Below the pieces are notes generated by a model. It did not search any database. It worked only from the letters and a program-made list of their open reading frames with translations, and had not been told where the DNA came from. From the NCBI GenBank assembly GCA_010672825.2, contig JAAHFU020000001.1, positions 1,426,001-1,490,000 on the forward strand: a DNA stretch of 64,000 nt. The letters run 5' to 3'. Shown here piece by piece: positions 1 to 64,000 of this stretch. Position 1 is the stretch's first letter; each line of letters opens with the position of its first letter. This stretch comes from Leptolyngbya sp. SIO1E4 (GTDB lineage: Bacteria; Cyanobacteriota; Cyanobacteriia; Phormidesmidales; Phormidesmidaceae). A program made the position numbers and the translations under genes.

Positions 1-1773
1 TTTCTAGCCTATCCGCCGGAGACGCACCAAACTACGGCCGATCGCATTTTTCTGATTGGCACGGCTGACCCCGATCTCCCTGTGCTGGTCAATGGTGAGC
101 CCATCACCGAGCGGAGTGAGGCTGGGCACTTCGCCCCCAGTTTGCCCCTCGCGTTGGGAGAAAATGTCTTGACCCTGACCCAGGGAGAAGAGAGCCTAAC
201 TGTTCGGGTAACCCGAGTCTCTGCCACACCAACGGTGCCCCCAGACCTTGGATTTCTGGAAGATTCCTTGACGCCGCAAGTGGATATAGCCAGACAGGCT
301 GGAGAGCTGGTGTGCTTTAGTGCGATCGCGGCCCCAAATGCTGAAATTTCTGTCACCTGGGGCGGTGCAGAAATCCCCCTGGCTCCGGTTGCCAATGCGG
401 TCACCCTGCCTCCCAATTCCGCGGTCCTGACGGCCCAAAACGAGCCTTTGCCGCTGGTTGCCACCCCCTACGAAGGCTGTACCGTTGTGCCTGCTACTGG
501 ACAGCTGGGTCAACCCAGGTATGCCATTATTCTGGATTTCGATAATCAAACTCAGTCCTCGGCTGACGCCTCTGAATCCGCGCCTCGTTTGCTGGAGGCT
601 GTGACCACTGAAAATCAGATCGTCGCCATTATCCCTCCGGGTTCCATTGAACGGCTACCTGCCACCTCGTTTCAGGTAGCAGAGGTGACGGTAGCATCTG
701 GGGTGGCTCGCACCGGCCCCAGTACAGACTATTCTCGCCTGACCCCTCTGCCCCAAGGCACTCGCGCCAGGGTGACCGGAACCGAAGGTGATTGGCTGCG
801 GCTGGATTACGGTGGTTGGATTCGGGCTTCAGAAACCCAAGTGGTCTCAGCTGCCGCCCCCCCTCAGTCTCTGATTCGGAGCGTGACGTCCCAGCAGATA
901 CCCGGCTGGACTGAAGTCCGCTTTCCCCTACAGGTAGCGGTGCCCGTCAGCATTGACCAAACGGCTGATACCTTGACCCTGACCCTCCACAACACGACCC
1001 CCCAAACCGACACCATTTACCTCGATACCGACCCTGTGATTGAACGCCTTGATTGGGCCCCAGTCTTACCCGATAAAGCCCAGTATCGCTTTCAGCTCAA
1101 GGCAGATCAGCAGTGGGGCTACAAACTGCGCTACGACGGCACCACCCTGGTGCTCTCTCTACGGCACCCCCCTCAGCTGCAATCTGAGGGTCAGCCACTG
1201 GCAGGCACGACTCTTTTGATCGACCCAGGCCACGGCAGCGAAAACGATTTGGGCGCGCGCGGCCCCAATGGCTATCCCGAAAAAGACGTCAATTTGGTGG
1301 TGTCTAAACTGTTGCGAGATGCCCTCGAAGCTCGGGGCGCAGCTGTGGTCATGACTCGTGAGGGCGATGATGATCTGTTTCCCCGCGATCGCGTCGACAT
1401 CATCAACCAAGTAGAACCGACCCTGGCCATCAGCGTTCACTACAATGCCCTGCCCGATGCGGGAGATGCCTTGAACACAGCCGGTATCGGCACCTTTTGG
1501 TACAACGCCCAGGCTCACTCTCTAGCCCAGTTTTTGCACGATTATTTGGTGGATGGCCTTGATCGCCCCTCCTACGGGGTTTATTGGAATAACCTGGCCC
1601 TGACACGCCCAACGGTAACACCAGCTGTGCTGCTGGAGTTGGGCTTTATGATCAACCCTTACGAGTTTGAATGGATTACCGACCCCGATGCCCAGCAAGC
1701 CTTGGCTGAGACGCTGGCAGATGCGATCGCGGCTTGGATGCAGCAGGCAACAGCAGATGAGGTAATCAATTGA
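1..1773 (+). CDS. N-acetylmuramoyl-L-alanine amidase, 5'-truncated
   Basis: The reading frame is open from base 1, so the gene begins upstream of the window. The C-terminal part is a zinc-dependent Amidase_3 domain, which cleaves the lactyl-amide bond between MurNAc and the stem peptide in the periplasm. Counting from base 1, the zinc ligands are H411 (DPGHG), E427 (YPEKD) and H480 (SVHYNA), and the catalytic Glu is E546 (LLELGFM). A bacterial SH3-like segment lies at about residues 228-280 (GVARTGPSTDYSRL). The residues before it form a beta-rich AMIN-like region that I cannot assign firmly. Such proteins act in daughter-cell separation or septal-junction perforation in cyanobacteria. No partner gene is adjacent. 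The family call is secure; the cellular role is inferred. Confidence 0.93.
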   Translation, partial: FLAYPPETHQTTADRIFLIGTADPDLPVLVNGEPITERSEAGHFAPSLPLALGENVLTLTQGEESLTVRVTRVSATPTVPPDLGFLEDSLTPQVDIARQAGELVCFSAIAAPNAEISVTWGGAEIPLAPVANAVTLPPNSAVLTAQNEPLPLVATPYEGCTVVPATGQLGQPRYAIILDFDNQTQSSADASESAPRLLEAVTTENQIVAIIPPGSIERLPATSFQVAEVTVASGVARTGPSTDYSRLTPLPQGTRARVTGTEGDWLRLDYGGWIRASETQVVSAAAPPQSLIRSVTSQQIPGWTEVRFPLQVAVPVSIDQTADTLTLTLHNTTPQTDTIYLDTDPVIERLDWAPVLPDKAQYRFQLKADQQWGYKLRYDGTTLVLSLRHPPQLQSEGQPLAGTTLLIDPGHGSENDLGARGPNGYPEKDVNLVVSKLLRDALEARGAAVVMTREGDDDLFPRDRVDIINQVEPTLAISVHYNALPDAGDALNTAGIGTFWYNAQAHSLAQFLHDYLVDGLDRPSYGVYWNNLALTRPTVTPAVLLELGFMINPYEFEWITDPDAQQALAETLADAIAAWMQQATADEVIN

Positions 1774-2024
1774 CCTTTTGCCACCGCAGTATGACCGACG
1801 CTCACAACACTCGTGATGCCGACTACACCGGTCATTAAGATGAAAAAATAACTGAAAAATACATTCCTAATTGTCTGCGTGAAGCTTCTGCAAAGCAGCC
1901 AGAACAGTGAATGAGATTGAACAGCGGTTTGCTAAAAACAAGCTAGGGCTGCAGTTCATCGTGTTAAGTTTTGCAGCTCTCAGGTTAAAAGCAAGCTGTT
2001 CAAGCATTACCGAGACTTCCCATC

Positions 2025-2942
2025 ATGGCAGCATCCACGGTTGGCCCCAACCCCCAATTTCATTCGCTTCAAAATCCGAACCAACGGTTTCAGACCCTGG
2101 TTGATCAGTCCATGGATGTTTTAGCAACCCTCCTGGCAGATACTCAGACGCCTGTGCCCGAAAGAGCCGCGATCGCGCTGCAAATTCTTCAAGCAGCTGG
2201 ACTGTCTACTCAGCCTGTCGCCGATGCACCTAACCATGATTCTCCTCAAAATGGGGCAGTTTCTGCGATCGCCCAACAGCTCTCTAAAACGTTTAACGCA
2301 TCTCAGCCTGCATTAGAGCCCCCTGTGACTGACGTTGGGTCTCAAGGGGAGATTTTACCGGCCCAGTATATTCAGATTGATAGGTTTCTTTCCCCTGAGG
2401 AACATCAACAGGCATTGGACATTGCCTGGGCTCACCAAAAGAACTTTGTCAGCACCACCACCACTACCAACGCGACAGACTACCGACAGTCTGCCGTTTT
2501 GTATGCGACCTTTTTTGCCGAGTTCTATGAGCTATTAACGCGTCGGATTTTGGATGCAATGCCCGCCGTCTTGAATCATCTCAATCTCGCAGCTTTCCCG
2601 GTGACACAGGTGGAAATGCAGCTTACGGCTCACAACGACGGCTGTTTTTACAGAATTCACAACGACTCTGGAGATACGCCCTCCGCCTCGCGGGTGCTGA
2701 CCTATGTTTATTACTTTAATCAAGAACCCAAAGCCTACTCAGGGGGCGAACTTGCCCTTTACGAAACCCACCTGAAAGGCGGCTCTCCGGTGAAGCGCGA
2801 TCGCACGGAAATTATTGAACCCCGAAATAACAGTATTATTTTCTTTGATAGTCGTTGCCTCCATGAAGTGTTGCCAATCAGCTGCCCATCCCAGGAATTT
2901 AGAGATGGCCGGTTTACGCTGAATGGTTGGTTGCGGCGTTGA
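2025..2942 (+). CDS. 2OG-Fe(II) oxygenase, prolyl-4-hydroxylase type
   Basis: This 305-residue protein has a C-terminal P4Hc-type dioxygenase domain that uses Fe(II), O2 and 2-oxoglutarate to hydroxylate a substrate. Visible motifs are the HxD facial-triad part H212-N-D214 (RIHNDSG), the distal His H280 (CLHEV), and a likely 2-oxoglutarate-binding Arg R296 (DGRFTLNGW). The LTYVYYFN and GGELALY strands are also typical. The first ~110 residues are low in homology and rich in Ala/Gln. The substrate is unknown. It stands alone, with about 250 bp of non-coding DNA upstream. The ATG at 2025 is the first in frame, but no strong ribosome binding site is seen. Confidence 0.88.
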
Positions 2943-2964
2943 AGCATGGTCACTCGCTCTGTCT

Positions 2965-3120
2965 ATGGCTCGTCAGCGTTCAAAGTCTGATCTTCCCACT
3001 AAGGTTTGTCCGGTGTGCCAGCGCCCTTTTACGTGGCGCAAAAAATGGGCTGACTGTTGGGATGAGGTGAAATATTGTTCTGAACGCTGTCGGCGGCGGC
3101 GATCTCAGGCGAATGGCTAG
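2965..3120 (+). CDS. DUF2256 family small zinc-binding protein
   Basis: A 51-residue basic protein with two Cys pairs, [16 protein letters not shown] and [10 protein letters not shown]. This matches the DUF2256 family, whose core is CPxCxRPFxWRKKW...W..V.YCS..CR. It probably binds one structural zinc; function is unknown. An in-frame ATG at 2923 would add 14 residues and overlap the end of the preceding oxygenase gene. I chose 2965 because the family begins with a short basic stretch immediately before the first Cys pair. It lies 22 bp behind the oxygenase stop and may be co-transcribed with it. Confidence 0.85.
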
Positions 3121-3184
3121 CACCGAGGCCGGGTTCGAGTAGACTACAGTCCTGCCCAGCAAGCTTTTTTCATCCGGATACCAA

Positions 3185-3284
3185 TATTGCGGTATGCAGG
3201 CTAATCAAGCACACCCTAAACCTCAAACCCTAGACCCTGCCTTGACCCAGATGTACTGGACTCACCTGAACAAGGCTATATTGT
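3185..3284 (+). repeat. Dispersed repeat family A, copy 1
   Basis: A near-full copy (~100 bp) of a dispersed element. Its reading starts GCGGTATGCAGGCTAATC, passes through CCTCAAACCCTAGACCC and ends GAACAAGGCTATA. Its right end lies 13 bp before the ATG of the acetyltransferase gene, so it forms that gene's leader. Other near-full copies start at 17438, 19624, 23786, 25857 and 61514. Confidence 0.9.
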
Positions 3285-3297
3285 CGGATTACAGTCG

Positions 3298-3885
3298 ATG
3301 AAGCCACCCAGCACAGAGAAATCTATGCGCGAACGGATGCTGTCAGGGGAACTGTATCTTGCCCGGGATCCTGAACTGGTCGCCATGCTAAGCCGGGCCC
3401 AACGGCTCCTCCATGCCTTTAATACCTCGCATCCTGACGAGATCCCACAGCAACAGGCCCTCATGAAAGACCTGTTTGGTGCCCTGGGAAAGGAGTTTGA
3501 AATCAAGCCCCCGTTTCGCTGTGACTATGGGGTGCACATTTTTGCGGGAGAGCGTCTCTTCATTAATTACGATTGTGTCATTCTCGACTGTAATACAGTG
3601 CGGCTGGGAGATCGGGTGTTGCTGGGCCCTAAGGTTCAGATCTACACAGCCACCCACCCGCTTGATCCGGCTGAGCGCATAGGGGGGTGGGAGGCGGCCT
3701 TACCGATTGAAATCGGCAACGATGTTTGGATCGGGGGAGGCGCGATTATTTGCCCTGGCGTCACGGTGGGAGATGGATCAACAATTGGGGCAGGCAGCGT
3801 TGTCACGCGAGATGTGCCACCGGGGGTCTTTGCAGCGGGGAATCCCTGTCGCGTAATCCGAGAATTGCGCAGCGAGGGCACATAG
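3298..3885 (+). CDS. Maltose O-acetyltransferase-like (LbH/hexapeptide) acetyltransferase
   Basis: A 195-residue acetyltransferase of the Maa/LacA/NodL group. Residues ~8-60 form the Mac N-terminal helical domain (EKSMRERMLSGELY, then the AxxLLxxFN region). Residues ~75-190 are a left-handed beta-helix built from hexapeptide turns (IGNDVWIGGGAIICPGV). The conserved catalytic His is H120 in TATHPLD. The family moves acetyl from acetyl-CoA to a sugar hydroxyl; the true acceptor cannot be told from sequence. Length is typical. No Shine-Dalgarno sequence is visible, because the leader is the end of repeat family A. An internal ATG at residue 9 is a possible alternative start. Confidence 0.9.
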   Translation: MKPPSTEKSMRERMLSGELYLARDPELVAMLSRAQRLLHAFNTSHPDEIPQQQALMKDLFGALGKEFEIKPPFRCDYGVHIFAGERLFINYDCVILDCNTVRLGDRVLLGPKVQIYTATHPLDPAERIGGWEAALPIEIGNDVWIGGGAIICPGVTVGDGSTIGAGSVVTRDVPPGVFAAGNPCRVIRELRSEGT

Positions 3886-3936
3886 ACAAGATACCCTGAG
3901 GCTAAACGCCCTTGAATTCAGCGGTTGCGACTGACT

Positions 3937-5025
3937 ATGCGCTACTTCCGGCCTGCCATTGATACCCTGACTGCCTACGTTCCTGGCGAACAGCCACCGT
4001 CAGAGGCAAACGTCATCAAGCTCAATACCAATGAAAATCCTTATCCACCGTCTCCTAAAGTGCTAGAAACACTGCGCAATTTAGACGGTGAGCTGCTCAG
4101 GCGATATCCTGACCCGTGGGCGCACGGGTTTTGTCACGCGGTGAGTGACGCACTCGGAGTCCCGGCCGATTGGGTCATTGTGGGCAATGGCAGTGATGAT
4201 GTGCTGACGATGCTGGTGCGGGCCTGCGCCGAGGGGGGCGATCGCCCAGTCGTATACCCAACGCCGACTTATACGCTTTATCGAACGTTGTCAGCCATGC
4301 AGCCTGCCACTGTTGTGGAAGTGCCCTACCCTGGGAGCTTTCAACTCCCCGTCGAGAAACTGATTGCCGCCAACGGCGCCCTCACGTTTATCGCATCTCC
4401 CAACAGCCCTTCCGGTCATGCGGTACCTTTGGATGACTTACGGGAGTTAGCGCACAAAACGCCAGGGGTATTGGTCATTGATGAGGCCTACGTTGATTTT
4501 GCAGAATTCTCAGCGCTGCCCCTCGTCCAAGAGTTTGAAAACGTGATCGTCTTACGAACGTTATCCAAAGGATATTCGCTGGCAGGGTTACGACTGGGCT
4601 TTGGGGTGGCCAACCCAACCCTCCTAGCTGGGTTGTTTAAGGTTAAGGACAGCTACAACGTAGATGCGATCGCGATCGCGTTAGGCAAAGCAGCCATGGG
4701 GGACCAGGCCTATAAGACTGCCTGTGCAGACAAAGTCAAACGGTCGCGCACCCAGTTGACACAACACTTAGAGCATATTGGCTTTACTGTCTTTCACTCC
4801 CAGGGAAACTTTGTGCTGGCAACCCCCTTGGGAAACACGGCAGAGTCCCTCTACCAAGCCTTGAAAGAACACGGCATTCTGGTGCGTTATTTCAACCAAC
4901 CTGGGCTGGACGATAAGCTGCGAATCTCGGTAGGTACAGATGAGCAAAACCACCGGTTGATAGAAGCATTAACGAATCTGAGCCTTAACCCAACAGGCCA
5001 AACTTGCGCAAGCGTGCATCCATGA
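3937..5025 (+). CDS. hisC: Histidinol-phosphate aminotransferase
   Basis: HisC, a PLP-dependent fold-type-I aminotransferase that converts imidazole acetol phosphate plus glutamate to histidinol phosphate (histidine biosynthesis). Visible features are the N-terminal KLNTNENPYPPSP substrate loop, VIDEAYVDFAEF, and the PLP lysine K211 in RTLSKGYSLAGLRLGF. Length (362 aa) is normal. A TTG at 3925 lies in the same frame, but the ATG at 3937 fits the family N-terminus (MRYFRPAIDTL). The 3' end overlaps the convergent HAD gene by 41 bp, so the two transcripts are antisense at their ends. No other his genes are nearby, as is common in cyanobacteria. Confidence 0.95.
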   Translation: MRYFRPAIDTLTAYVPGEQPPSEANVIKLNTNENPYPPSPKVLETLRNLDGELLRRYPDPWAHGFCHAVSDALGVPADWVIVGNGSDDVLTMLVRACAEGGDRPVVYPTPTYTLYRTLSAMQPATVVEVPYPGSFQLPVEKLIAANGALTFIASPNSPSGHAVPLDDLRELAHKTPGVLVIDEAYVDFAEFSALPLVQEFENVIVLRTLSKGYSLAGLRLGFGVANPTLLAGLFKVKDSYNVDAIAIALGKAAMGDQAYKTACADKVKRSRTQLTQHLEHIGFTVFHSQGNFVLATPLGNTAESLYQALKEHGILVRYFNQPGLDDKLRISVGTDEQNHRLIEALTNLSLNPTGQTCASVHP

Positions 5026-5638
5026 AATCCTCAATCACAAGACTGGCACCATAGCCATACAGCACTTCTGGCTCGTGGGTAGAAGCAACGCCAATCGTGG
5101 GGATTTTAGCCGCAACTGCTGCCTGAATGCCGGTTTTAGAGTCTTCAAAGACGACTGCTCCCTCAGGAGCGAGATTGAAATGATCTAGCGCCGTTTGATA
5201 CGGCAGCGGGTCGGGTTTGCTGCGGGGCAGCTCTCCCGCGATGATGACTTTATCAAAGGCCGTTTCCAGATTCAGCACTTGCAGCATGAAATCAGCATTC
5301 GCTCGGGGCGCATTGGTCACAACAGCGGTGTTCAAGGCTTGACGGGTGATCCAGTCAAAGAGTTGGGTAAAGCCCGGCATCCGTCCGAGCTTGGAGGCTG
5401 CGAGTTCGCGAAATTGGGCTTCTTTTTGAATCGCTAGCGCCTGACCGTCCGCATCTGATAGCTGGGGCAGGAGTGTGTGAATGAGGCGCTCGTTCAGTTG
5501 ACCACTGATATGTTTTTTAAAGAAGGCTTCATCAACGACATACCCGTGGGGGGCAAGAATCTGGCGCCAGATTTCTAGGTGAATGGGGTCGGTGTTGGCA
5601 AGGGTGCCATCAAGGTCGAAGAAGACAGCCTGGAGCAT
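4985..5638 (-). CDS. HAD-superfamily hydrolase, beta-phosphoglucomutase-like
   Basis: A 217-residue HAD phosphatase/phosphomutase. Motif I is FFDLDGTLANTD (nucleophile plus general acid Asp), motif II VVTNAPR, the motif III Lys is in RSKPDPLPY, and motif IV is VVFEDSKTGIQAA. The helical cap between motifs I and II is of the beta-PGM type. It probably dephosphorylates or isomerises a small sugar phosphate; the substrate is unknown. A start at 5665 is possible, but the ATG at 5638 puts motif I at the normal distance from the N-terminus. It overlaps hisC tail to tail by 41 bp. Confidence 0.9.
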   Translation of the reverse strand: MLQAVFFDLDGTLANTDPIHLEIWRQILAPHGYVVDEAFFKKHISGQLNERLIHTLLPQLSDADGQALAIQKEAQFRELAASKLGRMPGFTQLFDWITRQALNTAVVTNAPRANADFMLQVLNLETAFDKVIIAGELPRSKPDPLPYQTALDHFNLAPEGAVVFEDSKTGIQAAVAAKIPTIGVASTHEPEVLYGYGASLVIEDFMDARLRKFGLLG

Positions 5639-5872
5639 GAGGTTAGGGCACTGGCTAAAGGGCATATGAGGAGGTTTCCCCAGTCCTCAATTCTGACAGG
5701 AAATTATTCATGAAAAACCTGTCGTCGGGAAATCCTGCCGTTCTATCAGCATGAATAACGCTGGGTTTCGTGACCAACTCGCGCACTCTGGCTGGGAAGG
5801 AAAAAATTTCTGGGTTACAACAGAGGCATCCTGGTTTTCCTGAGCTTATGTCTCAACCGCCTGCCCAGCAAT

Positions 5873-6123
5873 CAGAGATTATCAATCAAGGAAACTTATC
5901 GACTCATGATTACCACCGTCGGCAAAGAAGAGGGGCAACTGTTTGACCCACAAGACCTATTGAAATTCCCCTGCAAAGACCTACGAACCTTAGACGATCT
6001 TTGGGTGAAGTACAGCAAGGGAAAATAGGGCTTCAGCGTCCAAAAGCAAATCTGGCAGGAGTGCGGCAGCCCAATGAAATACAATGCTCAATGGGAAAAG
6101 TTTGGTGATCGCGTGAGCTGACG
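5873..6123 (+). pseudogene. GUN4-domain protein remnant
   Basis: Read in the frame of the ATG at 5906, this stretch encodes KETYRLMITTVGKEEGQLF, then KFPCKDLRTLDDLWVKYSKG, then, after an in-frame TAG at 6026, GFSVQKQIWQECGS and KYNAQWEKFGDRVS, ending at TGA 6119. This is the core of the GUN4 domain, which binds porphyrins and in cyanobacterial Gun4 stimulates Mg-chelatase. The TAG sits where family members have an aromatic residue (GRFGFSVQ). The ORF is open upstream of 5906 but has no kinase or other partner domain of the kind often fused to GUN4. It is best read as a decayed remnant. A sequencing error at the TAG could explain one stop but not the missing N-terminal part. Confidence 0.72.
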
Positions 6124-6258
6124 CAAGCATAGTCGCGGACGATTGCTTGTGGTTATTCACACGTTTACCGAAGTCACACCGCCACCACGCTGCAAAATCA
6201 GAATTATCTCTGCCCGCAGAGCAAACACATCAGAAATCAAACAATATCAAGGAGACCT

Positions 6259-6459
6259 ATGAAAGAAGAATACGATTTCTCGAACGCTGAAAGAGGCAAA
6301 TTTCATCGGCCACCTATTGAATTAGACATCCCTGTTTATCTCGATGCAGATGTTGCAGATTTTCTGCAGAAGCTGGCGACTGAAAAAGGAAGTGATGTTG
6401 GCACCATCGTCAATGATTGGATGCGCAAAAATATTGCCTTGATTGAAACTGCTCGATAA
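6259..6459 (+). CDS. BrnA/CopG-like small protein, probable orphan antitoxin
   Basis: A 66-residue protein beginning MKEEYDFSNAERGKF, followed by ELDIPVYLDADVADFLQKLA and a C-terminal helix with IVNDWMRK. This layout (EYDFS..RGKF, then a short strand and two helices) is that of a cyanobacterial antitoxin-like family with a ribbon-helix-helix DNA-binding fold. The RBS AAGGAG lies 6 bp before the ATG. Such proteins normally sit next to a toxin gene. Here the 5' neighbour is a GUN4 remnant and the 3' neighbour is the end of an ABC-F gene on the other strand, so no partner is seen. The antitoxin role is inferred from family likeness only. Confidence 0.7.
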   Translation: MKEEYDFSNAERGKFHRPPIELDIPVYLDADVADFLQKLATEKGSDVGTIVNDWMRKNIALIETAR

Positions 6460-6624
6460 CCCAGAACGAAATAAAGATTCAGCTGCTTACAATTTTTTTT
6501 AAACAGTCTTAGGGTTTTGATGAACGCAGCCGTCATGGCCAGCATTTCATTAGTTTTAGACATCAGCGTCTTAACTTTCGCCTCAGCGATAACATCCAAC
6601 ACTCAAATGCCAACCCATCCCCCC

Positions 6625-6686
6625 CAACATTCCCCAATCCCCAATCCCCAACCTAAAATCCAAAATCCAAAATCCAAAATTCCCCT
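6625..6686. repeat. CCAAAAT heptamer and CCCCAAT short tandem repeats
   Basis: Short tandem units CCCCAAT followed by CCAAAAT lie just beyond the 3' end of the ABC-F gene. Such heptamer repeats are common in cyanobacterial intergenic DNA. Similar units recur at 11607-11646. Confidence 0.8.
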
Positions 6687-6688
6687 AA

Positions 6689-8635
6689 TTACTCTGCTCG
6701 CTCCGCCAACTCCATCCACCGCTCCGTCGCCGTATCGATCTCACTCGTCAACTCCGCCAGCCGCTCCGACAACGCCTGCATCTCACCATAATCACTCGGT
6801 GGATTGTTGTAGAGGGTCTTTTCCAACGCCGCCTTCTCCGTCTCCAGCTCAGGAATCTGCGCTTCTAGCTGCTCATATTCCCGCTTCTCCTTAAAAGACA
6901 GCCGCTTCGGTTTCGGCAAAGGATCCGATTGTGAATCAGCCTGCTTCGCCGGTTCCCCTTCTGCCTTCTGCCTTCTGCCTTCTGCCTTCTCTCGATCCGC
7001 CTTCTCCCGATCCGCCTTAACCGCCTCCTCCGCCTGCTTATAGTCCAGATACACCGAGTAATTGCCGGGATACTGGCGAATCTGGCCCTGGCCCTCAAAG
7101 GCAAACACCACATCCACCGTGCGATCCAGAAAATAGCGATCGTGGGAGACCACGATTACACAGCCGTTGAACTCTTCCAGGTACTCCTCTAGCACGGCTA
7201 GGGTTTGCACATCCAGGTCGTTCGTAGGTTCGTCCAGAATCAGCACATTGGGGGCCTGCATGAGCACCTGCAGCAAAAACAGTCGTCGCCGCTCTCCCCC
7301 TGAGAGTTTGTGGATAGGCGAATACTGCTGGTTAGGCGGAAATAAGAAACGCTCCAGCATTTGGGAGGCGGTGATGACGCTGCCATCGACCGTGGTCACC
7401 AGTTCCGCCGTTTCCTTGAGGTATTCGATTACCCGCTGGTTCGGGTTTTTGACAACATCTTCAGAATGCTGATCAAAGTAGCCGAAGTGAATCGTCTCGC
7501 CGATTTCAATCTTTCCAGCATCGGGCTTTTCGCGCCCAGTGATCAGGTTCATCAGCGTAGACTTGCCGACCCCGTTGGGGCCAATGATGCCGACGCGATC
7601 GCGAGGATTAAAGGTATAGGTAAAGTCTTGGATGAGGGTGCGATCGCCATAGCCCTTGGTCACCGCTTCTAGCTCAATCACCTTTTTGCCAATGCGTCGC
7701 CCCGCCGTCGAGATATCCACTTTGCCCAGGGATTCTTTGAAGGCGCGATTTTGCATCTCATCAATGCGCTGAATGCGAGCCTTTTGCTTGGTGCTCCGAG
7801 CTTTAGGGCCACGCTTCAACCATTCCAGTTCTCGGCGCAGCACGCCAGCGTGCTTTTTCTGGCTGCTGACTTCAGAGGTTTCTGACTCGGCCTTTTTCTC
7901 CAGGTAGTAGCTGTAATTGCCGCTATAGCCATAGAGATCCCCCCGATCCACCTCTAGGATGCGATTGGTTACCCGGTCCAAAAAGTAGCGATCGTGGGTA
8001 ATGAGTAACAGGGCACCGCGAAAGCTGTTGAGATAACTCTGCAGCCATTCCACCGATTCGGCGTCCAAATGGTTCGTGGGCTCGTCCATGAGCAGGGCAT
8101 CGGGATCTGAGAGTAGGGCCGCTGCGATCGCCACCCGCTTACGATAGCCCCCAGAAAGATCCCCTACCCGAGCCTCAAAGTCTTCAATGCCGAGTTTGCT
8201 GAGCACTACCTTAGCGCTGGTTTCCAAATCCCAAGCACCAGCTGCCTCAATTTTCTCCGTCACCCGCGACAAACGGGCCATCAGGGCATCTATATCCCCC
8301 TGTGCCCGCGCCATCGTATGAGAAATCGCCTCATACTCACGGATCAGGGTCATCTGCTCGCCAGCATCTGCAAACACCTGCTCTAACACGGTGCGATCGC
8401 CCTCAATATCTGGCTGCTGCGGCAGATATACGATTTTGGCCCCCGAGTTGCGCCAGATTTCTCCCTCATCAATGGGTTCTATCCCCGCGATCATCTTCAA
8501 CAGCGTGGATTTGCCAGAGCCATTGGTGCCAATCAGCCCTACCTTTTCTCCTTCATCCAGGCTGAAGCCAGCATCCCGCAGAATTTCCTTGATGCCGAAG
8601 TCTTTTTTGACGGATTTTAAAGTAAAGAGCGTCAT
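6689..8635 (-). CDS. ABC-F family ATP-binding protein (Uup-like)
   Basis: A 648-residue soluble ABC-F protein: two ATPase domains in one chain, no membrane part, thought to act on ribosomes. Domain 1 has Walker A GTNGSGKST, signature LSGGYRKR and Walker B ALLMDEPTNHLD. The linker is the charged ABC-F tower helix region (LEWLKRGPKARSTKQKAR). Domain 2 has GPNGVGKST, LSGGERRR and LILDEPTNDLD. The C-terminal ~70 residues form a coiled coil (KREYEQLEAQIPELETEK), as in Uup. Between domain 2 and the coil is an Arg/Lys/Glu/Ala-rich insert encoded by a heptamer repeat. It is monocistronic, with a long non-coding stretch upstream. The exact ABC-F subgroup is less sure than the family. Confidence 0.93.
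   Translation of the reverse strand: MTLFTLKSVKKDFGIKEILRDAGFSLDEGEKVGLIGTNGSGKSTLLKMIAGIEPIDEGEIWRNSGAKIVYLPQQPDIEGDRTVLEQVFADAGEQMTLIREYEAISHTMARAQGDIDALMARLSRVTEKIEAAGAWDLETSAKVVLSKLGIEDFEARVGDLSGGYRKRVAIAAALLSDPDALLMDEPTNHLDAESVEWLQSYLNSFRGALLLITHDRYFLDRVTNRILEVDRGDLYGYSGNYSYYLEKKAESETSEVSSQKKHAGVLRRELEWLKRGPKARSTKQKARIQRIDEMQNRAFKESLGKVDISTAGRRIGKKVIELEAVTKGYGDRTLIQDFTYTFNPRDRVGIIGPNGVGKSTLMNLITGREKPDAGKIEIGETIHFGYFDQHSEDVVKNPNQRVIEYLKETAELVTTVDGSVITASQMLERFLFPPNQQYSPIHKLSGGERRRLFLLQVLMQAPNVLILDEPTNDLDVQTLAVLEEYLEEFNGCVIVVSHDRYFLDRTVDVVFAFEGQGQIRQYPGNYSVYLDYKQAEEAVKADREKADREKAEGRRQKAEGEPAKQADSQSDPLPKPKRLSFKEKREYEQLEAQIPELETEKAALEKTLYNNPPSDYGEMQALSERLAELTSEIDTATERWMELAERAE
6957..6991 (+). 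repeat. CCTTCTG heptamer tandem repeat inside the ABC-F gene
   Basis: Five tandem heptamers (CCTTCTG, the last ending in C) lie inside the coding region. On the minus strand they encode EKAEGRRQKAEGE, a linker between the second ATPase domain and the coiled coil. Because 7 is not a multiple of 3, a change in copy number that is not a multiple of three would shift the frame. The same unit appears non-coding near 26021 and 31786. Confidence 0.85.
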
Positions 8636-9333
8636 AGCTAGCGTTAGAGGTCCTCAGTGGGGGCCGATCACTTAGTCTAACGTTGCTGCTCCCCTAGGGC
8701 TGTGAGGGAAAGCCCGCCGCTTTAATCCGATTGGGATACCTCCCTTGATTGTGAGTCGCCGTAAGACTGTGAGTCACAGCACGAAAGAGGCTTTTTAAGT
8801 AATAGCCATTGTGATCAATGAGCCTGTCGCTGCACTCAACAAACTCACCCCTATCTTTGTCTTCTGGAATTCTCATAAACCTTGGACCCACGGCACAGAT
8901 TCAGAACACCTGGAAGGGGTTTTTTCGAGTTGAGGATATGGGCAAAACTAGCCCAATTTCGCAGTTAACAGGTATCTACTACAGGATTGGGGCCGGAATT
9001 CCGAAGGTGTCGCGACGGCCACCCCAGATGGGAGCGACGCGATCGCTCTAGGATTACAAATTCTCAGGCTCTTTGCCAAACTTCATAAAGAAGTACTAAT
9101 TCAATCTATGGGCAATGAAGCATTGACAAAGGCTGACCTCTGATATCAGGCGAGATTGCTCAATCTAGCGAAAAGGAATGTAACTGTTAAAAGTAACATT
9201 TTAATTTCATTGGCAGTAGGAAACTCAGCTTCATGAAAACTTGATGTAAGCTTAAATTCACTTGAAGAAAAGTCTCTAAAAGTATCTTGGGCCACATGCT
9301 GCCGCTTTGTCCTTTCGTGTCTCTTTAATCACC
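8636..9333. other. Long intergenic region, no gene recognised
   Basis: About 700 bp between the divergent ABC-F and small hypothetical genes. Short open frames exist on both strands, but none shows recognisable composition or motifs. The stretch 8760-8780 has the palindrome CTGTGAGTCACAG. The last ~200 bp are AT-rich and probably hold the promoter of the 9334 gene. Confidence 0.5.
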
Positions 9334-9546
9334 ATGAATACACAAAATAAGAGTTTCTATAACTTTGCAGTAACTCCAGGTACCCGTGATTACCGGGGCT
9401 TTTTCGTCCAAGATAGTACCTATGATTTGGTTCGAGTTGAGTCTTCGGGGTGGGCTTTTATTTGCCTCGACAACCACACTTGCTATTACGTTGATCCAGA
9501 AAATCTGCTAGAGGTTTGTAACTTAGATGACTCACCTCTGACGTAA
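9334..9546 (+). CDS. Hypothetical small protein
   Basis: A 70-residue protein starting MNTQNKSFYNFAVTPGTRDY. It is rich in aromatic residues and Asp, with no signal peptide or membrane segment. The alternating pattern (YDLVRVESSGWAFICLD) suggests a small beta-rich fold. I do not recognise the family. An in-frame TTG at 9307 would add nine residues; the ATG was preferred. The downstream neighbour is another small hypothetical gene on the same strand, 138 bp away. The balanced composition supports a real gene, but homology evidence is lacking. Confidence 0.5.
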   Translation: MNTQNKSFYNFAVTPGTRDYRGFFVQDSTYDLVRVESSGWAFICLDNHTCYYVDPENLLEVCNLDDSPLT

Positions 9547-9684
9547 TACTGAGCTTGAACTGTTTCAAAAGTTGAGCTTTCTTCTGCTTCACCCATCGCG
9601 GAAATTTTGACGGATAAACTGCATGGTTTGAAATCGTCACACAATCGACTTTACTCGACAGCGCATTGAACACCGCTTGACATT

Positions 9685-9882
9685 ATGAAAAATCTCAAAT
9701 CTGTTTACGCAGTCTACGTTTCTCCCCTGGCGATCGAACTTCGCAGCAAAGAACAAGCTGCCCTTGCCCATGGTCGGTTGGTCTGTAAGCAGACCAATTA
9801 TTCGAGCATCTTGCGATTTGCTCGGAATTTAGCCCTGCATCATCGCCTGCCGCTGCATAACTATGTGCAGGCAGAAGCCTAA
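9685..9882 (+). CDS. Hypothetical small basic protein
   Basis: A 65-residue, His- and Arg-rich protein beginning MKNLKSVYAVYVSPLAIELR, containing SKEQAALAHGRLVCKQTNYSS and ending LHNYVQAEA. It has no membrane segment or known motif. It lies downstream of another small hypothetical gene on the same strand and convergent to the AI-2E family gene. The HIP1-like GCGATCG at 9730 lies inside the frame. I cannot assign a function. Confidence 0.45.
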   Translation: MKNLKSVYAVYVSPLAIELRSKEQAALAHGRLVCKQTNYSSILRFARNLALHHRLPLHNYVQAEA

Positions 9883-9935
9883 AGGCTCAGACGCTCTAGG
9901 AGCGCTCAGAAACCTGGGAATCTTAAACGGATTCC

Positions 9936-11144
9936 TTATTCTTCAGTTGCAGTCATCGTGGGCACTGGCTGAGCCGGTGCCTGACTGGGACTTTCCTCGT
10001 TTCCATGGAGTTCTTCTGGGGTTGTTAGCAGAAGGCTCTCTTGCTCTCGAGATCGCTGAGCTGATCGGATTGCGGCCAGCGCTTCTTTCAGCACGACGGC
10101 AGAAGGCACCGCCACAACCACGCCTAGCAGGCCGCCAACCCGTGCCCCTGACAAGATGGCAATAAACACCCAAAACGGATTCAGCCCTGTGAAGCTGCCC
10201 AACACCCGTGGCGCAAGACCATTTTCAATGAGTTGTTGCACGATCACAGAGGCGGTAACAACTTGTACGGCAATACCGATATCTCGCAGCGCGACCAGGA
10301 GCGTGACGACGGCAATGCCGACTGTGCCGCCAAAGGGGAGCAATGCCGCCAGCCCAATGGTGAAGCCAAATAACAGGCCAAACGGCACTTGCAAGACCAA
10401 AAAGATAACGGTCAGCGTCGTGCCCATGCAGGTAGCAACAATAAATTGCCCCAAGAAATAATTGCGGAAGCTCAGACGCAGCGTATCTGAGAAGGGAGTC
10501 TGAATCGGTTGCGGCAACCAACCGAGCAGGCTGCTCCACACATCATCGCCATGCTGCAGCAGATAAAAGGTCAGCACGATTGTGAGAACCACATCCAGCA
10601 GCTTATTGGCAGTAAACACAGCCACACCCAGGGTCAGGTTCAAAGCTTCCCCCGCGATCGCTTCAAACTCTGCCTTCAAGCGATCGTTAATCTGGGACGT
10701 AATACCGTCCAGGTTAAAAGGCACCCCCCAAATTTCAAAGCGACTATCGAGGGTGAGTAACTGGTTTTTGCCAGAGTCAAACCACTCAGGCAATTTGCTG
10801 ACCAGCTGTTGGGCCTGATCAAAAATTAAGGGCAGTACGGTCAATGCAATGGTGAGAAACACCAACACCGTCCCCAGCAGCACCAGAATAGAAGACAGCC
10901 CTCGCTTTACCCCTAACCGATTGAGCCAGCCCACCGGATAGCTCAGCAAAAACGCCAGCAGCGCCGCCACCAGCACCGCCACTAAAATCGCTCGGAAGTA
11001 TTCAAAAATTTGCGCGATCGCCCACACATTCAACACCAAGAGTGGCGCTGCTAGCAAAATGAGGAGCGTGTGCGAGATCGGACTGAGTTCTCGCCACCAG
11101 CGCATCAGCCAACTCCGAGAGGAGGATTCAGCCAAGGGAGTCAT
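9936..11144 (-). CDS. AI-2E family transporter (PerM-like)
   Basis: A 402-residue polytopic membrane protein of the AI-2E exporter/PerM family. Hydrophobic segments cluster at the N-terminus (TLLILLAAPLLVLNVW, FRAILVAVLVAALLAFLLSY, ILVLLGTVLVFLTIALTV) and in the C-terminal half, where LLPFGGTVGIAVVTLLVAL and the GSFTGLNPFWVFIAIL motif are typical. A soluble amphipathic region (~110-170) separates them. Family members are linked to autoinducer-2 export or Na+/H+ antiport; the substrate here is not known. The gene is alone. The C-terminus is Pro/Glu/Ser rich. The ATG at 11144 is preceded by AAGGGAG-like sequence on the + strand only, so no clear RBS is seen. Confidence 0.9.
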   Translation of the reverse strand: MTPLAESSSRSWLMRWWRELSPISHTLLILLAAPLLVLNVWAIAQIFEYFRAILVAVLVAALLAFLLSYPVGWLNRLGVKRGLSSILVLLGTVLVFLTIALTVLPLIFDQAQQLVSKLPEWFDSGKNQLLTLDSRFEIWGVPFNLDGITSQINDRLKAEFEAIAGEALNLTLGVAVFTANKLLDVVLTIVLTFYLLQHGDDVWSSLLGWLPQPIQTPFSDTLRLSFRNYFLGQFIVATCMGTTLTVIFLVLQVPFGLLFGFTIGLAALLPFGGTVGIAVVTLLVALRDIGIAVQVVTASVIVQQLIENGLAPRVLGSFTGLNPFWVFIAILSGARVGGLLGVVVAVPSAVVLKEALAAIRSAQRSREQESLLLTTPEELHGNEESPSQAPAQPVPTMTATEE

Positions 11145-11243
11145 TGTGTCAGCTCAGAAAGAAACTAGGGAGTAACTGTCTTGGTTTTAGCCTAAAAGAG
11201 GGAGAGCAGGGAAGTAGAGGGAGTGAGAGATGGGGAGATAGGG

Positions 11244-11553
11244 TAGGGATGATTCTCTAGCAAAAGGAAATTGTGTTGACACCGCTTAGAGAGATAGATA
11301 ACTGCTTCGGTAGGGCGGTAAGACGGCAATTCCGGTGGTGCGTTGTGAGGTTGACTGGGGGTATTTCGCTACCCCCAGACCCCGTCAACCAGGACGTTCC
11401 GCTGTCCTGGACCTCGCGGAAAGGAGGGGGCAGTGAGGTTGATGGAACGGTTGGTTCCAGCTAAAGATTGGTTGAGTCATGGGAAGTTCGGCAAAGGTTA
11501 GTCGCCTCAGCAGATATTGAGAGTATTTTTCGCTGTTGAATGAATCAACCCTA
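11244..11553 (+). repeat. Dispersed repeat family B (MITE-like), copy 1
   Basis: A 310-bp element with terminal inverted repeats TAGGGATGATTC (11244-11255) and GAATCAACCCTA (11542-11553). It is flanked by 11-bp direct repeats that match at 10 of 11 positions (11233-11243 and 11554-11564). The middle holds two hairpins, 11355-11378 (9-bp stem, loop TTTCGC) and 11389-11410. It has no coding capacity, so it looks like a miniature transposable element. Other copies are at 43178-43488 (inverted) and 55332-55504 (internally deleted). Confidence 0.85.
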
Positions 11554-11606
11554 GAGAGATAGGGGGACTGAGTGAGTGGGGAATAGGAGGGTGGGAAGTG
11601 GGAGAA

Positions 11607-11646
11607 TCCCAAATCAGAAATCCAAAATCCAAAATCTAAAATCCAA
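11607..11646. repeat. CCAAAAT-type heptamer repeat
   Basis: Degenerate tandem heptamers (AATCCAAAATCCAAAATC) in the gap before the serine hydrolase gene. They are the same type as at 6625-6686. Confidence 0.75.
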
Positions 11647-11800
11647 CATTCTGAATGGGGACACACACTATCCTCAACAGCCTGTGCCCAATGCCCCATT
11701 CTTTCCTACGCTAAAAAATATCTATGGTTGACAGCTCAGGCTGATGATTGACAGCCAATTTCTCTAACCGTATATCCCCATCTCACTATCTCCAATTCCT

Positions 11801-12955
11801 ATGCCTTTGCATAAACGCCTTGTTTTACTCTTCACAGCAATCGTTCCAATCACCGGATCGCTGTTGGTAGATTGGCGTCTGGTTAATCGTGCGATCACGT
11901 ATCCTGAAGCCCCAATTATGGCAATTGACTGGTATCACCCTCGGACAACGGTGGTGGGGCAGTCCGGTCGCCCGCTGCCAGCCGCAACAGCGCAGCCCTC
12001 TGGTGCCCTGGCGGATGCCCTCAAGCAGGTCTCTGCCTATGTGCAGGAACGCAACTCTACCGGGCTAATTGTGATGCATCGCGGTGAAGTTGTGCTGGAG
12101 GAATATTGGCAGGGCTATGACGCTGACTCGGCCTTCAATGCCATGTCGATGTCGAAAACAATTGTGGGGCTACTAGTGGGGATGGCGATCGCGGAAGGCC
12201 ATATCGACACGATGGATGATCCAGTCACTCAGTACATTCCAGAGTGGAGCCAAGACGAGCGCGCCAATATCACCCTAAGAGACTTGCTCTACATGCAATC
12301 TGGTCTGCGGAATGAGCGCCGCACCGATACCCCTTTCTCAGACTTAGTGCAAATGTATTTGGGCTCTGATGTCGCTCGGGTGGCCCTCAACATCCCCAGT
12401 GTTGCCCCTCAAGGCCAGGCGTTTGAATACAACAATGTCAACACTCAAATTTTGGCAATTGTCTTACAGCGGGCGACCCAAATGTCCTATGCCGACTATC
12501 TTTCAACCCGTCTCTGGCAGCCCTTAGGCGCATCCGACGCCAGTGTATGGTTGGATCGCCCCCAGGGCAACGCCAAAACCTTTTGCTGCTTATTTGCCAC
12601 CATTCACGACTGGGCCAGGGTAGGGCAAATGTTGCTGAATCAAGGCCGGGTGGAGCAAACTCAAGTCGTTCCCTCAGACTGGATCCAACAAATGTTGACC
12701 CCCTCCCCGTTGGAGTCCACCTTTGGCACTCATATCTGGATCAAAGCCCGCACCCCCGATCATCCCAACGTCGATCAGGGCGCCACACAGCCCTTTCTGG
12801 CCCCAGATACCTTTTATCTCGACGGGCGCGACCTACAGCGCGTATACGTGATCCCTTCTCAGGAGTTAGTGATTGTCCGCATGGGGGAATGGCCTGAGAC
12901 TTGGGACGATGCTGTGATCCCGAATATTTTGGTCGAGGCGTTGAGGGGGGAGTAG
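11801..12955 (+). CDS. Serine hydrolase, beta-lactamase (class C)/PBP4*-like family
   Basis: A 384-residue protein with an N-terminal signal anchor (KRLVLLFTAIVPITGSLLV), so it probably acts in the periplasm or at the membrane. The active-site SxxK is S116-M-S-K119 in NAMSMSKTIVGLLVGMAI. A Y-x-N-like motif, EYNNVNTQ, follows, together with the IAEGHIDTMDDPVTQYIPEW stretch typical of the Beta-lactamase family. These proteins are usually esterases, DD-peptidases or related hydrolases, not necessarily antibiotic resistance enzymes. A classical KTG box is not obvious; the THIWIK region may replace it. Monocistronic; the substrate is unknown. Confidence 0.88.
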   Translation: MPLHKRLVLLFTAIVPITGSLLVDWRLVNRAITYPEAPIMAIDWYHPRTTVVGQSGRPLPAATAQPSGALADALKQVSAYVQERNSTGLIVMHRGEVVLEEYWQGYDADSAFNAMSMSKTIVGLLVGMAIAEGHIDTMDDPVTQYIPEWSQDERANITLRDLLYMQSGLRNERRTDTPFSDLVQMYLGSDVARVALNIPSVAPQGQAFEYNNVNTQILAIVLQRATQMSYADYLSTRLWQPLGASDASVWLDRPQGNAKTFCCLFATIHDWARVGQMLLNQGRVEQTQVVPSDWIQQMLTPSPLESTFGTHIWIKARTPDHPNVDQGATQPFLAPDTFYLDGRDLQRVYVIPSQELVIVRMGEWPETWDDAVIPNILVEALRGE

Positions 12956-13109
12956 AGGCATGGGGGAGTAGGGAGATAGGGAAAAACCATTCCCCCACTC
13001 CCCACCCTCCAATCACACATCCGATCCCCCAGCCTACCCGCCCGAATTCTATGATGGGAAAGGGAAAGCCCGTTGAATCTACCATCTCACCTGAGGGAGT
13101 TCAAAGACT

Positions 13110-14825
13110 ATGACGATCGCCCAACCGCGTGATGTTCAAACGCTAACCATTGCTGCTGACACCGAAGTGCTGCGATCGCGCAGTTGGAATCGCCTACGGT
13201 TTGAAATTGAATATGCCTTGGAACGGGGCACGACGGCTAATAGCTATTTGATTCGAGGTGATCACAAGGTACTGGTTGATCCCCCGGGTGAATCGTTTAC
13301 CGAAATTTTTCTCACAGCGCTGACCGAACAGATTGATCCCGCCACTCTGGACTACATCATTGTGGGGCACATTAACCCTAACCGGGCCGCCACCCTCAAA
13401 GTCTTGTTAGACAAAGCTCCCAATGCCACAATTATATGCTCTAACCCAGCTGCAAAAGCGTTAGAGGAGCTGATGGAAGGTCGTGCTTTGAAGGTGCAGG
13501 TCATCAAGGGAACGGGGGATGAGCTAGAGATTGGGCAAGGGCATCGTCTTCGCTTTATCCCTGTCCCGACCCCTCGCTGGCCTGACGGCTTGTGGACCTA
13601 CGATGAATACACCCAAGTTCTGTTTAGCAACAAGTTTTTCGGCATGCACCGCTGCGATGATGCTATCTATGACTTGAGCTGGAGAGCACTGCTAGAAGAC
13701 CGGCGATATTACTTTGACTGCTTAATGGCCCCTAATGCCCGTCAAGTTGCCGTCGCCCTCGAAAGGCTAGAGGATTTGTCCATCCGCCTGTTTGCCCCTG
13801 TCCACGGGCCAATTGTGCTTTATGGAGCGCGCGAGATCGTTCATGTCTATCAGAAGTGGAATCAGCAGCAAAAGGGCCAAGACCTATCTGTCACCATGAT
13901 TTATGCCTCGGCCTACGGCAATACGGCAACGGTCGCTCAGGCCCTGGCGCGAGGGGTTACCAAAGCAGGCGTTTCAGTAGAGTCCATCAACGCAGAACAT
14001 GCTGATCCTGACGATATTAAAGCCGTGCTCGAAAAGTCTTCTGGCTTTTTGATCGGCTCCCCTACCCTGGGAGGTCATGCCCCGACTCAAATTCAAACGG
14101 CCTTAGGCATTATCCTATCCACAGCGTCCAAGACGCAGCCAGCAGGGGTGTTTGGCTCCTTTGGTTGGAGTGGAGAAGCGATTGATCTGCTCGCGAGCAA
14201 GCTCAAAGACGGGGGCTATAGCTTGGCCTTTGACCCCATTCGTGTCAAGTTCAAACCCACGGAGAAAACGCTGCAATATTGTGAAGAAGTTGGCACTGAC
14301 TTTGCCCAAACCCTGAAAAAAGTCAAACGGGCCAAAACGCCTCGTACTCCCGCCACTTCAGTCGAACAAGCCATCGGGCGCTTGGTGGGGTCTCTCTGTG
14401 TCGTGACTACCCGTCGCGGTGAGGTTAGCAGTGCAATGTTGGCGTCCTGGGTATCTCAGGCAACGTTTGCTCCTCCTGGCTTTACCGTCGCTGTGGCCAA
14501 GGATCGCGCCATCGAATCCATGATGTATCCTGGGAGCCCTTTTGTCCTCAATATCTTGCTAGACGGTCAGCACTTGGGGCCAATGAAGCATTTTTTGAAG
14601 CCCTTTGCCCCTGGAGAAGACCGCTTTGAAGGCATCGACATAGCAGAGGCTGAGAACGGCGGCCCCTTTTTGCAGGATGCGATCGCCTACCTGGAGTGTG
14701 AAGTTGTTAACCGGATGGAGTGCGGCGATCATTGGGTCGTCTACGCCACCGTCAATGCCGGACAAGTGCTCCAACCTGATGGGAAGACTGCCGTACATCA
14801 GCGGAAGTCGGGAACACACTACTAG
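13110..14825 (+). CDS. flv1: Flavodiiron protein, Flv1 type
   Basis: A 571-residue cyanobacterial class-C flavodiiron protein: metallo-beta-lactamase-like domain (~30-255), flavodoxin domain (~260-410) and C-terminal flavin reductase domain (~425-570). These proteins pass photosynthetic electrons to O2. The diiron ligands are largely lost: H87 is kept, but the usual Glu, Asp and His are N89, N91 and R92 (GHINPNR), the next His is R156 and the bridging Asp is K175, while H232 is kept. This basic/neutral set marks the Flv1/Flv2 type, which works as a hetero-oligomer with a canonical partner (Flv3 or Flv4). No partner gene is in the window. Flv1 rather than Flv2 is inferred from the absence of the flv4-sll0218-flv2 arrangement. 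Confidence 0.88.
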   Translation: MTIAQPRDVQTLTIAADTEVLRSRSWNRLRFEIEYALERGTTANSYLIRGDHKVLVDPPGESFTEIFLTALTEQIDPATLDYIIVGHINPNRAATLKVLLDKAPNATIICSNPAAKALEELMEGRALKVQVIKGTGDELEIGQGHRLRFIPVPTPRWPDGLWTYDEYTQVLFSNKFFGMHRCDDAIYDLSWRALLEDRRYYFDCLMAPNARQVAVALERLEDLSIRLFAPVHGPIVLYGAREIVHVYQKWNQQQKGQDLSVTMIYASAYGNTATVAQALARGVTKAGVSVESINAEHADPDDIKAVLEKSSGFLIGSPTLGGHAPTQIQTALGIILSTASKTQPAGVFGSFGWSGEAIDLLASKLKDGGYSLAFDPIRVKFKPTEKTLQYCEEVGTDFAQTLKKVKRAKTPRTPATSVEQAIGRLVGSLCVVTTRRGEVSSAMLASWVSQATFAPPGFTVAVAKDRAIESMMYPGSPFVLNILLDGQHLGPMKHFLKPFAPGEDRFEGIDIAEAENGGPFLQDAIAYLECEVVNRMECGDHWVVYATVNAGQVLQPDGKTAVHQRKSGTHY

Positions 14826-15097
14826 CGCCAACAGGGGGATGGGGAGATAGAGGAAAGGGAAGAGATAAGGAGGGAACAGTCCATTAAAGAGCGCCCCATC
14901 GAAGAGCAACAAAGCTTTGCCCCCCGATGACAGCGCCTGAACTTAATGCTTCTTCACTCCCCACGGGAGTTGGGCTTCAGAATTGATGAGACGATGAATC
15001 TGACGCTTGTTTGTCGTTCAGGCGTTTGCATTTATATAGTTACTGACCCTTTGCTTCTTTAAAGATTCTGCTTTGCCAACGGTTGTTATCAGTTTCC

Positions 15098-16528
15098 ATG
15101 ACAGTCGCACCCTCACGGTCGAATACCCTCCCTCACTACCAAAAGATTTTTCATGCCCTTAATTCCTGCTTGCAACTAGCCCGTCGGAGCAATTCTGCTC
15201 GAATTGCCAGTCTGGCGTTTCCGCTGCCCCCATTAGACCCGCTCGCGGTTTTACTTACCCTTGCCGACGAACACCAGCGGCAATGCTATTTAGAGTCCCC
15301 TTCCCGAGGGCAGGCGATCGCAGCCTGGGATGAACTGGTCGGCCAAAGTTTCAGCGGGGGCGATCGCTTTCAAGCGGCCCGTGAGTATTTGGCAACCTGG
15401 CAAACCCGAGTTGAGGCAGCATCTCACCTGCAAGAAGGCCCCTATTTCTTTTGTAGCTTTTCTTTCTTTGACACGGTTGCCAAAGCCACAGAGGGGTTTG
15501 CACCCGCTACTGTGTTGCTGACCCGCTGGCAAGTAGTGCGGCAAAAAAAACAGTGCACGCTAATTGCCAATGCGTTGATTAAGCCCCATACAGTCTTGGC
15601 TCCCCTGGCCCGAACCATTGCCAAGCAGTTAGACCAGTTGCAATCAATACCCCTGATTTATTCATTTCAGGACACAGATACCTGGCAGCCTCAGTTACAA
15701 CCTCAGCTGCAGCCCCAGCTGTCCCCCAACGATGCTCAAACTTTTCAACACAAGGTACGGCAAACGTTAACAGCGATTGAGACGAGTCAGCTACAGAAAC
15801 AAGTGGTGGCTCATGCCCTAGAGGTCACCCGCAAGCAGCCTTTTCATCGGTCGATTTCTCTCCCCCGGCTGCGATCGCAACATCCTGACTGCTATGTGTT
15901 CTCGTTCTCAGGGGCACAAAACACCCACTTCATTGGGGCCAGTCCCGAACGGCTGCTCAGCATCCATCAGGGTCGCTTGGTCACAGATGCATTGGCCGGG
16001 TCAGCCCCCCGTGGGCAAAGTGCGGTCGCTGATTACACCCTAGGGCAGCAGCTCTTAAATACGCTCAAAGAACAGCGGGAACATCGGCTAGTGCTGGATT
16101 TCATTGTGCAGCAGCTACAGGCAGAGGGGCTCTCTCCTCGCTACAGTACCCCACCTGGTTTGTTGCGGTTGTCCCATATTCAGCATTTGCACACCCCCAT
16201 CTGTGCTGACTTACCAGACCATATCTCCCCTTTGACGCTGGTTGAAGCACTGCACCCAACCCCAGCGGTCGCTGGGGTGCCAACAGCGACCGCCTGTGAC
16301 TTTATCCGCCGGGGCGAACCCTGCGATCGCGGGCTGTATGCTGCTCCCCTAGGCTGGGTAGACCCCCACGGCAATAGCGAGTTCATTGTGGGTATTCGCT
16401 CGGCTCTGATTCAAGGGAATCGGGCTCGCCTCTACGCCGGGGCAGGGATTGTGGCGGGATCTGATCCCGCAAAAGAGCTGGCTGAAATTCAGCTCAAGCT
16501 GCAAGCCCTCGCAGAGGCGTTGGGGTAA
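15098..16528 (+). CDS. menF: Isochorismate synthase (menaquinone/phylloquinone pathway)
   Basis: A 476-residue chorismate-binding enzyme that converts chorismate to isochorismate, the first step to phylloquinone (photosystem I quinone). The C-terminal half carries the family motifs: GASPERLLSI, the turn LAGSAPRGQ, the IQHLHTPI segment, HPTPAVAGVP, and the Mg-binding/active-site region FIVGIRSALI...YAGAGIVAGSDPAKELAE. The N-terminal half is variable, as in other MenF proteins, with a Gln/Pro repeat (QPQLQPQLQPQL). An in-frame TTG at 15083 precedes the chosen ATG. No other men genes are nearby. Confidence 0.92.
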   Translation: MTVAPSRSNTLPHYQKIFHALNSCLQLARRSNSARIASLAFPLPPLDPLAVLLTLADEHQRQCYLESPSRGQAIAAWDELVGQSFSGGDRFQAAREYLATWQTRVEAASHLQEGPYFFCSFSFFDTVAKATEGFAPATVLLTRWQVVRQKKQCTLIANALIKPHTVLAPLARTIAKQLDQLQSIPLIYSFQDTDTWQPQLQPQLQPQLSPNDAQTFQHKVRQTLTAIETSQLQKQVVAHALEVTRKQPFHRSISLPRLRSQHPDCYVFSFSGAQNTHFIGASPERLLSIHQGRLVTDALAGSAPRGQSAVADYTLGQQLLNTLKEQREHRLVLDFIVQQLQAEGLSPRYSTPPGLLRLSHIQHLHTPICADLPDHISPLTLVEALHPTPAVAGVPTATACDFIRRGEPCDRGLYAAPLGWVDPHGNSEFIVGIRSALIQGNRARLYAGAGIVAGSDPAKELAEIQLKLQALAEALG

Positions 16529-16700
16529 AGGGTCGTTATGGGAACAGACAAGGAGCCCAGGAAAAGACAACAGGATGTCGCTTGCTTCTGCGTAACAGTA
16601 GGCAGCAGGATGCATAGAACGCTTGATTAGAGAGCAACAGCACAGTGGTTGTCTTTAACAGGTTGATTGGGCAAGGGGATTGAATATTAGAAGTCTGCAG

Positions 16701-17330
16701 TTATTCAGCGATCGCCGCTACCGCCATCAGGCCCCAGACCAGGCCAAAGCGGACACGCTGAGCCCGTTGAATCTGATACCCCGCTGCGGTCAGAAGGCGA
16801 TGCAGTTCAGCTTCGGAGTAGCATCGCTTGTAAGCTGGATCAAACCAACCCAACACCCAATCACATAGACGACAGACCCAAAAGTCGCGGCACCAGTCCA
16901 AAATAATTACCCGGCCGCCGGGGTGCAACACCCGCCGCATCTCAGCGAGGACAGCGGTCGGCTGGTCAAAATAATGAAACGCATTGGCACAGACCACAGC
17001 GTCAAACTGGGGATCCGACCAGGGTAAAGTTGTGGCAGCAACCTGGTGAAACCTGACGTGGGGGCAAGTGTTGCATTTTTGCCGAGCGATCGCCAGCATC
17101 TGTTCTGAGAAATCTATACCCACAACTGCCTGCTGAGGATGCTGGTTCGTCAGCAGATATTCGAGTTCCCCCGTGCCACAGGCCACATCCAATACCTTAT
17201 CTAAGGGGCCGATGTGGGCCCAGCCCACTAGAAAAGAGAGGGTGTTAGAGATATAGAAACGCCAGCGTTGGTCATAAATCCTAGCTAGGCGATCGTATTG
17301 CTGCTGTACAAGAGTTTCTATCGACGTCAT
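16701..17330 (-). CDS. SAM-dependent methyltransferase, class I (UbiE-like)
   Basis: A 209-residue class I methyltransferase. SAM-binding motif I is VLDVACGTGELEYLL, followed by VVGIDFSEQML (acidic residue after strand 2), DAVVCANAFHYFD (motif II) and the LHPGGRVIILDW post-motif. A Cys/Trp-rich stretch (WCRDFWVCRLCDWVLGWF) follows, and the last ~20 residues are hydrophobic, suggesting membrane association. The methyl acceptor is unknown. A start at 17387 would add 19 unconserved residues; the ATG at 17330 gives a normal N-terminus (MTSIETLVQQQYDRLA). It is convergent with menF across a ~170-bp gap. Confidence 0.88.
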   Translation of the reverse strand: MTSIETLVQQQYDRLARIYDQRWRFYISNTLSFLVGWAHIGPLDKVLDVACGTGELEYLLTNQHPQQAVVGIDFSEQMLAIARQKCNTCPHVRFHQVAATTLPWSDPQFDAVVCANAFHYFDQPTAVLAEMRRVLHPGGRVIILDWCRDFWVCRLCDWVLGWFDPAYKRCYSEAELHRLLTAAGYQIQRAQRVRFGLVWGLMAVAAIAE

Positions 17331-17437
17331 CCCAGTTCTCGATATTAGAGCGACAGATGAGGAATCTTCCCGCGATCGCGCCCACACGCCCTCCGGGCAG
17401 GCTGCACCCCAAAAGACAATTCCTTAGGACACAGGGT

Positions 17438-17537
17438 GATATAGCCTTGTTCGGTTGAGTCCAGTACATCTGGGTCAAGACAGGGTCTAGGGTTTGGGGT
17501 CTAGGGTGTGCTTGACCAGCCTGTATACCGCCATATA
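17438..17537 (-). repeat. Dispersed repeat family A, copy 2
   Basis: A near-full copy in inverse orientation, from GATATAGCCTTGTTCGG to GCCTGTATACCGCCATATA. It abuts the stop codon of the ArsN2-like gene (17540) and separates it from the methyltransferase gene. Confidence 0.9.
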
Positions 17538-17539
17538 CC

Positions 17540-18061
17540 TTAATTTGCGATGGCAGTGCCGTCAGAATCATCAGCAGTCAGCGGCAGCCATAGACACACA
17601 GCGGAGTCTGGGCAGAGGGTGCTAAATTCTGTCGTCTGCTGCAGAAGGGTAGGCACAGCCTGACGCGGGATGGGTTTAAACCCCAGCTTCGGGAAAAAGA
17701 ACTCGGCTGTCGTCGTCAGCAGATAGAGCGCTTGAATACCTTCTTCCTGGGCTTGTTGAATCAGTTGACGGCACAGCAGCTGACCATACCCCTGTTGACG
17801 AAACGGGGCTGCGATCGCCACCGAGCGCAACAGCCCATCATTGCCATGACGCTCAATCCCACCGACGCCAACGACGACTTTGTCGGCCCCTGCCAAGGCT
17901 TCGCTAACACCCACTAAGGCTTCATTGACTACCCCCAAATACAAGCCGTGAAGAATCTGCGGCAAATCCTCAGTCGGTAGATGACTCTGAGTGAGCCACT
18001 GTTGAATGAGGGAGAGATCGGCCTCAGTAGCGGGTTGTAGGTGCAGGTGGGGACGCGCCAT
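17540..18061 (-). CDS. GNAT acetyltransferase, ArsN2-like
   Basis: A 173-residue GNAT-fold N-acetyltransferase. The acetyl-CoA loop is RSVAIAAPFRQQGYGQLL, followed by ALYLLTTTAEFFFPKLGF and a C-terminal EFSTLCPDSAVCLWL. The LLTTTAE.FF..LGF plus CP.SA combination is that of the ArsN2 group found in arsenic resistance clusters. The neighbours support this: arsC, an aquaporin and arsR lie upstream on the same strand, 16 bp from arsC. Some ArsN proteins acetylate glufosinate-like arsenicals; the real substrate here is unknown. It is the last gene of the cluster. Confidence 0.8.
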   Translation of the reverse strand: MARPHLHLQPATEADLSLIQQWLTQSHLPTEDLPQILHGLYLGVVNEALVGVSEALAGADKVVVGVGGIERHGNDGLLRSVAIAAPFRQQGYGQLLCRQLIQQAQEEGIQALYLLTTTAEFFFPKLGFKPIPRQAVPTLLQQTTEFSTLCPDSAVCLWLPLTADDSDGTAIAN

Positions 18062-18077
18062 CGTCTCAGGAAAACCG

Positions 18078-18488
18078 TTAGGAAACAGGGACTTCTGCAG
18101 TCAAGGTAGCGATCAACGCTTCTACGCGTACTTTGATCTCGTCTCGCACGCGGGGAAAGATTTCGGGCTGCTCGGCAGGGTCGTCTAGTTGCCAATCGTC
18201 AAAATAGTCCCGTGTCAGCCATTCGGGGGGTAGGTTGATGCCGCAGCCACACAGAGAAATCACCGCGTCAAACTGTTCAGGTGAAAAGTCGCTGAGCGCT
18301 TTGGAGGTCTGGTCACGAATGTCGATCCCAATGTCCTTCATGGCAGCGATCGCCTCAGGCCGTACCTGACTCGCCTCTAAGCCAGAGCTGGTAACAGCGA
18401 TTTTGCCAGATCCCAAATTTTTGGCAAAGCCTTCAGCCATTTGCGAACGGGCGGAGTTTTTCTTGCAGACAAACATCACACGCTTCAT
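18078..18488 (-). CDS. arsC: Arsenate reductase, low-MW phosphatase fold
   Basis: A 136-residue arsenate reductase of the LMW tyrosine phosphatase fold, reducing As(V) to As(III). The P-loop is C8-KKNSARS, and the second redox site has C80 and C82 (SLCGCG). These are the same positions as the essential Cys residues of the glutathione/glutaredoxin-dependent Synechocystis ArsC, so that subtype is likely. DWQLDDP, with the catalytic Asp, follows. The ATG at 18488 begins MKRVMFVCKK; an ATG two codons upstream (18494) is also possible. A start at 18611 would run into the aquaporin gene and is unlikely. The gap to the aquaporin stop is 18-24 bp, so the two form an operon. Confidence 0.93.
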   Translation of the reverse strand: MKRVMFVCKKNSARSQMAEGFAKNLGSGKIAVTSSGLEASQVRPEAIAAMKDIGIDIRDQTSKALSDFSPEQFDAVISLCGCGINLPPEWLTRDYFDDWQLDDPAEQPEIFPRVRDEIKVRVEALIATLTAEVPVS

Positions 18489-18511
18489 CGTCATGCGGCT
18501 CCGATATAGAT

Positions 18512-19246
18512 TTATTCGACGTTCTCGAAATCGTGGAAATTGTTGGATAGTTGGCGATACATCCACACCGCCAACTGGGCTCCCAGAATAGGGCCTACCA
18601 CATACAACCACTGATGTTGCCAGAGGTTACCAACCAGCGCTGGGGCCAGAGAGCGCACAGGGTTCATGCTGGCTCCAGTAATCGGCCCCATAAAGGCGGC
18701 CTCTAGGGCAACAGTTAGCCCAATGGCAATCCCTGCAAAGCCTGCCGGGGCTCGGCGGTCTAAGCCGGTGCCCAAAATAACGAACATCAAAATAAAGGTC
18801 AGGATGGTTTCTAAAACCAGAGACTGTAACCAGTTGTCATCTAACGGTAGCGTCGTTCCCATATTGGCAATGTCGCCCAGGGCTACCCACAGCGAAACTG
18901 AGGCTAAAACTCCCCCGCTCATTTGGCCCAAAATATAGGGCATCACTTTATAAGTCGGCAATACCCCACTCTGCCAAAATCCGAGGGTAACCGCTGGATT
19001 GAAGTGAGCACCACTAATATGCCCGGTTGCATAGATCATGGCGGCCACAACGGCACCAAACACAAAACTGATACCCAAGTGGGTAATCGCCCCCCCTGTG
19101 ATCACGTTGACCATCACAGCCCCGGTTCCGGCAAAAACCAGGGCAAAGGTGCCCACCCCTTCCGCTAAAACCTCAGAAGATAGCATGCGCCGCTTTAACA
19201 TGGGTCTGACAGTAATTTTTATATGGGTTCCTACGGTCGTCTTCAT
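18512..19246 (-). CDS. MIP/aquaporin family channel, probable AqpS-like arsenite channel
   Basis: A 244-residue six-helix MIP channel. The first half-helix signature is HFNPAVT and the second is MNPVRS, so the second NPA is NPV. Hydrophobic segments include FALVFAGTGAVMVNVI, GISFVFGAVVAAMIY and TILTFILMFVILGTG. The position between arsR and arsC suggests that it lets As(III) made by ArsC leave the cell by diffusion, as described for AqpS of Sinorhizobium. No ArsB or Acr3 pump gene is present nearby. The start could be 19246 or the in-frame ATGs at 19201 and 19186; no RBS is decisive. Confidence 0.88.
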   Translation of the reverse strand: MKTTVGTHIKITVRPMLKRRMLSSEVLAEGVGTFALVFAGTGAVMVNVITGGAITHLGISFVFGAVVAAMIYATGHISGAHFNPAVTLGFWQSGVLPTYKVMPYILGQMSGGVLASVSLWVALGDIANMGTTLPLDDNWLQSLVLETILTFILMFVILGTGLDRRAPAGFAGIAIGLTVALEAAFMGPITGASMNPVRSLAPALVGNLWQHQWLYVVGPILGAQLAVWMYRQLSNNFHDFENVE

Positions 19247-19496
19247 ATCAAAATTCCCAGTTGGCTATCCCAACTGATGTCCACGCTTCCACAAAGACCC
19301 CAGATTTCAATGACGGCAGTGAGTAGTAACACCAGCTCAGTTCGTTTCAAAAATGGTCAATATATCCAGGTCGTGGAAAGCCAGAAAACATCACTAGAGA
19401 GCTCAGGATGGAATCTTTATAGAGCAAGGGATTGAAACCTCAAAACCTGACTCTGCCCACACCGGTAAATACTGGTGAGCAAGATCTCATATACTT

Positions 19497-19517
19497 CCAT
19501 CATTTCAAGAATGATGG
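19497..19517. promoter_or_regulatory. Inverted repeat upstream of the aquaporin gene, candidate ArsR operator
   Basis: CCATCATT-TCAAG-AATGATGG is a perfect 8-bp inverted repeat with a 5-bp centre (9 bp counting the flanking T/A). It lies ~250 bp before the aquaporin ATG and downstream of arsR. It could be an operator for the ArsR proteins or a transcript hairpin. There is no T-run, so a terminator is less likely. Confidence 0.45.
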
Positions 19518-19623
19518 ATATGTCAAGTGGCTTGTCGCCTAAACACAGGTTTTAGGGTCACTGCAGGTCTGTTGGTGCGAATGCAATGGCAATACTCATA
19601 GGGGCGCAGCACATTCCAGACCT

Positions 19624-19719
19624 TATAGCGGTATGCAGGCTGATCAAGTACACCCTAGACCCCAAACCCTAGACCCTGTCTCAGCCAAGATGTACCGGAC
19701 TCAACTGAACAGAGCCATA
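19624..19719 (+). repeat. Dispersed repeat family A, copy 3
   Basis: A near-full copy from TATAGCGGTATGCAGGCTG to GAACAGAGCCATAGC, between the aquaporin and arsR genes. It carries more substitutions than copies 2, 4 and 6 (CTCAGCCAAGATGTACCGG). Confidence 0.88.
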
Positions 19720-19797
19720 GCTACCTGAACCAAGGTGTGCTGCACTCACCCCAATAAAGAGCGGCATGAATAACAAGCAAGATAGCCGCGACGGAGG

Positions 19798-20136
19798 CTA
19801 TGCCTGCGTTTTCTCAGGTGAACAGAGCCGGGCAGGCAGCAGCGGGCTGTAGCGTCGAAATTCAGCCAAATAATCTTCTAACTCAACCAGTCGGGCCAAG
19901 TTCAGCCGGTAATAAATCCAGCGCCCCTGCTGCCGAGAGCGCACGAGACCAGCTTCCCGCAGCGTTTTCAGATGGAACGACAATTTTGATTGAGTGACAT
20001 TGAGGCGATCGCACAGATCGCACACACACATTTCTTGTTCTCTCAGTAGCTCAATGACCTGTAGGCGCAAGGGTTCCGAGAGCGCCTTAAAGATCAAAAC
20101 AATTTCTGCCGATATATTGGGCAATACCTTTTGCAT
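19798..20136 (-). CDS. arsR: ArsR-family regulator with Cys-type metalloid site
   Basis: A 112-residue winged-helix ArsR/SmtB repressor. The LSEPLRLQVIELL start helix is followed by EMCVCDLCDRLN, giving the CxC(xx)C site used by ArsR to bind As(III) at the start of the recognition region. The DNA-binding helix is QSKLSFHLKTLREAGLV, and the wing is RSRQQGRWIYYRL. It should repress the downstream aquaporin-arsC-arsN2 genes until As(III) binds. The start at ATG 20136 was preferred to the TTG one codon upstream. It lies ~550 bp upstream of the aquaporin gene, with repeat A and an inverted repeat between. Confidence 0.92.
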   Translation of the reverse strand: MQKVLPNISAEIVLIFKALSEPLRLQVIELLREQEMCVCDLCDRLNVTQSKLSFHLKTLREAGLVRSRQQGRWIYYRLNLARLVELEDYLAEFRRYSPLLPARLCSPEKTQA

Positions 20137-20550
20137 CAAAATAACTTGTAATGACGATCCTTCTATAGGGTAGCCAGGGATTCACACAAGCAAGATCTAA
20201 GGAGGTCTGCCCTCAATAACTATCAATTCTTGTGAATGAGGTCAGAAATCTTTATCGAGCGAACGGTCTCCGCCCTGATACTTAACTATTCGCTACTCTC
20301 CCTTAGAGGGTAGCGCTCTTTGGAAGAATTAACAGCACCCAATGAACTTGATATGTTGACCGTTGCACTAGGGGTGCAAAACCAGGGTGCGGTCTGGATC
20401 ATGTTTGAAGGATGGCAAGCAAGGGGGATTGCTTGTCTTGGGGACAAGATGCATCGCACATCTGCAATGAATGAGCGTGTCTCACCCATGCCTACACAGC
20501 GCCTCTGTCATCATGTCGACATGCAGCTGCCCCCCAAAATTACCAAACAG
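20137..20550. other. Gap between the two arsR paralogues
   Basis: About 410 bp. It contains ATTCACACAAG (20171) and CTTGTGAAT (20228), which form an interrupted inverted repeat ahead of arsR copy 1 and could be an operator. I see no convincing gene on either strand. Confidence 0.4.
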
Positions 20551-20868
20551 CTATTTTGGCGGGTCACTGGGGTAAACCGGGATCGGTTGAGCTGCAGCAT
20601 AGCGGCGCAAATCAGCGAGGTGCTGCTCTAACGCCGCAAACTTTTGCAGATTTAAGCTGTAGTAGTTCCAACGCCCATGGGGGCGCGATCGCACAATGGC
20701 AGCCTCTTTCAAAACCCGTAAATGGAAAGACAGCTTAGATTGACTCACCCCCAAATGAGCGCAGAGATCACGCACAGAATATTCTGTATATTGGAGACTT
20801 TCCACAATCTTGAGCCTTAAAGGATCAGAAAGGGCATGGAAGGCTTTATCTAAAGAAATATCCGTCAT
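20551..20868 (-). CDS. ArsR-family regulator lacking the Cys-x-Cys site
   Basis: A 105-residue paralogue of the arsR gene 400 bp downstream. It keeps LSDPLRLKIVESLQ, the recognition helix QSKLSFHLRVLKEAAIV and the wing RSRPHGRWNYYSL. Where the other protein has CVCDLC this one has SVRDLC, so only one of the three cysteines remains. It probably senses something else, or uses a different metal site. An in-frame TTG at 20913 gives 15 extra residues; the ATG at 20868 fits the family better. It is followed by a Pro-rich tail (PIPVYPSDPPK). Confidence 0.9.
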   Translation of the reverse strand: MTDISLDKAFHALSDPLRLKIVESLQYTEYSVRDLCAHLGVSQSKLSFHLRVLKEAAIVRSRPHGRWNYYSLNLQKFAALEQHLADLRRYAAAQPIPVYPSDPPK

Positions 20869-21004
20869 CTGAGCCGTTGTTAACGACGGTGGTTCGGTTG
20901 CTCCTTTCTTCAACTTTAATTGTTTAATTCAGGAACGACATCCCCCCGGAGGGGAAATTTTACCAAATAAATTTGTGGAAAAATTTGTGGAAAAATTTCT
21001 GCTC

Positions 21005-21358
21005 TTATGCTTCTAGATATTGGGTCAAGTCTTCTAGAATTCGAGGCAGTTCGGCTTCTGTGGTGAGACGGATGCGATCATCTCGCACCGTAATCAACAG
21101 TTTGGCCGCAAAGGGGCTGGGCCAAATATTGGGGTTACAGAACACTTCTAAAAAAACTTCGCCTGTATGCTGATACTCCATGGTGGGTACAGGGGTGCGC
21201 TTACCACCACTGCTCTGTTGAGCCGCGGCCGCCTTGAGCTGATTCACTAAATCAGCCAGGGCGGCCTTCAAATCGGTGGCGGCTGAGGGCGAAAAGTTAA
21301 ACCGCACAGAGCCTTGCAAGAGATTGAGTGTAATTTGCGACGTAGTGTAGGAAGTCAT
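21005..21358 (-). CDS. Conserved cyanobacterial hypothetical protein
   Basis: A 117-residue soluble protein. It starts MTSYTTSQITLNLLQGSVRF, has an amphipathic helix (LKAALADLVNQLKAAAAQ) and a C-terminal beta-rich part (EVFLEVFCNPNIWPSPFAAK), and ends DLTQYLEA. No catalytic motif is visible and there is no signal peptide. The composition is that of a normal cyanobacterial gene. It lies divergent from ctaA across ~330 bp. The function is not known to me. Confidence 0.7.
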   Translation of the reverse strand: MTSYTTSQITLNLLQGSVRFNFSPSAATDLKAALADLVNQLKAAAAQQSSGGKRTPVPTMEYQHTGEVFLEVFCNPNIWPSPFAAKLLITVRDDRIRLTTEAELPRILEDLTQYLEA

Positions 21359-21688
21359 GTCATCGGGGGAGATGCGACAAATCTCATTGTGCCACCCTGA
21401 TTCAGACAGCTTCGCCAGGCAATATCTTTTCTCAAGTTTTAGCAGTGTTGCTAGTTACAAATATCCATGTCGGGATATGACTTTAGTGAATTGTTACAAG
21501 ACTTGCCTCATCTATCCATAGATTCCGAAGAAAACCCTAAAGCTTTAGCGGTATTAAAATCAGCCTCCCTAAAGTGATAAAGAGATTACCTAATATTTTG
21601 GGTTGGAGACTTTAAGCACCTATGAGCAATTGCTCAGGGAGTGAAAACTTTCTTCAGGATCCTCGGTTTCTAGAATCGCATTGCGCTT
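21359..21688. other. Divergent promoter region of the hypothetical gene and ctaA
   Basis: About 330 bp. The middle is AT-rich. A 36-codon open frame (21467-21577, MSGYDFSELLQDLPHLS) lies here, without an RBS; I do not count it as a gene. No clear operator is seen. Confidence 0.35.
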
Positions 21689-22663
21689 ATGTCAGCCAAT
21701 ATTCCCTTTGTTGCCTCTTCCCGTTCTCGTAAACTATCACCCAATCGGTCTGGTGTTACGGCCCAAGTCCGGATTCGTCGTCTAGTTTGGAAACTGGCGA
21801 TCGCAACCCTCGCGCTGATGGCAGTCGGTAGCGCCACCCGTGTGATGAATGCAGGGTTAGCCTGCCCTGATTGGCCCCTGTGTTACGGTCAGCTTGTCCC
21901 CCGTCAGCAGATGAACCTACAGGTTTTCCTGGAGTGGTTTCATCGCCTAGATGCCTCGCTAATTGGCCTGATGTCTATTTGGCTTGCAGTCCAAGCTTGG
22001 TGGTGTCGCCGTGATCTACCTCGCTGGTTACCGTGGGCGTCTTTGGGCGCGCTGCTGCTAATCGTAGTGCAAGGGGGGCTCGGCGGCCTGACCGTGACTG
22101 AGCTGCTCAGATTTGACATTGTCACGGCTCACTTGGGCACGGCACTGGCATTCCTGGTCACGCTGTTGGTGATTGGCCTTTACCTATCGCCTTACCAAGG
22201 GTTAGGCACAGCGGGGAAGCGCCTGCCGCTAATTGGTCTGGTGGCTGCGGGCCTGGTTTATATCCAATGCTTACTGGGCGCACTCGTCGGGTCTCGCTGG
22301 GCAGCACATCAATGTTTAGGGCTATCGCAACTTTGTCAGGTCATGAATAGTCATTTGATTGGCGTTGTGCCCCCGACGATCGCCATCTTGGCCCTGGTTT
22401 TGGTTGCCTGGCGTACCCCAGCTCTGCATCCCTGGCTACGGCGACTGACCTATGTGATTGGAAGCCTCTTAGCATTTCAAATTTTGCTGGGCATTGCGAC
22501 CCTGCAGCTGCGATTGCAGGTAGAACCTTTAACCGTGACCCACCACACGGTCGGTGCTGCGTTGATGGGGGCATTGGTGTGCTTTACGGTGCTGGCTTGG
22601 CGCGATCGCGCCGCAGCGACGGTCCTTGTCTCCCCTGAGCCAACGGCAGCGCCAACGACTTAA
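21689..22663 (+). CDS. ctaA: Heme A synthase
   Basis: CtaA/Cox15, a 324-residue membrane protein that oxidises the C8 methyl of heme O to give heme A for cytochrome c oxidase. Eight transmembrane segments are visible. The paired heme-ligand histidines lie in WFHRLDASL and VTAHLGTAL (first half) and NSHLIGV and THHTVGAAL (second half). The loop Cys pair is seen in the first half (CPDWPLCYG) and in the second (CLGLSQLC). The order ctaA-ctaB matches the pathway in reverse: CtaB makes heme O, then CtaA makes heme A. No cta oxidase subunit genes follow. Confidence 0.93.
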   Translation: MSANIPFVASSRSRKLSPNRSGVTAQVRIRRLVWKLAIATLALMAVGSATRVMNAGLACPDWPLCYGQLVPRQQMNLQVFLEWFHRLDASLIGLMSIWLAVQAWWCRRDLPRWLPWASLGALLLIVVQGGLGGLTVTELLRFDIVTAHLGTALAFLVTLLVIGLYLSPYQGLGTAGKRLPLIGLVAAGLVYIQCLLGALVGSRWAAHQCLGLSQLCQVMNSHLIGVVPPTIAILALVLVAWRTPALHPWLRRLTYVIGSLLAFQILLGIATLQLRLQVEPLTVTHHTVGAALMGALVCFTVLAWRDRAAATVLVSPEPTAAPTT

Positions 22664-22729
22664 TGAATGCCCCGCTTTTGAACCACTAACGCCTGATTTA
22701 TTGCTCTTTCAAGAAGGACTTTCCTGCAC

Positions 22730-23722
22730 ATGCAGACCTCTTCAACCTGGCAGGACGATACTCGACACCATGACACTGTCTGGCAAGTTTGCCGCAGCTA
22801 CTGGCAACTCACGAAGCCTAGAATTATTCCGCTGCTGCTGATTGAAACGGCTGCCAGCATGTGGGTTGCGGCCCAAGGCAAGGTCGATCCGCTGCTGCTG
22901 ATCGTGACGCTGTTTACGGGTGCCCTAGCCGCTGCCTCCGCTCAGTCTATTAACTGTATTTATGATCGCGACATCGATTTTGACATGGAGCGGACCCGCC
23001 ACCGTCCCATTCCGTCAGGGCGAATACAGCTGCGGGATGCGTTGATTTTTGCAATCGCGCTTGCCGTCATTGCGTTTTCTCTGCAAACCCTGGTGGCGAA
23101 TCTGCTCAGCGCTGCCCTAGAAATGGCCGGTATTGCCGTTTATGTGGGCGTCTACACCCACTGGTTGAAGCGATCGTCGACTCAAAACATCGTGATTGGC
23201 GGAGCAGCAGGCGCTATCCCACCTTTAGTGGGCTGGGCTGCCGTCACTGGAGAACTCAGTTGGGCGGCCTGGCTGTTTTTTGCCATCGTATTTATCTGGA
23301 CACCACCCCATTTTTGGGCGCTGGCGCTGGTCATTCAAGATGACTATGCCAAAGTTGGGGTTCCCATGTTGCCAGTTGTTGTTGGGGACGAAGTCACCGC
23401 AAAGCAAATCTGGGCCTACACCTTAGTGTTGGTGCCCATCACCTTGATGATGACGGTTCCACTCCAGGCAACGGGGCTGATTTATGGCGCGATCGCTGTT
23501 TACTTGGGCGGTCTATTTATTAAAAAAGCGTGGGCTCTTTTACGGGCTCCCAGCGATCGCGACCTCGCACGTTCCCTCTTTAAGTTCTCTATTCTGTACA
23601 TGATGGCCCTATCTGCCAGCATGGTTCTTGATAGCCTGCCCATCACGCGTTCAGCGGTATCTGTTCTAACGAATCAGGTTTATAGCGTGGCCAGCACATT
23701 GATGCCGCTCATCATGGGCTAG
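22730..23722 (+). CDS. ctaB: Protoheme IX farnesyltransferase (heme O synthase)
   Basis: CtaB/CyoE, a UbiA-family prenyltransferase of 330 residues that attaches a farnesyl chain to heme B. The first Asp-rich motif is [19 protein letters not shown], followed by [20 protein letters not shown] at the N-terminus and [13 protein letters not shown] are hallmark segments. About nine membrane helices are apparent. It follows ctaA by 66 bp, so co-transcription is likely. A hairpin with a weak T-run (23762-23790) follows and may end the transcript. Confidence 0.94.
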
Positions 23723-23761
23723 AGAGTTTTTGCAAACCATAGGGGTTGACATGGGTCATCG

Positions 23762-23790
23762 GGGGTTGGTCAATTGCCAACCCCTTATAT
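23762..23790 (+). terminator. Probable terminator after ctaB
   Basis: Perfect 8-bp stem GGGGTTGG-TCAATTG-CCAACCCC followed by TTATAT, 39 bp after the ctaB stop. The downstream side runs straight into repeat family A copy 4. The T-run is weak, so confidence is moderate. Confidence 0.55.
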
Positions 23791-23884
23791 AGCGGTATGC
23801 AGGCTAATCAAGCACACCCTAGACCCCAAACCCTAGACCCTGTCTTGACCCGGATGTACTGGACTCACCTTAAAGGCTATAGTT
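23786..23884 (+). repeat. Dispersed repeat family A, copy 4
   Basis: A near-full copy from TATATAGCGGTATGCAGGC to CTTAAAGGCTATAG. Its right end overlaps the 3' end of the following minus-strand gene: the TAG stop at 23877-23879 is made from the element's own GCTATAG end. Confidence 0.92.
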
Positions 23885-25115
23885 TGCTCTCTTGAGGTGC
23901 GCCACATGCTCGGCAGTGAGATAAAAATCGATAGGTGGGCTGGTGGCAAGCTTGACAATCCACATATTGCCCATAGCCACAGTGTGGACAGTGCTTATCT
24001 TCAGAGCGGAGCTTTTTAGAACAGCGAACGCAGCGGCCTTTTTGCACCCGCCCGGCAGCTTGCAGCCTGGGATTGAATACAATTTTCTGAAAAAATTTGA
24101 TCAGGCCAAAGCCGAGCAGCGGAATCAGAAAAATGTAGAAGTAGCTGACTAAAAACTGCAGGCCGCCCAGAATGACGCGAATGATCCCGGAAAAGAATGC
24201 AAACAGTACACCAACTTGCCAAAATTCGAACAGCTTAACAATTAACGGCACCCAGAAAATGACCAGCAGATGCCAGCTCATGAGGGCCAGCAAGCCGTAG
24301 TCCCGGCGTTGAGCGTAGTGGTGCACTCCCCAAGCGATCGCCAGTAGTGGCAATAAAAATGCCCCTTGGAAAATAATTTGCTGGGTGGGGTACCTAAAAT
24401 TGGCGCGATTGTACCGATTTTGAATCGCGGTAAACTGAGCCTCATCGTTGAGCCAGGCCAAAAACTGGATACTCTCTGGAGCTTCTAGAAGTTGGGTTTC
24501 TAGCCCGGAAATGTCAGTCTGCAGGGTGGCAATCTGGGCCGTATTACTATCGAGTTCACGCTTAGCTTGGGCCGCCTCTACCTGATTGATAGATTGCTCT
24601 CGGGGTTGCCCTGCAATCTCCTCAAGCAGTGTGGAATCGTATTGGTTGCGGATGGTCTGGTTAGTCGCCTCTAGATCAGCCACTTGCGATTGGATCTGGT
24701 TAATCGCAGATAAAATCGCCTGGTTGTCTGGCGTATCGAGCTGATCCTGATAGTCGCTGTATTGCAGACACCTCTCTGACACTTGCCCAAGGTGGCTCTC
24801 TTCAACTTGCTGGTAATCTTCCTTGAGGCTGAGGTCGGTGTCGCGATAGAACGAGAGGGCCTGTTGAAGCATCGCAATGTCTTTGCGCTCAGTGACCTGA
24901 CTACGATAAGCCAGCCAGCTAGAGTAGCAAGGATAGGTCTGACTAGGGCTCATGGGCCAATTGCCAGCATCATTGAGCCCAATAAAAACGTTGATTAAAA
25001 TAAAAATATCAATCAGTACGATAACGACTAGGCTCACCTTGTTGATGGGCTCGTTGTTGATCGTTCTGGTTTTTCTGAAAAAGTTTCGGAGACGTCGCCG
25101 CAATCGAGCCAGCAT
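23877..25115 (-). CDS. Membrane protein with coiled coil and C-terminal double zinc ribbon
   Basis: A ~412-residue protein. A basic N-terminus is followed by a TM helix (VSLVVIVLIDIFILINVFI). A soluble region of ~200 residues has a coiled coil (NQIQSQVADLEATNQTI to IATLQTDISGLETQL). Then come about four TM helices (QIIFQGAFLLPLLAIAW, LMSWHLLVIFWVPLIV, and so on) and a C-terminal zinc-ribbon pair with CVRCSKK, CPHCGYG, CQACHQ and CRACGAP. It resembles uncharacterised cyanobacterial zinc-ribbon membrane proteins; I do not know the function. The GTG at 25121 is two codons before the chosen ATG. The stop codon lies inside repeat family A, so the original C-terminus may have been trimmed. Confidence 0.75.
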   Translation of the reverse strand: MLARLRRRLRNFFRKTRTINNEPINKVSLVVIVLIDIFILINVFIGLNDAGNWPMSPSQTYPCYSSWLAYRSQVTERKDIAMLQQALSFYRDTDLSLKEDYQQVEESHLGQVSERCLQYSDYQDQLDTPDNQAILSAINQIQSQVADLEATNQTIRNQYDSTLLEEIAGQPREQSINQVEAAQAKRELDSNTAQIATLQTDISGLETQLLEAPESIQFLAWLNDEAQFTAIQNRYNRANFRYPTQQIIFQGAFLLPLLAIAWGVHHYAQRRDYGLLALMSWHLLVIFWVPLIVKLFEFWQVGVLFAFFSGIIRVILGGLQFLVSYFYIFLIPLLGFGLIKFFQKIVFNPRLQAAGRVQKGRCVRCSKKLRSEDKHCPHCGYGQYVDCQACHQPTYRFLSHCRACGAPQESKL

Positions 25116-25290
25116 ACACACACGATAAAAGGGTTGACGGGCAGGAACTCTGGAATTGGTTCTAGCACTGTCTATGATAGCGACGAGTACTTTTGCGTCG
25201 TCTTATCTGGTATGTGGCTAGCGGCCCCTTTAAGCAGACAGGCTCAACGGTTTAACGGTTTGATAAGCAGGTTTATGAGCAAGGGAAGGA

Positions 25291-25740
25291 ATGGTGCAAG
25301 AAGCGCTAACCAAGAGCCTTTGGTGGGTAATCCCTGGCAAATTGGCTGGCATGCGGAAGCCTGCCCCCCATGAATTGACAGCCCTGCAGGCTGCAGGAAT
25401 TGGGGCGATCGCCTCAGTGATGGATGACCCTTCCAACCTTGATGTGTATGAAGCGACAGGAATTCCCTATCAGTGGCTGCCGACGAAAGGTGGCACGGCC
25501 CCTACCCGAGATCAGGTAGAAACCTTCCGGGCCTTTGTTGACCAACAGACTGCCGCAGGCACCGCGATCGCGGTGCACTGTTCCAGTGGTCGCCGTCGCA
25601 CAGCCACCTTTTTAGGGGCTTATCTTATACTTACGGGGGCTAGCTATCCCCAGGCCTTAGACGCAATCGCCCAGGCAAACCCTACCGTGGAAATGCGAAC
25701 CGCCCAGCTAGACTTTTTGCAGTCTTTAGCGGATGCATAA
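25291..25740 (+). CDS. Dual-specificity/tyrosine phosphatase family protein
   Basis: A 149-residue cysteine phosphatase. The P-loop is HC97SSGRRR103T, matching HCx5R[ST], with C97 as nucleophile. Upstream, IPGKLAGMRKPAPHELTALQ and the GIGAIASVMDDPSN strand resemble small DUSP-type proteins (the atypical DSP/CDKN3 class). An Asp general acid is not certain; D46 or D51 are candidates. It may act on phospho-Tyr/Ser proteins or on small molecules. The RBS-like GGGAAGGA lies just before the ATG. The gene is alone, followed by a long perfect hairpin. Confidence 0.85.
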   Translation: MVQEALTKSLWWVIPGKLAGMRKPAPHELTALQAAGIGAIASVMDDPSNLDVYEATGIPYQWLPTKGGTAPTRDQVETFRAFVDQQTAAGTAIAVHCSSGRRRTATFLGAYLILTGASYPQALDAIAQANPTVEMRTAQLDFLQSLADA

Positions 25741-25769
25741 GAGCATTTCCAGAAAACACGATGCCGATT

Positions 25770-25813
25770 CCGTAAGGGCAGGTTTAGAGTGCGGTCTAAA
25801 CCTGCCCTTACGG
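25770..25813 (+). terminator. Perfect 19-bp stem hairpin after the phosphatase gene
   Basis: CCGTAAGGGCAGGTTTAGA (25770-25788), loop GTGCGG, then the exact reverse complement to 25813, followed by ATAGTTTT. It lies 30 bp after the phosphatase stop and could work as a terminator. The perfect arms without drift also fit a recently spread palindromic repeat. Confidence 0.65.
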
Positions 25814-25856
25814 ATAGTTTTATAGCTAGCGATCTTTTAGGCAGGCATCTTTACCC

Positions 25857-25957
25857 TTATAGCCTTGTTCAGGTGAGTCCAGTACATCTGGATCAAGGCA
25901 GGGTCTAGGGTTTGGGGTTTAGGGTGTGCTTGATTAGCCTGCATACCGCAATATATT
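25857..25957 (-). repeat. Dispersed repeat family A, copy 5
   Basis: A near-full inverse copy from TTATAGCCTTGTTCAGGTG to GCATACCGCAATATATTG. It is followed by CCTTCTG-type heptamers at about 26021-26045. Confidence 0.9.
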
Positions 25958-26052
25958 GCACCTGAAGTGCTGGTTAGGACAATCGGATTTCCTGGAATCC
26001 TTATGCAGCAAGGTTTTACCTTCTGCCTTCTGCTTTCTACCTTTTGCTATAC

Positions 26053-26093
26053 CCCTTAAAAACAAGGACTCTCAGGAGAGAAGCTGAGAGCCC
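26053..26093 (-). terminator. Rho-independent terminator of the cupin gene
   Basis: Read on the minus strand, GGGCTCTCAG-loop-CTGAGAGTCC (one mismatch in a 10-bp stem) is followed by TTGTTTTTAAGG. It begins directly after the cupin stop codon. This is one of the cleanest terminators in the window. Confidence 0.75.
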
Positions 26094-26579
26094 TTAAGCC
26101 GCCATCTGCCAATCATCAAACCCATGGCTGATCGGGGGCAAGCCAGAGGTCAGTAAGCGATGCAAGCGGGGGATTTTAAGACTGTTATATACTCGGAATT
26201 CGCTCTCAACTGTTGCTGCCTGGGTGCGCACAGCCTGGTTGATCACCAAAGAACCTTTCGGATCCGACACAGAGCGATGGAACGTTCCAGGCGGAATGCG
26301 CAGAATATGCTGGTTTGCCTCTAAGCGCACCTCATGAAATGGATATTGCCAGGCAAAGTTCACGAGATAGAAGGTGCGCCCCCCAGTCACCGCCAGCAGA
26401 TTATCTTCCTGATTGGGATGCAGGTAAAACTGCCAGGCATCTTGCTGGGCATTATTAGGGCTCACTGCAGGGCCATCATGGAATACTAAATCTCGGGCAT
26501 TAGAGTCGCGAACAGTGATATCAAAAAATTGAACGCTGGGCGTATCACGAAAGCGTTGGAAAGAGAGCAATTCAAACAT
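26094..26579 (-). CDS. Cupin-domain protein
   Basis: A 161-residue protein starting MFELLSFQRFRDTP. The beta-barrel pattern includes DAWQFYLHPNQEDNLLAVTGG, then RTFYLVNF, HEVRLEANQHILRIPPGTFHRSVSDPKG. That is a cupin-like H..E/D and PPGT.H layout of the RmlC-like fold. Possible metal ligands are H in FYLHPNQEDN and H in GTFHR. No catalytic role can be named. ATGs at 26600 and 26648 are further in-frame starts; I chose 26579 because family-like beta structure starts there. It is divergent from a LysR gene across ~115 bp with an inverted repeat, so LysR is a likely regulator. Confidence 0.75.
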   Translation of the reverse strand: MFELLSFQRFRDTPSVQFFDITVRDSNARDLVFHDGPAVSPNNAQQDAWQFYLHPNQEDNLLAVTGGRTFYLVNFAWQYPFHEVRLEANQHILRIPPGTFHRSVSDPKGSLVINQAVRTQAATVESEFRVYNSLKIPRLHRLLTSGLPPISHGFDDWQMAA

Positions 26580-26667
26580 GGCAACTGTAGCAATCAGCAT
26601 GGAATCAGATTGCCCGCTAAGGTAGCCTCTTTGCCCAGGGGGGATCAAAACAGCTCACGAGTCCTAA

Positions 26668-26686
26668 CTATTCGCAAACCGAATAG
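26668..26686. promoter_or_regulatory. Probable LysR operator
   Basis: CTATTCG-CAAAC-CGAATAG is a perfect 7-bp inverted repeat containing a T-N11-A core, the LysR-type box. It lies 9 bp before the LysR gene start and between the divergent cupin and LysR genes. The position suggests autoregulation plus control of the cupin gene. Confidence 0.65.
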
Positions 26687-26695
26687 ATTATTGCC

Positions 26696-27571
26696 ATGAA
26701 CATTTACCACCTGGAAGTCCTTGCCGCGATCGCCCGTGAAGGGAGTTTTTCGGGCGCCTCTCTTGTGCTAGAAACCTCTCAGGCTGCGGTTAGCCGCGCG
26801 ATCGCCTCTTTGGAAGAAGAATTGGGCGTACCCTTATTGAGCCGGGGGCGATTTGGGGCCAAATTAACCCAGGTGGGGGAACGGGTGTTGTTTCATGCAC
26901 ACAAAATGTTGGAACTGCGAGAGCGCATTGACTATGAAGTCAATCTTGAAAAAGGGCTTTATGCTGGGCGGCTGCGAATTGCCTCATTTCGCAGCGCAGC
27001 CACCCATTTACTGCCGCCGATTATTGCCCGTTTTCGGCAACAATTTCCACGGGTGGAGGTGAGCCTATCTGAATTGGAACCGGCAGGAGTCGAGCAGGCC
27101 CTACGGGAAGGTCAGGTGGATATGGGTCTGATACCCCTGCCCCGGTCAGAGGAGTTTGCCATCTGGGAAGTGGCGCGGGATGAGTATGTGGCGCTGTTGC
27201 CTAAAAAACTCGGCCCTTTGCCAGATCAGCTGACCTGGGATGAACTGTCAAAGCATGACTTTGTGCTGTACAACTATGCCGAATGTACCAATGCCGTCCG
27301 CGAACATTGGAGCAGTTGGGGGCAAAATCTCAAAGTTGCTTATGTTATCAAAGAAGACTCCACCATCGTCAGTATGGTCGCCCAGGGACTAGGGGCAGCG
27401 ATTTTGCCGCGGCTGGCAGCACTACCGATTCCTGAAAATGTGCAGGTGCGACCGCTCCCTGAACCCTTAGAGCGCATCATCGGCGTTGCGACCCTAGCCC
27501 AGACCCCCCATTCCCCCGCAGTCGAAGTGTTTCTTTCAATGTTGCGCTCTAATCATGTCACTGTGTCCTAA
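26696..27571 (+). CDS. LysR-type transcriptional regulator
   Basis: A 291-residue LysR regulator. The N-terminal winged helix-turn-helix is MNIYHLEVLAAIAREGSFSG through SQAAVSRAIASLEEELGVPL. The linker helix is followed by an effector domain (~90-285) with RLRIASFRSAATHLLPPII and SMVAQGLGAAILPRLAALP. It resembles the CysL/CynR-like group, but the inducer is unknown. It is divergently paired with a cupin gene, and a perfect inverted repeat sits at 26668-26686. The effector domain has no unusual features. Confidence 0.92.
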   Translation: MNIYHLEVLAAIAREGSFSGASLVLETSQAAVSRAIASLEEELGVPLLSRGRFGAKLTQVGERVLFHAHKMLELRERIDYEVNLEKGLYAGRLRIASFRSAATHLLPPIIARFRQQFPRVEVSLSELEPAGVEQALREGQVDMGLIPLPRSEEFAIWEVARDEYVALLPKKLGPLPDQLTWDELSKHDFVLYNYAECTNAVREHWSSWGQNLKVAYVIKEDSTIVSMVAQGLGAAILPRLAALPIPENVQVRPLPEPLERIIGVATLAQTPHSPAVEVFLSMLRSNHVTVS

Positions 27572-27604
27572 CGGCAAGGTAGCGTCCTAAGGACAAGGCA
27601 GCGG

Positions 27605-28255
27605 CTATTGGCGGGTAAACACCACAGATAAATTGTTGGCTGGCATCGCAATGGTGTCGCTCAGTTGAAACTGATGTGCATTCGCGAGCTGGGTTACCGC
27701 CTCTAGATCACGCACGCCCCAGTCTGGATTTTGCAGTCGCAGGGACTGATCAAAAGCCTCATTACTCGGAGCCGTGTGCTGCCCCTGCTGCTTGAAGGGG
27801 CCATATAGATACAGCACGCTCCCTTTTGCCAACAATGTTTCTGCCCCTGCCATTAACCCTGCACAGGCTAACCAAGGCGCAATATGAATCATATTAATGG
27901 CCGCGATCGCGGCGATCGGCGGCGCGAGTTTTCCCTCAGCAGCCTGCCAAGCCACAACCCATTGGAACCAATCTGGCTGGGTCATGTCAAGCGCTAAAGG
28001 AGGGTGCAAGTTTTCCGCAGGCGCTGTCTCTAACCATCCCCGGATGCTGGCCCGTGCAGCCGGGTTCGGATCGCTGGGCAGCCAGTGACGCGGCCTCAAT
28101 CGTGGGGCCAAAAAGACCGCGTGTTGTCCAGTGCCGCTGGCAATTTCTAGAATTGTGCCTTGAGGCGGTAAGACGGTTTCCAGCACCGAGCAGATAGGGA
28201 CACGGTTGCGCTCTGTTGCCGGGGCATAGCGTCGAAGATCCTTAGACTCAGGCAT
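27605..28255 (-). CDS. DUF938 family SAM-dependent methyltransferase
   Basis: A 216-residue protein beginning MPESKDLRRYAPATERNR, matching DUF938 (R..SPA..RN..PI..VL). The SAM motif is ILEIASGTGQHAVFLAP, followed by WLPSDPNPAAR. AINMIHIAPWLACAGLM and VLYLYGPFKQQGQHTAPSN are diagnostic. Members are putative methyltransferases of unknown substrate. I used the ATG at 28255; a start at 28282 would be inside the region used by the divergent mannosyltransferase gene. It is convergent with the LysR gene. Confidence 0.9.
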   Translation of the reverse strand: MPESKDLRRYAPATERNRVPICSVLETVLPPQGTILEIASGTGQHAVFLAPRLRPRHWLPSDPNPAARASIRGWLETAPAENLHPPLALDMTQPDWFQWVVAWQAAEGKLAPPIAAIAAINMIHIAPWLACAGLMAGAETLLAKGSVLYLYGPFKQQGQHTAPSNEAFDQSLRLQNPDWGVRDLEAVTQLANAHQFQLSDTIAMPANNLSVVFTRQ

Positions 28256-28357
28256 GGTTCCTTGGTTTTCTCTCAATCCCATTCTTTATTGAAGCGCTTA
28301 TGGGGACAGTTCACCGCTGGGCCAGGAAATCGCTGGCTGTTAGGGCCGGAGCAAGCG

Positions 28358-29803
28358 ATGGAGAGAAGTTTACTTGCCCTCTGGTGCTTGAATCTTGTTC
28401 TTCGCTTTTGGCGTTTAGACACCCCCACCCCCCTCACCTTTGATGAGGTGTATTACGTGGCCTTTGCCACCGATATTTTGCAAAATCAACCGTTTTTTGA
28501 TGCGCATCCGCCCTTGGGCAAACAGTTGATTGCCCTCAGCATTGCGGGGTTTCAGGCTAGCCAACAAGCTTTAGGATTGGCGAACCAGAGCCTCGCAGCA
28601 GTGATGGCGAACCCCGTGAGCTATCGCTGGCTCAATGCAGGCATTGGGGCAACCATCCCTCTGCTAGGGGGCTGGGTCGCTTGGGAATGGAGTCGCGGAT
28701 ATGCCCACCGGCGACGCCAGATTTTTACCCACCTATCAGCCCTATTGCTCAGCGCAGACGGTCTACTGTTGGTAGAATCGCGGCTGGCGCTGCTGCATGT
28801 GGCACTGGTCGGCTTTGGATTAGTTGGATTAGCCGCCTGGGCGCGATCGCACCACTGTTATCATCCGCTCCCCTGGCGTCTTTTAGCAGGGCTCGTCCTG
28901 GGAGCCTGTATCAATGTGAAATGGAATGGGGCGGGCTATCTCTTAGCGCTGTGGTGCCTGGAAGGAATCCGCACTTGGCGCGATCGCACGCAACGGCAGC
29001 CGCCCCAGGCGACGCGACCTTGGCTATGGCTGGGGATCTTGCCCTGTGGCGTATACCTGCTTTGCTGGCTGCCCTACCTAAAGTTGACGGGGCAAACGCT
29101 CTGGGGCATTCACCGGCACCTATGGCAGTTTCACATCCAAGCGGGTGCCCATCCTTACCAGTCAGCTTGGTATACCTGGCCCCTGATGATACGACCGATC
29201 GCCTATTTTTATCAGGGCTTAGCGGGCAATGAATCAGTCGGCATCGGCCCTGCTACGCCCTCCCCCACAACGGCCATCTCTCTTTACGGGATGAATCACC
29301 CATTTTTGGTGTGGCTAGGCACCGCCGCGATCGCGCTGCTGATTGTGCAGAAAGTGGGCCAACTCAGGCGGCTTTCCAGTTCAGCAGCCGAGGTCGAGAC
29401 TCAAAACATCGATCGGGCGGCCAAATTTGGCGACCCAACAATTAGCCGCCCCAGAAAAAGAGCGAGGTTAAAGCGATCAGCTATTAAGCATCTACGCGAC
29501 TCACGACCCTCACCAAGCACAGCAGTCGTGATCACCTACCTCGCCAACTGGCTGCCCTGGGCCTTTATCCAACGATCCACTTTTTTCTACCACTACTTCT
29601 CGTCAGCGCTGATGGCAGAAATCGCCCTCGCCTGGCTCATGAGCCATTGGCTCACCAGCAATCGTCCTAGTTGGCATTGGGCTGCAGGGAGCCTTCTGGG
29701 ACTGATTGTGGCCGGGTTTATTTTTTGGTTGCCCCTATGGATTGGGTGGCCGCTGTCTCTTGAGGCCCTGCAACAGCGTTGGTGGGTGCCCTCCTGGCGC
29801 TAG
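28358..29803 (+). CDS. Protein O-mannosyltransferase-like glycosyltransferase (GT39)
   Basis: A multi-pass GT-C glycosyltransferase of the PMT family that uses a polyprenyl-phosphate sugar. The first loop carries TFDEVYYVAFATDIL and DAHPPLGKQLI, in which the acidic DE pair is the catalytic-type site. The C-terminal region has the family stretch FIQRSTFFYHYFSSAL. About ten TM helices are seen. A hydrophilic insert (~360-410, KRARLKRSAIKHLRDSRPS) is positively charged. An in-frame TTG at 28262 would extend the N-terminus by 32 residues but leave only 6 bp to the divergent gene, so I preferred ATG 28358; the start is uncertain. The acceptor protein is unknown. Confidence 0.85.
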   Translation: MERSLLALWCLNLVLRFWRLDTPTPLTFDEVYYVAFATDILQNQPFFDAHPPLGKQLIALSIAGFQASQQALGLANQSLAAVMANPVSYRWLNAGIGATIPLLGGWVAWEWSRGYAHRRRQIFTHLSALLLSADGLLLVESRLALLHVALVGFGLVGLAAWARSHHCYHPLPWRLLAGLVLGACINVKWNGAGYLLALWCLEGIRTWRDRTQRQPPQATRPWLWLGILPCGVYLLCWLPYLKLTGQTLWGIHRHLWQFHIQAGAHPYQSAWYTWPLMIRPIAYFYQGLAGNESVGIGPATPSPTTAISLYGMNHPFLVWLGTAAIALLIVQKVGQLRRLSSSAAEVETQNIDRAAKFGDPTISRPRKRARLKRSAIKHLRDSRPSPSTAVVITYLANWLPWAFIQRSTFFYHYFSSALMAEIALAWLMSHWLTSNRPSWHWAAGSLLGLIVAGFIFWLPLWIGWPLSLEALQQRWWVPSWR

Positions 29804-29916
29804 TCGCTGTTCCCAAACTTGCCATGCAAGGCGGGCCAACAGCAGAAGCAGGCAGAAGGGTGAAGGCAGCAGAAGTCGCCCATCATGGCCTCACAGGAGC
29901 GTCTCGTATCTCATTT

Positions 29917-30558
29917 TCAACGCACTGGCTGTTTGCGAAAAATGGCCCGGTAAACAGGCAGCCCTTTTTCGAGGGTAAGCTGCTCGCGATCCGTTTGGGT
30001 CGGGAATGGGCTTTCCGAAAGCCAGTCTGCTTGGGTGCGGTGAAAGGCGTCGTGTTCTGCAAAGCGATCGCACATTTCCTGCGCCACCACGTCTACATCC
30101 GATTGCAGGATCACCCGCCCCTCTAGGGGTAAAAAATCAGCTAAACACTGCACCAGTTCTGGCTGTACTACCCGACGCTTTTGGTGACGCTTCTTAAACC
30201 AGGGGTCAGGAAACTGAATGCTGACCTGCTGCAGCGTCTCCGCCGGTAAGCTCTCTAACACCTCAGCCAGAGACGTATTGGCATTGCAGAACAGAAAGTG
30301 TAAATTCTCTATACCTGCTTTGTCCCGCTGTTGGAGCGCGTAGTCTACCAGAGGGGCACGAATTTCTAATCCCAGAAAGTTCCAGGTAGGGTGCAGCGCT
30401 GCCATCTGCTTCAGAAAATACCCCTTGGCACAGCCAATATCGATGTGGAGTGGCTGCCTTGGATGACTGAAAATGGTCTCCCAGTCAGGGCCTGCAATCG
30501 TCGTCTGATACTTACGGCTGAGGGGGTTTACATGTTGTCGTACTCGAACCACAGCCAC
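29917..30558 (-). CDS. trmB: tRNA (guanine-N7-)-methyltransferase
   Basis: TrmB, 213 residues, makes m7G46 in tRNA using SAM. Motifs: LHIDIGCAKGYFLKQMA (SAM site), FLGLEIRAPLVDYA, and the signature SIQFPDPWFKKRHQKRR, where the Asp and Lys/Arg residues bind the guanine and tRNA. ILQSDVDVVAQEM follows. The start is GTG at 30558 (MAVVRVRQHVNPLS). The length is normal. It stands alone between the mannosyltransferase gene and a long non-coding stretch. Confidence 0.95.
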   Translation of the reverse strand: MAVVRVRQHVNPLSRKYQTTIAGPDWETIFSHPRQPLHIDIGCAKGYFLKQMAALHPTWNFLGLEIRAPLVDYALQQRDKAGIENLHFLFCNANTSLAEVLESLPAETLQQVSIQFPDPWFKKRHQKRRVVQPELVQCLADFLPLEGRVILQSDVDVVAQEMCDRFAEHDAFHRTQADWLSESPFPTQTDREQLTLEKGLPVYRAIFRKQPVR

Positions 30559-31257
30559 GGAAAATCCCTCCTAATGCTCAAAGCTATCAAAGCAGGTCAA
30601 ATCATTACTCTACGGTAAGGGAGGCTGGGATTCACCGTATTTATCGCCATCAAAAGATTTAGCCCAAACTTCATGCTATCCGTGATTTCGCCTATTTCCC
30701 ATGAACTTGCGATCGCACCCCTGTCATTGGGCTGAAATCCAAGCCATGATGAATACATTAAGTGCCTTGAGCACACACGCTAGTATACAGAACCCTCTAC
30801 GGTAAACAGCCCCTGGTGCCCAGTGCACCGGGGGCTTATTAATTTGGAACGCGGGTCGTGTCATCGCCATCAGCAAAGTGCGTGGAAACACGGGAGTTCT
30901 GTTAAGACCTGAATTTACCTGAGCTTTTCCCCGTTGTGGCTGAGAGAGACCTGGGTGAGTATGAATACATCCTGTAGACTCGCGTGTGCTCCTTGAGCAC
31001 GAGTTGGGTTGGAGCTTCTGGGAAGATGACTTCAACCCGGCTTTTTATTTTAAAGCTTGTTACATGGAGAGCTTCCATAGCAAAGTGCATAAAACGCTTG
31101 ATTGCAGGGCAGTTGAGTTATCCGATCTGTCCTAACGCAAATGCGTACTGAAACTGAAATAGATCTGGATAATGACCTGACATTTCGCAGCCTAAACGCT
31201 CACGCTTTGAGCCTTATGCAGCGTTTCTCTCAAATATTGATGCAGAATAGCCCTTCA
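30559..31257. other. Long intergenic region with several strong hairpins, possible ncRNA
   Basis: About 700 bp with no convincing protein gene. Structured elements on the plus strand: a 10-bp stem (one G-U) CCCCTGGTGC/GCACCGGGGG at 30810-30834, a 6-bp stem GTGCTC-CTT-GAGCAC at 30986-31000, and a terminator at 31006-31051. Together these would fit a plus-strand small RNA of ~250-300 nt starting near 30760. I cannot match it to 6S, tmRNA, RNase P RNA or Yfr RNAs. Confidence 0.4.
31006..31051 (+). terminator. Rho-independent terminator in a gene-free region
   Basis: GGGTTGGAG (31006-31014) pairs with CTTCAACCC (31030-31038), 9 bp with one G-T, followed by GGCTTTTTATTTT. No protein-coding gene precedes it on the plus strand, which suggests an unrecognised transcript. 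Confidence 0.6.
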
Positions 31258-31545
31258 CTAAAGCCTTTCAGGGGCGTGGCCAATCATCCAAGGGCGGCTG
31301 CAATTTGAACTCTGGTTTTTTGCTTGAGATGTTTCTCGATTTTTTCTCGTAACCACTTTGGGCTCTTTTGAAGACTGGCGGCTAGCTGGAAAACGGCCAG
31401 AGTTCAAATTGATATTGGGCGGAGAAAACAGACGCTTAGCCGGTGACTCACAACTTGGACAGAGCATTGGCAACTTCAGCTCTGCCAGCTTGCGCCAGGC
31501 GTCGAAATCCCCACAGTCATCGCAACGGTAATCATAGAGCGGCAT
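31258..31545 (-). CDS. fmdB: FmdB-type zinc-ribbon protein
   Basis: A 95-residue protein starting MPLYDYRCDDCGDFDAWRKL, the FmdB/CxxC_CxxC_SSSS signature, with a second pair MLCPSCES. Later residues are basic and Ser/Lys-rich. FmdB is a putative regulator named from the formamidase gene cluster of Methylophilus. Here it lies 272 bp downstream of fmdA on the same strand, which is the same association. A start at 31686 would add 47 unrelated residues partly coming from repetitive DNA, so 31545 is used. The role in amide use is inferred. Confidence 0.87.
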   Translation of the reverse strand: MPLYDYRCDDCGDFDAWRKLAELKLPMLCPSCESPAKRLFSPPNINLNSGRFPASRQSSKEPKVVTRKNRETSQAKNQSSNCSRPWMIGHAPERL

Positions 31546-31817
31546 TCTGTAACGGCCTCCGGTGAAACATGGGGGATAGGGGAAAGTGTAAGGATAGAGG
31601 GTGAAGAGTGAAGGGTGTAGGCGCAGAGCGGCTTCCCGAAGGGTGGTCTCCACTGCTTCATCTCTTGACTGCTTCACCCTCTTCATAACTCCTGACTCAA
31701 AGCAGACTTCTCAGTTTATGGCAGTCGCCATTTAGATTGAGACATCTAGAAAGCTGTCTACCCCTTGCAGCCAGCATTTCATTTTGCCTTCTGCTTTTCG
31801 CCATAAGTGCGTAATCT

Positions 31818-33023
31818 CTAAGTCGGCAATATGTCCTTGTCAAAGATCTCGGTGGGCAGTGCCAACGTGCAACAGGCGTTGGGAATATCCACGATGCCAC
31901 TGATGCGACCTTCTACGGGGGCGCAGCTCAACAGCAGGTACGCTTGCTCGCCGGTATATCCAAACTTCTTCAGGTATTCGATCGCGTTGAGGCAAGCTTG
32001 TCGGTAAGCAATGTGTACATCCATGTAATACTGCTTGCCGCTAAACTCATCGACTGAAATCCCTTCAAACACCAGATATTCAGAATATTGAGGTTCAACA
32101 GGCCCCGGCTTAAAGATGGGATTCACCATCCCATACTTTTCCACACCTCCCTTGATGATGTCGACGTGCAGATCAATGTAGCCAGACATCTCGATCGCAC
32201 CACAGAAAGAAATTTCACCATCTCCCTGAGAAAAGTGAATATCCCCCATGGATAGCTTGGCCCCTTCTACATAGACCGGAAAGTAAATTCGCGTTCCTTT
32301 GGAGAGATTTTTGATATCGCAGTTGCCGCCATGTTCGCGAGGCGGGACCGTCCGGGCACCTTCAGCTGCGACTCGATCATATTCAGAAGCGGGCAGTGTC
32401 CCCAAAATGGCATTGGTCGGGTTAGGTAAGGCAGCTAGCACTGGCTGATCGCCCGATAGTCCAGCCCCATAGGTACGTAGATCCGGGGCGGTGGCTACTA
32501 GTTCCGCTTCTCGCTTATTCCATTTAGCCAACAGCTCATGGGAGGGTGCACATCCAATCAAGCCAGGGTGAGTGATGCCCGCAAATTTAACACCAGGAAT
32601 ATGACGCGATGAAGTATAAATCCCCTGTAGGTCCCAGATGGCCTTTGCCGCCTTTGGATAATGGTCGGTTAGAAACCCACCCCCATTATTCTTGGAAAAG
32701 ATACCGGTAAATCCCCATTCATCCCCTTGCAGCGCGCCAATATCCAACAGGTCAACGACTAAGATATCGCCAGGTTCAGCCCCATTGACGTGAATTGGCC
32801 CACTCAGAACGTGGACAACCGTTAGATCGACGTCTTCAATGTCTTTAGGATCATCGTTATTCTTGATCTGCCCGTCAGTCCAGTCTTTACATTCAATCCG
32901 AAAAACATCCCCAGGATTGACAGAAACCACGGCTGGAATATCGGGATGCCACCGATTATGGCCTGGCAACTCCTGCTCAGACATCGGCTTCGTTAGATCG
33001 ACTTCAAATAGTGTTTTAGGCAT
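31818..33023 (-). CDS. fmdA: Formamidase (FmdA/AmdA acetamidase-formamidase family)
   Basis: A 401-residue FmdA_AmdA enzyme that hydrolyses formamide to formate and ammonia. Visible family segments include GHNRWHPDIPAVVSVNPGD, VLSGPIHVNGAEPGDILVVD, THPGLIGCAPSHELL, REHGGNCDIKNL and LSMGDIHFSQGDGEISFCG. There is no signal peptide, so it is cytoplasmic. The RBS AAGGAG lies 8 bp before ATG 33023, deciding against the in-frame GTG at 33032. It follows the ABC importer genes by 73 bp, so it is part of their operon. This makes an amide (formamide) rather than only urea the likely transported substrate. Confidence 0.95.
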   Translation of the reverse strand: MPKTLFEVDLTKPMSEQELPGHNRWHPDIPAVVSVNPGDVFRIECKDWTDGQIKNNDDPKDIEDVDLTVVHVLSGPIHVNGAEPGDILVVDLLDIGALQGDEWGFTGIFSKNNGGGFLTDHYPKAAKAIWDLQGIYTSSRHIPGVKFAGITHPGLIGCAPSHELLAKWNKREAELVATAPDLRTYGAGLSGDQPVLAALPNPTNAILGTLPASEYDRVAAEGARTVPPREHGGNCDIKNLSKGTRIYFPVYVEGAKLSMGDIHFSQGDGEISFCGAIEMSGYIDLHVDIIKGGVEKYGMVNPIFKPGPVEPQYSEYLVFEGISVDEFSGKQYYMDVHIAYRQACLNAIEYLKKFGYTGEQAYLLLSCAPVEGRISGIVDIPNACCTLALPTEIFDKDILPT

Positions 33024-33096
33024 GATGCTCACTCCTTATCGATTCACCAAAGGTATCCACACAATCCACGTATTTGAGATGAGAAAACCTGTGACA

Positions 33097-33834
33097 TTAA
33101 ACCGCTAGATAACGATGTAATAAATCGTCCGTTAGCTGGTTGGTATGCCCTTTTTCAACGATCGCCCCTTTCTCCATGATGAAAAACGTCTGGGCCAGCT
33201 TTCGTGCAAATTCAATCTTCTGCTCCACCACAATGATGGTGATTCCTTTTTCTTGATTGATACGCCTTAGAGTCTCTTCAATCTCCTGCACAATCGAAGG
33301 TTGAATGCCTTCTGTAGGCTCATCCAGCAGCATAATTTTGGGATTACACATCAGCCCACGGGCGATCGCAAGCTGCTGCTGCTGTCCACCGCTGAGCAAC
33401 CCCCCTTGACGGCTTAAATGTTCAGACAACATGGGGAAGAAATCAAAGATTTCACTGGGAATTCGATTTCCTTTTTTGCCGCTCGCGACAAATCCCATTT
33501 TGAGATTATCTAGAACAGAGAGATAGGGAATAATCTCTCGCCCTTGAGGAATGTAAGCAATCCCTTGACGTGCCCGCTTAAAGGTTGGGGCCTTAGTAAT
33601 AACTCGACCATCGAACGCGATCGTTCCGGCGGTAGGCTGGTTGAGGCCGATAATATTCCGCAGCAGAGTTGTCTTACCCACCCCATTACGGCCCAATAAA
33701 CAGGCAATTTCTCCTCGATTAATCGCTAAGCTCACATCAAATAACACGGGCGTCTGACCATATCCCGATGTTATATTGTGCATCTCAAGCAGTGGCCCAG
33801 CAGCCCGATGATCTTCTTTCTCAAGCAGCGGCAT
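33097..33834 (-). CDS. urtE: Branched-chain-type ABC ATPase, UrtE-like (amide/urea importer)
   Basis: A 245-residue ATPase of the LivF/UrtE group. Walker A is LLGRNGVGKTT, signature LLSGGQQQQLAIARGL, and Walker B IMLLDEPTEGIQ. It energises import with the adjacent UrtD-like ATPase. The ATG at 33834 overlaps the urtD stop by 14 bp (ATGCCGCTGCTTGAG), which supports translational coupling; a GTG at 33846 is an alternative. The order binding protein, permease, permease, ATPase, ATPase is that of urtABCDE. The neighbouring formamidase suggests that this set is the FmdDEF-like amide version. Substrate specificity is inferred. Confidence 0.93.
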   Translation of the reverse strand: MPLLEKEDHRAAGPLLEMHNITSGYGQTPVLFDVSLAINRGEIACLLGRNGVGKTTLLRNIIGLNQPTAGTIAFDGRVITKAPTFKRARQGIAYIPQGREIIPYLSVLDNLKMGFVASGKKGNRIPSEIFDFFPMLSEHLSRQGGLLSGGQQQQLAIARGLMCNPKIMLLDEPTEGIQPSIVQEIEETLRRINQEKGITIIVVEQKIEFARKLAQTFFIMEKGAIVEKGHTNQLTDDLLHRYLAV

Positions 33835-34576
33835 TGATTGTTTCACGACCTAGATAAACCTCTATCACGTCAGGATTACTTTGAACCTCTTGAACAGACC
33901 CTTCTGCCAACACACTACCCTGGTGTAAAACGACAATGCGCTCAGCAATTTGTTTAACAAATTCCATATCATGCTCAATGACCACAACCGAATGAAATTG
34001 CGAAATACTCTGAATAATTTCACCCGTCATGTAGGTTTCTTTTGTGGTCATGCCAGCCGTGGGCTCATCTAACAAAACAATGGAAGGGTCTTGCGCGAGT
34101 ACCATGGCAATCTCTACCCATTGCTTTTGCCCATGTGAAAGGGAAGCGACTGGCTCAAAGGCCTGATCAATCAGAGCCGTTCTTTCTAGAACGTCGTAAA
34201 TCTTTCCTTTCTTGGCTTTAGTCAATTTAGCTGTGATGGAGGCCATAATCCCATGGGCACCCTTCAACGCCAAAAGGATATTTTCAAACACAGTGAGCTG
34301 ATTGTAGACATTAGGGTTTTGAAACTTGCGACCAATGCCCATGCGAGCAATCTCATGGGGAAGTTTGTTGGTGATCTCTTTACCGTGGTAGAAGACATGA
34401 CCCGATGCAATCAGAGACTTGCCGACAATGGCATCTAGCAGTGTGCTCTTCCCAGCTCCATTGGGGCCAATAATGGTGACAATCTCATTGTCATAGACGT
34501 CTAAATTAACGCCTTTTAGGGCTTTGAATCCCGAGAAAACAACGCTTAGATCCTTCACCGACAAAACTGGATTCAT
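33821..34576 (-). CDS. urtD: Branched-chain-type ABC ATPase, UrtD-like (amide/urea importer)
   Basis: A 251-residue ATPase of the LivG/UrtD group. Walker A is IIGPNGAGKSTLLDA, Walker B IVLLDEPTAGMT, and the signature is SLSHGQKQWVEIAMVL. LSHGQ instead of LSGGQ is typical of UrtD. The C-terminal tail EVQSNPDVIEVYLGRE is normal. The ATG at 34576 is 63 bp after the permease stop. It overlaps the urtE-like gene by 14 bp. It pairs with UrtE to power import. Confidence 0.93.
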   Translation of the reverse strand: MNPVLSVKDLSVVFSGFKALKGVNLDVYDNEIVTIIGPNGAGKSTLLDAIVGKSLIASGHVFYHGKEITNKLPHEIARMGIGRKFQNPNVYNQLTVFENILLALKGAHGIMASITAKLTKAKKGKIYDVLERTALIDQAFEPVASLSHGQKQWVEIAMVLAQDPSIVLLDEPTAGMTTKETYMTGEIIQSISQFHSVVVIEHDMEFVKQIAERIVVLHQGSVLAEGSVQEVQSNPDVIEVYLGRETINAAA

Positions 34577-34639
34577 TAATTAAGACCTCAGAAACCTAAC
34601 CGGAAAATTTGGTAGAAATGACTTGGAATACACCAATCT

Positions 34640-35752
34640 CTATGTCTCTTGGCCTTGCTGTGTCCGAGGTGGCAAGGGGGCTGGCTTAGACAAATTCGCC
34701 AAGTTGAAGCGCTGAGGTAGCAGACTCATTAATCCGTTAGGGATGAACAGCACCACCACCAAGAGAAGAATCCCCACAACCAACTGCCAATCCTGAGTGA
34801 CCCGTTCAGCGTAGTTTTGTACTTGGCCGAGTAAAATCGCGGCTAAAAGTGGGCCAATTAAGGTGCCCCGACCACCGATCGCAACCCAGATAACCACTTG
34901 AGTGCCAAAGGCAACGGCTAAATACACGGGAGAAATAAACCGGTTTAAGGGAACAAAAAGCCCCCCCGCCATTCCCGCTAATGCGGCAGATAATGTCCAA
35001 ATGAAAATCTTGTACTGGGCAACGTCATAGCCTAAAAACTGGATGCGCTTTTCATTTTCATTAATTGAGCGCAGAATTAGACCGAAATTTGATTGAGTCA
35101 GCCACCAGGCCAGCGCTAATACAAATGTGGTGTAAGCCAAAATCAGGAAATAAAGCCCTACGGGCGGAATCGGCGTCCCAAAGAAACTCAGCTTACTGAC
35201 ATCCGTAATGCCGTTTGTGCCGCCTGTATATGCCTGCTGACTCACGAAAAACGTGGTTAAAGCCGATGAAATCGCCAGCGTAATAATTGTGATATAAACG
35301 CCACTTACTTTGGAGTGGAAAATGAAGTATCCAATCACATAGGCAAAGACAGCTGGGACTGCAACGGTCGCAATTAGGGCAACTGGAAAATATTTTAGAG
35401 GCGCAATGAACCAGGGAAGCGCCTCTAAACCATTCCACACCATGAAGTCAGGAATTTCTCCGCCATAGGTATTCGAAGCAGAGGAAAGATTGAGTTTAAG
35501 GTAGTAAGCCGAAGCATAGCCCCCAAGGGTGAAGAAAACGCCGTGAGCAAAGCTCAAGATACCCGTAAATCCCCATACCAGATCCAATGAAATGCCCAGT
35601 GCACCAAACAGCAGCAGCTTAGACATCAATGAAAGCTGGAAATCGCCCATAACAAAAGGCAAAACCACAAAAATAAGTAAGCCTATGCCGCTGATTAAAA
35701 GTAGTCTCGTAGGAAACGTTGACTGTTTGTATCCCAGTACGATGTTAGCCAT
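34640..35752 (-). CDS. urtC: Branched-chain-type ABC permease, UrtC-like
   Basis: A ~370-residue inner-membrane permease of the LivM/UrtC type with about ten TM helices. The family loop is LLRSINENEKRIQFLGYDVAQY, and GGRGTLIGPLLAAILLGQVQNY is the conserved coupling segment. The insert SNTYGGEIPDFMVWNGLEALPW is typical of UrtC. The start may be the ATG at 35752 (MANIVLGYK) or a TTG at 35791; neither has a good RBS. It sits 60 bp or less behind the UrtB-like gene. The C-terminal tail is Pro/Gln-rich. Confidence 0.9.
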   Translation of the reverse strand: MANIVLGYKQSTFPTRLLLISGIGLLIFVVLPFVMGDFQLSLMSKLLLFGALGISLDLVWGFTGILSFAHGVFFTLGGYASAYYLKLNLSSASNTYGGEIPDFMVWNGLEALPWFIAPLKYFPVALIATVAVPAVFAYVIGYFIFHSKVSGVYITIITLAISSALTTFFVSQQAYTGGTNGITDVSKLSFFGTPIPPVGLYFLILAYTTFVLALAWWLTQSNFGLILRSINENEKRIQFLGYDVAQYKIFIWTLSAALAGMAGGLFVPLNRFISPVYLAVAFGTQVVIWVAIGGRGTLIGPLLAAILLGQVQNYAERVTQDWQLVVGILLLVVVLFIPNGLMSLLPQRFNLANLSKPAPLPPRTQQGQET

Positions 35753-35812
35753 GCCCAAAATCCCAGTTAGTCCCGATGATGCTGTGGTCAAGAATTATTG
35801 AAAAGACAGAAA

Positions 35813-36787
35813 CTAAGCACGTTTCTGTATAGTAAATAAGCCTTCAGGCCGATATCGAATCAGAACAATCACAGCGGCTAACACAAGCACTCTTGCTGAC
35901 GGATCATTGAGAAGAAAAGCGATGATAGCCTTAGACTCGCCAATCAAGAATGAGCCCGCCAGAATTCCAATGAGCTTATCGACGCCGCCTGTCACCACCA
36001 CCATCCAGGCATCCACTAAATAGTCTTGTCCCATCGGTGGAGCGACTGATTTAAGGGCTGAGATGACTGAACCAGCCACGCCTGCCAAGCCACATCCGTA
36101 AGCAAACGTTCCCATATCTATCAGCTTGGTGTTTACGCCCAAACACTTGGCGATATCTCGGTTTTGAGTCACAGCACGAATTTGACGTCCCCAAGAGGTG
36201 CCATAAAACAAGAACATGGTGAGTGCCAGCAGCGCTAACGCTACACAAATGATGAAAAGCCGATAGTAAGAAATTGCCACCAGCGGTGAACCAGCATCAT
36301 CCGCTAAAAACAGCAGGTTTCCAGATAAATAACCGGGTGACCTAACGTATTTCAACTCTGCCGTAAAGAGTAGTTTAATCACCCCTTGCAGTACGATGCT
36401 AAGTCCCCATGTTGCAAGCAATGTCTCTAAGGGGCGGCCATATAATCGACGAATAATCGTCAACTCTACAACCGCACCTACAATGGCTGTTCCGATAAAG
36501 GCAAAAGGGATTGTCATCAGCAAGTCCATTTTGAACATGTCTTGCATCAAAAAGGTGACATACGCCCCTAACATGATGAATTCACCATGGGCCAGGTTAA
36601 TAATGCGCATGACGCCAAAGGTGATGGCTAATCCCAAGCCTGTTAAGAGCAAAATACCAACGATACCAATGCCATTCAACGCCTGATTTAAGAGCGTCGC
36701 TACATTAAAGCCTGCAGCCGCTTCAGCTTCTTCTTGAGCAAGTAGAAAAAATGACGATACTGATAGGGACAATGCGACGTCCAACAT
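35813..36787 (-). CDS. urtB: Branched-chain-type ABC permease, UrtB-like
   Basis: A 324-residue LivH/UrtB-type permease. The N-terminal part carries AAAGFNVATLLNQALNGIG, then VMRIINLAHGEFIMLGAY, the family marker. RQIRAVTQNRDIAKCLGV is the loop contacting the ATPase, and LIGILAGSFLIGESKAI and VLAAVIVLIRYRPEGLF close the domain. Eight or more TM helices are seen. The start is ATG 36787 (a TTG at 36793 is in frame). It is followed by the UrtC-like gene and preceded by the binding-protein gene with a 160-bp gap. Confidence 0.92.
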   Translation of the reverse strand: MLDVALSLSVSSFFLLAQEEAEAAAGFNVATLLNQALNGIGIVGILLLTGLGLAITFGVMRIINLAHGEFIMLGAYVTFLMQDMFKMDLLMTIPFAFIGTAIVGAVVELTIIRRLYGRPLETLLATWGLSIVLQGVIKLLFTAELKYVRSPGYLSGNLLFLADDAGSPLVAISYYRLFIICVALALLALTMFLFYGTSWGRQIRAVTQNRDIAKCLGVNTKLIDMGTFAYGCGLAGVAGSVISALKSVAPPMGQDYLVDAWMVVVTGGVDKLIGILAGSFLIGESKAIIAFLLNDPSARVLVLAAVIVLIRYRPEGLFTIQKRA

Positions 36788-36947
36788 GATCAAAATGAAC
36801 TCTGTAAGTGTGGACTAGGACGTATTTTCCAAAGTGGGAAGTTATGCCTGAGGGGAGCAGATGGTGGGGAATAGGGAGAAAGGAATAGGGTGCTTTTGTT
36901 CCCTGTCACCTGTCCCCTTCTTCTCCCCATCTCTCCAAATCTCATAA

Positions 36948-38312
36948 CTAGAGGAACTGAGGCTCCAGGTCTTTGCCTGTTTCTTTGGTGGGATCTGTGC
37001 GATCGTCTGGTGTCGGATGGACGCAGACACGACCTTTGTAAAGGGCCTGACTCCAGGCAATGGGCTTCACGGCGGCATCTGTCGCAAATACGATGTCGGC
37101 CTGACCATCTTCTCGCCAGCGACCAATTCGAGAGTAGAGATAGGTGTGGTAATTGTCGGGGTCAAGTTTCACCCGTCCCTGAGGTGCCTGAAACTCTTGC
37201 CCACGGGTAGCTTCCCTGAGAGTGGCCGTATTAATCTCATCACCCGCTTCTAAGACATCCCTCATGGCCTGAGCCATGAAGAACGTTTGCAGATAAGCAG
37301 CTTCCATCACGCCATTGGTGACGCGATCGCCCCCAAACATCTCCTTAAACTGCTCTACAAATGCCTGATTCTCCGGCGTATCTACCGTTTGGAAATAGTT
37401 GAAGCTGGTGTAGTGACCGGCTGAGAATTCAGGCCCCATGGCTTGGATTTCTTCTTCCGTCGTGGGGTAAGCCATGATAGGGATATCGTCTGCAGTAATC
37501 CCGGCGTCTTTAAACTGGCGATAAAAAGCGGGAATACTGTCGCCGACTAGATTACTCAATACAAAATCAGGTCTAGCGGCCTTGATCTTATTGATGATGG
37601 TAATGAATTCGGTTGTCCCTAAAGCGGCATATTCATCGCCAACAACTTCACCTCCAGCCTTTTCCAATTCTGCTCTGGCAATGCGGTTGCTTTCTTTGGG
37701 ATAAATGTAGTCAGATCCGATAAAGAAGCCCTTTGGCCCAAAATTTTCGTAGCAGTAAGGAATGGAGTCTGTAATCTGCTGATTGGGAGCTGCCCCGGTG
37801 TAGAAAACATTGGAGCTGCATTCGTTCCCTTCGTAGTACACCGGGTAGTAGAGGAGGGAATCTTTTTCTTCAAATACCGGCAGTACAGACTTTCGGCTGG
37901 CTGAGGTGTAACAGCCAAGAACACAAACAACCTGATCCTCATCAATGAGGCGCTTAGACATCTGGTTGTAAAGATCCCAGTCTGAGTTTGGGTTAACAAC
38001 CACCTTTTGAATCTTGCGCCCTGCGATGCCTTCACCATTGCCTTCCCAAGGGCCGGTGCCAGTGTTGATCTGCTCGATCGCGAGGAAAGTTGCATCCTGC
38101 AGCGACTTTTCAACAATCGCGATCGTCCCTGTTGTGGAATACATCACCCCAACCTTGATTGGATTCTCTCCTAGGTCGGCGGCATCGTCAGATCCGGCTC
38201 CCCCGGAAGTAGCCGTACCGCTACAAGCCGCAGCAACACCGGCTCCCACCGCTAGGGAGCCATATTGAAGAAACTTACGACGACTCGTCTTGCCGATAAA
38301 TTTATTCCGCAT
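36948..38312 (-). CDS. urtA: ABC substrate-binding lipoprotein, UrtA/FmdD-like (short-chain amide or urea)
   Basis: A 454-residue periplasmic binding protein of the Peripla_BP_5 family. The N-terminus has a twin-arginine motif (TSRRKFLQYGS) and a probable lipobox ending VAAAC30, so it is likely a Tat-exported lipoprotein. Core motifs are IKVGVMYSTTGTIAIVEKS, VLGCYTSASRKSVLPVFEE and NVFYTGAAPNQQI. The QSYWP-like segment is LLYYPVYYEGNEC. An insert, GPWEGNGEGIAGRKI, sets it apart from plain cyanobacterial UrtA. Because formamidase follows in the operon, I infer that it binds short amides, perhaps also urea. It is related to AmiC, the amide sensor of Pseudomonas. Confidence 0.92.
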   Translation of the reverse strand: MRNKFIGKTSRRKFLQYGSLAVGAGVAAACSGTATSGGAGSDDAADLGENPIKVGVMYSTTGTIAIVEKSLQDATFLAIEQINTGTGPWEGNGEGIAGRKIQKVVVNPNSDWDLYNQMSKRLIDEDQVVCVLGCYTSASRKSVLPVFEEKDSLLYYPVYYEGNECSSNVFYTGAAPNQQITDSIPYCYENFGPKGFFIGSDYIYPKESNRIARAELEKAGGEVVGDEYAALGTTEFITIINKIKAARPDFVLSNLVGDSIPAFYRQFKDAGITADDIPIMAYPTTEEEIQAMGPEFSAGHYTSFNYFQTVDTPENQAFVEQFKEMFGGDRVTNGVMEAAYLQTFFMAQAMRDVLEAGDEINTATLREATRGQEFQAPQGRVKLDPDNYHTYLYSRIGRWREDGQADIVFATDAAVKPIAWSQALYKGRVCVHPTPDDRTDPTKETGKDLEPQFL

Positions 38313-38705
38313 CTGTTACTTCCTGACCTCTACTAAGACAACTCAAACGCGTACTCAGCCGATACTTAAAAAGCGAGTGAGATCTTCCTCTCACATCTCA
38401 ATCCAGAAACCATGAAAACTAGCTTTTTCAAAGCACATCAAACTTGTAGGCACATCAGCTTGTGAGCAGCCATGCCTACACTGGTTGCACGCCTAAATTT
38501 ACGCGCACAGAACTAGTCGCCAACACCTAGACACGACTCACCAACATCACAGAATTAGTGACTGCGTCAAAAGAGTCTTATCGAGTCAAAATTATCTTCA
38601 GGAAGATGAAATCTGATAATATCTAAACTCTTCCATGACCAATAATCTGACTGCTTAAGATCAGCAGGTGTGTTTGACGTTTACTCCTGAATTTCAATTT
38701 CAATT

Positions 38706-38763
38706 CGTGAGCGAACTCACGAGAACACCCTGAATTAAATTCTGGGGTTTGACGGGGTGTTCT
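38706..38763. other. Tandem hairpins in the leader of the amide importer operon
   Basis: Two inverted repeats: CGTGAG-CGAA-CTCACG (38706-38721) and AGAACACCC (38722-38730) with GGGGTGTTCT (38754-38763). On the minus-strand transcript predicted from the -10 at 38773-38778, the outer hairpin would lie at the very 5' end. They could stabilise the mRNA or be attenuator elements. Confidence 0.5.
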
Positions 38764-38772
38764 TGTGTGGAA

Positions 38773-38814
38773 ATCATAGGGGAGGATTTTAATAGGATTT
38801 GTATGCTTCAATAC
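38773..38814 (-). promoter_or_regulatory. NtcA-type promoter for the amide importer operon (minus strand)
   Basis: The box GTATTGAAGCATAC (GTA-N8-TAC, 38814 to 38801 on the minus strand) is followed by 22 bp and then TATGAT (38778-38773), matching TAN3T. This is the canonical layout of an NtcA-activated cyanobacterial promoter. The first gene (binding protein) starts ~455 bp downstream of the expected start site, leaving a long structured leader. Confidence 0.72.
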
Positions 38815-38840
38815 TAAACTGTTAACCAGTTAACTAGTTT
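38801..38840 (+). promoter_or_regulatory. NtcA-type promoter for the sensor kinase operon, with overlapping palindrome
   Basis: The same NtcA box GTATGCTTCAATAC (38801-38814) read on the plus strand is followed after 20 bp by TAGTTT (38835-38840), a TAN3T -10. Between them, AAACT-GTTAAC-CA-GTTAAC-T-AGTTT (38816-38840) is a near-perfect palindrome covering the spacer and the -10. A repressor bound there, for example the MarR-type response regulator, would block this promoter. Confidence 0.65.
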
Positions 38841-39034
38841 TACCTACACTAGCTCCGCTGTGTCTCTGGGTGACCGGAGGTGCCATCTTGCAGCATCCAA
38901 GCAACTGGGTAAGGAGAGATTGCTACCTGAATGCATCCATTGATTCAGTTATGGAGACATTCAACTGTCATCGTTATTTGAAACGACGACACGCATGACA
39001 GCTCGATCTATTTTTTCATTTGGAAGTCAAGGCT

Positions 39035-41845
39035 ATGACAGGTCAGGCACATTCCAAAATTGTTGAGGCCAGACGAGATTACAACACCTGGGTAGCGTCA
39101 GAAACCCTAGAAGACTATGCTCTGCGGTTTGCCCCTAAATCGTTTCGTAAATGGCCGGAATGGTTAGTGGCAAACACCGCTGCAGGGGGGCTGTCATTCC
39201 TGGCCTTGGAGGCGATCGGCGGTTCGCTAGTGACAAACTACGGGTTTGCTAACTCTTTCTGGGCCATTATCGTCGTCGGCATCATTATTTTTCTAACGAG
39301 TCTACCCATTTCCTATTACGCCTCTAAGTACAGCGTTGATATTGATTTGCTGACCCGTGGGGCAGGCTTTGGTTACATTGGCTCAACCATTACCTCCCTG
39401 ATTTATGCCTCATTTACGTTTATATTTTTTGCCCTAGAAGCGGCCATCATGGCCCAGGCTCTGGAGCTGTACTTTCATCTTGCTCTGTGGATTGGCTACA
39501 TTATCTGTTCTTTGATCATCATTCCATTAGTGTTTTTTGGAATGACACTGATTAACCGGCTACAGCTCTGGACTCAACCAATTTGGCTGATTTTACAGGT
39601 CTTGCCCTATGTGTTCATCCTGTACAAGGAACCGAGCGCGTTCTCGAATTGGATTCATTTTTCTGGAGAATTTAGCAGCGACCATGGCTTTGATCCGCTC
39701 CTGTTTGGTGTGGCTGCGACCGTTTCCTTCTCGCTGATTGCCCAGATTGGGGAACAGGTCGACTACCTAAGATTTTTGCCTGACCCTGAGGGCAAGAACC
39801 CAATTAAATGGTGGCTAGCCGTCATTTTGGCAGGCCCCGGCTGGATTATTTTTGGGTGTGTTAAGCAGCTAGGGGGGGCTTTTCTAGCAACGCTGGTAGT
39901 AGATCATGGGATTAGCCTGGCAAAAGCCAATGAACCCACCAACATGTATCGCATTGGATTTGAGTATGTATTCTCTAATCCAGAGATGGCGCTGGCGATA
40001 ACGGTTTTATTCGTGATTCTTTCCCAGGTGAAAATTAACGTCACCAATGCCTATGCGGGGTCTCTAGCCTGGTCGAACTTTTTTTCGCGATTGACCCATA
40101 GCCATCCAGGGCGGGTGGTTTGGCTCGTGTTCAATGTTGCGATCGCCCTCATGATGATGGAGTTGGGTGTCTTCTCGACGTTGGAAGCGGTGTTAGGGCT
40201 GTATTCCAATGTGGCGATCGCCTGGGTCGGTGCGCTCGTGGCCGATTTGATTATCAACAAACCCCTGGGGTTAAGTCCGCCCCACATTGAGTTCAAACGG
40301 GCGCATCTCTACAACATTAATCCGGTGGGTGTGGGCTCCACGTTAATTGCATCCCTGGTGGCGATGGCGGCCTTCGTGGGGATTTTTGGGGCCGTTGCGA
40401 AAGCCTTTGCCTCCTTCATTGCGCTGGGACTGGCGCTACTGCTGGCACCCGCGATCGCCTTCATTACTCAAGGCAGATACTACATCGCCCGGGAATCACC
40501 AACACTTACCAGCTCAGCTTCTGAGTTGATTCAATGCTGCATCTGTCGGCAAACTTACGAACCTCAGGACATGGCCGCCTGCCCCGTGTATGATGATGCC
40601 ATTTGCTCTCTGTGTTGTACCTTGGATGCCCGCTGCGACGATGTCTGTAAACACACTGCCCCAGACAGCCACACGCTATGTCCTGAGGAGACGCCATCCA
40701 TTGCCAAGGGAGTCTTCCAGACTAAGCTCTCACCCCAATTAGGAACAAGACTGCTGCGCTTTCTCCTGATAGTCCTACCGCTATCTAGCTTGGTAGGGGC
40801 TGCTCTCGGCTGCATCTACTATCAGCAAGTGACCTCAGTCCCTGATCTGACGGACATCACGGCGCAGCGGCTGACAGCAACCCTGGTAGAAGTCTACGCC
40901 GTTTTCTTCGTGCTGATTGCCATTGGCGCCTGGTGGCTCGTTTTAACCCAAGAAAGTCGTCAACTGGCCCAGGATGAACTGGATAAGCAAAATTTGCAGC
41001 TGCAACAGGAAGTGAAAGAGCGGCAGCTAGCCGAAACTCAGCTCCATGAAAAGACCCAGCAGCTGGAACAAACCCTGGACAGCTTACGCCAGGCGGAGGA
41101 TCAGCTCATTCAAACAGAAAAAATGGCCGCGCTGGGCCGACTAGTGGCGGGCATTGCCCACGAGATCAATACCCCCATTGGCATCGGCGTCACCGCAACC
41201 TCCCTGTTGGTGGAGAAAACCAATGCATTTTCACGCCTGTTCAAACAGGCTTCGATTAAGCGGTCTGATTTAGACAAGTTTTTGGCCACTGCCCAGCAAA
41301 GCAGTGAGATCGCCCTGAAAAACCTTGAACGCGCCGCCGGGCTGATTCAAAGCTTTAAACAGGTGGCCGTGGATCAATCCAGTGAATCCAAGCGTATCTT
41401 CAATGTCAAATCCTATCTAGAAGAGATTCTCTTACAGCTCAGCCCCAAGCTGAAAGCAGCCCAGCATACGGTCATCATCCAGGGAAATGCCGATCTTAGC
41501 CTCAACAGTTATCCCGGTGCTTTTTCCCAGATTGTGACGAATTTAGTCATGAACTCTATCCTCCATGCCTACACGACAGAGGATAAAGGAAAGCTCACCG
41601 TCGACTTTCGCCGAAGTAACCATCAGCTCATCATCGTCTATACCGATGATGGCAGCGGTATCCCTCCAGAAAACCTGGGCAAAATCTTCGAGCCTTTCTT
41701 CACCACCAAGCGAGGGCAAGGGGGCAGCGGTTTAGGACTACACATTGTCTATAACCTCGTGACCCGCAAGCTAAGAGGAACCATCCGCTGTAAAAGTCGG
41801 TTGGGGGAGGGCACTCAGTTTACAATTGTCCTACCCCTAACCTGA
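39035..41845 (+). CDS. NCS1-type permease-histidine kinase fusion protein
   Basis: A 936-residue protein. Residues ~1-490 form a polytopic domain like NCS1 nucleobase/cytosine permeases (e.g. AFWAIIVVGIIIFLTSLPI region; VSFSLIAQIGEQVDYLRF; KINVTNAYAGSLAWSNFFSR). Residues 501-538 carry nine cysteines (QCCICRQTY ... ICSLCCTLDARCDDVCK), a likely metal site. Then come two TM helices, a coiled coil (~630-685) and a kinase module: H-box LVAGIAHEINTPIG with H709, N-box TNLVMNSILHAY, G-boxes DDGSGIPP and GQGGSGLGLHIV. It probably senses an amide or nitrogen compound through the permease part and phosphorylates the next gene's product. A TTG at 39020 is an alternative start. The permease-kinase fusion resembles CbrA in concept but with another transporter class. 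Confidence 0.9.
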   Translation: MTGQAHSKIVEARRDYNTWVASETLEDYALRFAPKSFRKWPEWLVANTAAGGLSFLALEAIGGSLVTNYGFANSFWAIIVVGIIIFLTSLPISYYASKYSVDIDLLTRGAGFGYIGSTITSLIYASFTFIFFALEAAIMAQALELYFHLALWIGYIICSLIIIPLVFFGMTLINRLQLWTQPIWLILQVLPYVFILYKEPSAFSNWIHFSGEFSSDHGFDPLLFGVAATVSFSLIAQIGEQVDYLRFLPDPEGKNPIKWWLAVILAGPGWIIFGCVKQLGGAFLATLVVDHGISLAKANEPTNMYRIGFEYVFSNPEMALAITVLFVILSQVKINVTNAYAGSLAWSNFFSRLTHSHPGRVVWLVFNVAIALMMMELGVFSTLEAVLGLYSNVAIAWVGALVADLIINKPLGLSPPHIEFKRAHLYNINPVGVGSTLIASLVAMAAFVGIFGAVAKAFASFIALGLALLLAPAIAFITQGRYYIARESPTLTSSASELIQCCICRQTYEPQDMAACPVYDDAICSLCCTLDARCDDVCKHTAPDSHTLCPEETPSIAKGVFQTKLSPQLGTRLLRFLLIVLPLSSLVGAALGCIYYQQVTSVPDLTDITAQRLTATLVEVYAVFFVLIAIGAWWLVLTQESRQLAQDELDKQNLQLQQEVKERQLAETQLHEKTQQLEQTLDSLRQAEDQLIQTEKMAALGRLVAGIAHEINTPIGIGVTATSLLVEKTNAFSRLFKQASIKRSDLDKFLATAQQSSEIALKNLERAAGLIQSFKQVAVDQSSESKRIFNVKSYLEEILLQLSPKLKAAQHTVIIQGNADLSLNSYPGAFSQIVTNLVMNSILHAYTTEDKGKLTVDFRRSNHQLIIVYTDDGSGIPPENLGKIFEPFFTTKRGQGGSGLGLHIVYNLVTRKLRGTIRCKSRLGEGTQFTIVLPLT

Positions 41846-41894
41846 TTCCATCAACCCGCGCCCGCATCAGTCAGACTGTGGTTGTGGCTTAGTT

Positions 41895-43073
41895 ATGTCA
41901 GAGCATATGCAAGATTCTTTATCCCAGCCTGAGGATGAACAGGCCAAGGTGGCTTTTGAGGATGACGAAATTCAGTTTGCCGAAGAAACCGAAACTGATC
42001 ACCCGGAAAAGAGCTGGAAAATTCTCATCGTAGATGATGAAGCCGAAGTCCACGACATTACAAAACTAGCTCTGAGTGACGTTACCTTCGAAGAGCGATC
42101 GCTAACGTTTCTCAGTGCCTATTCCGCTGAAGAAGCCAAGCAAATTGTGCAGGCCAACCCTGACATCGCCATCATTTTTCTAGATGTAGTGATGGAAACT
42201 GACGATGCAGGTCTGCAACTGATTGACTACATTCGGGAAGATCTGGGCAACTTGACGACCAGAATTATTCTGCGCACGGGGCAGCCCGGTCAGGCGCCCG
42301 AAGATATTGTGGCCGTCAATTACGGCATCAATGACTATAAAACCAAGACTGAGCTCACCGCTCGCAAGCTTTTTATTACGGTCATTACGGCTCTCAGAAC
42401 TTTCTCGACCATCATACAGATGCTGGAGGTCAGCCAACGATTGGAGCTGCAGCTCACTCAGGATAAACAATCTGATGAAGTTCATGAACAGGAAAAAATC
42501 CGTCAGCTAGAGCGGAAGCTCCAATCGCTCCAAAGTCATCTGTCTCAGCCAAACCAGCGCCAGCAGCCAGAGGCCACTGAACAGCTCGCTGCGATCGCAG
42601 CTGCACCAGATGCCAGTACTTCTAGTGCAACAGGCACCCTACACACGATGTCGATGGTGGCGCGAATTGCCCGCATGGTCCTGCGGATTATGGATGGGCA
42701 GTCAACTCGCCTGGGCCTCTCACAATCTAAGCTAGCGGTTTTGATGTATCTGAGCGGCGAACCAGACTTATGTGCCAGTCCTTCCACTTTGGCGAAGCAC
42801 TGTGGCGTGTCGCGAGCCGCCATGACGGGCCTACTCGATGGTCTGGAAAAGGAAGACTATGTCGAACGAGACAGCCACCCCTCCGATCGCCGCGCACTCA
42901 GGGTAAAACTTACATCGTCAGGACGACAGTTCTTAGAGCAAATTGCACCCCAGCAGTATCAAATGTCTGAGCTGATGGAGGCTCTGGATGCCACTGAACG
43001 GCAGACACTGATTGAGCTAATCATGAAGTTCATTCGTCTACTGGATAATCAACCAGACCCCATTGAAGACTAG
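41895..43073 (+). CDS. Response regulator with MarR-type output domain
   Basis: A 392-residue protein. An acidic N-terminus (~1-40) leads to a receiver domain (~41-170): acidic pair D47-D48 (LIVDDEAEVHD), phosphoacceptor D97 (IIFLDVVM), ILRTGQPG and the conserved Lys region YKTKTE. A coiled coil (~180-235, RKLQSLQSHLSQ) connects to a MarR winged helix (~250-385) with QSKLAVLMYLSGEP, the recognition helix VSRAAMTGLLDGLEKEDYV and wing RDSHPSDRRALRVKL. REC-MarR fusions are rare. It lies 49 bp after the kinase gene, so it is its cognate partner. It probably regulates the amide genes by binding palindromes such as 38816-38840 (inferred). Confidence 0.92.
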   Translation: MSEHMQDSLSQPEDEQAKVAFEDDEIQFAEETETDHPEKSWKILIVDDEAEVHDITKLALSDVTFEERSLTFLSAYSAEEAKQIVQANPDIAIIFLDVVMETDDAGLQLIDYIREDLGNLTTRIILRTGQPGQAPEDIVAVNYGINDYKTKTELTARKLFITVITALRTFSTIIQMLEVSQRLELQLTQDKQSDEVHEQEKIRQLERKLQSLQSHLSQPNQRQQPEATEQLAAIAAAPDASTSSATGTLHTMSMVARIARMVLRIMDGQSTRLGLSQSKLAVLMYLSGEPDLCASPSTLAKHCGVSRAAMTGLLDGLEKEDYVERDSHPSDRRALRVKLTSSGRQFLEQIAPQQYQMSELMEALDATERQTLIELIMKFIRLLDNQPDPIED

Positions 43074-43129
43074 GCGATACACAGCGGCGTCTTCATAGTC
43101 GTATGCCCCTGCTAAACGAGCATGTTTGC

Positions 43130-43552
43130 GTTCAGCAAAGCACACCCCAGACCCCAAACCCTAGACCCCTTAGACCCTAGGGCTGATTCATTCCACAGAG
43201 AAAACCACCTTAAGGGGCTACTGAGACGACTAACCTCGGCCAAACGTCCAATCACGCCACCAATCGTCCGCTGGAACCAACCGCTCAATCCGTCTCACGG
43301 TTCCCTCCTGTCTGCGAGGTCCAGGACGGCAGAACGTCCTGGTCGTCAGAGTCTGAGGGCAGCGAAATGCCCTCAGGTCATCCCCTGATACCAGAGCAGA
43401 CTCTTCGCCTTACCGCCTTCACCAGAAGTGTTATCCACCTTCCTTGGTAACGTCAACGCGATTTCCTCTCAGCAGAGAATCAACCCTACCCTTAGACCCT
43501 GTCTCAACCTGTACCGCGCTCAACTGAAAAAGACGCTAGATCAGCCGCCTCA
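43130..43552 (+). repeat. Dispersed repeat family A, interrupted copy 6
   Basis: A degenerate family A copy split in two: the left half 43130-43178 (CAAAGCACACCCCAGACCCC) and the right half 43489-43552 (CTTAGACCCTGTCTCAACC, CTCAACTGAAAAAGACGC). A complete family B element (43178-43488) sits in between, flanked by an exact 11-bp duplication. Confidence 0.82.
43178..43488 (-). repeat. Dispersed repeat family B (MITE-like), copy 2
   Basis: A 311-bp inverse copy with ends TAGGGCTGATTC (43178-43189) and GAATCAACCCTA (43477-43488), and perfect 11-bp direct repeats CCCTTAGACCC at 43167-43177 and 43489-43499. Hairpins are at 43321-43342 and 43353-43376. Relative to copy 1, the 9-bp stem has two paired (compensatory) changes while the TTTCGC loop is kept. 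Confidence 0.9.
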
Positions 43553-43592
43553 AACCAGTTAAGCGATAAATAGTTAAGAACTTAATTTTCTG

Positions 43593-43634
43593 GTAGGGAC
43601 GGATACAAATTCACGGGAGTTCATTGCCTAACAT
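43593..43634 (+). promoter_or_regulatory. NtcA-type promoter upstream of amiE
   Basis: GTAGGGACGGATAC (43593-43606, GTA-N8-TAC), then exactly 22 bp, then TAACAT (43629-43634, TAN3T). The spacing is canonical for NtcA activation. The predicted start near 43641 gives a ~517-nt leader to amiE containing a strong hairpin. A GTG-started open frame (43641-43856) lies at the start of this leader, but I cannot support it as a gene. Confidence 0.7.
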
Positions 43635-44021
43635 TTACCTGTGACGGATCAAAATCTTGAATTTGAGAGATCTTTCATCCACAAAAACCAAAGTCAGCGA
43701 TCGCCAGCTCATATCAGCAGTTATGAGCTTAGTAAAGGGGTATCGCTGTTCTTTGAAAGCGCTGAAATAAGGCAGCGCCTAGTCTTGTTCACATCACAGA
43801 GTTTTGGTTCCAGGTTGTTTAAACTGCTTGCTGTTTTGGGGTTCTACAGCAACTGAAGCGGTTTTAATGCCCTGGCAAAGCGGTTCGCCTGAATTATACG
43901 AGGCGCATTGATCTGTGGTTTGCAATTGTTGTGTTGCCCAGGCGAATGTTTGTTGACATCCACCTAGGCAAGAGAAATGGATTGGTTAGAGGAAATGCGT
44001 GACCGGCTGGGTTGAGTCAGG

Positions 44022-44069
44022 CTGAAGCTTATTGTCAGCGGGGTAAGACCTGCTGACAATAAGCTTCAG
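44022..44069 (+). other. Perfect 18-bp stem-loop in the amiE leader
   Basis: CTGAAGCTTATTGTCAGC (44022-44039), a 12-nt loop, then its exact reverse complement (44052-44069). It lies 88 bp before the amiE start. No T-run follows, so it is not a simple terminator. It could act as an mRNA-stability or antitermination element, or as a protein-binding palindrome. Confidence 0.6.
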
Positions 44070-44157
44070 GTCGGAGAGTTAGACAACAATTGCTGAGTAC
44101 TAGGGCGCTGAAAGATGCATTTAGCTTATTGAGATTGTGAAAAGTTAGAGGTGAATC

Positions 44158-45246
44158 ATGGCTTATCATGGCGATATTTCATCAAGTGCAGATGCCGTTG
44201 GCGTCGCCGTTGTTAACTACAAAATGCCACGCCTACATACCAGGGCAGAGGTGATTGAAAACTGTAAGAATATTGCCTCCATGATTGATGGAATGAAGGT
44301 AGGTTTACCGGGGATGGATCTCGTCATCTTTCCTGAATATTCCACCCATGGCATTATGTACGACCATCAAGAAATGATGGAAACGGCATCAGATATCCCA
44401 GGCCCAGAAACCGAAATCTTTGCGGAAGCCTGCATTCGCAATAAAACTTGGGGGGTCTTTTCCTTAACAGGTGAAAAGCATGAGGCTCATCCTCATAAGG
44501 TGCCTTACAACACGCTGATCTTGATGAATGATCAGGGTGAGATTGTGCAAAAGTACCGCAAAATTATGCCGTGGTGCCCGATTGAAGGGTGGTATCCCGG
44601 TGGCTGTACCTATGTGTCTGAAGGCCCGAAGGGGCTAAAGATTAGCCTCATCATTTGCGACGATGGCAACTACCCCGAAATCTGGCGAGACTGTGCCATG
44701 AAGGGAGCCGAACTCATTGTCCGTTGTCAGGGGTATATGTATCCCTCGAAGGAGCAACAAGTTGTGGTTTCCAAAGCCATGGCCTGGATGAACAACACCT
44801 ATGTCGCCGTTGCCAATGCCACTGGTTTTGATGGGGTCTACAGCTACTTTGGTCACTCTGCTCTGGTCGGCTTCGACGGACGCACCCTAGGGGAATGTGG
44901 TGAAGAAGAGAATGGGGTGCAGTATGCGGCCCTTTCTAAGTTTGCCATCCGCGATTTCCGTAAGAACGCCCAATCTCAAAATCACCTGTTCAAACTGCTG
45001 CATCGGGGCTACACCGGCACTGGTAAATCAGACGATGGCTTCGACGGAATGCAAGAGTGCCCCTATGACTTTTATCGGGAATGGGTGCTTGATCCTCAAA
45101 AGGCAAAGGAGCGTGCAGAAGCGCTGACCCGCTCAACCGCTGGTACCGAAGAATGCCCCATTGAAGGTCTGCCCAACAAGCCCCAAACGCCTGTCCCAGT
45201 GAGCAAGCCCCAAACGCCAACCGTTCAGGTTTCAGTCAAAGGTTAG
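44158..45246 (+). CDS. amiE: Aliphatic amidase (acylamide amidohydrolase)
   Basis: A 362-residue nitrilase-superfamily amidase very like Pseudomonas AmiE. The N-terminus is [19 protein letters not shown], and the Glu-Lys-Cys triad is E60 (FPEYS), K135 (YRKIMPWCP) and C167 ([13 protein letters not shown]). It hydrolyses short aliphatic amides such as acetamide and propionamide to the acid plus ammonia. [19 protein letters not shown] and [12 protein letters not shown] are also diagnostic. The tail after ~330 is Pro/Gln/Val rich ([13 protein letters not shown]) and longer than in Pseudomonas. It is placed ~1.1 kb after the response regulator, behind its own NtcA-like promoter. With FmdA it completes an amide-to-ammonia route. 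Confidence 0.96.
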
Positions 45247-45255
45247 TCAGGGCGT

Positions 45256-45338
45256 AAAGCGGCTTGCATACAAATAAAGCCCACCCCAACCCCTGTCTCG
45301 ACCCAAATATGCTGGATTCAACTGAACCAGGGTATTGG
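45256..45338 (+). repeat. Dispersed repeat family A, degenerate copy 7
   Basis: A diverged copy just after amiE: AAAGCGGCTTGCATACAAAT, CCCTGTCTCGACCC, GCTGGATTCAACTGAACC. It lacks the ACCCTAGACCCC part. The remainder of the gap to glmU (45339-45596) shows no gene. Confidence 0.7.
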
Positions 45339-45596
45339 CAAACACAACCCCAGTTTGAGATCGCTCGCAGCCAGGCGAGTGAGTAACTGGGCTCAACCTT
45401 CGGTGCTATCGCTCCTGACAGTACCGTTGAGGCGCTGCTCAATCGGTTCGCTTCATGCCCCACCACTTCACCACTGATGTGCTTGAGTTACGTGCTGTGG
45501 CTCTCACAATATCAGTGGGTGAGTCAGCGGTCGGGAAATCTAGCGAACAGGGTAAGCAGCGCCTTTTCTCCTTGTTATCGCCAATAGGGCCATACT

Positions 45597-46988
45597 TCAG
45601 CCTTTGACATCACCTTCCTCCGTCGAAGCGTAGCGCTTTGAGCGCCATCCCGGGAGGGTGGTTTGTTTAGCGCGGGCTACCACCAGGCAATCGTCTTCAA
45701 CATCTTTTGTGATCACCGAGCCTGCCCCCACTGTTACATTGGCTCCAATTGTGACCGGAGCCACAAAAACACTGTTAGAGCCTGTTTTTGTCCCCTCGCC
45801 AATCACGGTCGGATGTTTTTTGACGCCATCGTAATTGGCCGTGATGGTGCCTGCCCCCACATTCACCTGATTCTCCAGCGTGGCATCGCCTAAATAGGAA
45901 AGATGGGCGACGTTCACGCGATCGCCCAAAGTTGATTTCTTAATTTCAACGAAGTTCCCAATTCGACAATGATCACCAACCACCGCCTGACCCCGCAGAT
46001 GGGCATATGGCCCTAGCCGCGTATTATCCCCGACCTGACTATCAGAAACAGTTGAATATAGAATCGTAGCATTATGGCCGATCATACTGTCTTCAATCAA
46101 GCTACCCGGCCCAATGCGGCTGCCACTACGAATGACGGTTTTACCCCGCAGGTGAGTCTGAGGTTCGATCGTCACATCAGGCTCTAGCTCAACGGTGACA
46201 TCGATAGTGATACTGTCAGGATCAATCAGCGTCACCCCTGCAGTCATCCAGTCATCTTTAATGCGATCCTGCAAAATGCCATAGGCCTGAGCTAGCTGTT
46301 TGCGATTGTTGATGCCTTGAATTTCTTGGGGGTCCTCCACATCAACGGCCATCACAGGCGATAAATCTTTCACCACATCGGTGAGGTAATACTCATTCTG
46401 GTCATTTTCGGCCCTAAGCTGAGGCAAAATGCCTGCTAACGCCGACCACTTAAAGCAGTACACTCCGGCATTAATGCGGCGATTGTGACGCTGAGCTTCA
46501 GTACAGTCTCGATGCTCAATAATCTCAGTCACGATATTGTCGTCATCGCAAAACACGCGCCCGTAGCCGGTCGGATCTGTAAACTGCGCCGTCAGCAACG
46601 TAGCCTCATTATTATTAGACCGATGCACTGCCAGCATGTGCTGCAGCGTCGCAGGTCTCAGCAGGGGGACATCCCCATTCAGCACGAGCAGGTCACCGTC
46701 AAACGCGTTCAGGGTCGGCAGCACTTGCTGTACCGCATGACCGGTTCCTAGCTGTTCTGTCTGTTCCACAAAAGTGAGATTAGGGAGATGCTGCAAGGCA
46801 TCCTGTACGTGGTCAGCACCGTAACCAACGACCACCAAGCGATGAACCGGGTCAACCTCACTCAAACTGTCCAACACACATTCCACCAGCGATCGCCCGC
46901 CTAAGGAATGCAGCACCTTCGGCAATGACGACTTCATCCGCGTTCCTTTTCCGGCTGCCAGTACAACTACCGCCAGCTGAGATGTCAT
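45597..46988 (-). CDS. glmU: Bifunctional UDP-GlcNAc pyrophosphorylase / glucosamine-1-P acetyltransferase
   Basis: GlmU, 463 residues. The N-terminal uridylyltransferase domain (~1-230) has [31 protein letters not shown] and LNGDVPLL. The C-terminal left-handed beta-helix (~250-455) has [40 protein letters not shown] and [19 protein letters not shown], with the acetyltransfer His in the AHLSYLGDA segment. It makes UDP-GlcNAc for peptidoglycan and LPS. Length and domain order are normal. Monocistronic; the start ATG at 46988 gives the canonical N-terminus. Confidence 0.97.
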
Positions 46989-47570
46989 GAGCCTTTCCCC
47001 CGCTTGCTCCTATGCCACGCCACGGAGTATACCGCGCTTCGTTAGCCACAGATAGATGGAATCAGCAGGATATTCAAGCAGCGTGTTTACATTATTCGCT
47101 GGATCGATCAATCAGCTTGGTTGTTCGAACCTACAAATCATTAAATCCCGATTTTTTACTGAATATAAACTCCATGAGTTCTGAGCTTTCAATAATCAGG
47201 CTAATGGTGCGTTTAAACCCCAATTTTAATGCCTTAAACCATTTCTCTAGGATATTCAGCGTTTATGGGGACAGCAAACTTTCTGCTCTCATCCAGAAGC
47301 TAGATGAACCCAATTTCAAAAGAGACCTCAAAACCTGGACTTGAGACCTTTTTTTCTTCTCAAGGATAAATCAGTTAATAAGGCGATATGTCGTGGTTCG
47401 CATCGATGCTGAGCACGCAAGCTGCGTATTTTGCTAAAGGGTTGTTGGCACGAGAACCGATAGCACACCCGTCTTCCTACCTTGCCCAACCAACCACCAA
47501 TTTCCAAATACTGGGCGCGTAACTGCGTAACTTTTCGGTTAAGTGATCAGGAATCATGCGATCTCGTGAC
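46989..47570. other. Gap between glmU and the sigC promoter
   Basis: About 580 bp. A plus-strand open frame (47012-47344, 110 codons) starts within 25 bp of the divergent glmU start and has no family-like features or RBS, so I do not call it. The rest is AT-rich and unremarkable. Confidence 0.4.
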
Positions 47571-47614
47571 GTAGATTAAACTACCTGCTTGATTCAGGTC
47601 ACTAAGGTTATCTT
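47571..47614 (+). promoter_or_regulatory. NtcA-type promoter upstream of sigC
   Basis: GTAGATTAAACTAC (47571-47584, GTA-N8-TAC), 24 bp, then TATCTT (47609-47614, TAN3T). The ATG of the sigma factor is ~165 bp downstream. Exact GTAN8TAC matches arise by chance about once per 4 kb, so the spacing to -10 and the gene's nitrogen-linked role are what support it. Confidence 0.55.
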
Positions 47615-47779
47615 CTAGACTCCGTAGACTGAGATTGGTCGTTGAAAGACGTTTCAACCAATTTTGATGCATCTATTAGGAACTTAGCAAATTGATGCCT
47701 GGTCATTAGCAACTGGGCATATTAAACCCGGAGTCCCGAAAACCTTGCTGTGCCCCCTTGGAGCTACTTCAAACGTCAC

Positions 47780-49015
47780 ATGACTTACTCACCCAGCCGC
47801 CAAGACCCTGATATGAAGATCCTGCCTGATACAGATCTTAACGAGATGACGCCTCCTGACGACCTCGACCTCATGGGAGTGGAGGAAGACTTGATGGAGG
47901 GGGAGACAGTCGGCGCTAATCAAACCAATACCCGTCGCACGACAGACCTGGTGCGCCTCTATCTTCAGGAAATTGGTCGTGTGCAATTATTGCGCCGCGA
48001 TGAAGAAGTTTCCGAAGCGCAGTATGTACAACGGTACATGCAGCTAATCGAATTACGTGACCACACTGCAGAGCAGGCGGGGGGCGTCTTAGAAACCTAT
48101 GTTCGGTTGATGCAGACCCGCGATCGCCTGACATCTCATCTGGGCTACCGTCCTTCCTTAGAGCGGTGGGCCAACGAAGCCAACGTTGCCATGACGGATC
48201 TAAAGCCCACCCTATCTGAGGGGAAGCGGGCTTGGGCAGCATTAGCTGAGATTTCGATTGAAGAGTTGGATGAGGTGACGAAGGAAGGGCTCCGAGCAAA
48301 GGAGCACATGATCAAGGCGAATCTACGCCTGGTGGTCTCTGTGGCAAAGAAGTATCAAAATCGAGGGTTAGAACTCTTAGATTTGATCCAAGAAGGCACG
48401 CTAGGCCTAGAGCGAGCGGTGGAAAAATTTGACCCAACGAAGGGCTATCGCTTCAGCACCTACGCCTATTGGTGGATTCGGCAAGGGATTACCCGAGCGA
48501 TCGCGACCCAAAGCCGCACCATTCGCCTCCCCGTTCACATTACGGAAAAGCTCAACAAAATTAAGAAAGCCCAGCGCAAACTCTCCCAAGACAAAGGTTA
48601 TACGCCCACCCTTGAGGATGTTGCCAAAGAACTGGACATGACCCCCGCTCAAATTCGTGAGGTTTTGGTGCGTGTGCCTCGCTCGGTCTCGCTCGAGACA
48701 AAAGTGGGCAAAGAGCGAGATACCGAATTGGGCGACCTCTTAGAAACTGACAGCATCTCTCCCGAAGAGCTGCTGATGCGCGAGTCTCTCCGCCGTGACC
48801 TGAAGCAGCTTATGTCAGAGCTGACTGAACGAGAGCGCGACGTCATTTATCTGCGGTTCGGCTTACGGGACGGTACCCCCTACTCTCTCGCAGAAATTGG
48901 ACGGGCCCTGGATCTATCCCGTGAGCGAGTGCGCCAAATTGAATCCAAGGCACTCCAAAAGCTCCGTCAGCCCAAGCGCCGCAATCGCATTCGCGACTAT
49001 CTAGAAGCCCTCTAA
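47780..49015 (+). CDS. sigC: RNA polymerase group 2 sigma factor, SigC type
   Basis: A 411-residue sigma-70 family protein of the cyanobacterial group 2. Region 1.2 begins TTDLVRLYLQEIGRVQLL and RRDEEVSEAQYVQRYMQL. Region 2 is KANLRLVVSVAKKYQNRGLE with the -10-contacting RFSTYAYWWIRQGITRAI. Region 3 follows, and region 4 is LTERERDVIYLRFGL plus the helix-turn-helix SLAEIGRALDLSRERVRQIES. The YLQEIGRV..L.RDEEVSEAQ stretch and the spacer with GYRPSLERWA fit SigC. SigC works in stationary-phase and nitrogen-limited transcription. In-frame GTG (47750) and ATG (47813) are alternative starts. Assignment to C rather than B/D/E is likely but not proven. Confidence 0.87.
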   Translation: MTYSPSRQDPDMKILPDTDLNEMTPPDDLDLMGVEEDLMEGETVGANQTNTRRTTDLVRLYLQEIGRVQLLRRDEEVSEAQYVQRYMQLIELRDHTAEQAGGVLETYVRLMQTRDRLTSHLGYRPSLERWANEANVAMTDLKPTLSEGKRAWAALAEISIEELDEVTKEGLRAKEHMIKANLRLVVSVAKKYQNRGLELLDLIQEGTLGLERAVEKFDPTKGYRFSTYAYWWIRQGITRAIATQSRTIRLPVHITEKLNKIKKAQRKLSQDKGYTPTLEDVAKELDMTPAQIREVLVRVPRSVSLETKVGKERDTELGDLLETDSISPEELLMRESLRRDLKQLMSELTERERDVIYLRFGLRDGTPYSLAEIGRALDLSRERVRQIESKALQKLRQPKRRNRIRDYLEAL

Positions 49016-49057
49016 AGACTCGCGGCGCAGTGCGCAGCTAGCCACAAAATACCTGCT

Positions 49058-49120
49058 AAAACCGAGCATTTTGCCTGTGTTCTGAAATTTTCTGATCACC
49101 AGGGATAAATGCTCGGTTTT
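49058..49120 (+). terminator. Long-loop inverted repeat after sigC
   Basis: AAAACCGAGCATTT (49058-49071) and AAATGCTCGGTTTT (49107-49120) form a perfect 14-bp stem with a 35-nt loop. It begins 43 bp after the sigC stop and the right arm ends in TTTT, so it may terminate sigC. The arm overlaps the start of the next small ORF. Confidence 0.5.
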
Positions 49121-49418
49121 GAGTATTTTCGCTCATCAATGTCGCTATGCTCTGTTGAGCTTAGGAATTGCTGCTCTGTTAGTGGTGATGACCAGTCTGG
49201 GTGGATGGACTTGGTTAGGCTCACGGGCGATCGCCCAAGTAGGCCAGGAACATTATCTGGTGTTGATTAGCCTGCATACCGCCATAACGCAAGGGACAGC
49301 AAATTTGCTGTCCCTATGGGGTGATCGGGTTGGCCATGCTATCTCTCACAGCTCGTCGCTGGATCCACATACGCGAGATTTATGGGTATTTAGCAGCCAA
49401 ACCGCACCCGGAGTTTGA
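49119..49418 (+). CDS. Small secreted protein, possibly a truncated remnant
   Basis: A 99-codon frame starting with TTG. Residues ~10-35 (LLSLGIAALLVVMTSLGGW) look like a signal peptide with a possible AIA-Q cleavage site. The mature part contains LISLHTAI, which is encoded by a fragment of repeat family A (49264-49288), followed by a palindrome (GGACAGCAAATTTGCTGTCC). No family is recognised. The likeliest history is a secreted-protein gene whose 3' part was replaced by repeat DNA. It may not be functional. Confidence 0.35.
   Translation: MSIFAHQCRYALLSLGIAALLVVMTSLGGWTWLGSRAIAQVGQEHYLVLISLHTAITQGTANLLSLWGDRVGHAISHSSSLDPHTRDLWVFSSQTAPGV
49264..49288 (-). repeat. Terminal fragment of repeat family A inside an ORF
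   Basis: TTGATTAGCCTGCATACCGC followed by CATAA is identical over 20+ bases to the outer end of family A (compare 61589-61610). The rest of the element is absent. Confidence 0.75.
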
Positions 49419-49439
49419 TGAATAAGCGCGATTTAAACG

Positions 49440-50279
49440 CTATTCATTAGCCATCTCTGAAACGTTGAACAAGAACGGAACGCTGCCCGAATCGCTGCCC
49501 ATCACCAAAACGCGTGGCATTTGAGCACCGCCATTTCGCCAAGCTTCGATCGCTTCTTTTTGCAGCACGAGTTCGCCACCTTGGGCTTTCAACGTTTCTG
49601 CTAATAACCGCTGCGCTTCCGCACGTCCCTTCGCACGGTTAACTTCAGCTTGCGCCTGTTGCTCAGCCTCCTGAGCCACATAAACAGCTCGGCGAGCCCG
49701 CTGTTCAGCAATTTGTTTTTCTTCTACCGCTTTCGCAAACTCAGGGGAAAACTGGAGATCAACAACGCTAGTATCCAGAACGATAATGCCGTATTTTTCC
49801 AGTCTGGAACTGAGTGCCGTATCAAAGTCTTCCTTAAGATCCGTCCGTCGAGTAATCGCCTCTTCAACCGTTCGCCGGGCAGCTGCGATCTTGAAAGATT
49901 CCTGGGTTTGAGGCGCAATAATTTTGGAGACAATGTTGGCCAGCGTGCCTTGAGTACGGCGTACCGTCACGACTTCACTCGGATCTAGGCGAAAGTTAAT
50001 AGCAAACCTCGCCGAAAGATCCTGCAAGTCTTTTGTAGAGCTTTGTGCAGGTACCTCAAATTTTTGAACGGTGACATCATAAACATCCACCATGGAAACA
50101 AGGGGCGGCTTGATATGAACCCCTTCCAGAAGCGCCCCATCTTGGGCCTTCCCCAAAATGCTCAGCACCCCTGCCTGGCCAGGATTAATAATAACGAAGC
50201 TGCTGGAGGCAATTGCGAGCACAGCCAGCGCCACAAAGGCCAGCAAAATCGGTTGCCAACCGGTAGGTTGTGATTTCAA
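49440..50279 (-). CDS. SPFH/prohibitin family membrane protein
   Basis: A ~279-residue prohibitin-like protein. An N-terminal TM helix (ILLAFVALAVLAIASSSFV) is followed by an SPFH domain (INPGQAGVLSILGKAQDGAL to VLDTSVVDLQFSPEFAKAV). A long coiled coil follows (VEEKQIAEQRARRAVYVAQE, AEVNRAKGRAEAQRLLAETL). It probably forms membrane rings or scaffolds for proteases such as FtsH. Start choice: AAGGAGA lies 5 bp before a TTG at 50279, which I take as the start; a GTG at 50306 would precede its own RBS. It is similar to Synechocystis Slr1106 (from memory). Confidence 0.9.
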   Translation of the reverse strand: MKSQPTGWQPILLAFVALAVLAIASSSFVIINPGQAGVLSILGKAQDGALLEGVHIKPPLVSMVDVYDVTVQKFEVPAQSSTKDLQDLSARFAINFRLDPSEVVTVRRTQGTLANIVSKIIAPQTQESFKIAAARRTVEEAITRRTDLKEDFDTALSSRLEKYGIIVLDTSVVDLQFSPEFAKAVEEKQIAEQRARRAVYVAQEAEQQAQAEVNRAKGRAEAQRLLAETLKAQGGELVLQKEAIEAWRNGGAQMPRVLVMGSDSGSVPFLFNVSEMANE

Positions 50280-50306
50280 GAGAGTCTCCTTAATTAGTTC
50301 CAACAC

Positions 50307-50692
50307 ACGCTCTTCATTTTAGGAAGCGCTCACCCTCTCTCTACCAGATGTAAGGATTCCTCAACCTCCCGTGCCCCTGCCAGTAGAGCGATCGCATCCC
50401 CTAAGGTCTTTGAGAGGAGCTACATAACCACAGCTTAACTTCATGATGTCTTCATGAAGAAGACCTGACGTCTGTATCATTCTGGCAGGCTTTTGATGAA
50501 GTTATCTTCAAGATGTGGCAGAAATCCGAGAATCTACTGAATTCTCTCTACTTTGGAAGAGGGGGTGTAAAGCTGACGTGAAGGTTGGCAAAAACACCCG
50601 TGCTCACAGGCATTGGTAGAGATACCCGTCCTCTGAATATTGAACCCCGGCTCTGTTAACCCCGGGGCACCCCGTATCAGATAGGCACGTCT
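50307..50692. other. Divergent upstream region of the SPFH and PEP-CTERM genes
   Basis: About 390 bp with no gene. CTTCATGA occurs twice at 50440-50460 and TTCATGAAG forms a small palindrome. A CCGG-rich stretch (50645-50670) precedes the PEP-CTERM gene. No promoter can be called with confidence. Confidence 0.35.
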
Positions 50693-51733
50693 ATGCCTAG
50701 TGTTAGGAGCATCTGTTCGTCATCTCAAAGCAGGAGTCATAGTCGTATGCGGTTTACGCCTCAAGCAGCGGTGGTCACTGGGTTAGTGGTTACAACAAGC
50801 CTCAGCGCAGTTGCAAAACCTGCCCATGCCTTTACGGTGACTCAGAATAATACCTTTACCAATCTGCTCAGTGTTCTATTAGGAGATACCACTGGCCTCA
50901 GTAATTTCACAGGTTCCGTGAGTGGTGCTGCTGAAGCTTTTGGTGTTTTTGAGAGTGATCCTTTTGGCTTAGGGCAAGGGGTCGTGTTAAGTACGGGACA
51001 GGTGCTTGAGCTGCCTGGCGAAAATAGGGGCGATCAACGGGACAATACCGATTTGAGTACACCGTCCCCGCCCACTCCTATCCGTGAACCCAACGCTTTA
51101 TTTGACATCGCGACCCTGGAACTGAGCTTTGATGCCGACGAAACGGTTGAAACGCTCTTTTTTCAGTACGTTTTTGGCTCTGAAGAGTTTTTAGAGTTTG
51201 CGGGTACCATCTTTGATGACTTTTTCACCTTAGAACTGAATGGCACTAACCTAGCGCTTCTGAACAACTCAGTCGGGAGTGATAACTTTGTTCGAGTCAA
51301 CAATTTAGCGGCAGATGAAAGTGGGCCTTTTAGCACTGAATACATTAATAACCCAGCTGGCCCCGGTACCCTGACAAGGCTGGATGGCTACACCCAGCCC
51401 CTCACCTTTTCAGGCAACATCATGACCGGCAGAAATACGCTGAGAATTCAGATTGCAGATGTGTCGGATCCCATTTTAGATTCGGCTGTTTTCATTAAAG
51501 CGGGCACCTTAGGCATTACGAACCCCGTCGAGCCTCCCCCCCCCGTTGAACCTCCAGCACCGGAGCCTCCAGCGCCAGAGCCTCCAGCGCCAGAGCCCCA
51601 AACTCCCGTTGAGCCTCCAACCCCCGAGCCTCCAGAACCGGTCGAGGTGCCCGAGCCTGCTGGAATATTGGGCCTGCTGTTGGTGAGTGGGGTGGGCTTA
51701 AGCGCCACCTTGAAAGGCAAGCGCTTCAGCTAA
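50693..51733 (+). CDS. PEP-CTERM sorted surface protein with choice-of-anchor L domain
   Basis: A 346-residue exported protein. A signal peptide with AVAKPAHA-F cleavage lies near residue 45 when read from 50693 (ATG 50747, MRFTPQAAVV, is an alternative start). The middle domain (~50-275) has FTVTQNNTFTNLLSVLLG, LFFQYVFGSEEFLEF and SAVFIKAG, typical of the choice-of-anchor L type. Then comes a Pro-rich linker with PAPEP repeats, and a C-terminal PEP-CTERM tail: VPEPAGILGLLLVSG, hydrophobic helix, basic end KGKRFS. It should be processed by an exosortase encoded elsewhere. Likely extracellular or biofilm-related. Confidence 0.88.
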   Translation: MPSVRSICSSSQSRSHSRMRFTPQAAVVTGLVVTTSLSAVAKPAHAFTVTQNNTFTNLLSVLLGDTTGLSNFTGSVSGAAEAFGVFESDPFGLGQGVVLSTGQVLELPGENRGDQRDNTDLSTPSPPTPIREPNALFDIATLELSFDADETVETLFFQYVFGSEEFLEFAGTIFDDFFTLELNGTNLALLNNSVGSDNFVRVNNLAADESGPFSTEYINNPAGPGTLTRLDGYTQPLTFSGNIMTGRNTLRIQIADVSDPILDSAVFIKAGTLGITNPVEPPPPVEPPAPEPPAPEPPAPEPQTPVEPPTPEPPEPVEVPEPAGILGLLLVSGVGLSATLKGKRFS

Positions 51734-51760
51734 CTTCGAAGGCGTAGCCTCCTGGCATCC

Positions 51761-52246
51761 TCAACCGGGAGGCATCAGCAACTCAAACAGGCCATCCTCA
51801 ATGTCGTAACCTAACATTTGCGTCATGAATTTGAGGCGCGTGAACTGACTAATGCCTTGCTGCTGTAGCCACTGAGTCAGAGTAAAGATTTTGTGCATCA
51901 CAAAAATTTCAAGCGCTTCAGGGTTGTAACGAATCCCATCTTTAGGGCTGAACTGGTGGGGCACTAGCATAGCCACATAGCGACCGAGTTCACCGGCTTC
52001 CCAGTCGAGAATGAGCGGCAGCCACGGATATTGCGCATCTAGCCGAATAAACCACAGGCGAACCTCAGGAATTTCTGATAGCTCACGCGGATCAGTCGGC
52101 TCACGGGGAAAGTCAATGTCAAACTTGAGCCGCACCTCAGCGTCAAGAATTTTTCCTTTCTCAAGAAGGGGATTAATGACTTGCTGCGCAGGGGTCAGAT
52201 CCAGTTGGGTCAAGACATCTGCCGTAAGCGTGAGGGTTTGGGGCAT
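51761..52246 (-). CDS. CRR6-family NdhI maturation factor (DUF1817)
   Basis: A 161-residue soluble protein typical of cyanobacteria and plants (chloroplast CRR6), needed to assemble NdhI into the photosynthetic NDH-1 complex. Recognised by INPLLEKGKILDAEVRLKF, FPREPTDPRELSEIPEVRLW, YPWLPLILDWEAGELGRY and YNPEALEIFVMHKIFTL. The length is right and no motif is missing. It is convergent with the PEP-CTERM gene and divergent from wecB, so it is transcribed alone. Confidence 0.93.
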   Translation of the reverse strand: MPQTLTLTADVLTQLDLTPAQQVINPLLEKGKILDAEVRLKFDIDFPREPTDPRELSEIPEVRLWFIRLDAQYPWLPLILDWEAGELGRYVAMLVPHQFSPKDGIRYNPEALEIFVMHKIFTLTQWLQQQGISQFTRLKFMTQMLGYDIEDGLFELLMPPG

Positions 52247-52386
52247 GGGCGATCGCGTCCTATTCCATCCCTTTCATTCTGCCAGGAACCCTGAACCATC
52301 GAACCCGCCATGCCATGATAGGGAAGTTTATGGCTGCCGACGCGTTGCGTAGTGTAGCGTTCCTATTTCCTTTGATTGCGCTGGTT

Positions 52387-53529
52387 ATGTCTAATTTGCC
52401 GATCCGCATCTGCATCACCCTGGGGACTCGCCCTGAAGCGATTAAGTTAGCACCGGTTATCCGAATGTTTCAGCAGGCACCTGATTTTGACACTCAGGTT
52501 CTGTTGACCGGGCAACACCGAGAAATGGTCGCTCAGGTCATGGAGCTTTTTCAGCTGCGGGCCAATGAAGATTTAGACATCATGCAGCCTAAGCAAACCC
52601 TGACAGACATCACCTGTCGCAGCTTACAGGGCTTAGAACAGTGCTTTCAGCGCCTACAGCCCCAGTTGGTTATTGTCCAAGGAGACACAACAACCGCTTT
52701 CTCCGCTGCCCTCGCCGCCTTTTACCAGCAGATTCCTGTGGGTCATGTCGAAGCGGGACTACGCACAGATGACCTACTCAATCCGTTTCCGGAAGAAGCC
52801 AACCGTCGCCTCATCTCCCAAATTACCCGGCTGCATTTTGCCCCCACTGAAACCGCTGTGGGGCACCTCGCCAAATCCGGCGTTGTCGGGCATGTCCACC
52901 AGACCGGCAATACCGTGATTGATGCTCTGTTAACCGTGGCTGCCCAAAAGCCACCCTGCTCTATCCCTGGTCTCGACTGGGATCAATATCGCGTGTTGCT
53001 CTCTACGGTTCACCGTCGCGAAAACTGGGGTGCCCCCCTACAGGACATTGCCACTGGATTTTTGACGGTATTAGACCAGTGCCCAGATACGGCACTGCTA
53101 CTCCCCTTACACCGCAACCCCACCGTGCGCGAACCGCTAACAGCCTTACTGGGCGAGCATCCTCGCGTATTTTTGACGGAGCCTTTGGACTATGGTCAGC
53201 TGGTCGGTGCCATGCAGCGCTGCACGCTCTTACTCACTGATTCTGGGGGTCTTCAAGAGGAAGCGCCAGGGTTGGGAAAACCAGTTTTAGTGTTGCGAGA
53301 AACAACGGAACGTCCCGAGGCGATCGCCGCAGGCACGGCTAAACTCGTCGGCACCGATTCTCAAACTATCGCCCAGAATGCCCTCGCGCTGTTGAACAAT
53401 CCAGACGCCTATGAGGCAATGGCTAAAGCTGTGAATCCCTTTGGAGATGGGCAAGCCTCCCAGCGAATTCTGAAAATCGTGCGCCAGTATTTTGACCTCA
53501 ACGAGGGCAAGCAGCTTGCTCACAATTGA
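52387..53529 (+). CDS. wecB: UDP-N-acetylglucosamine 2-epimerase (non-hydrolysing)
   Basis: A 380-residue GT-B fold epimerase converting UDP-GlcNAc to UDP-ManNAc for surface polysaccharide. Motifs: ITLGTRPEAIKLAPVI, VQGDTTTAFSAALAAF, HVEAGLRTDDLLNPFPEE, HRRENWGAPL and LTDSGGLQEEAPGLGKPVLV. The ATG at 52387 gives the family start (MSNLPIRICITLG); frame-extending ATGs at 52315 and 52330 would add 19-24 unconserved residues. It has no other polysaccharide genes next to it. Confidence 0.95.
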   Translation: MSNLPIRICITLGTRPEAIKLAPVIRMFQQAPDFDTQVLLTGQHREMVAQVMELFQLRANEDLDIMQPKQTLTDITCRSLQGLEQCFQRLQPQLVIVQGDTTTAFSAALAAFYQQIPVGHVEAGLRTDDLLNPFPEEANRRLISQITRLHFAPTETAVGHLAKSGVVGHVHQTGNTVIDALLTVAAQKPPCSIPGLDWDQYRVLLSTVHRRENWGAPLQDIATGFLTVLDQCPDTALLLPLHRNPTVREPLTALLGEHPRVFLTEPLDYGQLVGAMQRCTLLLTDSGGLQEEAPGLGKPVLVLRETTERPEAIAAGTAKLVGTDSQTIAQNALALLNNPDAYEAMAKAVNPFGDGQASQRILKIVRQYFDLNEGKQLAHN

Positions 53530-53588
53530 ATTCATCCTGCAGAGCAGGAACGCCCTATTCGCCTGCGATCCTGCTCCTTAGCCACAAA

Positions 53589-54467
53589 CTAATCCCCATG
53601 AGGAAAGTACAGCACCGGATGCCAGCTTTGACGCAAAATTTCACGGGTCAAACTGGGAACCGACCAGCGCAGAAAACCGCCAATGCCCCGCGAATAGGTT
53701 GCGATCGCGCTAATGTCATATTGCTCAGCGGTGAGCATAATCTCCTCTAGAGGATCCCCTTCTCGCACGAGGGTCTCCACGGTGACCCCGAGCTGACGCA
53801 AACTGTCTCCGGCTTTATGCAAACGCTCTTCCGCCTCCTGCATCGGATTATCTCCCTGCAGTTCGCGGCGGATACTGTCATCAATCACCCATAACAGCAA
53901 ATACTTATGCTCTGCTGGGGGCGGCACTTTACGGATTTGAGCTTGCAGAACCTCTAAAAACTCATGGGAGCCTTGGCTGCCATCATAGGGAATCAGTAAA
54001 TAATGAAATAAATTACGGCATCGTAACGCCAGTTCCTGCGTCGTATAGGTCGAAATTAGCTGAGGACGCAAAATCATCATCGGGATGGGCGTTCGCTCTA
54101 CTAAGCCCATTGTGGTGCTGCCAAAGAGCTTCTCAGATAACAGATTGCGGGTCGGCATCCCCAAGAATATGACATCAGATGAGGTCTGCTGCATCTGCTT
54201 GAGGATGTTATCACTCGGCCGACCACATTCAACACAGACATCAACCGTGGCTGCCTCGGGCACGTCCTGAATGGCCTGTTGCAGACGCTGCTGAGCCGCT
54301 GCCATTGCCTCTTCATTGATGCGGGGAACGCTGCGGTCAGTTTGCACCGCAACATTATGAAAAAACGTAATCTCAGTCAGTCCCCCTTCCACTAAAGCCG
54401 CAGCCACATACCCCAAGCGATATAAACCATCTTCAAAATCTGTACTAATTAGAGCCCGCTGAAACAT
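53589..54467 (-). CDS. Universal stress protein, tandem UspA domains
   Basis: A 292-residue protein with two Usp-like domains. Domain 1 begins MFQRALISTDFEDGLYRLGY and ends with the ATP-loop-like GMPTRNLLSEKLFGSTTMGL then RTPIPMMILRP. Domain 2 begins HYLLIPYDGSQGSHEFLEVL and ends IATYSRGIGGFLRWSVPSLT. The GxxG(x9)GS/T nucleotide-binding loop is incomplete in domain 2. The role in stress is inferred from the family. The start at 54467 was preferred to 54566, which adds 33 unconserved residues. Confidence 0.9.
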   Translation of the reverse strand: MFQRALISTDFEDGLYRLGYVAAALVEGGLTEITFFHNVAVQTDRSVPRINEEAMAAAQQRLQQAIQDVPEAATVDVCVECGRPSDNILKQMQQTSSDVIFLGMPTRNLLSEKLFGSTTMGLVERTPIPMMILRPQLISTYTTQELALRCRNLFHYLLIPYDGSQGSHEFLEVLQAQIRKVPPPAEHKYLLLWVIDDSIRRELQGDNPMQEAEERLHKAGDSLRQLGVTVETLVREGDPLEEIMLTAEQYDISAIATYSRGIGGFLRWSVPSLTREILRQSWHPVLYFPHGD

Positions 54468-54800
54468 AACACCTTCGCCATTCCACGCAGCGCCAGCGCC
54501 CTTATCATGATGCATTTGAAAGCCTCTGGCAAACCCCCTCTCTGACCGCGATAACGGTACAGACAAAGTGCTCTACCTACTAAAAAGGAACAGGTCTCCC
54601 CGTTCCGTCTTTAATAAATTTTTGAATAATCGCCTCAACATAGCAGTCGAGTTTTACCGGATATCTACACCATCAAAATATTCGAAATCACCTTTATCAC
54701 CTTGGTTAAGGTAAACGCCCCAGCATCCCCAGCTCAATTCCAGCCAGAATTCAGCAAGAGAAGGAGGTCGTTTCCTCACTCATTGAGCGCAGAAAACGCC

Positions 54801-54995
54801 TCAAGCAGAGGTTGAGGAATCAATCCCCCATTCATGCTTGAGAAAATGCTTGTACATCGTCTCACGCATCATCATCTGCTCATAGAGCTTTACCAAGAAG
54901 TCTTGGGCTTGCTCTCGACTCATTTTCTGGACCTGAGTTTCAAAGGAGCGCAAGCTAAACTGCTGCTCCAGAGAAAGTTGCATCGATTCACTCAT
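54801..54995 (-). CDS. nblA: Phycobilisome degradation protein NblA
   Basis: A 64-residue NblA. The helical core LSLEQQFSLRSFETQV, MSREQAQDFLVKLYEQMMMR and MYKHFLKHEWGID is the family signature. NblA dimers bind phycobiliproteins and bring them to the Clp protease when nitrogen or sulfur is short. GGAG lies 8 bp before the ATG. A sigma-70 type promoter is seen at 55126-55155. A perfect NtcA box is not present upstream; only a poor half-match is. It shows that the organism has phycobilisomes and fits the nitrogen theme of the region. Confidence 0.95.
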   Translation of the reverse strand: MSESMQLSLEQQFSLRSFETQVQKMSREQAQDFLVKLYEQMMMRETMYKHFLKHEWGIDSSTSA

Positions 54996-55125
54996 TAGGA
55001 GACTCCAACTTGAGAAACAACATTTGAGAGAACATCAGCAGGCATCCTTAGATTAGGAAAGCCTTTTAATGATGTATATCAGTTCTTCCCAGAATGGAAA
55101 GAACTTTCCGCAGGACACTACTAGT

Positions 55126-55155
55126 ATCTTACAAAATGTAAAAAAAGTTTGACAA
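55126..55155 (-). promoter_or_regulatory. Candidate nblA promoter
   Basis: On the minus strand, TTGTCA (55155-55150), 18 bp, TAAGAT (55131-55126). The predicted leader of ~120 nt contains AGTTCTT/AAGAACT (55081-55105), a 7-bp hairpin. Confidence 0.55.
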
Positions 55156-55331
55156 ATAGGCTACAGTCCTAGCCCTGTCTGTGTCCAAAGCCTCACACTT
55201 TAGTGTGAATAGTACCCACTCCCCGATGAAACGCGATGCCTCCCTCGGTAGATTCTGCTAAGACGGGTTGAATCTGGACAAAGCAAACACCAGACCCTCT
55301 GTCGCTAGAACAGAGTCCAGAGGTTAGCCCT

Positions 55332-55504
55332 TAGGGATAATTCTATATCGAAAGGAAATTGTAGAGAGGGGTAAATGAGATGGACTTAACGGTTGGTTCC
55401 AGTTGAGGTTAGTGGAGTCAGTGAGTCATCGGAGGTTAGTCACCTCAGCAGGCATTTTCAGCAGGCATTGAGAGTATTTTTCTCTGTTGAATGCATCCGC
55501 CCTA
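55332..55504 (+). repeat. Dispersed repeat family B (MITE-like), copy 3, internally deleted
   Basis: 173 bp. Left end TAGGGATAATTC, and CGAAAGGAAATTGTAG matches copy 1. The right part ACGGTTGGTTCCAG to GTTGAATGCATCCGCCCTA matches 11444-11553. About 138 bp, including both hairpins, are missing. Flanks AGGTTAGCCCT (55321-55331) and ACATTAGCCCT (55506-55516) match at 9 of 11 positions. Confidence 0.82.
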
Positions 55505-55562
55505 GACATTAGCCCTTGCCTTGACCCAGATGGACTGAATTCCATGGCACAAGGCTGTAGTA
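55505..55562 (+). repeat. Repeat family A right half (copy 8), interrupted by family B copy 3
   Basis: TTGCCTTGACCCAGATGG, GGCACAAGGCTGTAG match the right half of family A. A diverged left half (AAAGCAAACACCAGACCC) lies at 55281-55298, on the other side of the family B insertion. Confidence 0.65.
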
Positions 55563-55643
55563 CTAATTTAGAGGCGGTAGGCAGCGCCCACCCTCCTGAA
55601 TACCAAGGCTTGTGGAGATCCGTAAAGGCTTAGCATTATTTGG

Positions 55644-56423
55644 CTAAAGCTGGCGCTCTAGCTGCAGCATGCGGCGGTACGCCAACCAACCTGTCGCGAT
55701 CATGGCACCCGCAAAAATAGCCAGGAACCAGAAATGGGGGGCGATCGCTTCAAACGCCTCGCCCACGGTTGTCACCCCTTCTAAGGCAGCAATCATGTGG
55801 TAAATCGGGTTATATTCAGCCAGAGCTAACAGCGAATCAGGAAATAGAGAGACGGGAAAAAACGCCCCTCCGAGGATCAGCAGAGGAACGCCAAAAGCCG
55901 CCACCAGTGCATTCACATCCTCAGTGCGGCGGGCAAACTGTGTCCCCAAAATGAACCCCACGCCGACATAGGCGGCAATGCTCAGCAATATAATCACGAG
56001 CGCAAGCAGATGAGAGCCTGCGAAGTCGGCACCCACACCCACAGAGATCGCCCAGACCAAACCGGTTTGAACCATCCCAATGATGCAATGGGCTAGAAAA
56101 ATTCCGAGAAAATACGAGATCCCGCTGAGGGGCGACAAAAAGAGACGCTTTAAGGTTTGTTGCTCTCGCTCTGACACCACCGTTGCCACACTCCCGCCCA
56201 GGCAACTAAAAAACAGAGCTGCCCCCACTAAGGTGGGCGGCGCCGCCTTTTGAAAGGCATCAGCCGTGGCCAACTGGTCTCCTTCTTTGAGAATCAGGCT
56301 GTTCAGCACTAACACCAGGATGGGGAAAACACTCCAAAAAATCAGGCTGCGCTGTCGCCGCCATAACTCTGTAACGATGCGATTAGCCACCGCTAACGTT
56401 TCACGAAAGAGTTTGCTTGCCAT
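55644..56423 (-). CDS. ABC-2 type transporter permease
   Basis: A 259-residue ABC-2 membrane protein with six hydrophobic segments. Characteristic stretches are LWRRQRSLIFWSVFPILVLV, SVATVVSEREQQTLKRLFLSP, and VNALVAAFGVPLLILGGAFFP, YNPIYHMIAALEG. It would export a lipid, polysaccharide or drug together with an ATPase. No ATPase gene is next to it: upstream is cruE on the other strand and downstream is repeat DNA. The start ATG at 56423 is the first in frame. Confidence 0.9.
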   Translation of the reverse strand: MASKLFRETLAVANRIVTELWRRQRSLIFWSVFPILVLVLNSLILKEGDQLATADAFQKAAPPTLVGAALFFSCLGGSVATVVSEREQQTLKRLFLSPLSGISYFLGIFLAHCIIGMVQTGLVWAISVGVGADFAGSHLLALVIILLSIAAYVGVGFILGTQFARRTEDVNALVAAFGVPLLILGGAFFPVSLFPDSLLALAEYNPIYHMIAALEGVTTVGEAFEAIAPHFWFLAIFAGAMIATGWLAYRRMLQLERQL

Positions 56424-56744
56424 AAACCATCGCGTCTCTCAAAGAGCACCCAAGAGCATTCCCGAGTGTACCGTTTAGGAAATGCCCTTTCAGCGCTAAA
56501 TCGTCATTTTTTTGCTAAGACGTGAATAAGGGCTCATCAAGTGCGAACAGCGTAAAGAATTATTAACTGCATGAAAACTAGTTCACACGCTGCGTCGTAC
56601 TTCTTAAGCACCTTACTCCCCTCGACTCGTCACAGAGGTTCCCGCTGTGCAGCGTTGCGGATGACGTTCAGCTTGTGGCGGGGCTTTCTTAGCTGAGGTC
56701 TCGAGAGCCCTTGTCGAACTGTTAGTCGAACTGTTACCGGTTAC
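56424..56744. other. Divergent gap between the ABC-2 permease and cruE
   Basis: About 320 bp with no recognised gene or regulatory motif. CGAACTGTTA occurs twice in tandem (56714-56737), just before the cruE ATG. Confidence 0.4.
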
Positions 56745-58724
56745 ATGGCCCCATCTCAACCCCCTTCTTCCTCACACCGCCTTTCTCGTCGAGCGGTGAT
56801 GCAGCTTTTTGGATTTGGCACCCTTGCCGCTGGACTCGGCTATTCACGCTTCACGAAGCCTCAACCAACGGTTCATTGCCAAGATTTCTTAACCTTGCCA
56901 CCCCACCCCAATCGCCCCCTCAAAGTCAGCATTATTGGGGGCGGCTTGGCTGGTCTGGCAGCCGCTTATGAGCTGAGTCGGCGAGGGGTACAGGTAACGT
57001 TGTTGGAGCGATCGCCCCAACTGGGCGGCAAAATTGCAAGCTGGCCCATCCAGGTGGGGAATGAGCAATTCATGATGGAACATGGTTTCCACGGCTTTTT
57101 TCCCCAGTACTACAACCTGTTTAAGCTGGTGGAAGAGCTCAACCTGCGCAAAAATTTCAAGTCCCTCAACTTTTACTCTGTGGTCTATAAGGATGGGTAT
57201 AAGCCTGAGGTGTTTTGGCCGAGCCGCTCAGCATTTCCGTGGAATGTCATCGATCTGGCGGTGTCGTCTCCGAACCGCTTTAAGTGGGGCATCAACCTGA
57301 TTAAACTCAAGCATTTACAAGTTTTTCGGGAAATCACGGGGTTTCAGAATCCCCAGAGCTTTGAGCGCTTAGACGATCTATCGGTGGCCACCTGGGTGAA
57401 AGAAGACTTTCCCCAGGGTCTTTACGATCTGTACTTTTTGCCGTTTGCCAAATCAAGCCTCAATGCACCCGATGTGATGAGCGCGGGGGAACTGATGCAG
57501 TTCTTTCACTTCTACTTTTTTGGCAATCCTGAAGGGTTAGCGTTCAACGGCACCTGCCAGGATATGGGGCGCAGCCTGGTGGATCCTATGGTTGCAGCGA
57601 TTGAACAGCAAGGGGGACAGGTAATTACAGGAGCCACCGTTAGCGGGTTACAGTGGCAGGCGGGCAAAATCACCCGCATCACTTATCACGACAGTACCGT
57701 CGCCGCCAACCCAGTCCCTTTCTGGGTGGATCACAATCCCCTGTTGAGCACCGATACAATGGGCTATTTTGGCGCAGGCGATCGCGTCTTTAGCCTCAAA
57801 CCTGGCGCTGCAGAAGCCCTATCTCTCACCTGCACTCACCAAGGCTGTACGGTGCAGCCAAGGGTGAATGCCATGGGAGAAAATACCGGCTATATTTGCC
57901 CCTGTCATGGTGCTGTCTACAGCGCTAACGGGGAAGTATTGAGCGGGCCTGCAAGGGCGAATTTGCCTCGCTATCGGGTGTTGCAGCACTCAGACAATCA
58001 GGTTCAGCTGGGGGCGATCACCTCTCCCGGCACCCCTGCCACCCCTGCCACCCCTGCCACCCCTGCCACGCTCACGGCAGATTACTACATCCTCGCTGCC
58101 GACATCCCTGGCATTAAACACCTGATAGCGCTCTCTGATGGGGAGGTAGAGGCGCAGGTAGCTGCGCAGGTCGATCAGCTGCGGGTGGCTGACCCTTTTG
58201 CAGTCGGGCGCTTCTGGTTTGATCGCGACTTTGCCTGGGAGCATAGCTGGTTTACCTCACTGTCAGGCTATCGACTGACCGATAGCATTACCCTCTATCA
58301 CCGCATTCAAGATGACTACATCGCCTGGGCCGAACGCACAGGCGGCAGCGTGGTCGAACTGCACGGCTATTGCTACAAAGAGAAGGACTTTCCGACTCAG
58401 GCAGCCTTGCTAGAGACGTTTGAGGCAGAGCTTTACGACATCGTCCCGGCGCTAAAGGGAGCCCAACTCTTACATAAGCAGTTAGTCAACCAAAAAAACT
58501 TTGCGGGGTTTCCCCCCGGCAGTTTTGCCACTCGGCCTGAAACCACCACCGCTGCCCCCAACCTCATTTTTGCGGGGGATTGGGTCAAAATGCCGTTTCC
58601 CTGCGGATTGATGGAACGGGCCGTGAGTAGCGGTTTACTGGCAGCCAACGCTATTCTGCAGCAAGAAGGGGCACAACAACGGCTGCTCTATTCGGTCAAT
58701 CCAGCAGGGGTTTTGCACCTCTAG
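56745..58724 (+). CDS. cruE: Carotenoid desaturase/methyltransferase CruE-like with inserted Rieske domain
   Basis: A 659-residue FAD-dependent oxidoreductase of the CrtU/CruE group, which turns the beta rings of carotenes into aromatic rings (synechoxanthin pathway). The FAD fold starts IIGGGLAGLAAAYELSRRG (63-81), then LGGKIASW. A Rieske 2Fe-2S domain is inserted at ~360-400: C363-T-H365-Q-G-C368 and C385-P-C-H388. The N-terminus has a twin-arginine-like stretch SRRAVMQLFGFGTLAAG. A PAT repeat linker (430-442) follows the Rieske part. The final FAD segment is NLIFAGDWVKMPFPCGLMERAVSSG. The next gene is cruH, 177 bp downstream, so the aromatic-carotenoid role is likely. Confidence 0.85.
   Translation: MAPSQPPSSSHRLSRRAVMQLFGFGTLAAGLGYSRFTKPQPTVHCQDFLTLPPHPNRPLKVSIIGGGLAGLAAAYELSRRGVQVTLLERSPQLGGKIASWPIQVGNEQFMMEHGFHGFFPQYYNLFKLVEELNLRKNFKSLNFYSVVYKDGYKPEVFWPSRSAFPWNVIDLAVSSPNRFKWGINLIKLKHLQVFREITGFQNPQSFERLDDLSVATWVKEDFPQGLYDLYFLPFAKSSLNAPDVMSAGELMQFFHFYFFGNPEGLAFNGTCQDMGRSLVDPMVAAIEQQGGQVITGATVSGLQWQAGKITRITYHDSTVAANPVPFWVDHNPLLSTDTMGYFGAGDRVFSLKPGAAEALSLTCTHQGCTVQPRVNAMGENTGYICPCHGAVYSANGEVLSGPARANLPRYRVLQHSDNQVQLGAITSPGTPATPATPATPATLTADYYILAADIPGIKHLIALSDGEVEAQVAAQVDQLRVADPFAVGRFWFDRDFAWEHSWFTSLSGYRLTDSITLYHRIQDDYIAWAERTGGSVVELHGYCYKEKDFPTQAALLETFEAELYDIVPALKGAQLLHKQLVNQKNFAGFPPGSFATRPETTTAAPNLIFAGDWVKMPFPCGLMERAVSSGLLAANAILQQEGAQQRLLYSVNPAGVLHL
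58032..58067 (+). repeat. 9-bp tandem repeat in cruE
   Basis: Four exact tandem copies of ACCCCTGCC within cruE, encoding Thr-Pro-Ala units right after the Rieske domain. In-frame copy-number change would only alter linker length. Confidence 0.9.
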
Positions 58725-58900
58725 TGGCCTACATTGCAGCCTTTCAGTCGCCTTCTATGCCCCTTTATGTGAGGTCATCCCCATTCTTGACATGAGCGCT
58801 ACCGATTGGAGAACCTCCAATGGATATATCGAGACAGGGGCGAGCTCAGCCGCATGTCTCATGCGTTTTTTGAGTCGTTGTTCCAATCTTTAAACCCACT

Positions 58901-60037
58901 ATGGCTGCCACACCTTCTCAGCCACCCCCTCTAACAGCCCCCTCTGCCACCGTTGACCCGGCGCGATCTAACACCGATGTGCGATCGCTAGGCATCAACC
59001 CCAACCACTGGTATGTCGTCGCCCGTACTGATGACGTCCAAAACCAACCGGTGGGAATTGTGCTCTGGGGGGAGGCGATCGTCCTTTTTCGCGATGCCAA
59101 CGACCACATTCAAGCCTTGGAAGACCGTTGCCCCCATCGGCAGGTGCGCCTGAGCCAAGGGAACGTCATCGAGGGTGAGCTGGAGTGCATTTACCACGGT
59201 TGGCGGTTCAATACCCTGGGGCACTGTACCCAGGTGCCCTACCTGGCAGAGAACCAAAAACTGCCCACCTGTACAATTCGCACCTATCCCGTAAAAGAGC
59301 AAGACGGGTTTATCTGGCTATATCCAGGGGATCCAGCCAGGTTAAAAGATCAGAAACTCCAACCCTTAGGCTTGCCAGAATGGGATCACCTCAATTACAT
59401 CGCCACGGTCTCCCTCATTGATGTGGCAGCTCACTACTCTTTCTTAATTGAGAATTTGATGGACATGTACCATGGTCGCCTCCATGACGACTATCAGGCC
59501 TGGGCCAACCCGGTTCTCGATCGGTTGACCACCTCAGACCAGCGAGTCGATGCCCACTACAACGCCCAGAGCTACTATCGCATCGACAAAATCTGGTCAA
59601 TTTCTCAACTTTTCTTCCCTGCCTGCCGCAGGCTACATCCTGAGGATTTGAACGTTAGCTACATCTATCCCCACTGGGTATCGACGCTGGGTCAAGACTT
59701 TAAAATCTGCTGCCTGTTTTGCCCAGTCGGGCTCACCCACACCCGCGCCTATCTGATCCACTTCACGTCATTGCAAGCTTTTCATCGCTTACATAAGCTG
59801 CCCGTACCGTTTCGCCGCTGGTTAAAAAATCGGCTTTTTGGCTCCGCTCAAACAATGCTGGATGGCCTGGTTCAGCAAGATGTGCAAATGCTGGAGCAAG
59901 AACAACACGCGTACCGGCAAAATCCCAGCTATAAAGGGCCAGAGCTGAATCGAACCCTGATTAGCGTGCAAAAGCTGATTCGTCAGCAGGCATCGCTGCC
60001 CCTCAATACCTCAAACACCCTGCTGCAACCAGACTAA
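58901..60037 (+). CDS. cruH: Rieske-type carotenoid hydroxylase, CruH-like
   Basis: A 378-residue Rieske non-heme iron oxygenase. The 2Fe-2S site is C77-P-H79 ... C96-I-Y-H99 (RCPHRQVRLSQGNVIEG, ECIYHGW). The catalytic-domain iron site fits IENLMDMYHGRLHDD, where N/D-x-x-D-M-Y-H-x4-H gives two His. By its place after cruE it probably oxidises the ring methyl groups of the aromatic carotenoid to carboxyl groups, giving synechoxanthin (CruH role in Synechococcus 7002). Its C-terminal end overlaps the convergent HAD gene by 27 bp. No signal peptide; the N-terminus is Pro/Thr-rich. Confidence 0.85.
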   Translation: MAATPSQPPPLTAPSATVDPARSNTDVRSLGINPNHWYVVARTDDVQNQPVGIVLWGEAIVLFRDANDHIQALEDRCPHRQVRLSQGNVIEGELECIYHGWRFNTLGHCTQVPYLAENQKLPTCTIRTYPVKEQDGFIWLYPGDPARLKDQKLQPLGLPEWDHLNYIATVSLIDVAAHYSFLIENLMDMYHGRLHDDYQAWANPVLDRLTTSDQRVDAHYNAQSYYRIDKIWSISQLFFPACRRLHPEDLNVSYIYPHWVSTLGQDFKICCLFCPVGLTHTRAYLIHFTSLQAFHRLHKLPVPFRRWLKNRLFGSAQTMLDGLVQQDVQMLEQEQHAYRQNPSYKGPELNRTLISVQKLIRQQASLPLNTSNTLLQPD

Positions 60038-60670
60038 AACCTCATGCAGAGAGGGAAAAATTTCCAGAGCGATCGCTTTAGATGCCGCTGTCGGTGATTG
60101 TAAATCTGGCACCATCACCGCTGACATCCCGGCTGACTGGGCCGCCTGCACCCCCGCATTCGAGTCTTCGAGCACTAGACACTGAGCCGGGGCAACCCCC
60201 AACCTCTTGGCCGCCTCTAGAAAAATATCGGGTTCGGGCTTACCCGCAGCAACCTGATCAACCGTCACCACCGTAGAAAAGCGATCGCGAATCCCCACTG
60301 CCGACAAACATAACTCCGCTTCGGGCAAGTTGCTGGAGGTGCCAACCGCTTTTGGCAGGGCTTGCTGCTCGATCCAATCCAGCAAGGCTAACAACCCCGG
60401 CTTCAGAGGGATGCCCTGAGACTGCACCAGCTGACGCCAATACAACTCCGACCTTTGGCGAAAGGTCGCTGCCGGAAAGTCTGAGCCGAAAACCGTGATA
60501 AAGGTCTCTTCTGCTTCAGTATTACTGCGCCCAACTACACTCAAGTACAGGGCATCATCCAATTCATAGCCCAGCTCACGGGCAGTCGTTTGCCAGGCCG
60601 CCTGATATAGACATTCACTATCTAGCATCAGCCCATCCATATCAAAAAGAATGGCAGCAGGTCGCATCAT
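60011..60670 (-). CDS. HAD-superfamily phosphatase, beta-PGM-like
   Basis: A 219-residue HAD protein. Motif I is ILFDMDGLMLDSE, motif II GTSSNLPE, motif III AAGKPEPDIFLEA and motif IV CLVLEDSNAGVQAA. The cap is helical as in beta-phosphoglucomutase and related sugar phosphatases. The substrate is unknown. It is tail-to-tail with cruH, overlapping by 27 bp. It is the second HAD gene in this window with such an overlap. Confidence 0.9.
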   Translation of the reverse strand: MMRPAAILFDMDGLMLDSECLYQAAWQTTARELGYELDDALYLSVVGRSNTEAEETFITVFGSDFPAATFRQRSELYWRQLVQSQGIPLKPGLLALLDWIEQQALPKAVGTSSNLPEAELCLSAVGIRDRFSTVVTVDQVAAGKPEPDIFLEAAKRLGVAPAQCLVLEDSNAGVQAAQSAGMSAVMVPDLQSPTAASKAIALEIFPSLHEVLVWLQQGV

Positions 60671-60817
60671 AAATTTCAGCGCTCGTCAGGGCAGATCAGT
60701 TCCTGAGGAGATTATCGCAGTTCACTGTAGATTGAGAAGACTACTGGCACGCCCATCGATGCCAGGCAACGTGGCAGGTAAAGCCAGACTTTACAGGGTC
60801 AACCCAGCGGAGTGCCA

Positions 60818-61453
60818 ATGATTAAACTTTATCGATTTCCCTACAGTTGTTATGCCTTAAAAGTTCAATATCTATTGGACAAATTGAAGTTAGAATACGA
60901 GGCCATTAATGTCCCCTATGGGGATAGAACAGAGTTAGTCGAGGTGACCGGTGGTCGGGTGGTTGTGCCTGCGATCGCCCATGATGGCCATATCGTCGTC
61001 GAATCGCGCACCATTTGCGAGTACCTCTTGGGTCTAATTGACCATGAGCTAGTTCCGACAGCAAAAGCAGCCACGATTTGGGCTTACGCAGACTGGTGCG
61101 ATTCCATATTGGAAGATGTTTTATTTAGGCTCGCCACCCCTGGCATTGCCGACAAATTTCCGACCTCCTTTGAAAGGGCACTGTTTGTCTTTATTAAAGA
61201 GCGAAAATTTGGCACAGGCTGTGTCGAAGCCTGGCAGAAAACGCAGCCCGATTTAATCAACAACGCCAAGGTGCTGCTGGGAAAAACTCTCGAATCTATT
61301 GCCGTCAATGGCTATGTCGCAGGTGAAACGGTCTCCTATGCAGATGTGACTCTGCTGGGGCACCTGGCAATGGTGGAATACGCCAATCCTCAATTGTTGT
61401 CAGCCATCAGTGAGGAGTTGCCTCGGTATATGGCGCGGGTGCGGGCGGCATAA
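60818..61453 (+). CDS. Glutathione S-transferase family protein
   Basis: A 211-residue protein with a thioredoxin-like N-terminal domain (MIKLYRFPYSCYALKVQYLL) and the conserved VVVPAIAHDGHIVVESRTICEYL, containing the cis-Pro and the Glu-Ser pair that binds glutathione. The C-terminal helical domain ends YVAGETVSYADVTLLGHL, typical of GSTs (N-capping box with Asp). The active residue may be the Cys/Ser in YSCYA. Start: ATG 60818, with GTG 60812 as an alternative. Substrate unknown; monocistronic. Confidence 0.87.
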   Translation: MIKLYRFPYSCYALKVQYLLDKLKLEYEAINVPYGDRTELVEVTGGRVVVPAIAHDGHIVVESRTICEYLLGLIDHELVPTAKAATIWAYADWCDSILEDVLFRLATPGIADKFPTSFERALFVFIKERKFGTGCVEAWQKTQPDLINNAKVLLGKTLESIAVNGYVAGETVSYADVTLLGHLAMVEYANPQLLSAISEELPRYMARVRAA

Positions 61454-61513
61454 CCGCGTATTCAATCAGCATTCAATAAATTGAGGCGTAGCAGCTGGAG
61501 ATCGTCGCTTCGA

Positions 61514-61613
61514 TGTATAGCCTTGTCCAGTTGAGTCCAGTACATCTGGGTCAAGACAGGGTCTAGGGTTTGGGGTCTAGGGTGTGCTTGATTAGCCTGC
61601 ATACCGCTATAGG
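61514..61613 (-). repeat. Dispersed repeat family A, copy 9
   Basis: A near-full inverse copy, from TGTATAGCCTTGTCCAGTTG to GCATACCGCTATAGG. The end sequences TATAGC and GCTATA are intact here. It lies ~40 bp before the DUF6940-like gene. Confidence 0.92.
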
Positions 61614-61653
61614 TTCTCTAAGATGGGAGTGAACGCTTGGCAGCAGCAGGCAG

Positions 61654-62241
61654 ATGTGGACTTCACAGCACGAGCAATTGGCCAATGGTCGCGGTATCAA
61701 GGTGGCGATCGCCCTTGATTCTCTCCCTATCTCCTATGCAGAAGTGCTGCATCGATGGCAGCAAGATGCAGACTTTCGTACTTTTTTTATCGCCCTGTTA
61801 GCAGACTCGCCATTCTCTGCGTTTCGTTGGGAGACGCCACCACTCACCCGCGCGATCGCCCATCGCCCCTTTGAGTGCGTTTTGCTCAATAGCCCCAGTC
61901 TGGCAAGCCAGCCTGACGACACAGCCTTTGCTGAACACTTCAGTGATCAAGCCCCAGACGGCATCGTCGAATTTCCCAATCTCGGAAACGACGCCATTCT
62001 GGTAGTACCCTGCCCCCGTGGCCCGCTGTCTGCCTATGGCCACCTGGGGGCCTTTATACAGCAGGCACCTGAGTCTCAGAAACAAGCCCTATGGGCGGCA
62101 GTGGGTACAGCCATGCAGCGTCGCCTCAGCTCTCAGCCCGTTTGGTTAAGTACGGCTGGGGGTGGGGTGTCGTGGTTGCACGTGCGACTGGATAATCGAC
62201 CCAAGTACTACGGCTACGCACCGTATCGAACAGACCCCTAG
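61654..62241 (+). CDS. Conserved hypothetical protein (DUF6940-like)
   Basis: A 195-residue soluble protein with strong conserved-looking motifs: FRWETPPLTRAIAHRPFECV, VEFPNLGNDAILVVPCP, YGHLGAFIQQAP and a C-terminal WLSTAGGGVSWLHVRLDNRP then KYYGYAPYR. This matches a widespread uncharacterised family that I associate with DUF6940. No catalytic mechanism is known to me. The ATG at 61654 follows repeat family A copy 9 by 40 bp, so its promoter may lie inside or before the repeat. Confidence 0.7.
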   Translation: MWTSQHEQLANGRGIKVAIALDSLPISYAEVLHRWQQDADFRTFFIALLADSPFSAFRWETPPLTRAIAHRPFECVLLNSPSLASQPDDTAFAEHFSDQAPDGIVEFPNLGNDAILVVPCPRGPLSAYGHLGAFIQQAPESQKQALWAAVGTAMQRRLSSQPVWLSTAGGGVSWLHVRLDNRPKYYGYAPYRTDP

Positions 62242-62476
62242 TAAGGATTTCGAAAGTTATTGAGGCCAAAGCGCTCAATTATTCCGCTGCATCTACGCGT
62301 CATGAGAGTTAAGGATGATCTTCATACGTCATCCCTGGAGTTTAAATTCCAGATTCTCCAAGCCTGTTCGATATTGCGAGCTAGCAGATGGTGGAATAGG
62401 TAAAATCTGAGATGCATGAGCAGTTACAACGAGAGGCTGCTTTGATGCCAAAGGCTCTGTAGGAGACTGGGTGGCC

Positions 62477-63073
62477 ATGGCCCAAACGCTAACCGATCAG
62501 AAAAAAATCACCTTTGAGCAATACCTGCTGCTCCCCTATGACGGGCGGCGGACTGAGTTTGTGGACGGGGAAATCATCGAAATGACAGAGCCTAGTCTGG
62601 GACATATCAAACTAACTAAGGCTCTAGGGGCTCTCATAGATGCATATCTTGAGCAGCATGGTTTAGAGTGGGCTTGCTTTAGTAGCCCTGGCGTAGCCTA
62701 TCCTCGACCAGGACAACCTGATGGCGTGAGAGATCCTGACTTGGTCATAGCAGCCAATACTCAATGGGAAGCGTTAGCACAGCAAACTAAAGCATTATTT
62801 CTGGTCAAAAATCCGCCGTTGTTAGTGGTTGAAATTGTCAGCCCCGGCACAGTCAAGACCGATACCCATGACAAACGGGCGGACTATGCCGATGCTCAGG
62901 TGCCTGAATATTGGGTCGTCAACCCAGTCGACAGCTATGTTTCAGTCTGGGTACTAGATGGGCGGATGTATACTCTCAAGGGTGAATTTCGGGCTGCCCA
63001 ACGCGTCGAGTCAAACCTCCTGAAGCAGTGGGAGATGTCGGCTGGAAAAATGTTGGGAGAGCGGGATCATTAA
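62477..63073 (+). CDS. Uma2 family restriction-like endonuclease (DUF820)
   Basis: A 198-residue PD-(D/E)xK fold protein of the Uma2/DUF820 family, highly expanded in cyanobacteria. Motifs: YDGRRTEFVDGEIIEM, RDPDLVIA, LLVVEIVSPGTVKTDTHDKR (D/E-x-K-type core) and YWVVNPVDSYVSVW. The acidic residues D in RDPD and E in VVEIVSP likely bind the metal. Function in vivo is unknown; many copies are thought to come from transposon-associated genes. A GTG at 62471 precedes the chosen ATG. Confidence 0.9.
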   Translation: MAQTLTDQKKITFEQYLLLPYDGRRTEFVDGEIIEMTEPSLGHIKLTKALGALIDAYLEQHGLEWACFSSPGVAYPRPGQPDGVRDPDLVIAANTQWEALAQQTKALFLVKNPPLLVVEIVSPGTVKTDTHDKRADYADAQVPEYWVVNPVDSYVSVWVLDGRMYTLKGEFRAAQRVESNLLKQWEMSAGKMLGERDH

Positions 63074-63264
63074 AGACTGACAGACGACAACATAACTGCC
63101 CATCACAAACGCATCAAACGTCGAGCCCACCATAACGTTGGATACATGAGTGGGTGCGATCGCGACAAGACATCTACAAAATACCCCCAACCATTGTGGT
63201 CAGGGGATTGCAGGTATCGTCTTGGTTGTGGGAAAGCAAGAGAACAGAAAGAGTTCGGAAAGGG

Positions 63265-63438
63265 TTAAGACAACGCGTTAGCGCTCCATTGGCAGATAAG
63301 CTTGCCGTCTTTACCCACCATCCAATTAGCAATAAGTCGGGGTTGTTTCGGGGAGGGCACGCCTACTCCACCGCTTTCACTCACCGTTTCTAGAACGAGG
63401 GGATAAGGGCGGTGAGGAGAAAAAGTATTGACTCGCAT
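63265..63438 (-). CDS. Small conserved-type protein, uncertain
   Basis: A 57-residue frame starting MRVNTFSPHRPYPLVLE and ending in PRLIANWMVGKDGKLICQW. The LIANW..xxGKLxCxW end resembles a short protein type that I have seen in cyanobacterial genomes, but I cannot name a family. It has two Trp in the last 20 residues. No clear RBS. Function unknown. Confidence 0.4.
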   Translation of the reverse strand: MRVNTFSPHRPYPLVLETVSESGGVGVPSPKQPRLIANWMVGKDGKLICQWSANALS

Positions 63439-63615
63439 TTGGGACTCCAATCGATATGGGGGCAAGGCACAGGTGTTTGTGCGCTTGGCTAGAGCATAGG
63501 CATCAATCGAGAAGAGGTCGGATAGGAATCGAAAATTTCTGGAGAAAAGTTAATGGCCTGAATCGATAGCCTGATTCGAGAAAAGCGGGTACCTGCTATC
63601 CCATACAGCTTTTTT

Positions 63616-63692
63616 TAGCTGAGTGAGGTACATCCTGGTCGCAATAGGCTCTAGGGTCTAGGATTTGGGGTCTAAGGCAAGTACTTCATCAG
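63616..63692 (-). repeat. Dispersed repeat family A, degenerate copy 10
   Basis: A diverged inverse copy: TAGCTGAGTGAGGTACATCC, GGCTCTAGGGTCTAGGAT, GGGGTCTAAGGCAAG. It keeps the central TCTAGGGT core but lost both ends. Confidence 0.65.
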
Positions 63693-63849
63693 AGTGAGAA
63701 ATGCTGTAAACATCCCTCAGTTTGTGGATTCAGGGGACAAAGTTAGCTACAACGAATGTCATTTTTCCATATCCCGACATTTTCTCGATTGATTTCTAGA
63801 GTGCGGCGTAGACCTGATACCCCCTATCGCAACACTGGAGATCATCACT

Positions 63850-64000
63850 ATGGCACGCCATCGTCACCACCTTCCCCAGATGGGTAATGACCTCTTCCTC
63901 ACTGACGGCGGTCTGGAAACGACCCTAATCTTTCAAGAAGGGCTAAATTTGCCAGAGTTTGCCGCTTTTGACCTACTTAAAAATGCCTTTGGCTACGAGG
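63850..64000 (+). CDS. Homocysteine S-methyltransferase family protein, 3'-truncated
   Basis: The first 50 codons of a gene that runs off the window. It begins MARHRHHLPQMG and NDLFLTDGGLETTLIFQEG, which is the start of the homocysteine S-methyltransferase (MmuM/YbgG-like) barrel; DGGLET is the family marker. GGAG lies ~9 bp before the ATG. The family transfers a methyl from S-methylmethionine or a related donor to homocysteine. The zinc-binding Cys residues would lie beyond the window. Confidence 0.8.
   Translation, partial: MARHRHHLPQMGNDLFLTDGGLETTLIFQEGLNLPEFAAFDLLKNAFGYE

Follow-up and report, generated by a model that had tools for sequence, protein, structure and literature searches.

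We report that a ten-gene island of Leptolyngbya sp. SIO1E4, located within a window of 64,000 nt (the whole stretch of DNA analysed), is best read as an amide-nitrogen acquisition system with NtcA-type promoters, an amide importer, a sensor histidine kinase of predicted NCS1 transporter fold, and a REC-MarR regulator. We put the probability of this reading at roughly 0.8. A preliminary description had proposed a single nitrogen system with its own sensor; the changes in the UrtA pocket, the linkage of the sensor's detector module to fmdA and amiE, and a second, urea-type urt cluster in the genome all support that proposal.

Organisation of the island

As previously described, fmdB-fmdA-urtEDCBA occupy one strand, and the transporter-like kinase, the REC-MarR regulator and amiE occupy the other; all ten genes are present (Table 1). 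FmdA scored above the formamidase equivalog cut-off (681.3 bits against 500 for NF045496), and AmiE above that of the aliphatic amidases (699.7 bits against 427 for NF009802). In AmiE, Glu60, Lys135 and Cys167, which we take to be the catalytic residues, are all in place. The amiE gene lies 1084 bp past the regulator gene and has its own predicted promoter. Four of the importer proteins passed the cut-offs of the urea-transporter families, namely UrtB (328.2 bits against 250.3), UrtC (314.1 against 296.2), UrtD (322 against 304.1) and UrtE (311.5 against 285.8). The probable starts, as read from the sequence, are Met48 of the listed ORF for FmdB (about position 31545) and the ATG at 39035 for the sensor kinase.

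Table 1. Genes, kinase segments and regulatory features of the island (window coordinates).
Feature	Position	Strand	Basis or remark
FmdB-type zinc-ribbon protein	31258..31686	-	domain at residues 48-95
FmdA formamidase	31818..33032	-	NF045496
UrtE-like ABC ATPase	33097..33846	-	TIGR03410
UrtD-like ABC ATPase	33821..34576	-	TIGR03411; overlaps urtE
UrtC-like permease	34640..35791	-	TIGR03408
UrtB-like permease	35813..36793	-	TIGR03409
UrtA-like substrate-binding protein, urea pocket changed	36948..38312	-	pocket columns, AmiC homology
Predicted -10 box TATGAT, urt-fmd promoter	38773..38778	-	22 nt from NtcA box
NtcA-type box GTATGCTTCAATAC, urtA/kinase spacer	38801..38814
Palindrome GTTAACCAGTTAAC, candidate REC-MarR operator	38821..38834		putative
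NCS1-fold sensor histidine kinase	39020..41845	+	predicted fold and C-terminal HATPase
Transporter-like sensor module (~480-residue detector)	39125..40489	+	about residues 36-490
Cys-rich segment, eight Cys (C506-C543)	40526..40654	+	invariant in 39 aligned sequences
Kinase core (H box and HATPase)	41087..41845	+
REC-MarR response regulator	41895..43073	+	REC and MarR domains
Second palindrome copy, adjoining amiE NtcA box	43573..43586		1 mismatch
NtcA-type box GTAGGGACGGATAC, facing amiE	43593..43606	+
Predicted -10 box TAACAT of amiE	43629..43634	+
Long near-perfect hairpin, amiE leader	44022..44069		single in genome
AmiE aliphatic amidase	44158..45246	+	NF009802

The UrtA pocket

The island UrtA fell below the curated urea cut-off of TIGR03407 (417.8 bits against 492.75). 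Its pocket differs by W120Y, Q144Y, F192Y, N246V and S274P, so that Trp120, Gln144, Asn246 and Ser274 of the urea pocket are absent, with Tyr, Tyr, Val and Pro in their places. According to passages on the Prochlorococcus UrtA, the urea nitrogens are hydrogen-bonded by Gln144 and Asn246 (PMC10392092). Positions 144 and 246 are Tyr and Val in the window UrtA and in four relatives, and both Tyr120 and Val246 also occur in the homologous AmiC.

A urtA match was present at 55 collection loci, and we surveyed this pocket in all of them. The Phe144/Val246 combination was present in every one of the 36 loci with fmdA in view, and in eight more without it; Gln144 occurred in ten, none of which had fmdA in view, and the remaining locus was that of the nearest relative, L051. 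This pattern has exceptions: neither fmdA nor amiE lies within 10 kb of the amide-type urtA of two Pseudomonas loci (L069 and L076), and a second UrtA adjoining fmdA in L104 combines Gln144 with Val246. If the amide reading is right, it suggests a two-residue rule (Gln144/Asn246) that separates amide from urea importers, both of which are now named UrtA.

One alternative is that the importer handles urea in the ordinary way, that the kinase senses urea, and that the amidases are mere neighbours. This would agree with the scores of UrtB-E, and the detector does adjoin urease at six of 53 loci and urea-type UrtA in two Rhizobium plasmids and the ten Gln144 collection loci. We consider it improbable, as the island UrtA fails the urea cut-off and lacks the two hydrogen-bonding residues, Gln144 and Asn246. 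Moreover, a urease alpha gene is present elsewhere in the genome, but so is a second urt cluster, which adjoins a ureF-like gene and whose binding protein retains the urea-binding Gln and Asn. The importer's assignment to amides in the preliminary description thus withstood the comparison, and a urea-only system was set aside.

Architecture of the sensor kinase

The earlier designation "transporter-kinase" proved apt, as a C-terminal HATPase was found and the N-terminal part models as an NCS1 transporter fold; the HisKA match was weak (E 0.0014). The AlphaFold2 model of the detector (mean pLDDT 81) is predicted to adopt the CodB/Mhp1 fold. CodB was the nearest fold (Z 32.9, 397 aligned, 3.7 Å), followed by Mhp1 (Z 25-28; the next row was at 23.8), and SLC5 folds stood ~ 10 Z units below CodB, with the choline transporter CHT1 at Z 22.4. 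At the sequence level, a profile comparison of the detector with CodB was weak (hhalign probability 39.7%, E 3 × 10−4), and only two weak matches to solved structures were obtained, the best with E 0.12. At E up to 10, kinase residues 1-500 matched nothing in NCBIfam, and residues 1-627 had only a spurious-looking Pfam match to MotA_ExbB (E 0.26). The Pfam matches of the window kinase included no SLC5 model and, at E up to 10, no NCS1 model or STAC linker, the STAC model being possibly not in the library. Two kinase-less homologues of the detector matched nothing in Pfam at E up to 1. The Cys-rich segment that follows the detector also occurs in a kinase-less homologue from Methylovirgula, and partially in one from Streptomyces.

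Of the 88 cores compared, only those of L051 and L055 grouped with the kinase core of the window. The same type of detector occurs on at least three kinase cores that differ markedly, and the regulators near it vary as well, being of MarR, LuxR and sigma-54 types. Only the window and one relative showed a full REC-MarR partner, a distribution that is not exhaustive because four candidates were scored per genome. The REC domain of the regulator was also compared with the C-terminal REC of a proteobacterial hybrid kinase, and a correspondence was rejected, the match being weak (best E 7 × 10−5). Two neighbouring genes at related loci were likewise reassigned: the 504-residue neighbour in L055 is not REC-MarR, as it consists of REC plus histidine kinase domains, and the ~ 1122-residue neighbour in L093 and L103 is not urea carboxylase, being a DUF2126/transglutaminase protein in L103.

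Distribution and genomic context of the detector

The detector matched at least 581 stretches in one genome collection and 532 plasmid records, 342 of them from Klebsiella; the listed plasmid records often annotate these kinases merely as "ATP-binding protein". Its identity was 72-77% to 12 cyanobacterial homologues and 61-79% to the collection loci used here (the best 80 of the at least 581 matching stretches, and related to one another). The association of the kinase with amidases, assumed in the preliminary description, recurs: 33 of 53 well-flanked detector loci adjoin fmdA or amiE, eight adjoin urt genes only, six adjoin urease, and six adjoin no fmdA/amiE, urt or urease genes. Even unlinked, fmdA is enriched in cyanobacteria with the sensor (8/13 genomes against 19/373 others, p = 2 × 10−7; by genus, 5/9 against 10/134, p = 6 × 10−4). 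AmiE was found in three of the 386 genomes of the phylum, each time with fmdA near a window-type urt cluster (surroundings were taken from 21 of the 27 FmdA genomes).

The detector alone does not imply amides, since none of the 18 cyanobacterial loci with another kinase core (K2) had fmdA, amiE, urtA or urease in view (several are incompletely flanked). At six burkholderial loci the detector accompanies urease with no fmdA present, so that urea or some wider signal may be its ligand. It is conceivable, if unlikely, that a general nitrogen or membrane signal, and no amide, is what the kinase reads, several nitrogen operons having recruited it; this would suit both the 18 K2 loci and the variety of kinase cores and neighbouring regulators. 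Against this, the detector stays conserved, at the identities given above, on differing kinase cores, and it also occurs next to amidases without a kinase: the Methylovirgula homologue lies with fmdA and amiE, and the 19 kb in view there contain no urt genes. The simpler reading is therefore a conserved small-molecule site. Another kinase-less homologue, in Acinetobacter, is encoded divergently from a kinase of the detector family.

Proteobacteria share the gene order and the divergent layout, as would be expected if the island were a recently transferred proteobacterial cluster, but their amide-type binding protein forms a separate lineage. In the tree, it groups with the urea UrtA of cyanobacteria (support 1.0) and is separate from the window type. 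The window FmdA is 79-92% identical to that of the 26 other FmdA-bearing genomes among the 386 of the phylum, against 58-66% for 35 of the 36 collection loci (71% for the L126 fragment). The window sensor groups with cyanobacterial sensors, albeit with weak support (0.34), and the kinase core and regulator differ from the proteobacterial ones. Recent transfer thus appears very improbable.

Promoters and proposed mechanism

NtcA promoters carry a GTA-N8-TAC box that is followed, after 20-24 nt, by a -10 box. We found this arrangement at both urtA and amiE, in the window and in L051, and each of these motifs recurs in 0.4-0.8% of shuffles. The full motif was present in only three of 28 other cyanobacterial fmdA/urtA upstream regions, with 0.21 expected. 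A -10-like box lies on the kinase side of the urtA/kinase spacer, too. The amiE-side copy of the palindrome is exact in L051, and the L051 urtA spacer lacks the palindrome. The amiE-leader hairpin was rejected as an intrinsic terminator, as it was absent from the terminator scan and no T run was seen; no Rfam RNAs reached the gathering score in 38200-44200.

In the amide-nitrogen system that we favour, nitrogen limitation would lead NtcA to activate two promoters, those of urtABCDE-fmdA-fmdB and amiE. The ABC importer would take up short-chain amides such as formamide and acetamide, and not mainly urea, and FmdA and AmiE would hydrolyse them to ammonia and formate or another carboxylate. The divergent kinase may sense an amide, or the amide group in general, through its NCS1-transporter-fold module, to which the Cys-rich segment and a further membrane segment connect the histidine kinase. 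Its signal would pass to the REC-MarR regulator, whose probable sites of action are the GTTAA-N4-TTAAC palindromes adjoining the NtcA-type boxes.

A broader proposal, which we rate slightly below even odds, is that the kinases define a hitherto unrecognised transceptor family. Its detector would be an NCS1-fold permease for amides and urea, with a Cys-rich tail and well conserved across phyla, that was joined repeatedly to different kinase cores and regulators. It would sense, and perhaps transport, urea and short-chain amides, and would have entered at least two independent pairings with an ABC amide importer and FmdA. If our reading of the island is right, a likely ligand class could be assigned to a widespread sensor kinase family, which also offers a natural series in which several kinases carry a single detector.

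Comparison with known systems

Pseudomonas amiE is under amide-responsive control by AmiC/AmiR. The island differs, as the preliminary description anticipated, in that its regulator is REC-MarR, and not an AmiR-type RNA-binding antiterminator, and its presumed sensor is a membrane kinase. The Methylophilus fmd genes combine formamidase with an FmdDEF importer and FmdB, and we know of no transporter-type kinase there.

The enzymes and the urt-fmdA-amiE clusters are already known. Passages on Bradyrhizobium blr0968-0973 describe a urtABCDE-fmdA-amiE cluster, propose amide rather than urea transport, and name no kinase (PMC3098086). The same cluster was published for Pseudomonas veronii Yu15 (PMC13209695), in a main text where "histidine kinase" and "two-component" do not occur. 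The importer and hydrolase set of both is that of the island, whereas the UrtA of the window is from a different lineage and has Tyr/Val in place of Phe/Val. The terms "amidase" and "formamid" do not occur in a review on urea in cyanobacteria (PMC6737895). A literature search over titles and the starts of abstracts, with subscription papers mostly outside its scope, returned no report of this sensor family.

A further parallel is offered by the SLC5-STAC transceptor kinases CbrA, CrbS and RpuS, described in passages of PMC13022988 and PMC9100948 as a LeuT-fold transporter with a histidine kinase that controls nutrient use; "urea", "nucleobase" and "amide" do not occur in the CbrA preprint (PMC13022988). 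Like them, the island kinase joins a domain of predicted transporter fold to a histidine kinase. Unlike them, its modelled detector is nearest to NCS1, with SLC5 lower, the transporter domain is followed by the Cys-rich segment, and the genes linked to detectors of the island type are those for amides and urea. If our reading of the island is right, a second transporter fold would be added to the known transporter-kinase receptors.

Gene content and genomic background

All ten genes of the island, which the preliminary description had read as a single amide-scavenging system with its own sensor, are present as described there. With curated models, FmdA was assigned as a formamidase and AmiE as an aliphatic amidase, both far over the cut-off; against the urea-transporter models, UrtB-E scored above the cut-offs and UrtA below. 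The genome (G000; 8.2 Mb in 12 contigs) also carries one urease alpha gene outside the island, a second urt cluster adjoined by a ureF-like gene (35% identity), and two further FmdA-family genes, one of which is a far weaker match to the family.

Features of the island (window coordinates) and genes discussed with it (locus or contig coordinates)
Feature	Coordinates	Strand	Remarks
Island	31258-45246		
urtA-urtB-urtC-urtD-urtE-fmdA-fmdB		minus	urtD and urtE overlap
Sensor kinase		plus	941 residues
Cys-rich segment of sensor kinase	40526-40654		
REC-MarR regulator		plus	392 residues; 49 bp past sensor kinase
amiE		plus	1084 bp past REC-MarR regulator
amiE leader hairpin	44022-44069		
Further FmdA-family gene	G000:C7:169008-170120		
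Further FmdA-family gene	G000:C2:355062-356018		
Second urt cluster	C1:74 kb		
Kinase-less homologue, Methylovirgula	L184:8986-10635		549 residues; hypothetical or unannotated
Kinase-less homologue, Acinetobacter	L217:8908-10554		548 residues; hypothetical or unannotated

The sensor module

The N-terminal part of the kinase gave no NCS1 or other convincing transporter match with profile models. The sensor module nevertheless models as an NCS1 transporter fold: residues 1-660, modelled with AlphaFold2 (mean pLDDT 81), matched CodB (Z 32.9, 397 residues, 3.7 Å, 16% identity) and Mhp1 (Z 25-28; next row 23.8). Behind the transporter-like domain come a Cys-rich segment, another membrane segment and, last, the kinase core. 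The eight cysteines of the segment, invariant across 39 aligned sequences, possibly form a metal site; the Cys-rich tail is also kept in the kinase-less Methylovirgula homologue.

The module was found in 13 of 386 cyanobacterial genomes (72-77% identity between that of the window and those of the 12 others) and, in the genome collection, with 61-79% identity in the best 80 loci of at least 581 matching stretches. In the 44 genomes reached via 44 of these loci, every match listed was long enough for a fusion (frames of 963-1360 residues). The kinase-less Methylovirgula homologue neighbours fmdA, fmdB, a kinase of the sensor family and an aliphatic amidase; the visible 19 kb contains no urt genes. 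That of Acinetobacter is divergent from a sensor-family kinase, and the island's amide genes were not recognised nearby. A Streptomyces homologue, also kinase-less (46% identity), is annotated as allantoin permease, with no amide genes among its annotated neighbours.

Gene neighbourhoods of the sensor

Homologues of the sensor do occur together with amidases, a point on which the preliminary description had staked its reading: the fmdA/amiE class accounts for 33 of the 53 loci with at least 8 kb on both sides, although the counts are not independent, since the 80 loci are mutually related and were the best matches out of a larger group. In these 53 loci, fmdA lay near in 32, a urtA match in 41 and amiE in 13; the other classes were urt only (8), urease without fmdA (6, one also with a urtA match) and none (6). 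Over all 80 loci, many of them cut by contig ends, the classes numbered 38 (fmdA/amiE), 17 (urt only), 6 (urease) and 19 (none). Urease genes were also in view at four fmdA loci (L063, L064, L089, L118), and urease clusters were divergent from sensor-family kinases in L111, L113, L114, L117, L119 and L120.

Annotated fmdA-urtEDCBA genes were divergent from the kinase and regulator in Paraburkholderia, Burkholderia vietnamiensis, Azospirillum, Chelatococcus and Rhodobacteraceae SC52. They were also divergent from the kinase on a Klebsiella plasmid, whose incomplete gene table lists no regulator directly downstream. In K. pneumoniae, formamidase and urt genes share an IncFIB plasmid (L182) with the sensor kinase, and sensor matches occurred in 342 Klebsiella plasmid records. 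The 18 cyanobacterial homologues with a different kinase core, K2, came from the phylum search (12) and the collection (6) (L039-L050, L052-L054, L056, L058, L059); fmdA, amiE, urtA or urease genes were in view at none of these loci, several of which are cut short, and two had nothing beyond 25-29% matches to the ABC ATPases.

Among the 386 cyanobacteria, fmdA was present in 8 of the 13 sensor genomes vs 19 of the 373 others (p 2e-7), 27 genomes in total (E up to 1e-60). Counted by genus, a partial control of relatedness, the co-occurrence was 5/9 vs 10/134 (p 6e-4; p 0.003 with the window's genus excluded). The surroundings of FmdA, seen in 20 of the 26 genomes outside the window, held window-type urt genes (defined below) in 3, classical urt genes in 5, and no urt found in 12. 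AmiE occurred in three genomes (E up to 1e-80), with fmdA near window-type urt genes in all three. The contig of L051, the nearest relative, ends inside the urt genes, ahead of any fmdA that might follow them.

The UrtA pocket

In Prochlorococcus UrtA, according to PMC10392092, the urea nitrogens are held by Gln144 and Asn246, the latter positioned by Trp120, and eight pocket residues are termed strictly conserved by the authors. In the alignment, UrtA of the window and of four relatives (L051, L162, L174, L176) had Tyr144 and Val246 (window type). By these residues, the island importer looks like an amide type; the loss of two amine-binding residues would fit a molecule with one amine vs urea's two.

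All UrtA sets of the 55 collection loci with a urtA match (of 80) were aligned (25, then the other 30). Phe144/Val246, the amide type of Proteobacteria, was found in 36 of 36 loci with fmdA in view, two of which had an extra second UrtA (Gln/Asn in L078, Gln/Val in L104), and in 8 more with fmdA not in view, six of them cut by contig ends; in L069 and L076, fmdA was absent from the ~10 kb visible. Gln144 occurred in 10 loci (Asn246 in nine, L108 being truncated at 246), none with fmdA in view, some of them cut short; the 55th locus is L051. Plasmid loci with fmdA had Phe/Val in all six examined, and two Rhizobium plasmids with urt genes beside the sensor kinase, fmdA not in view, had Gln/Asn, as did the second UrtA of the window's genome. 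Five cyanobacterial Gln/Asn urt clusters (L160, L161, L163, L168, L177) lie near fmdA on the opposite strand, so the UrtA type is not fixed by closeness to fmdA alone; the window-type cluster of L176 is likewise on the strand opposite fmdA. The mixed pocket of the second UrtA in L104, from Azospirillum, is possibly intermediate.

AmiC, a known amide-binding protein, has Tyr120, Tyr192 and Val246 at the UrtA pocket columns. In a tree of 46 sequences rooted on AmiC, the closest grouping of the proteobacterial amide type was with the urea UrtA of cyanobacteria (support 1.0), and the window type stood apart, which points to two separate lineages of amide-type importer.

Kinase cores and regulators

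From 94 sequences, three without the marker motif and three too short, 88 kinase cores were clustered (bit-score ratio 0.35) into groups of 61 (Proteobacteria), 18 (cyanobacteria) and 3 (window, L051, L055), plus six singletons. Both members scanned from the largest group (L060, L103) proved to be hybrid kinases that end in a REC domain. Identity of the window core is 67-74% to those of L055 and L051 and 27-31% to the members of the 18-core group compared. The sensor module is joined to at least three distinct cores, a safe number because each singleton is one sequence. All 21 cyanobacterial sequences formed one group in the sensor tree (support only 0.34), and inside it lay the trio of the window, L051 and L055 (support 0.94), which makes exchange of the core within cyanobacteria the most likely explanation.

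The neighbouring regulator is REC-MarR in the window and L051, and full-length matches to it were seen only in these two genomes (59% identity). In Proteobacteria it is of the LuxR family, by an HTH recognised by eye in 24 aligned downstream proteins, and is so annotated at the Burkholderia vietnamiensis locus. L072 has a neighbour of the sigma-54 activator type, and L055 has a REC-kinase there.

Candidate regulatory sequences

The urtA/kinase spacer contains GTATGCTTCAATAC, with TATGAT 22 nt on towards urtA, and the amiE upstream region GTAGGGACGGATAC, with TAACAT 22 nt on; by the consensus and spacing of NtcA sites, we take both to be NtcA-type boxes. L051 has a matching arrangement of box and predicted -10 at both places, likewise spaced by 22 nt. 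Dinucleotide shuffles contain any one of these four motifs, in its orientation, at a rate of 0.4-0.8%. At two of the four boxes the motif can be read in the reverse direction too: the window's spacer box also points to the kinase, and the L051 box upstream of amiE also points away from that gene. Taken by itself, the box shows no enrichment across the window (7 vs 4.9 expected); the full motif occurred in 3 of 28 regions upstream of fmdA or urtA in other cyanobacteria, L174 urtA included, vs 0.21 expected.

Both window boxes are adjoined by a palindrome, GTTAA-N4-TTAAC (one exact, one with 1 mismatch), found at one other place in the 64 kb (1 mismatch). L051 has an exact copy in the amiE spacer, none in the urtA spacer, and one further 1-mismatch copy within the urt genes. 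The palindrome is a candidate operator of the REC-MarR regulator. The amiE leader also contains a near-perfect, stable hairpin (21-nt arms, z -5.3), single in the genome and with no counterpart seen when the L051 leader was aligned.

Comparison with known systems

The urt-fmdA-amiE gene content is already known. A 2010 paper (PMC3098086) put forward both the association and an amide substrate, and a strain with this type of cluster, which also bears another amidase operon, is reported to grow on acetamide and formamide (PMC13209695). The element that appears new is the sensor family; our literature search brought up no paper on kinases with an NCS1 fold, nor on their association with amide and urea genes. 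Transporter-kinase receptors are known from the SLC5 family (PMC13022988, PMC9100948). The island kinase likewise combines a transporter-like module with a kinase, but its module is predicted to have the NCS1 fold.
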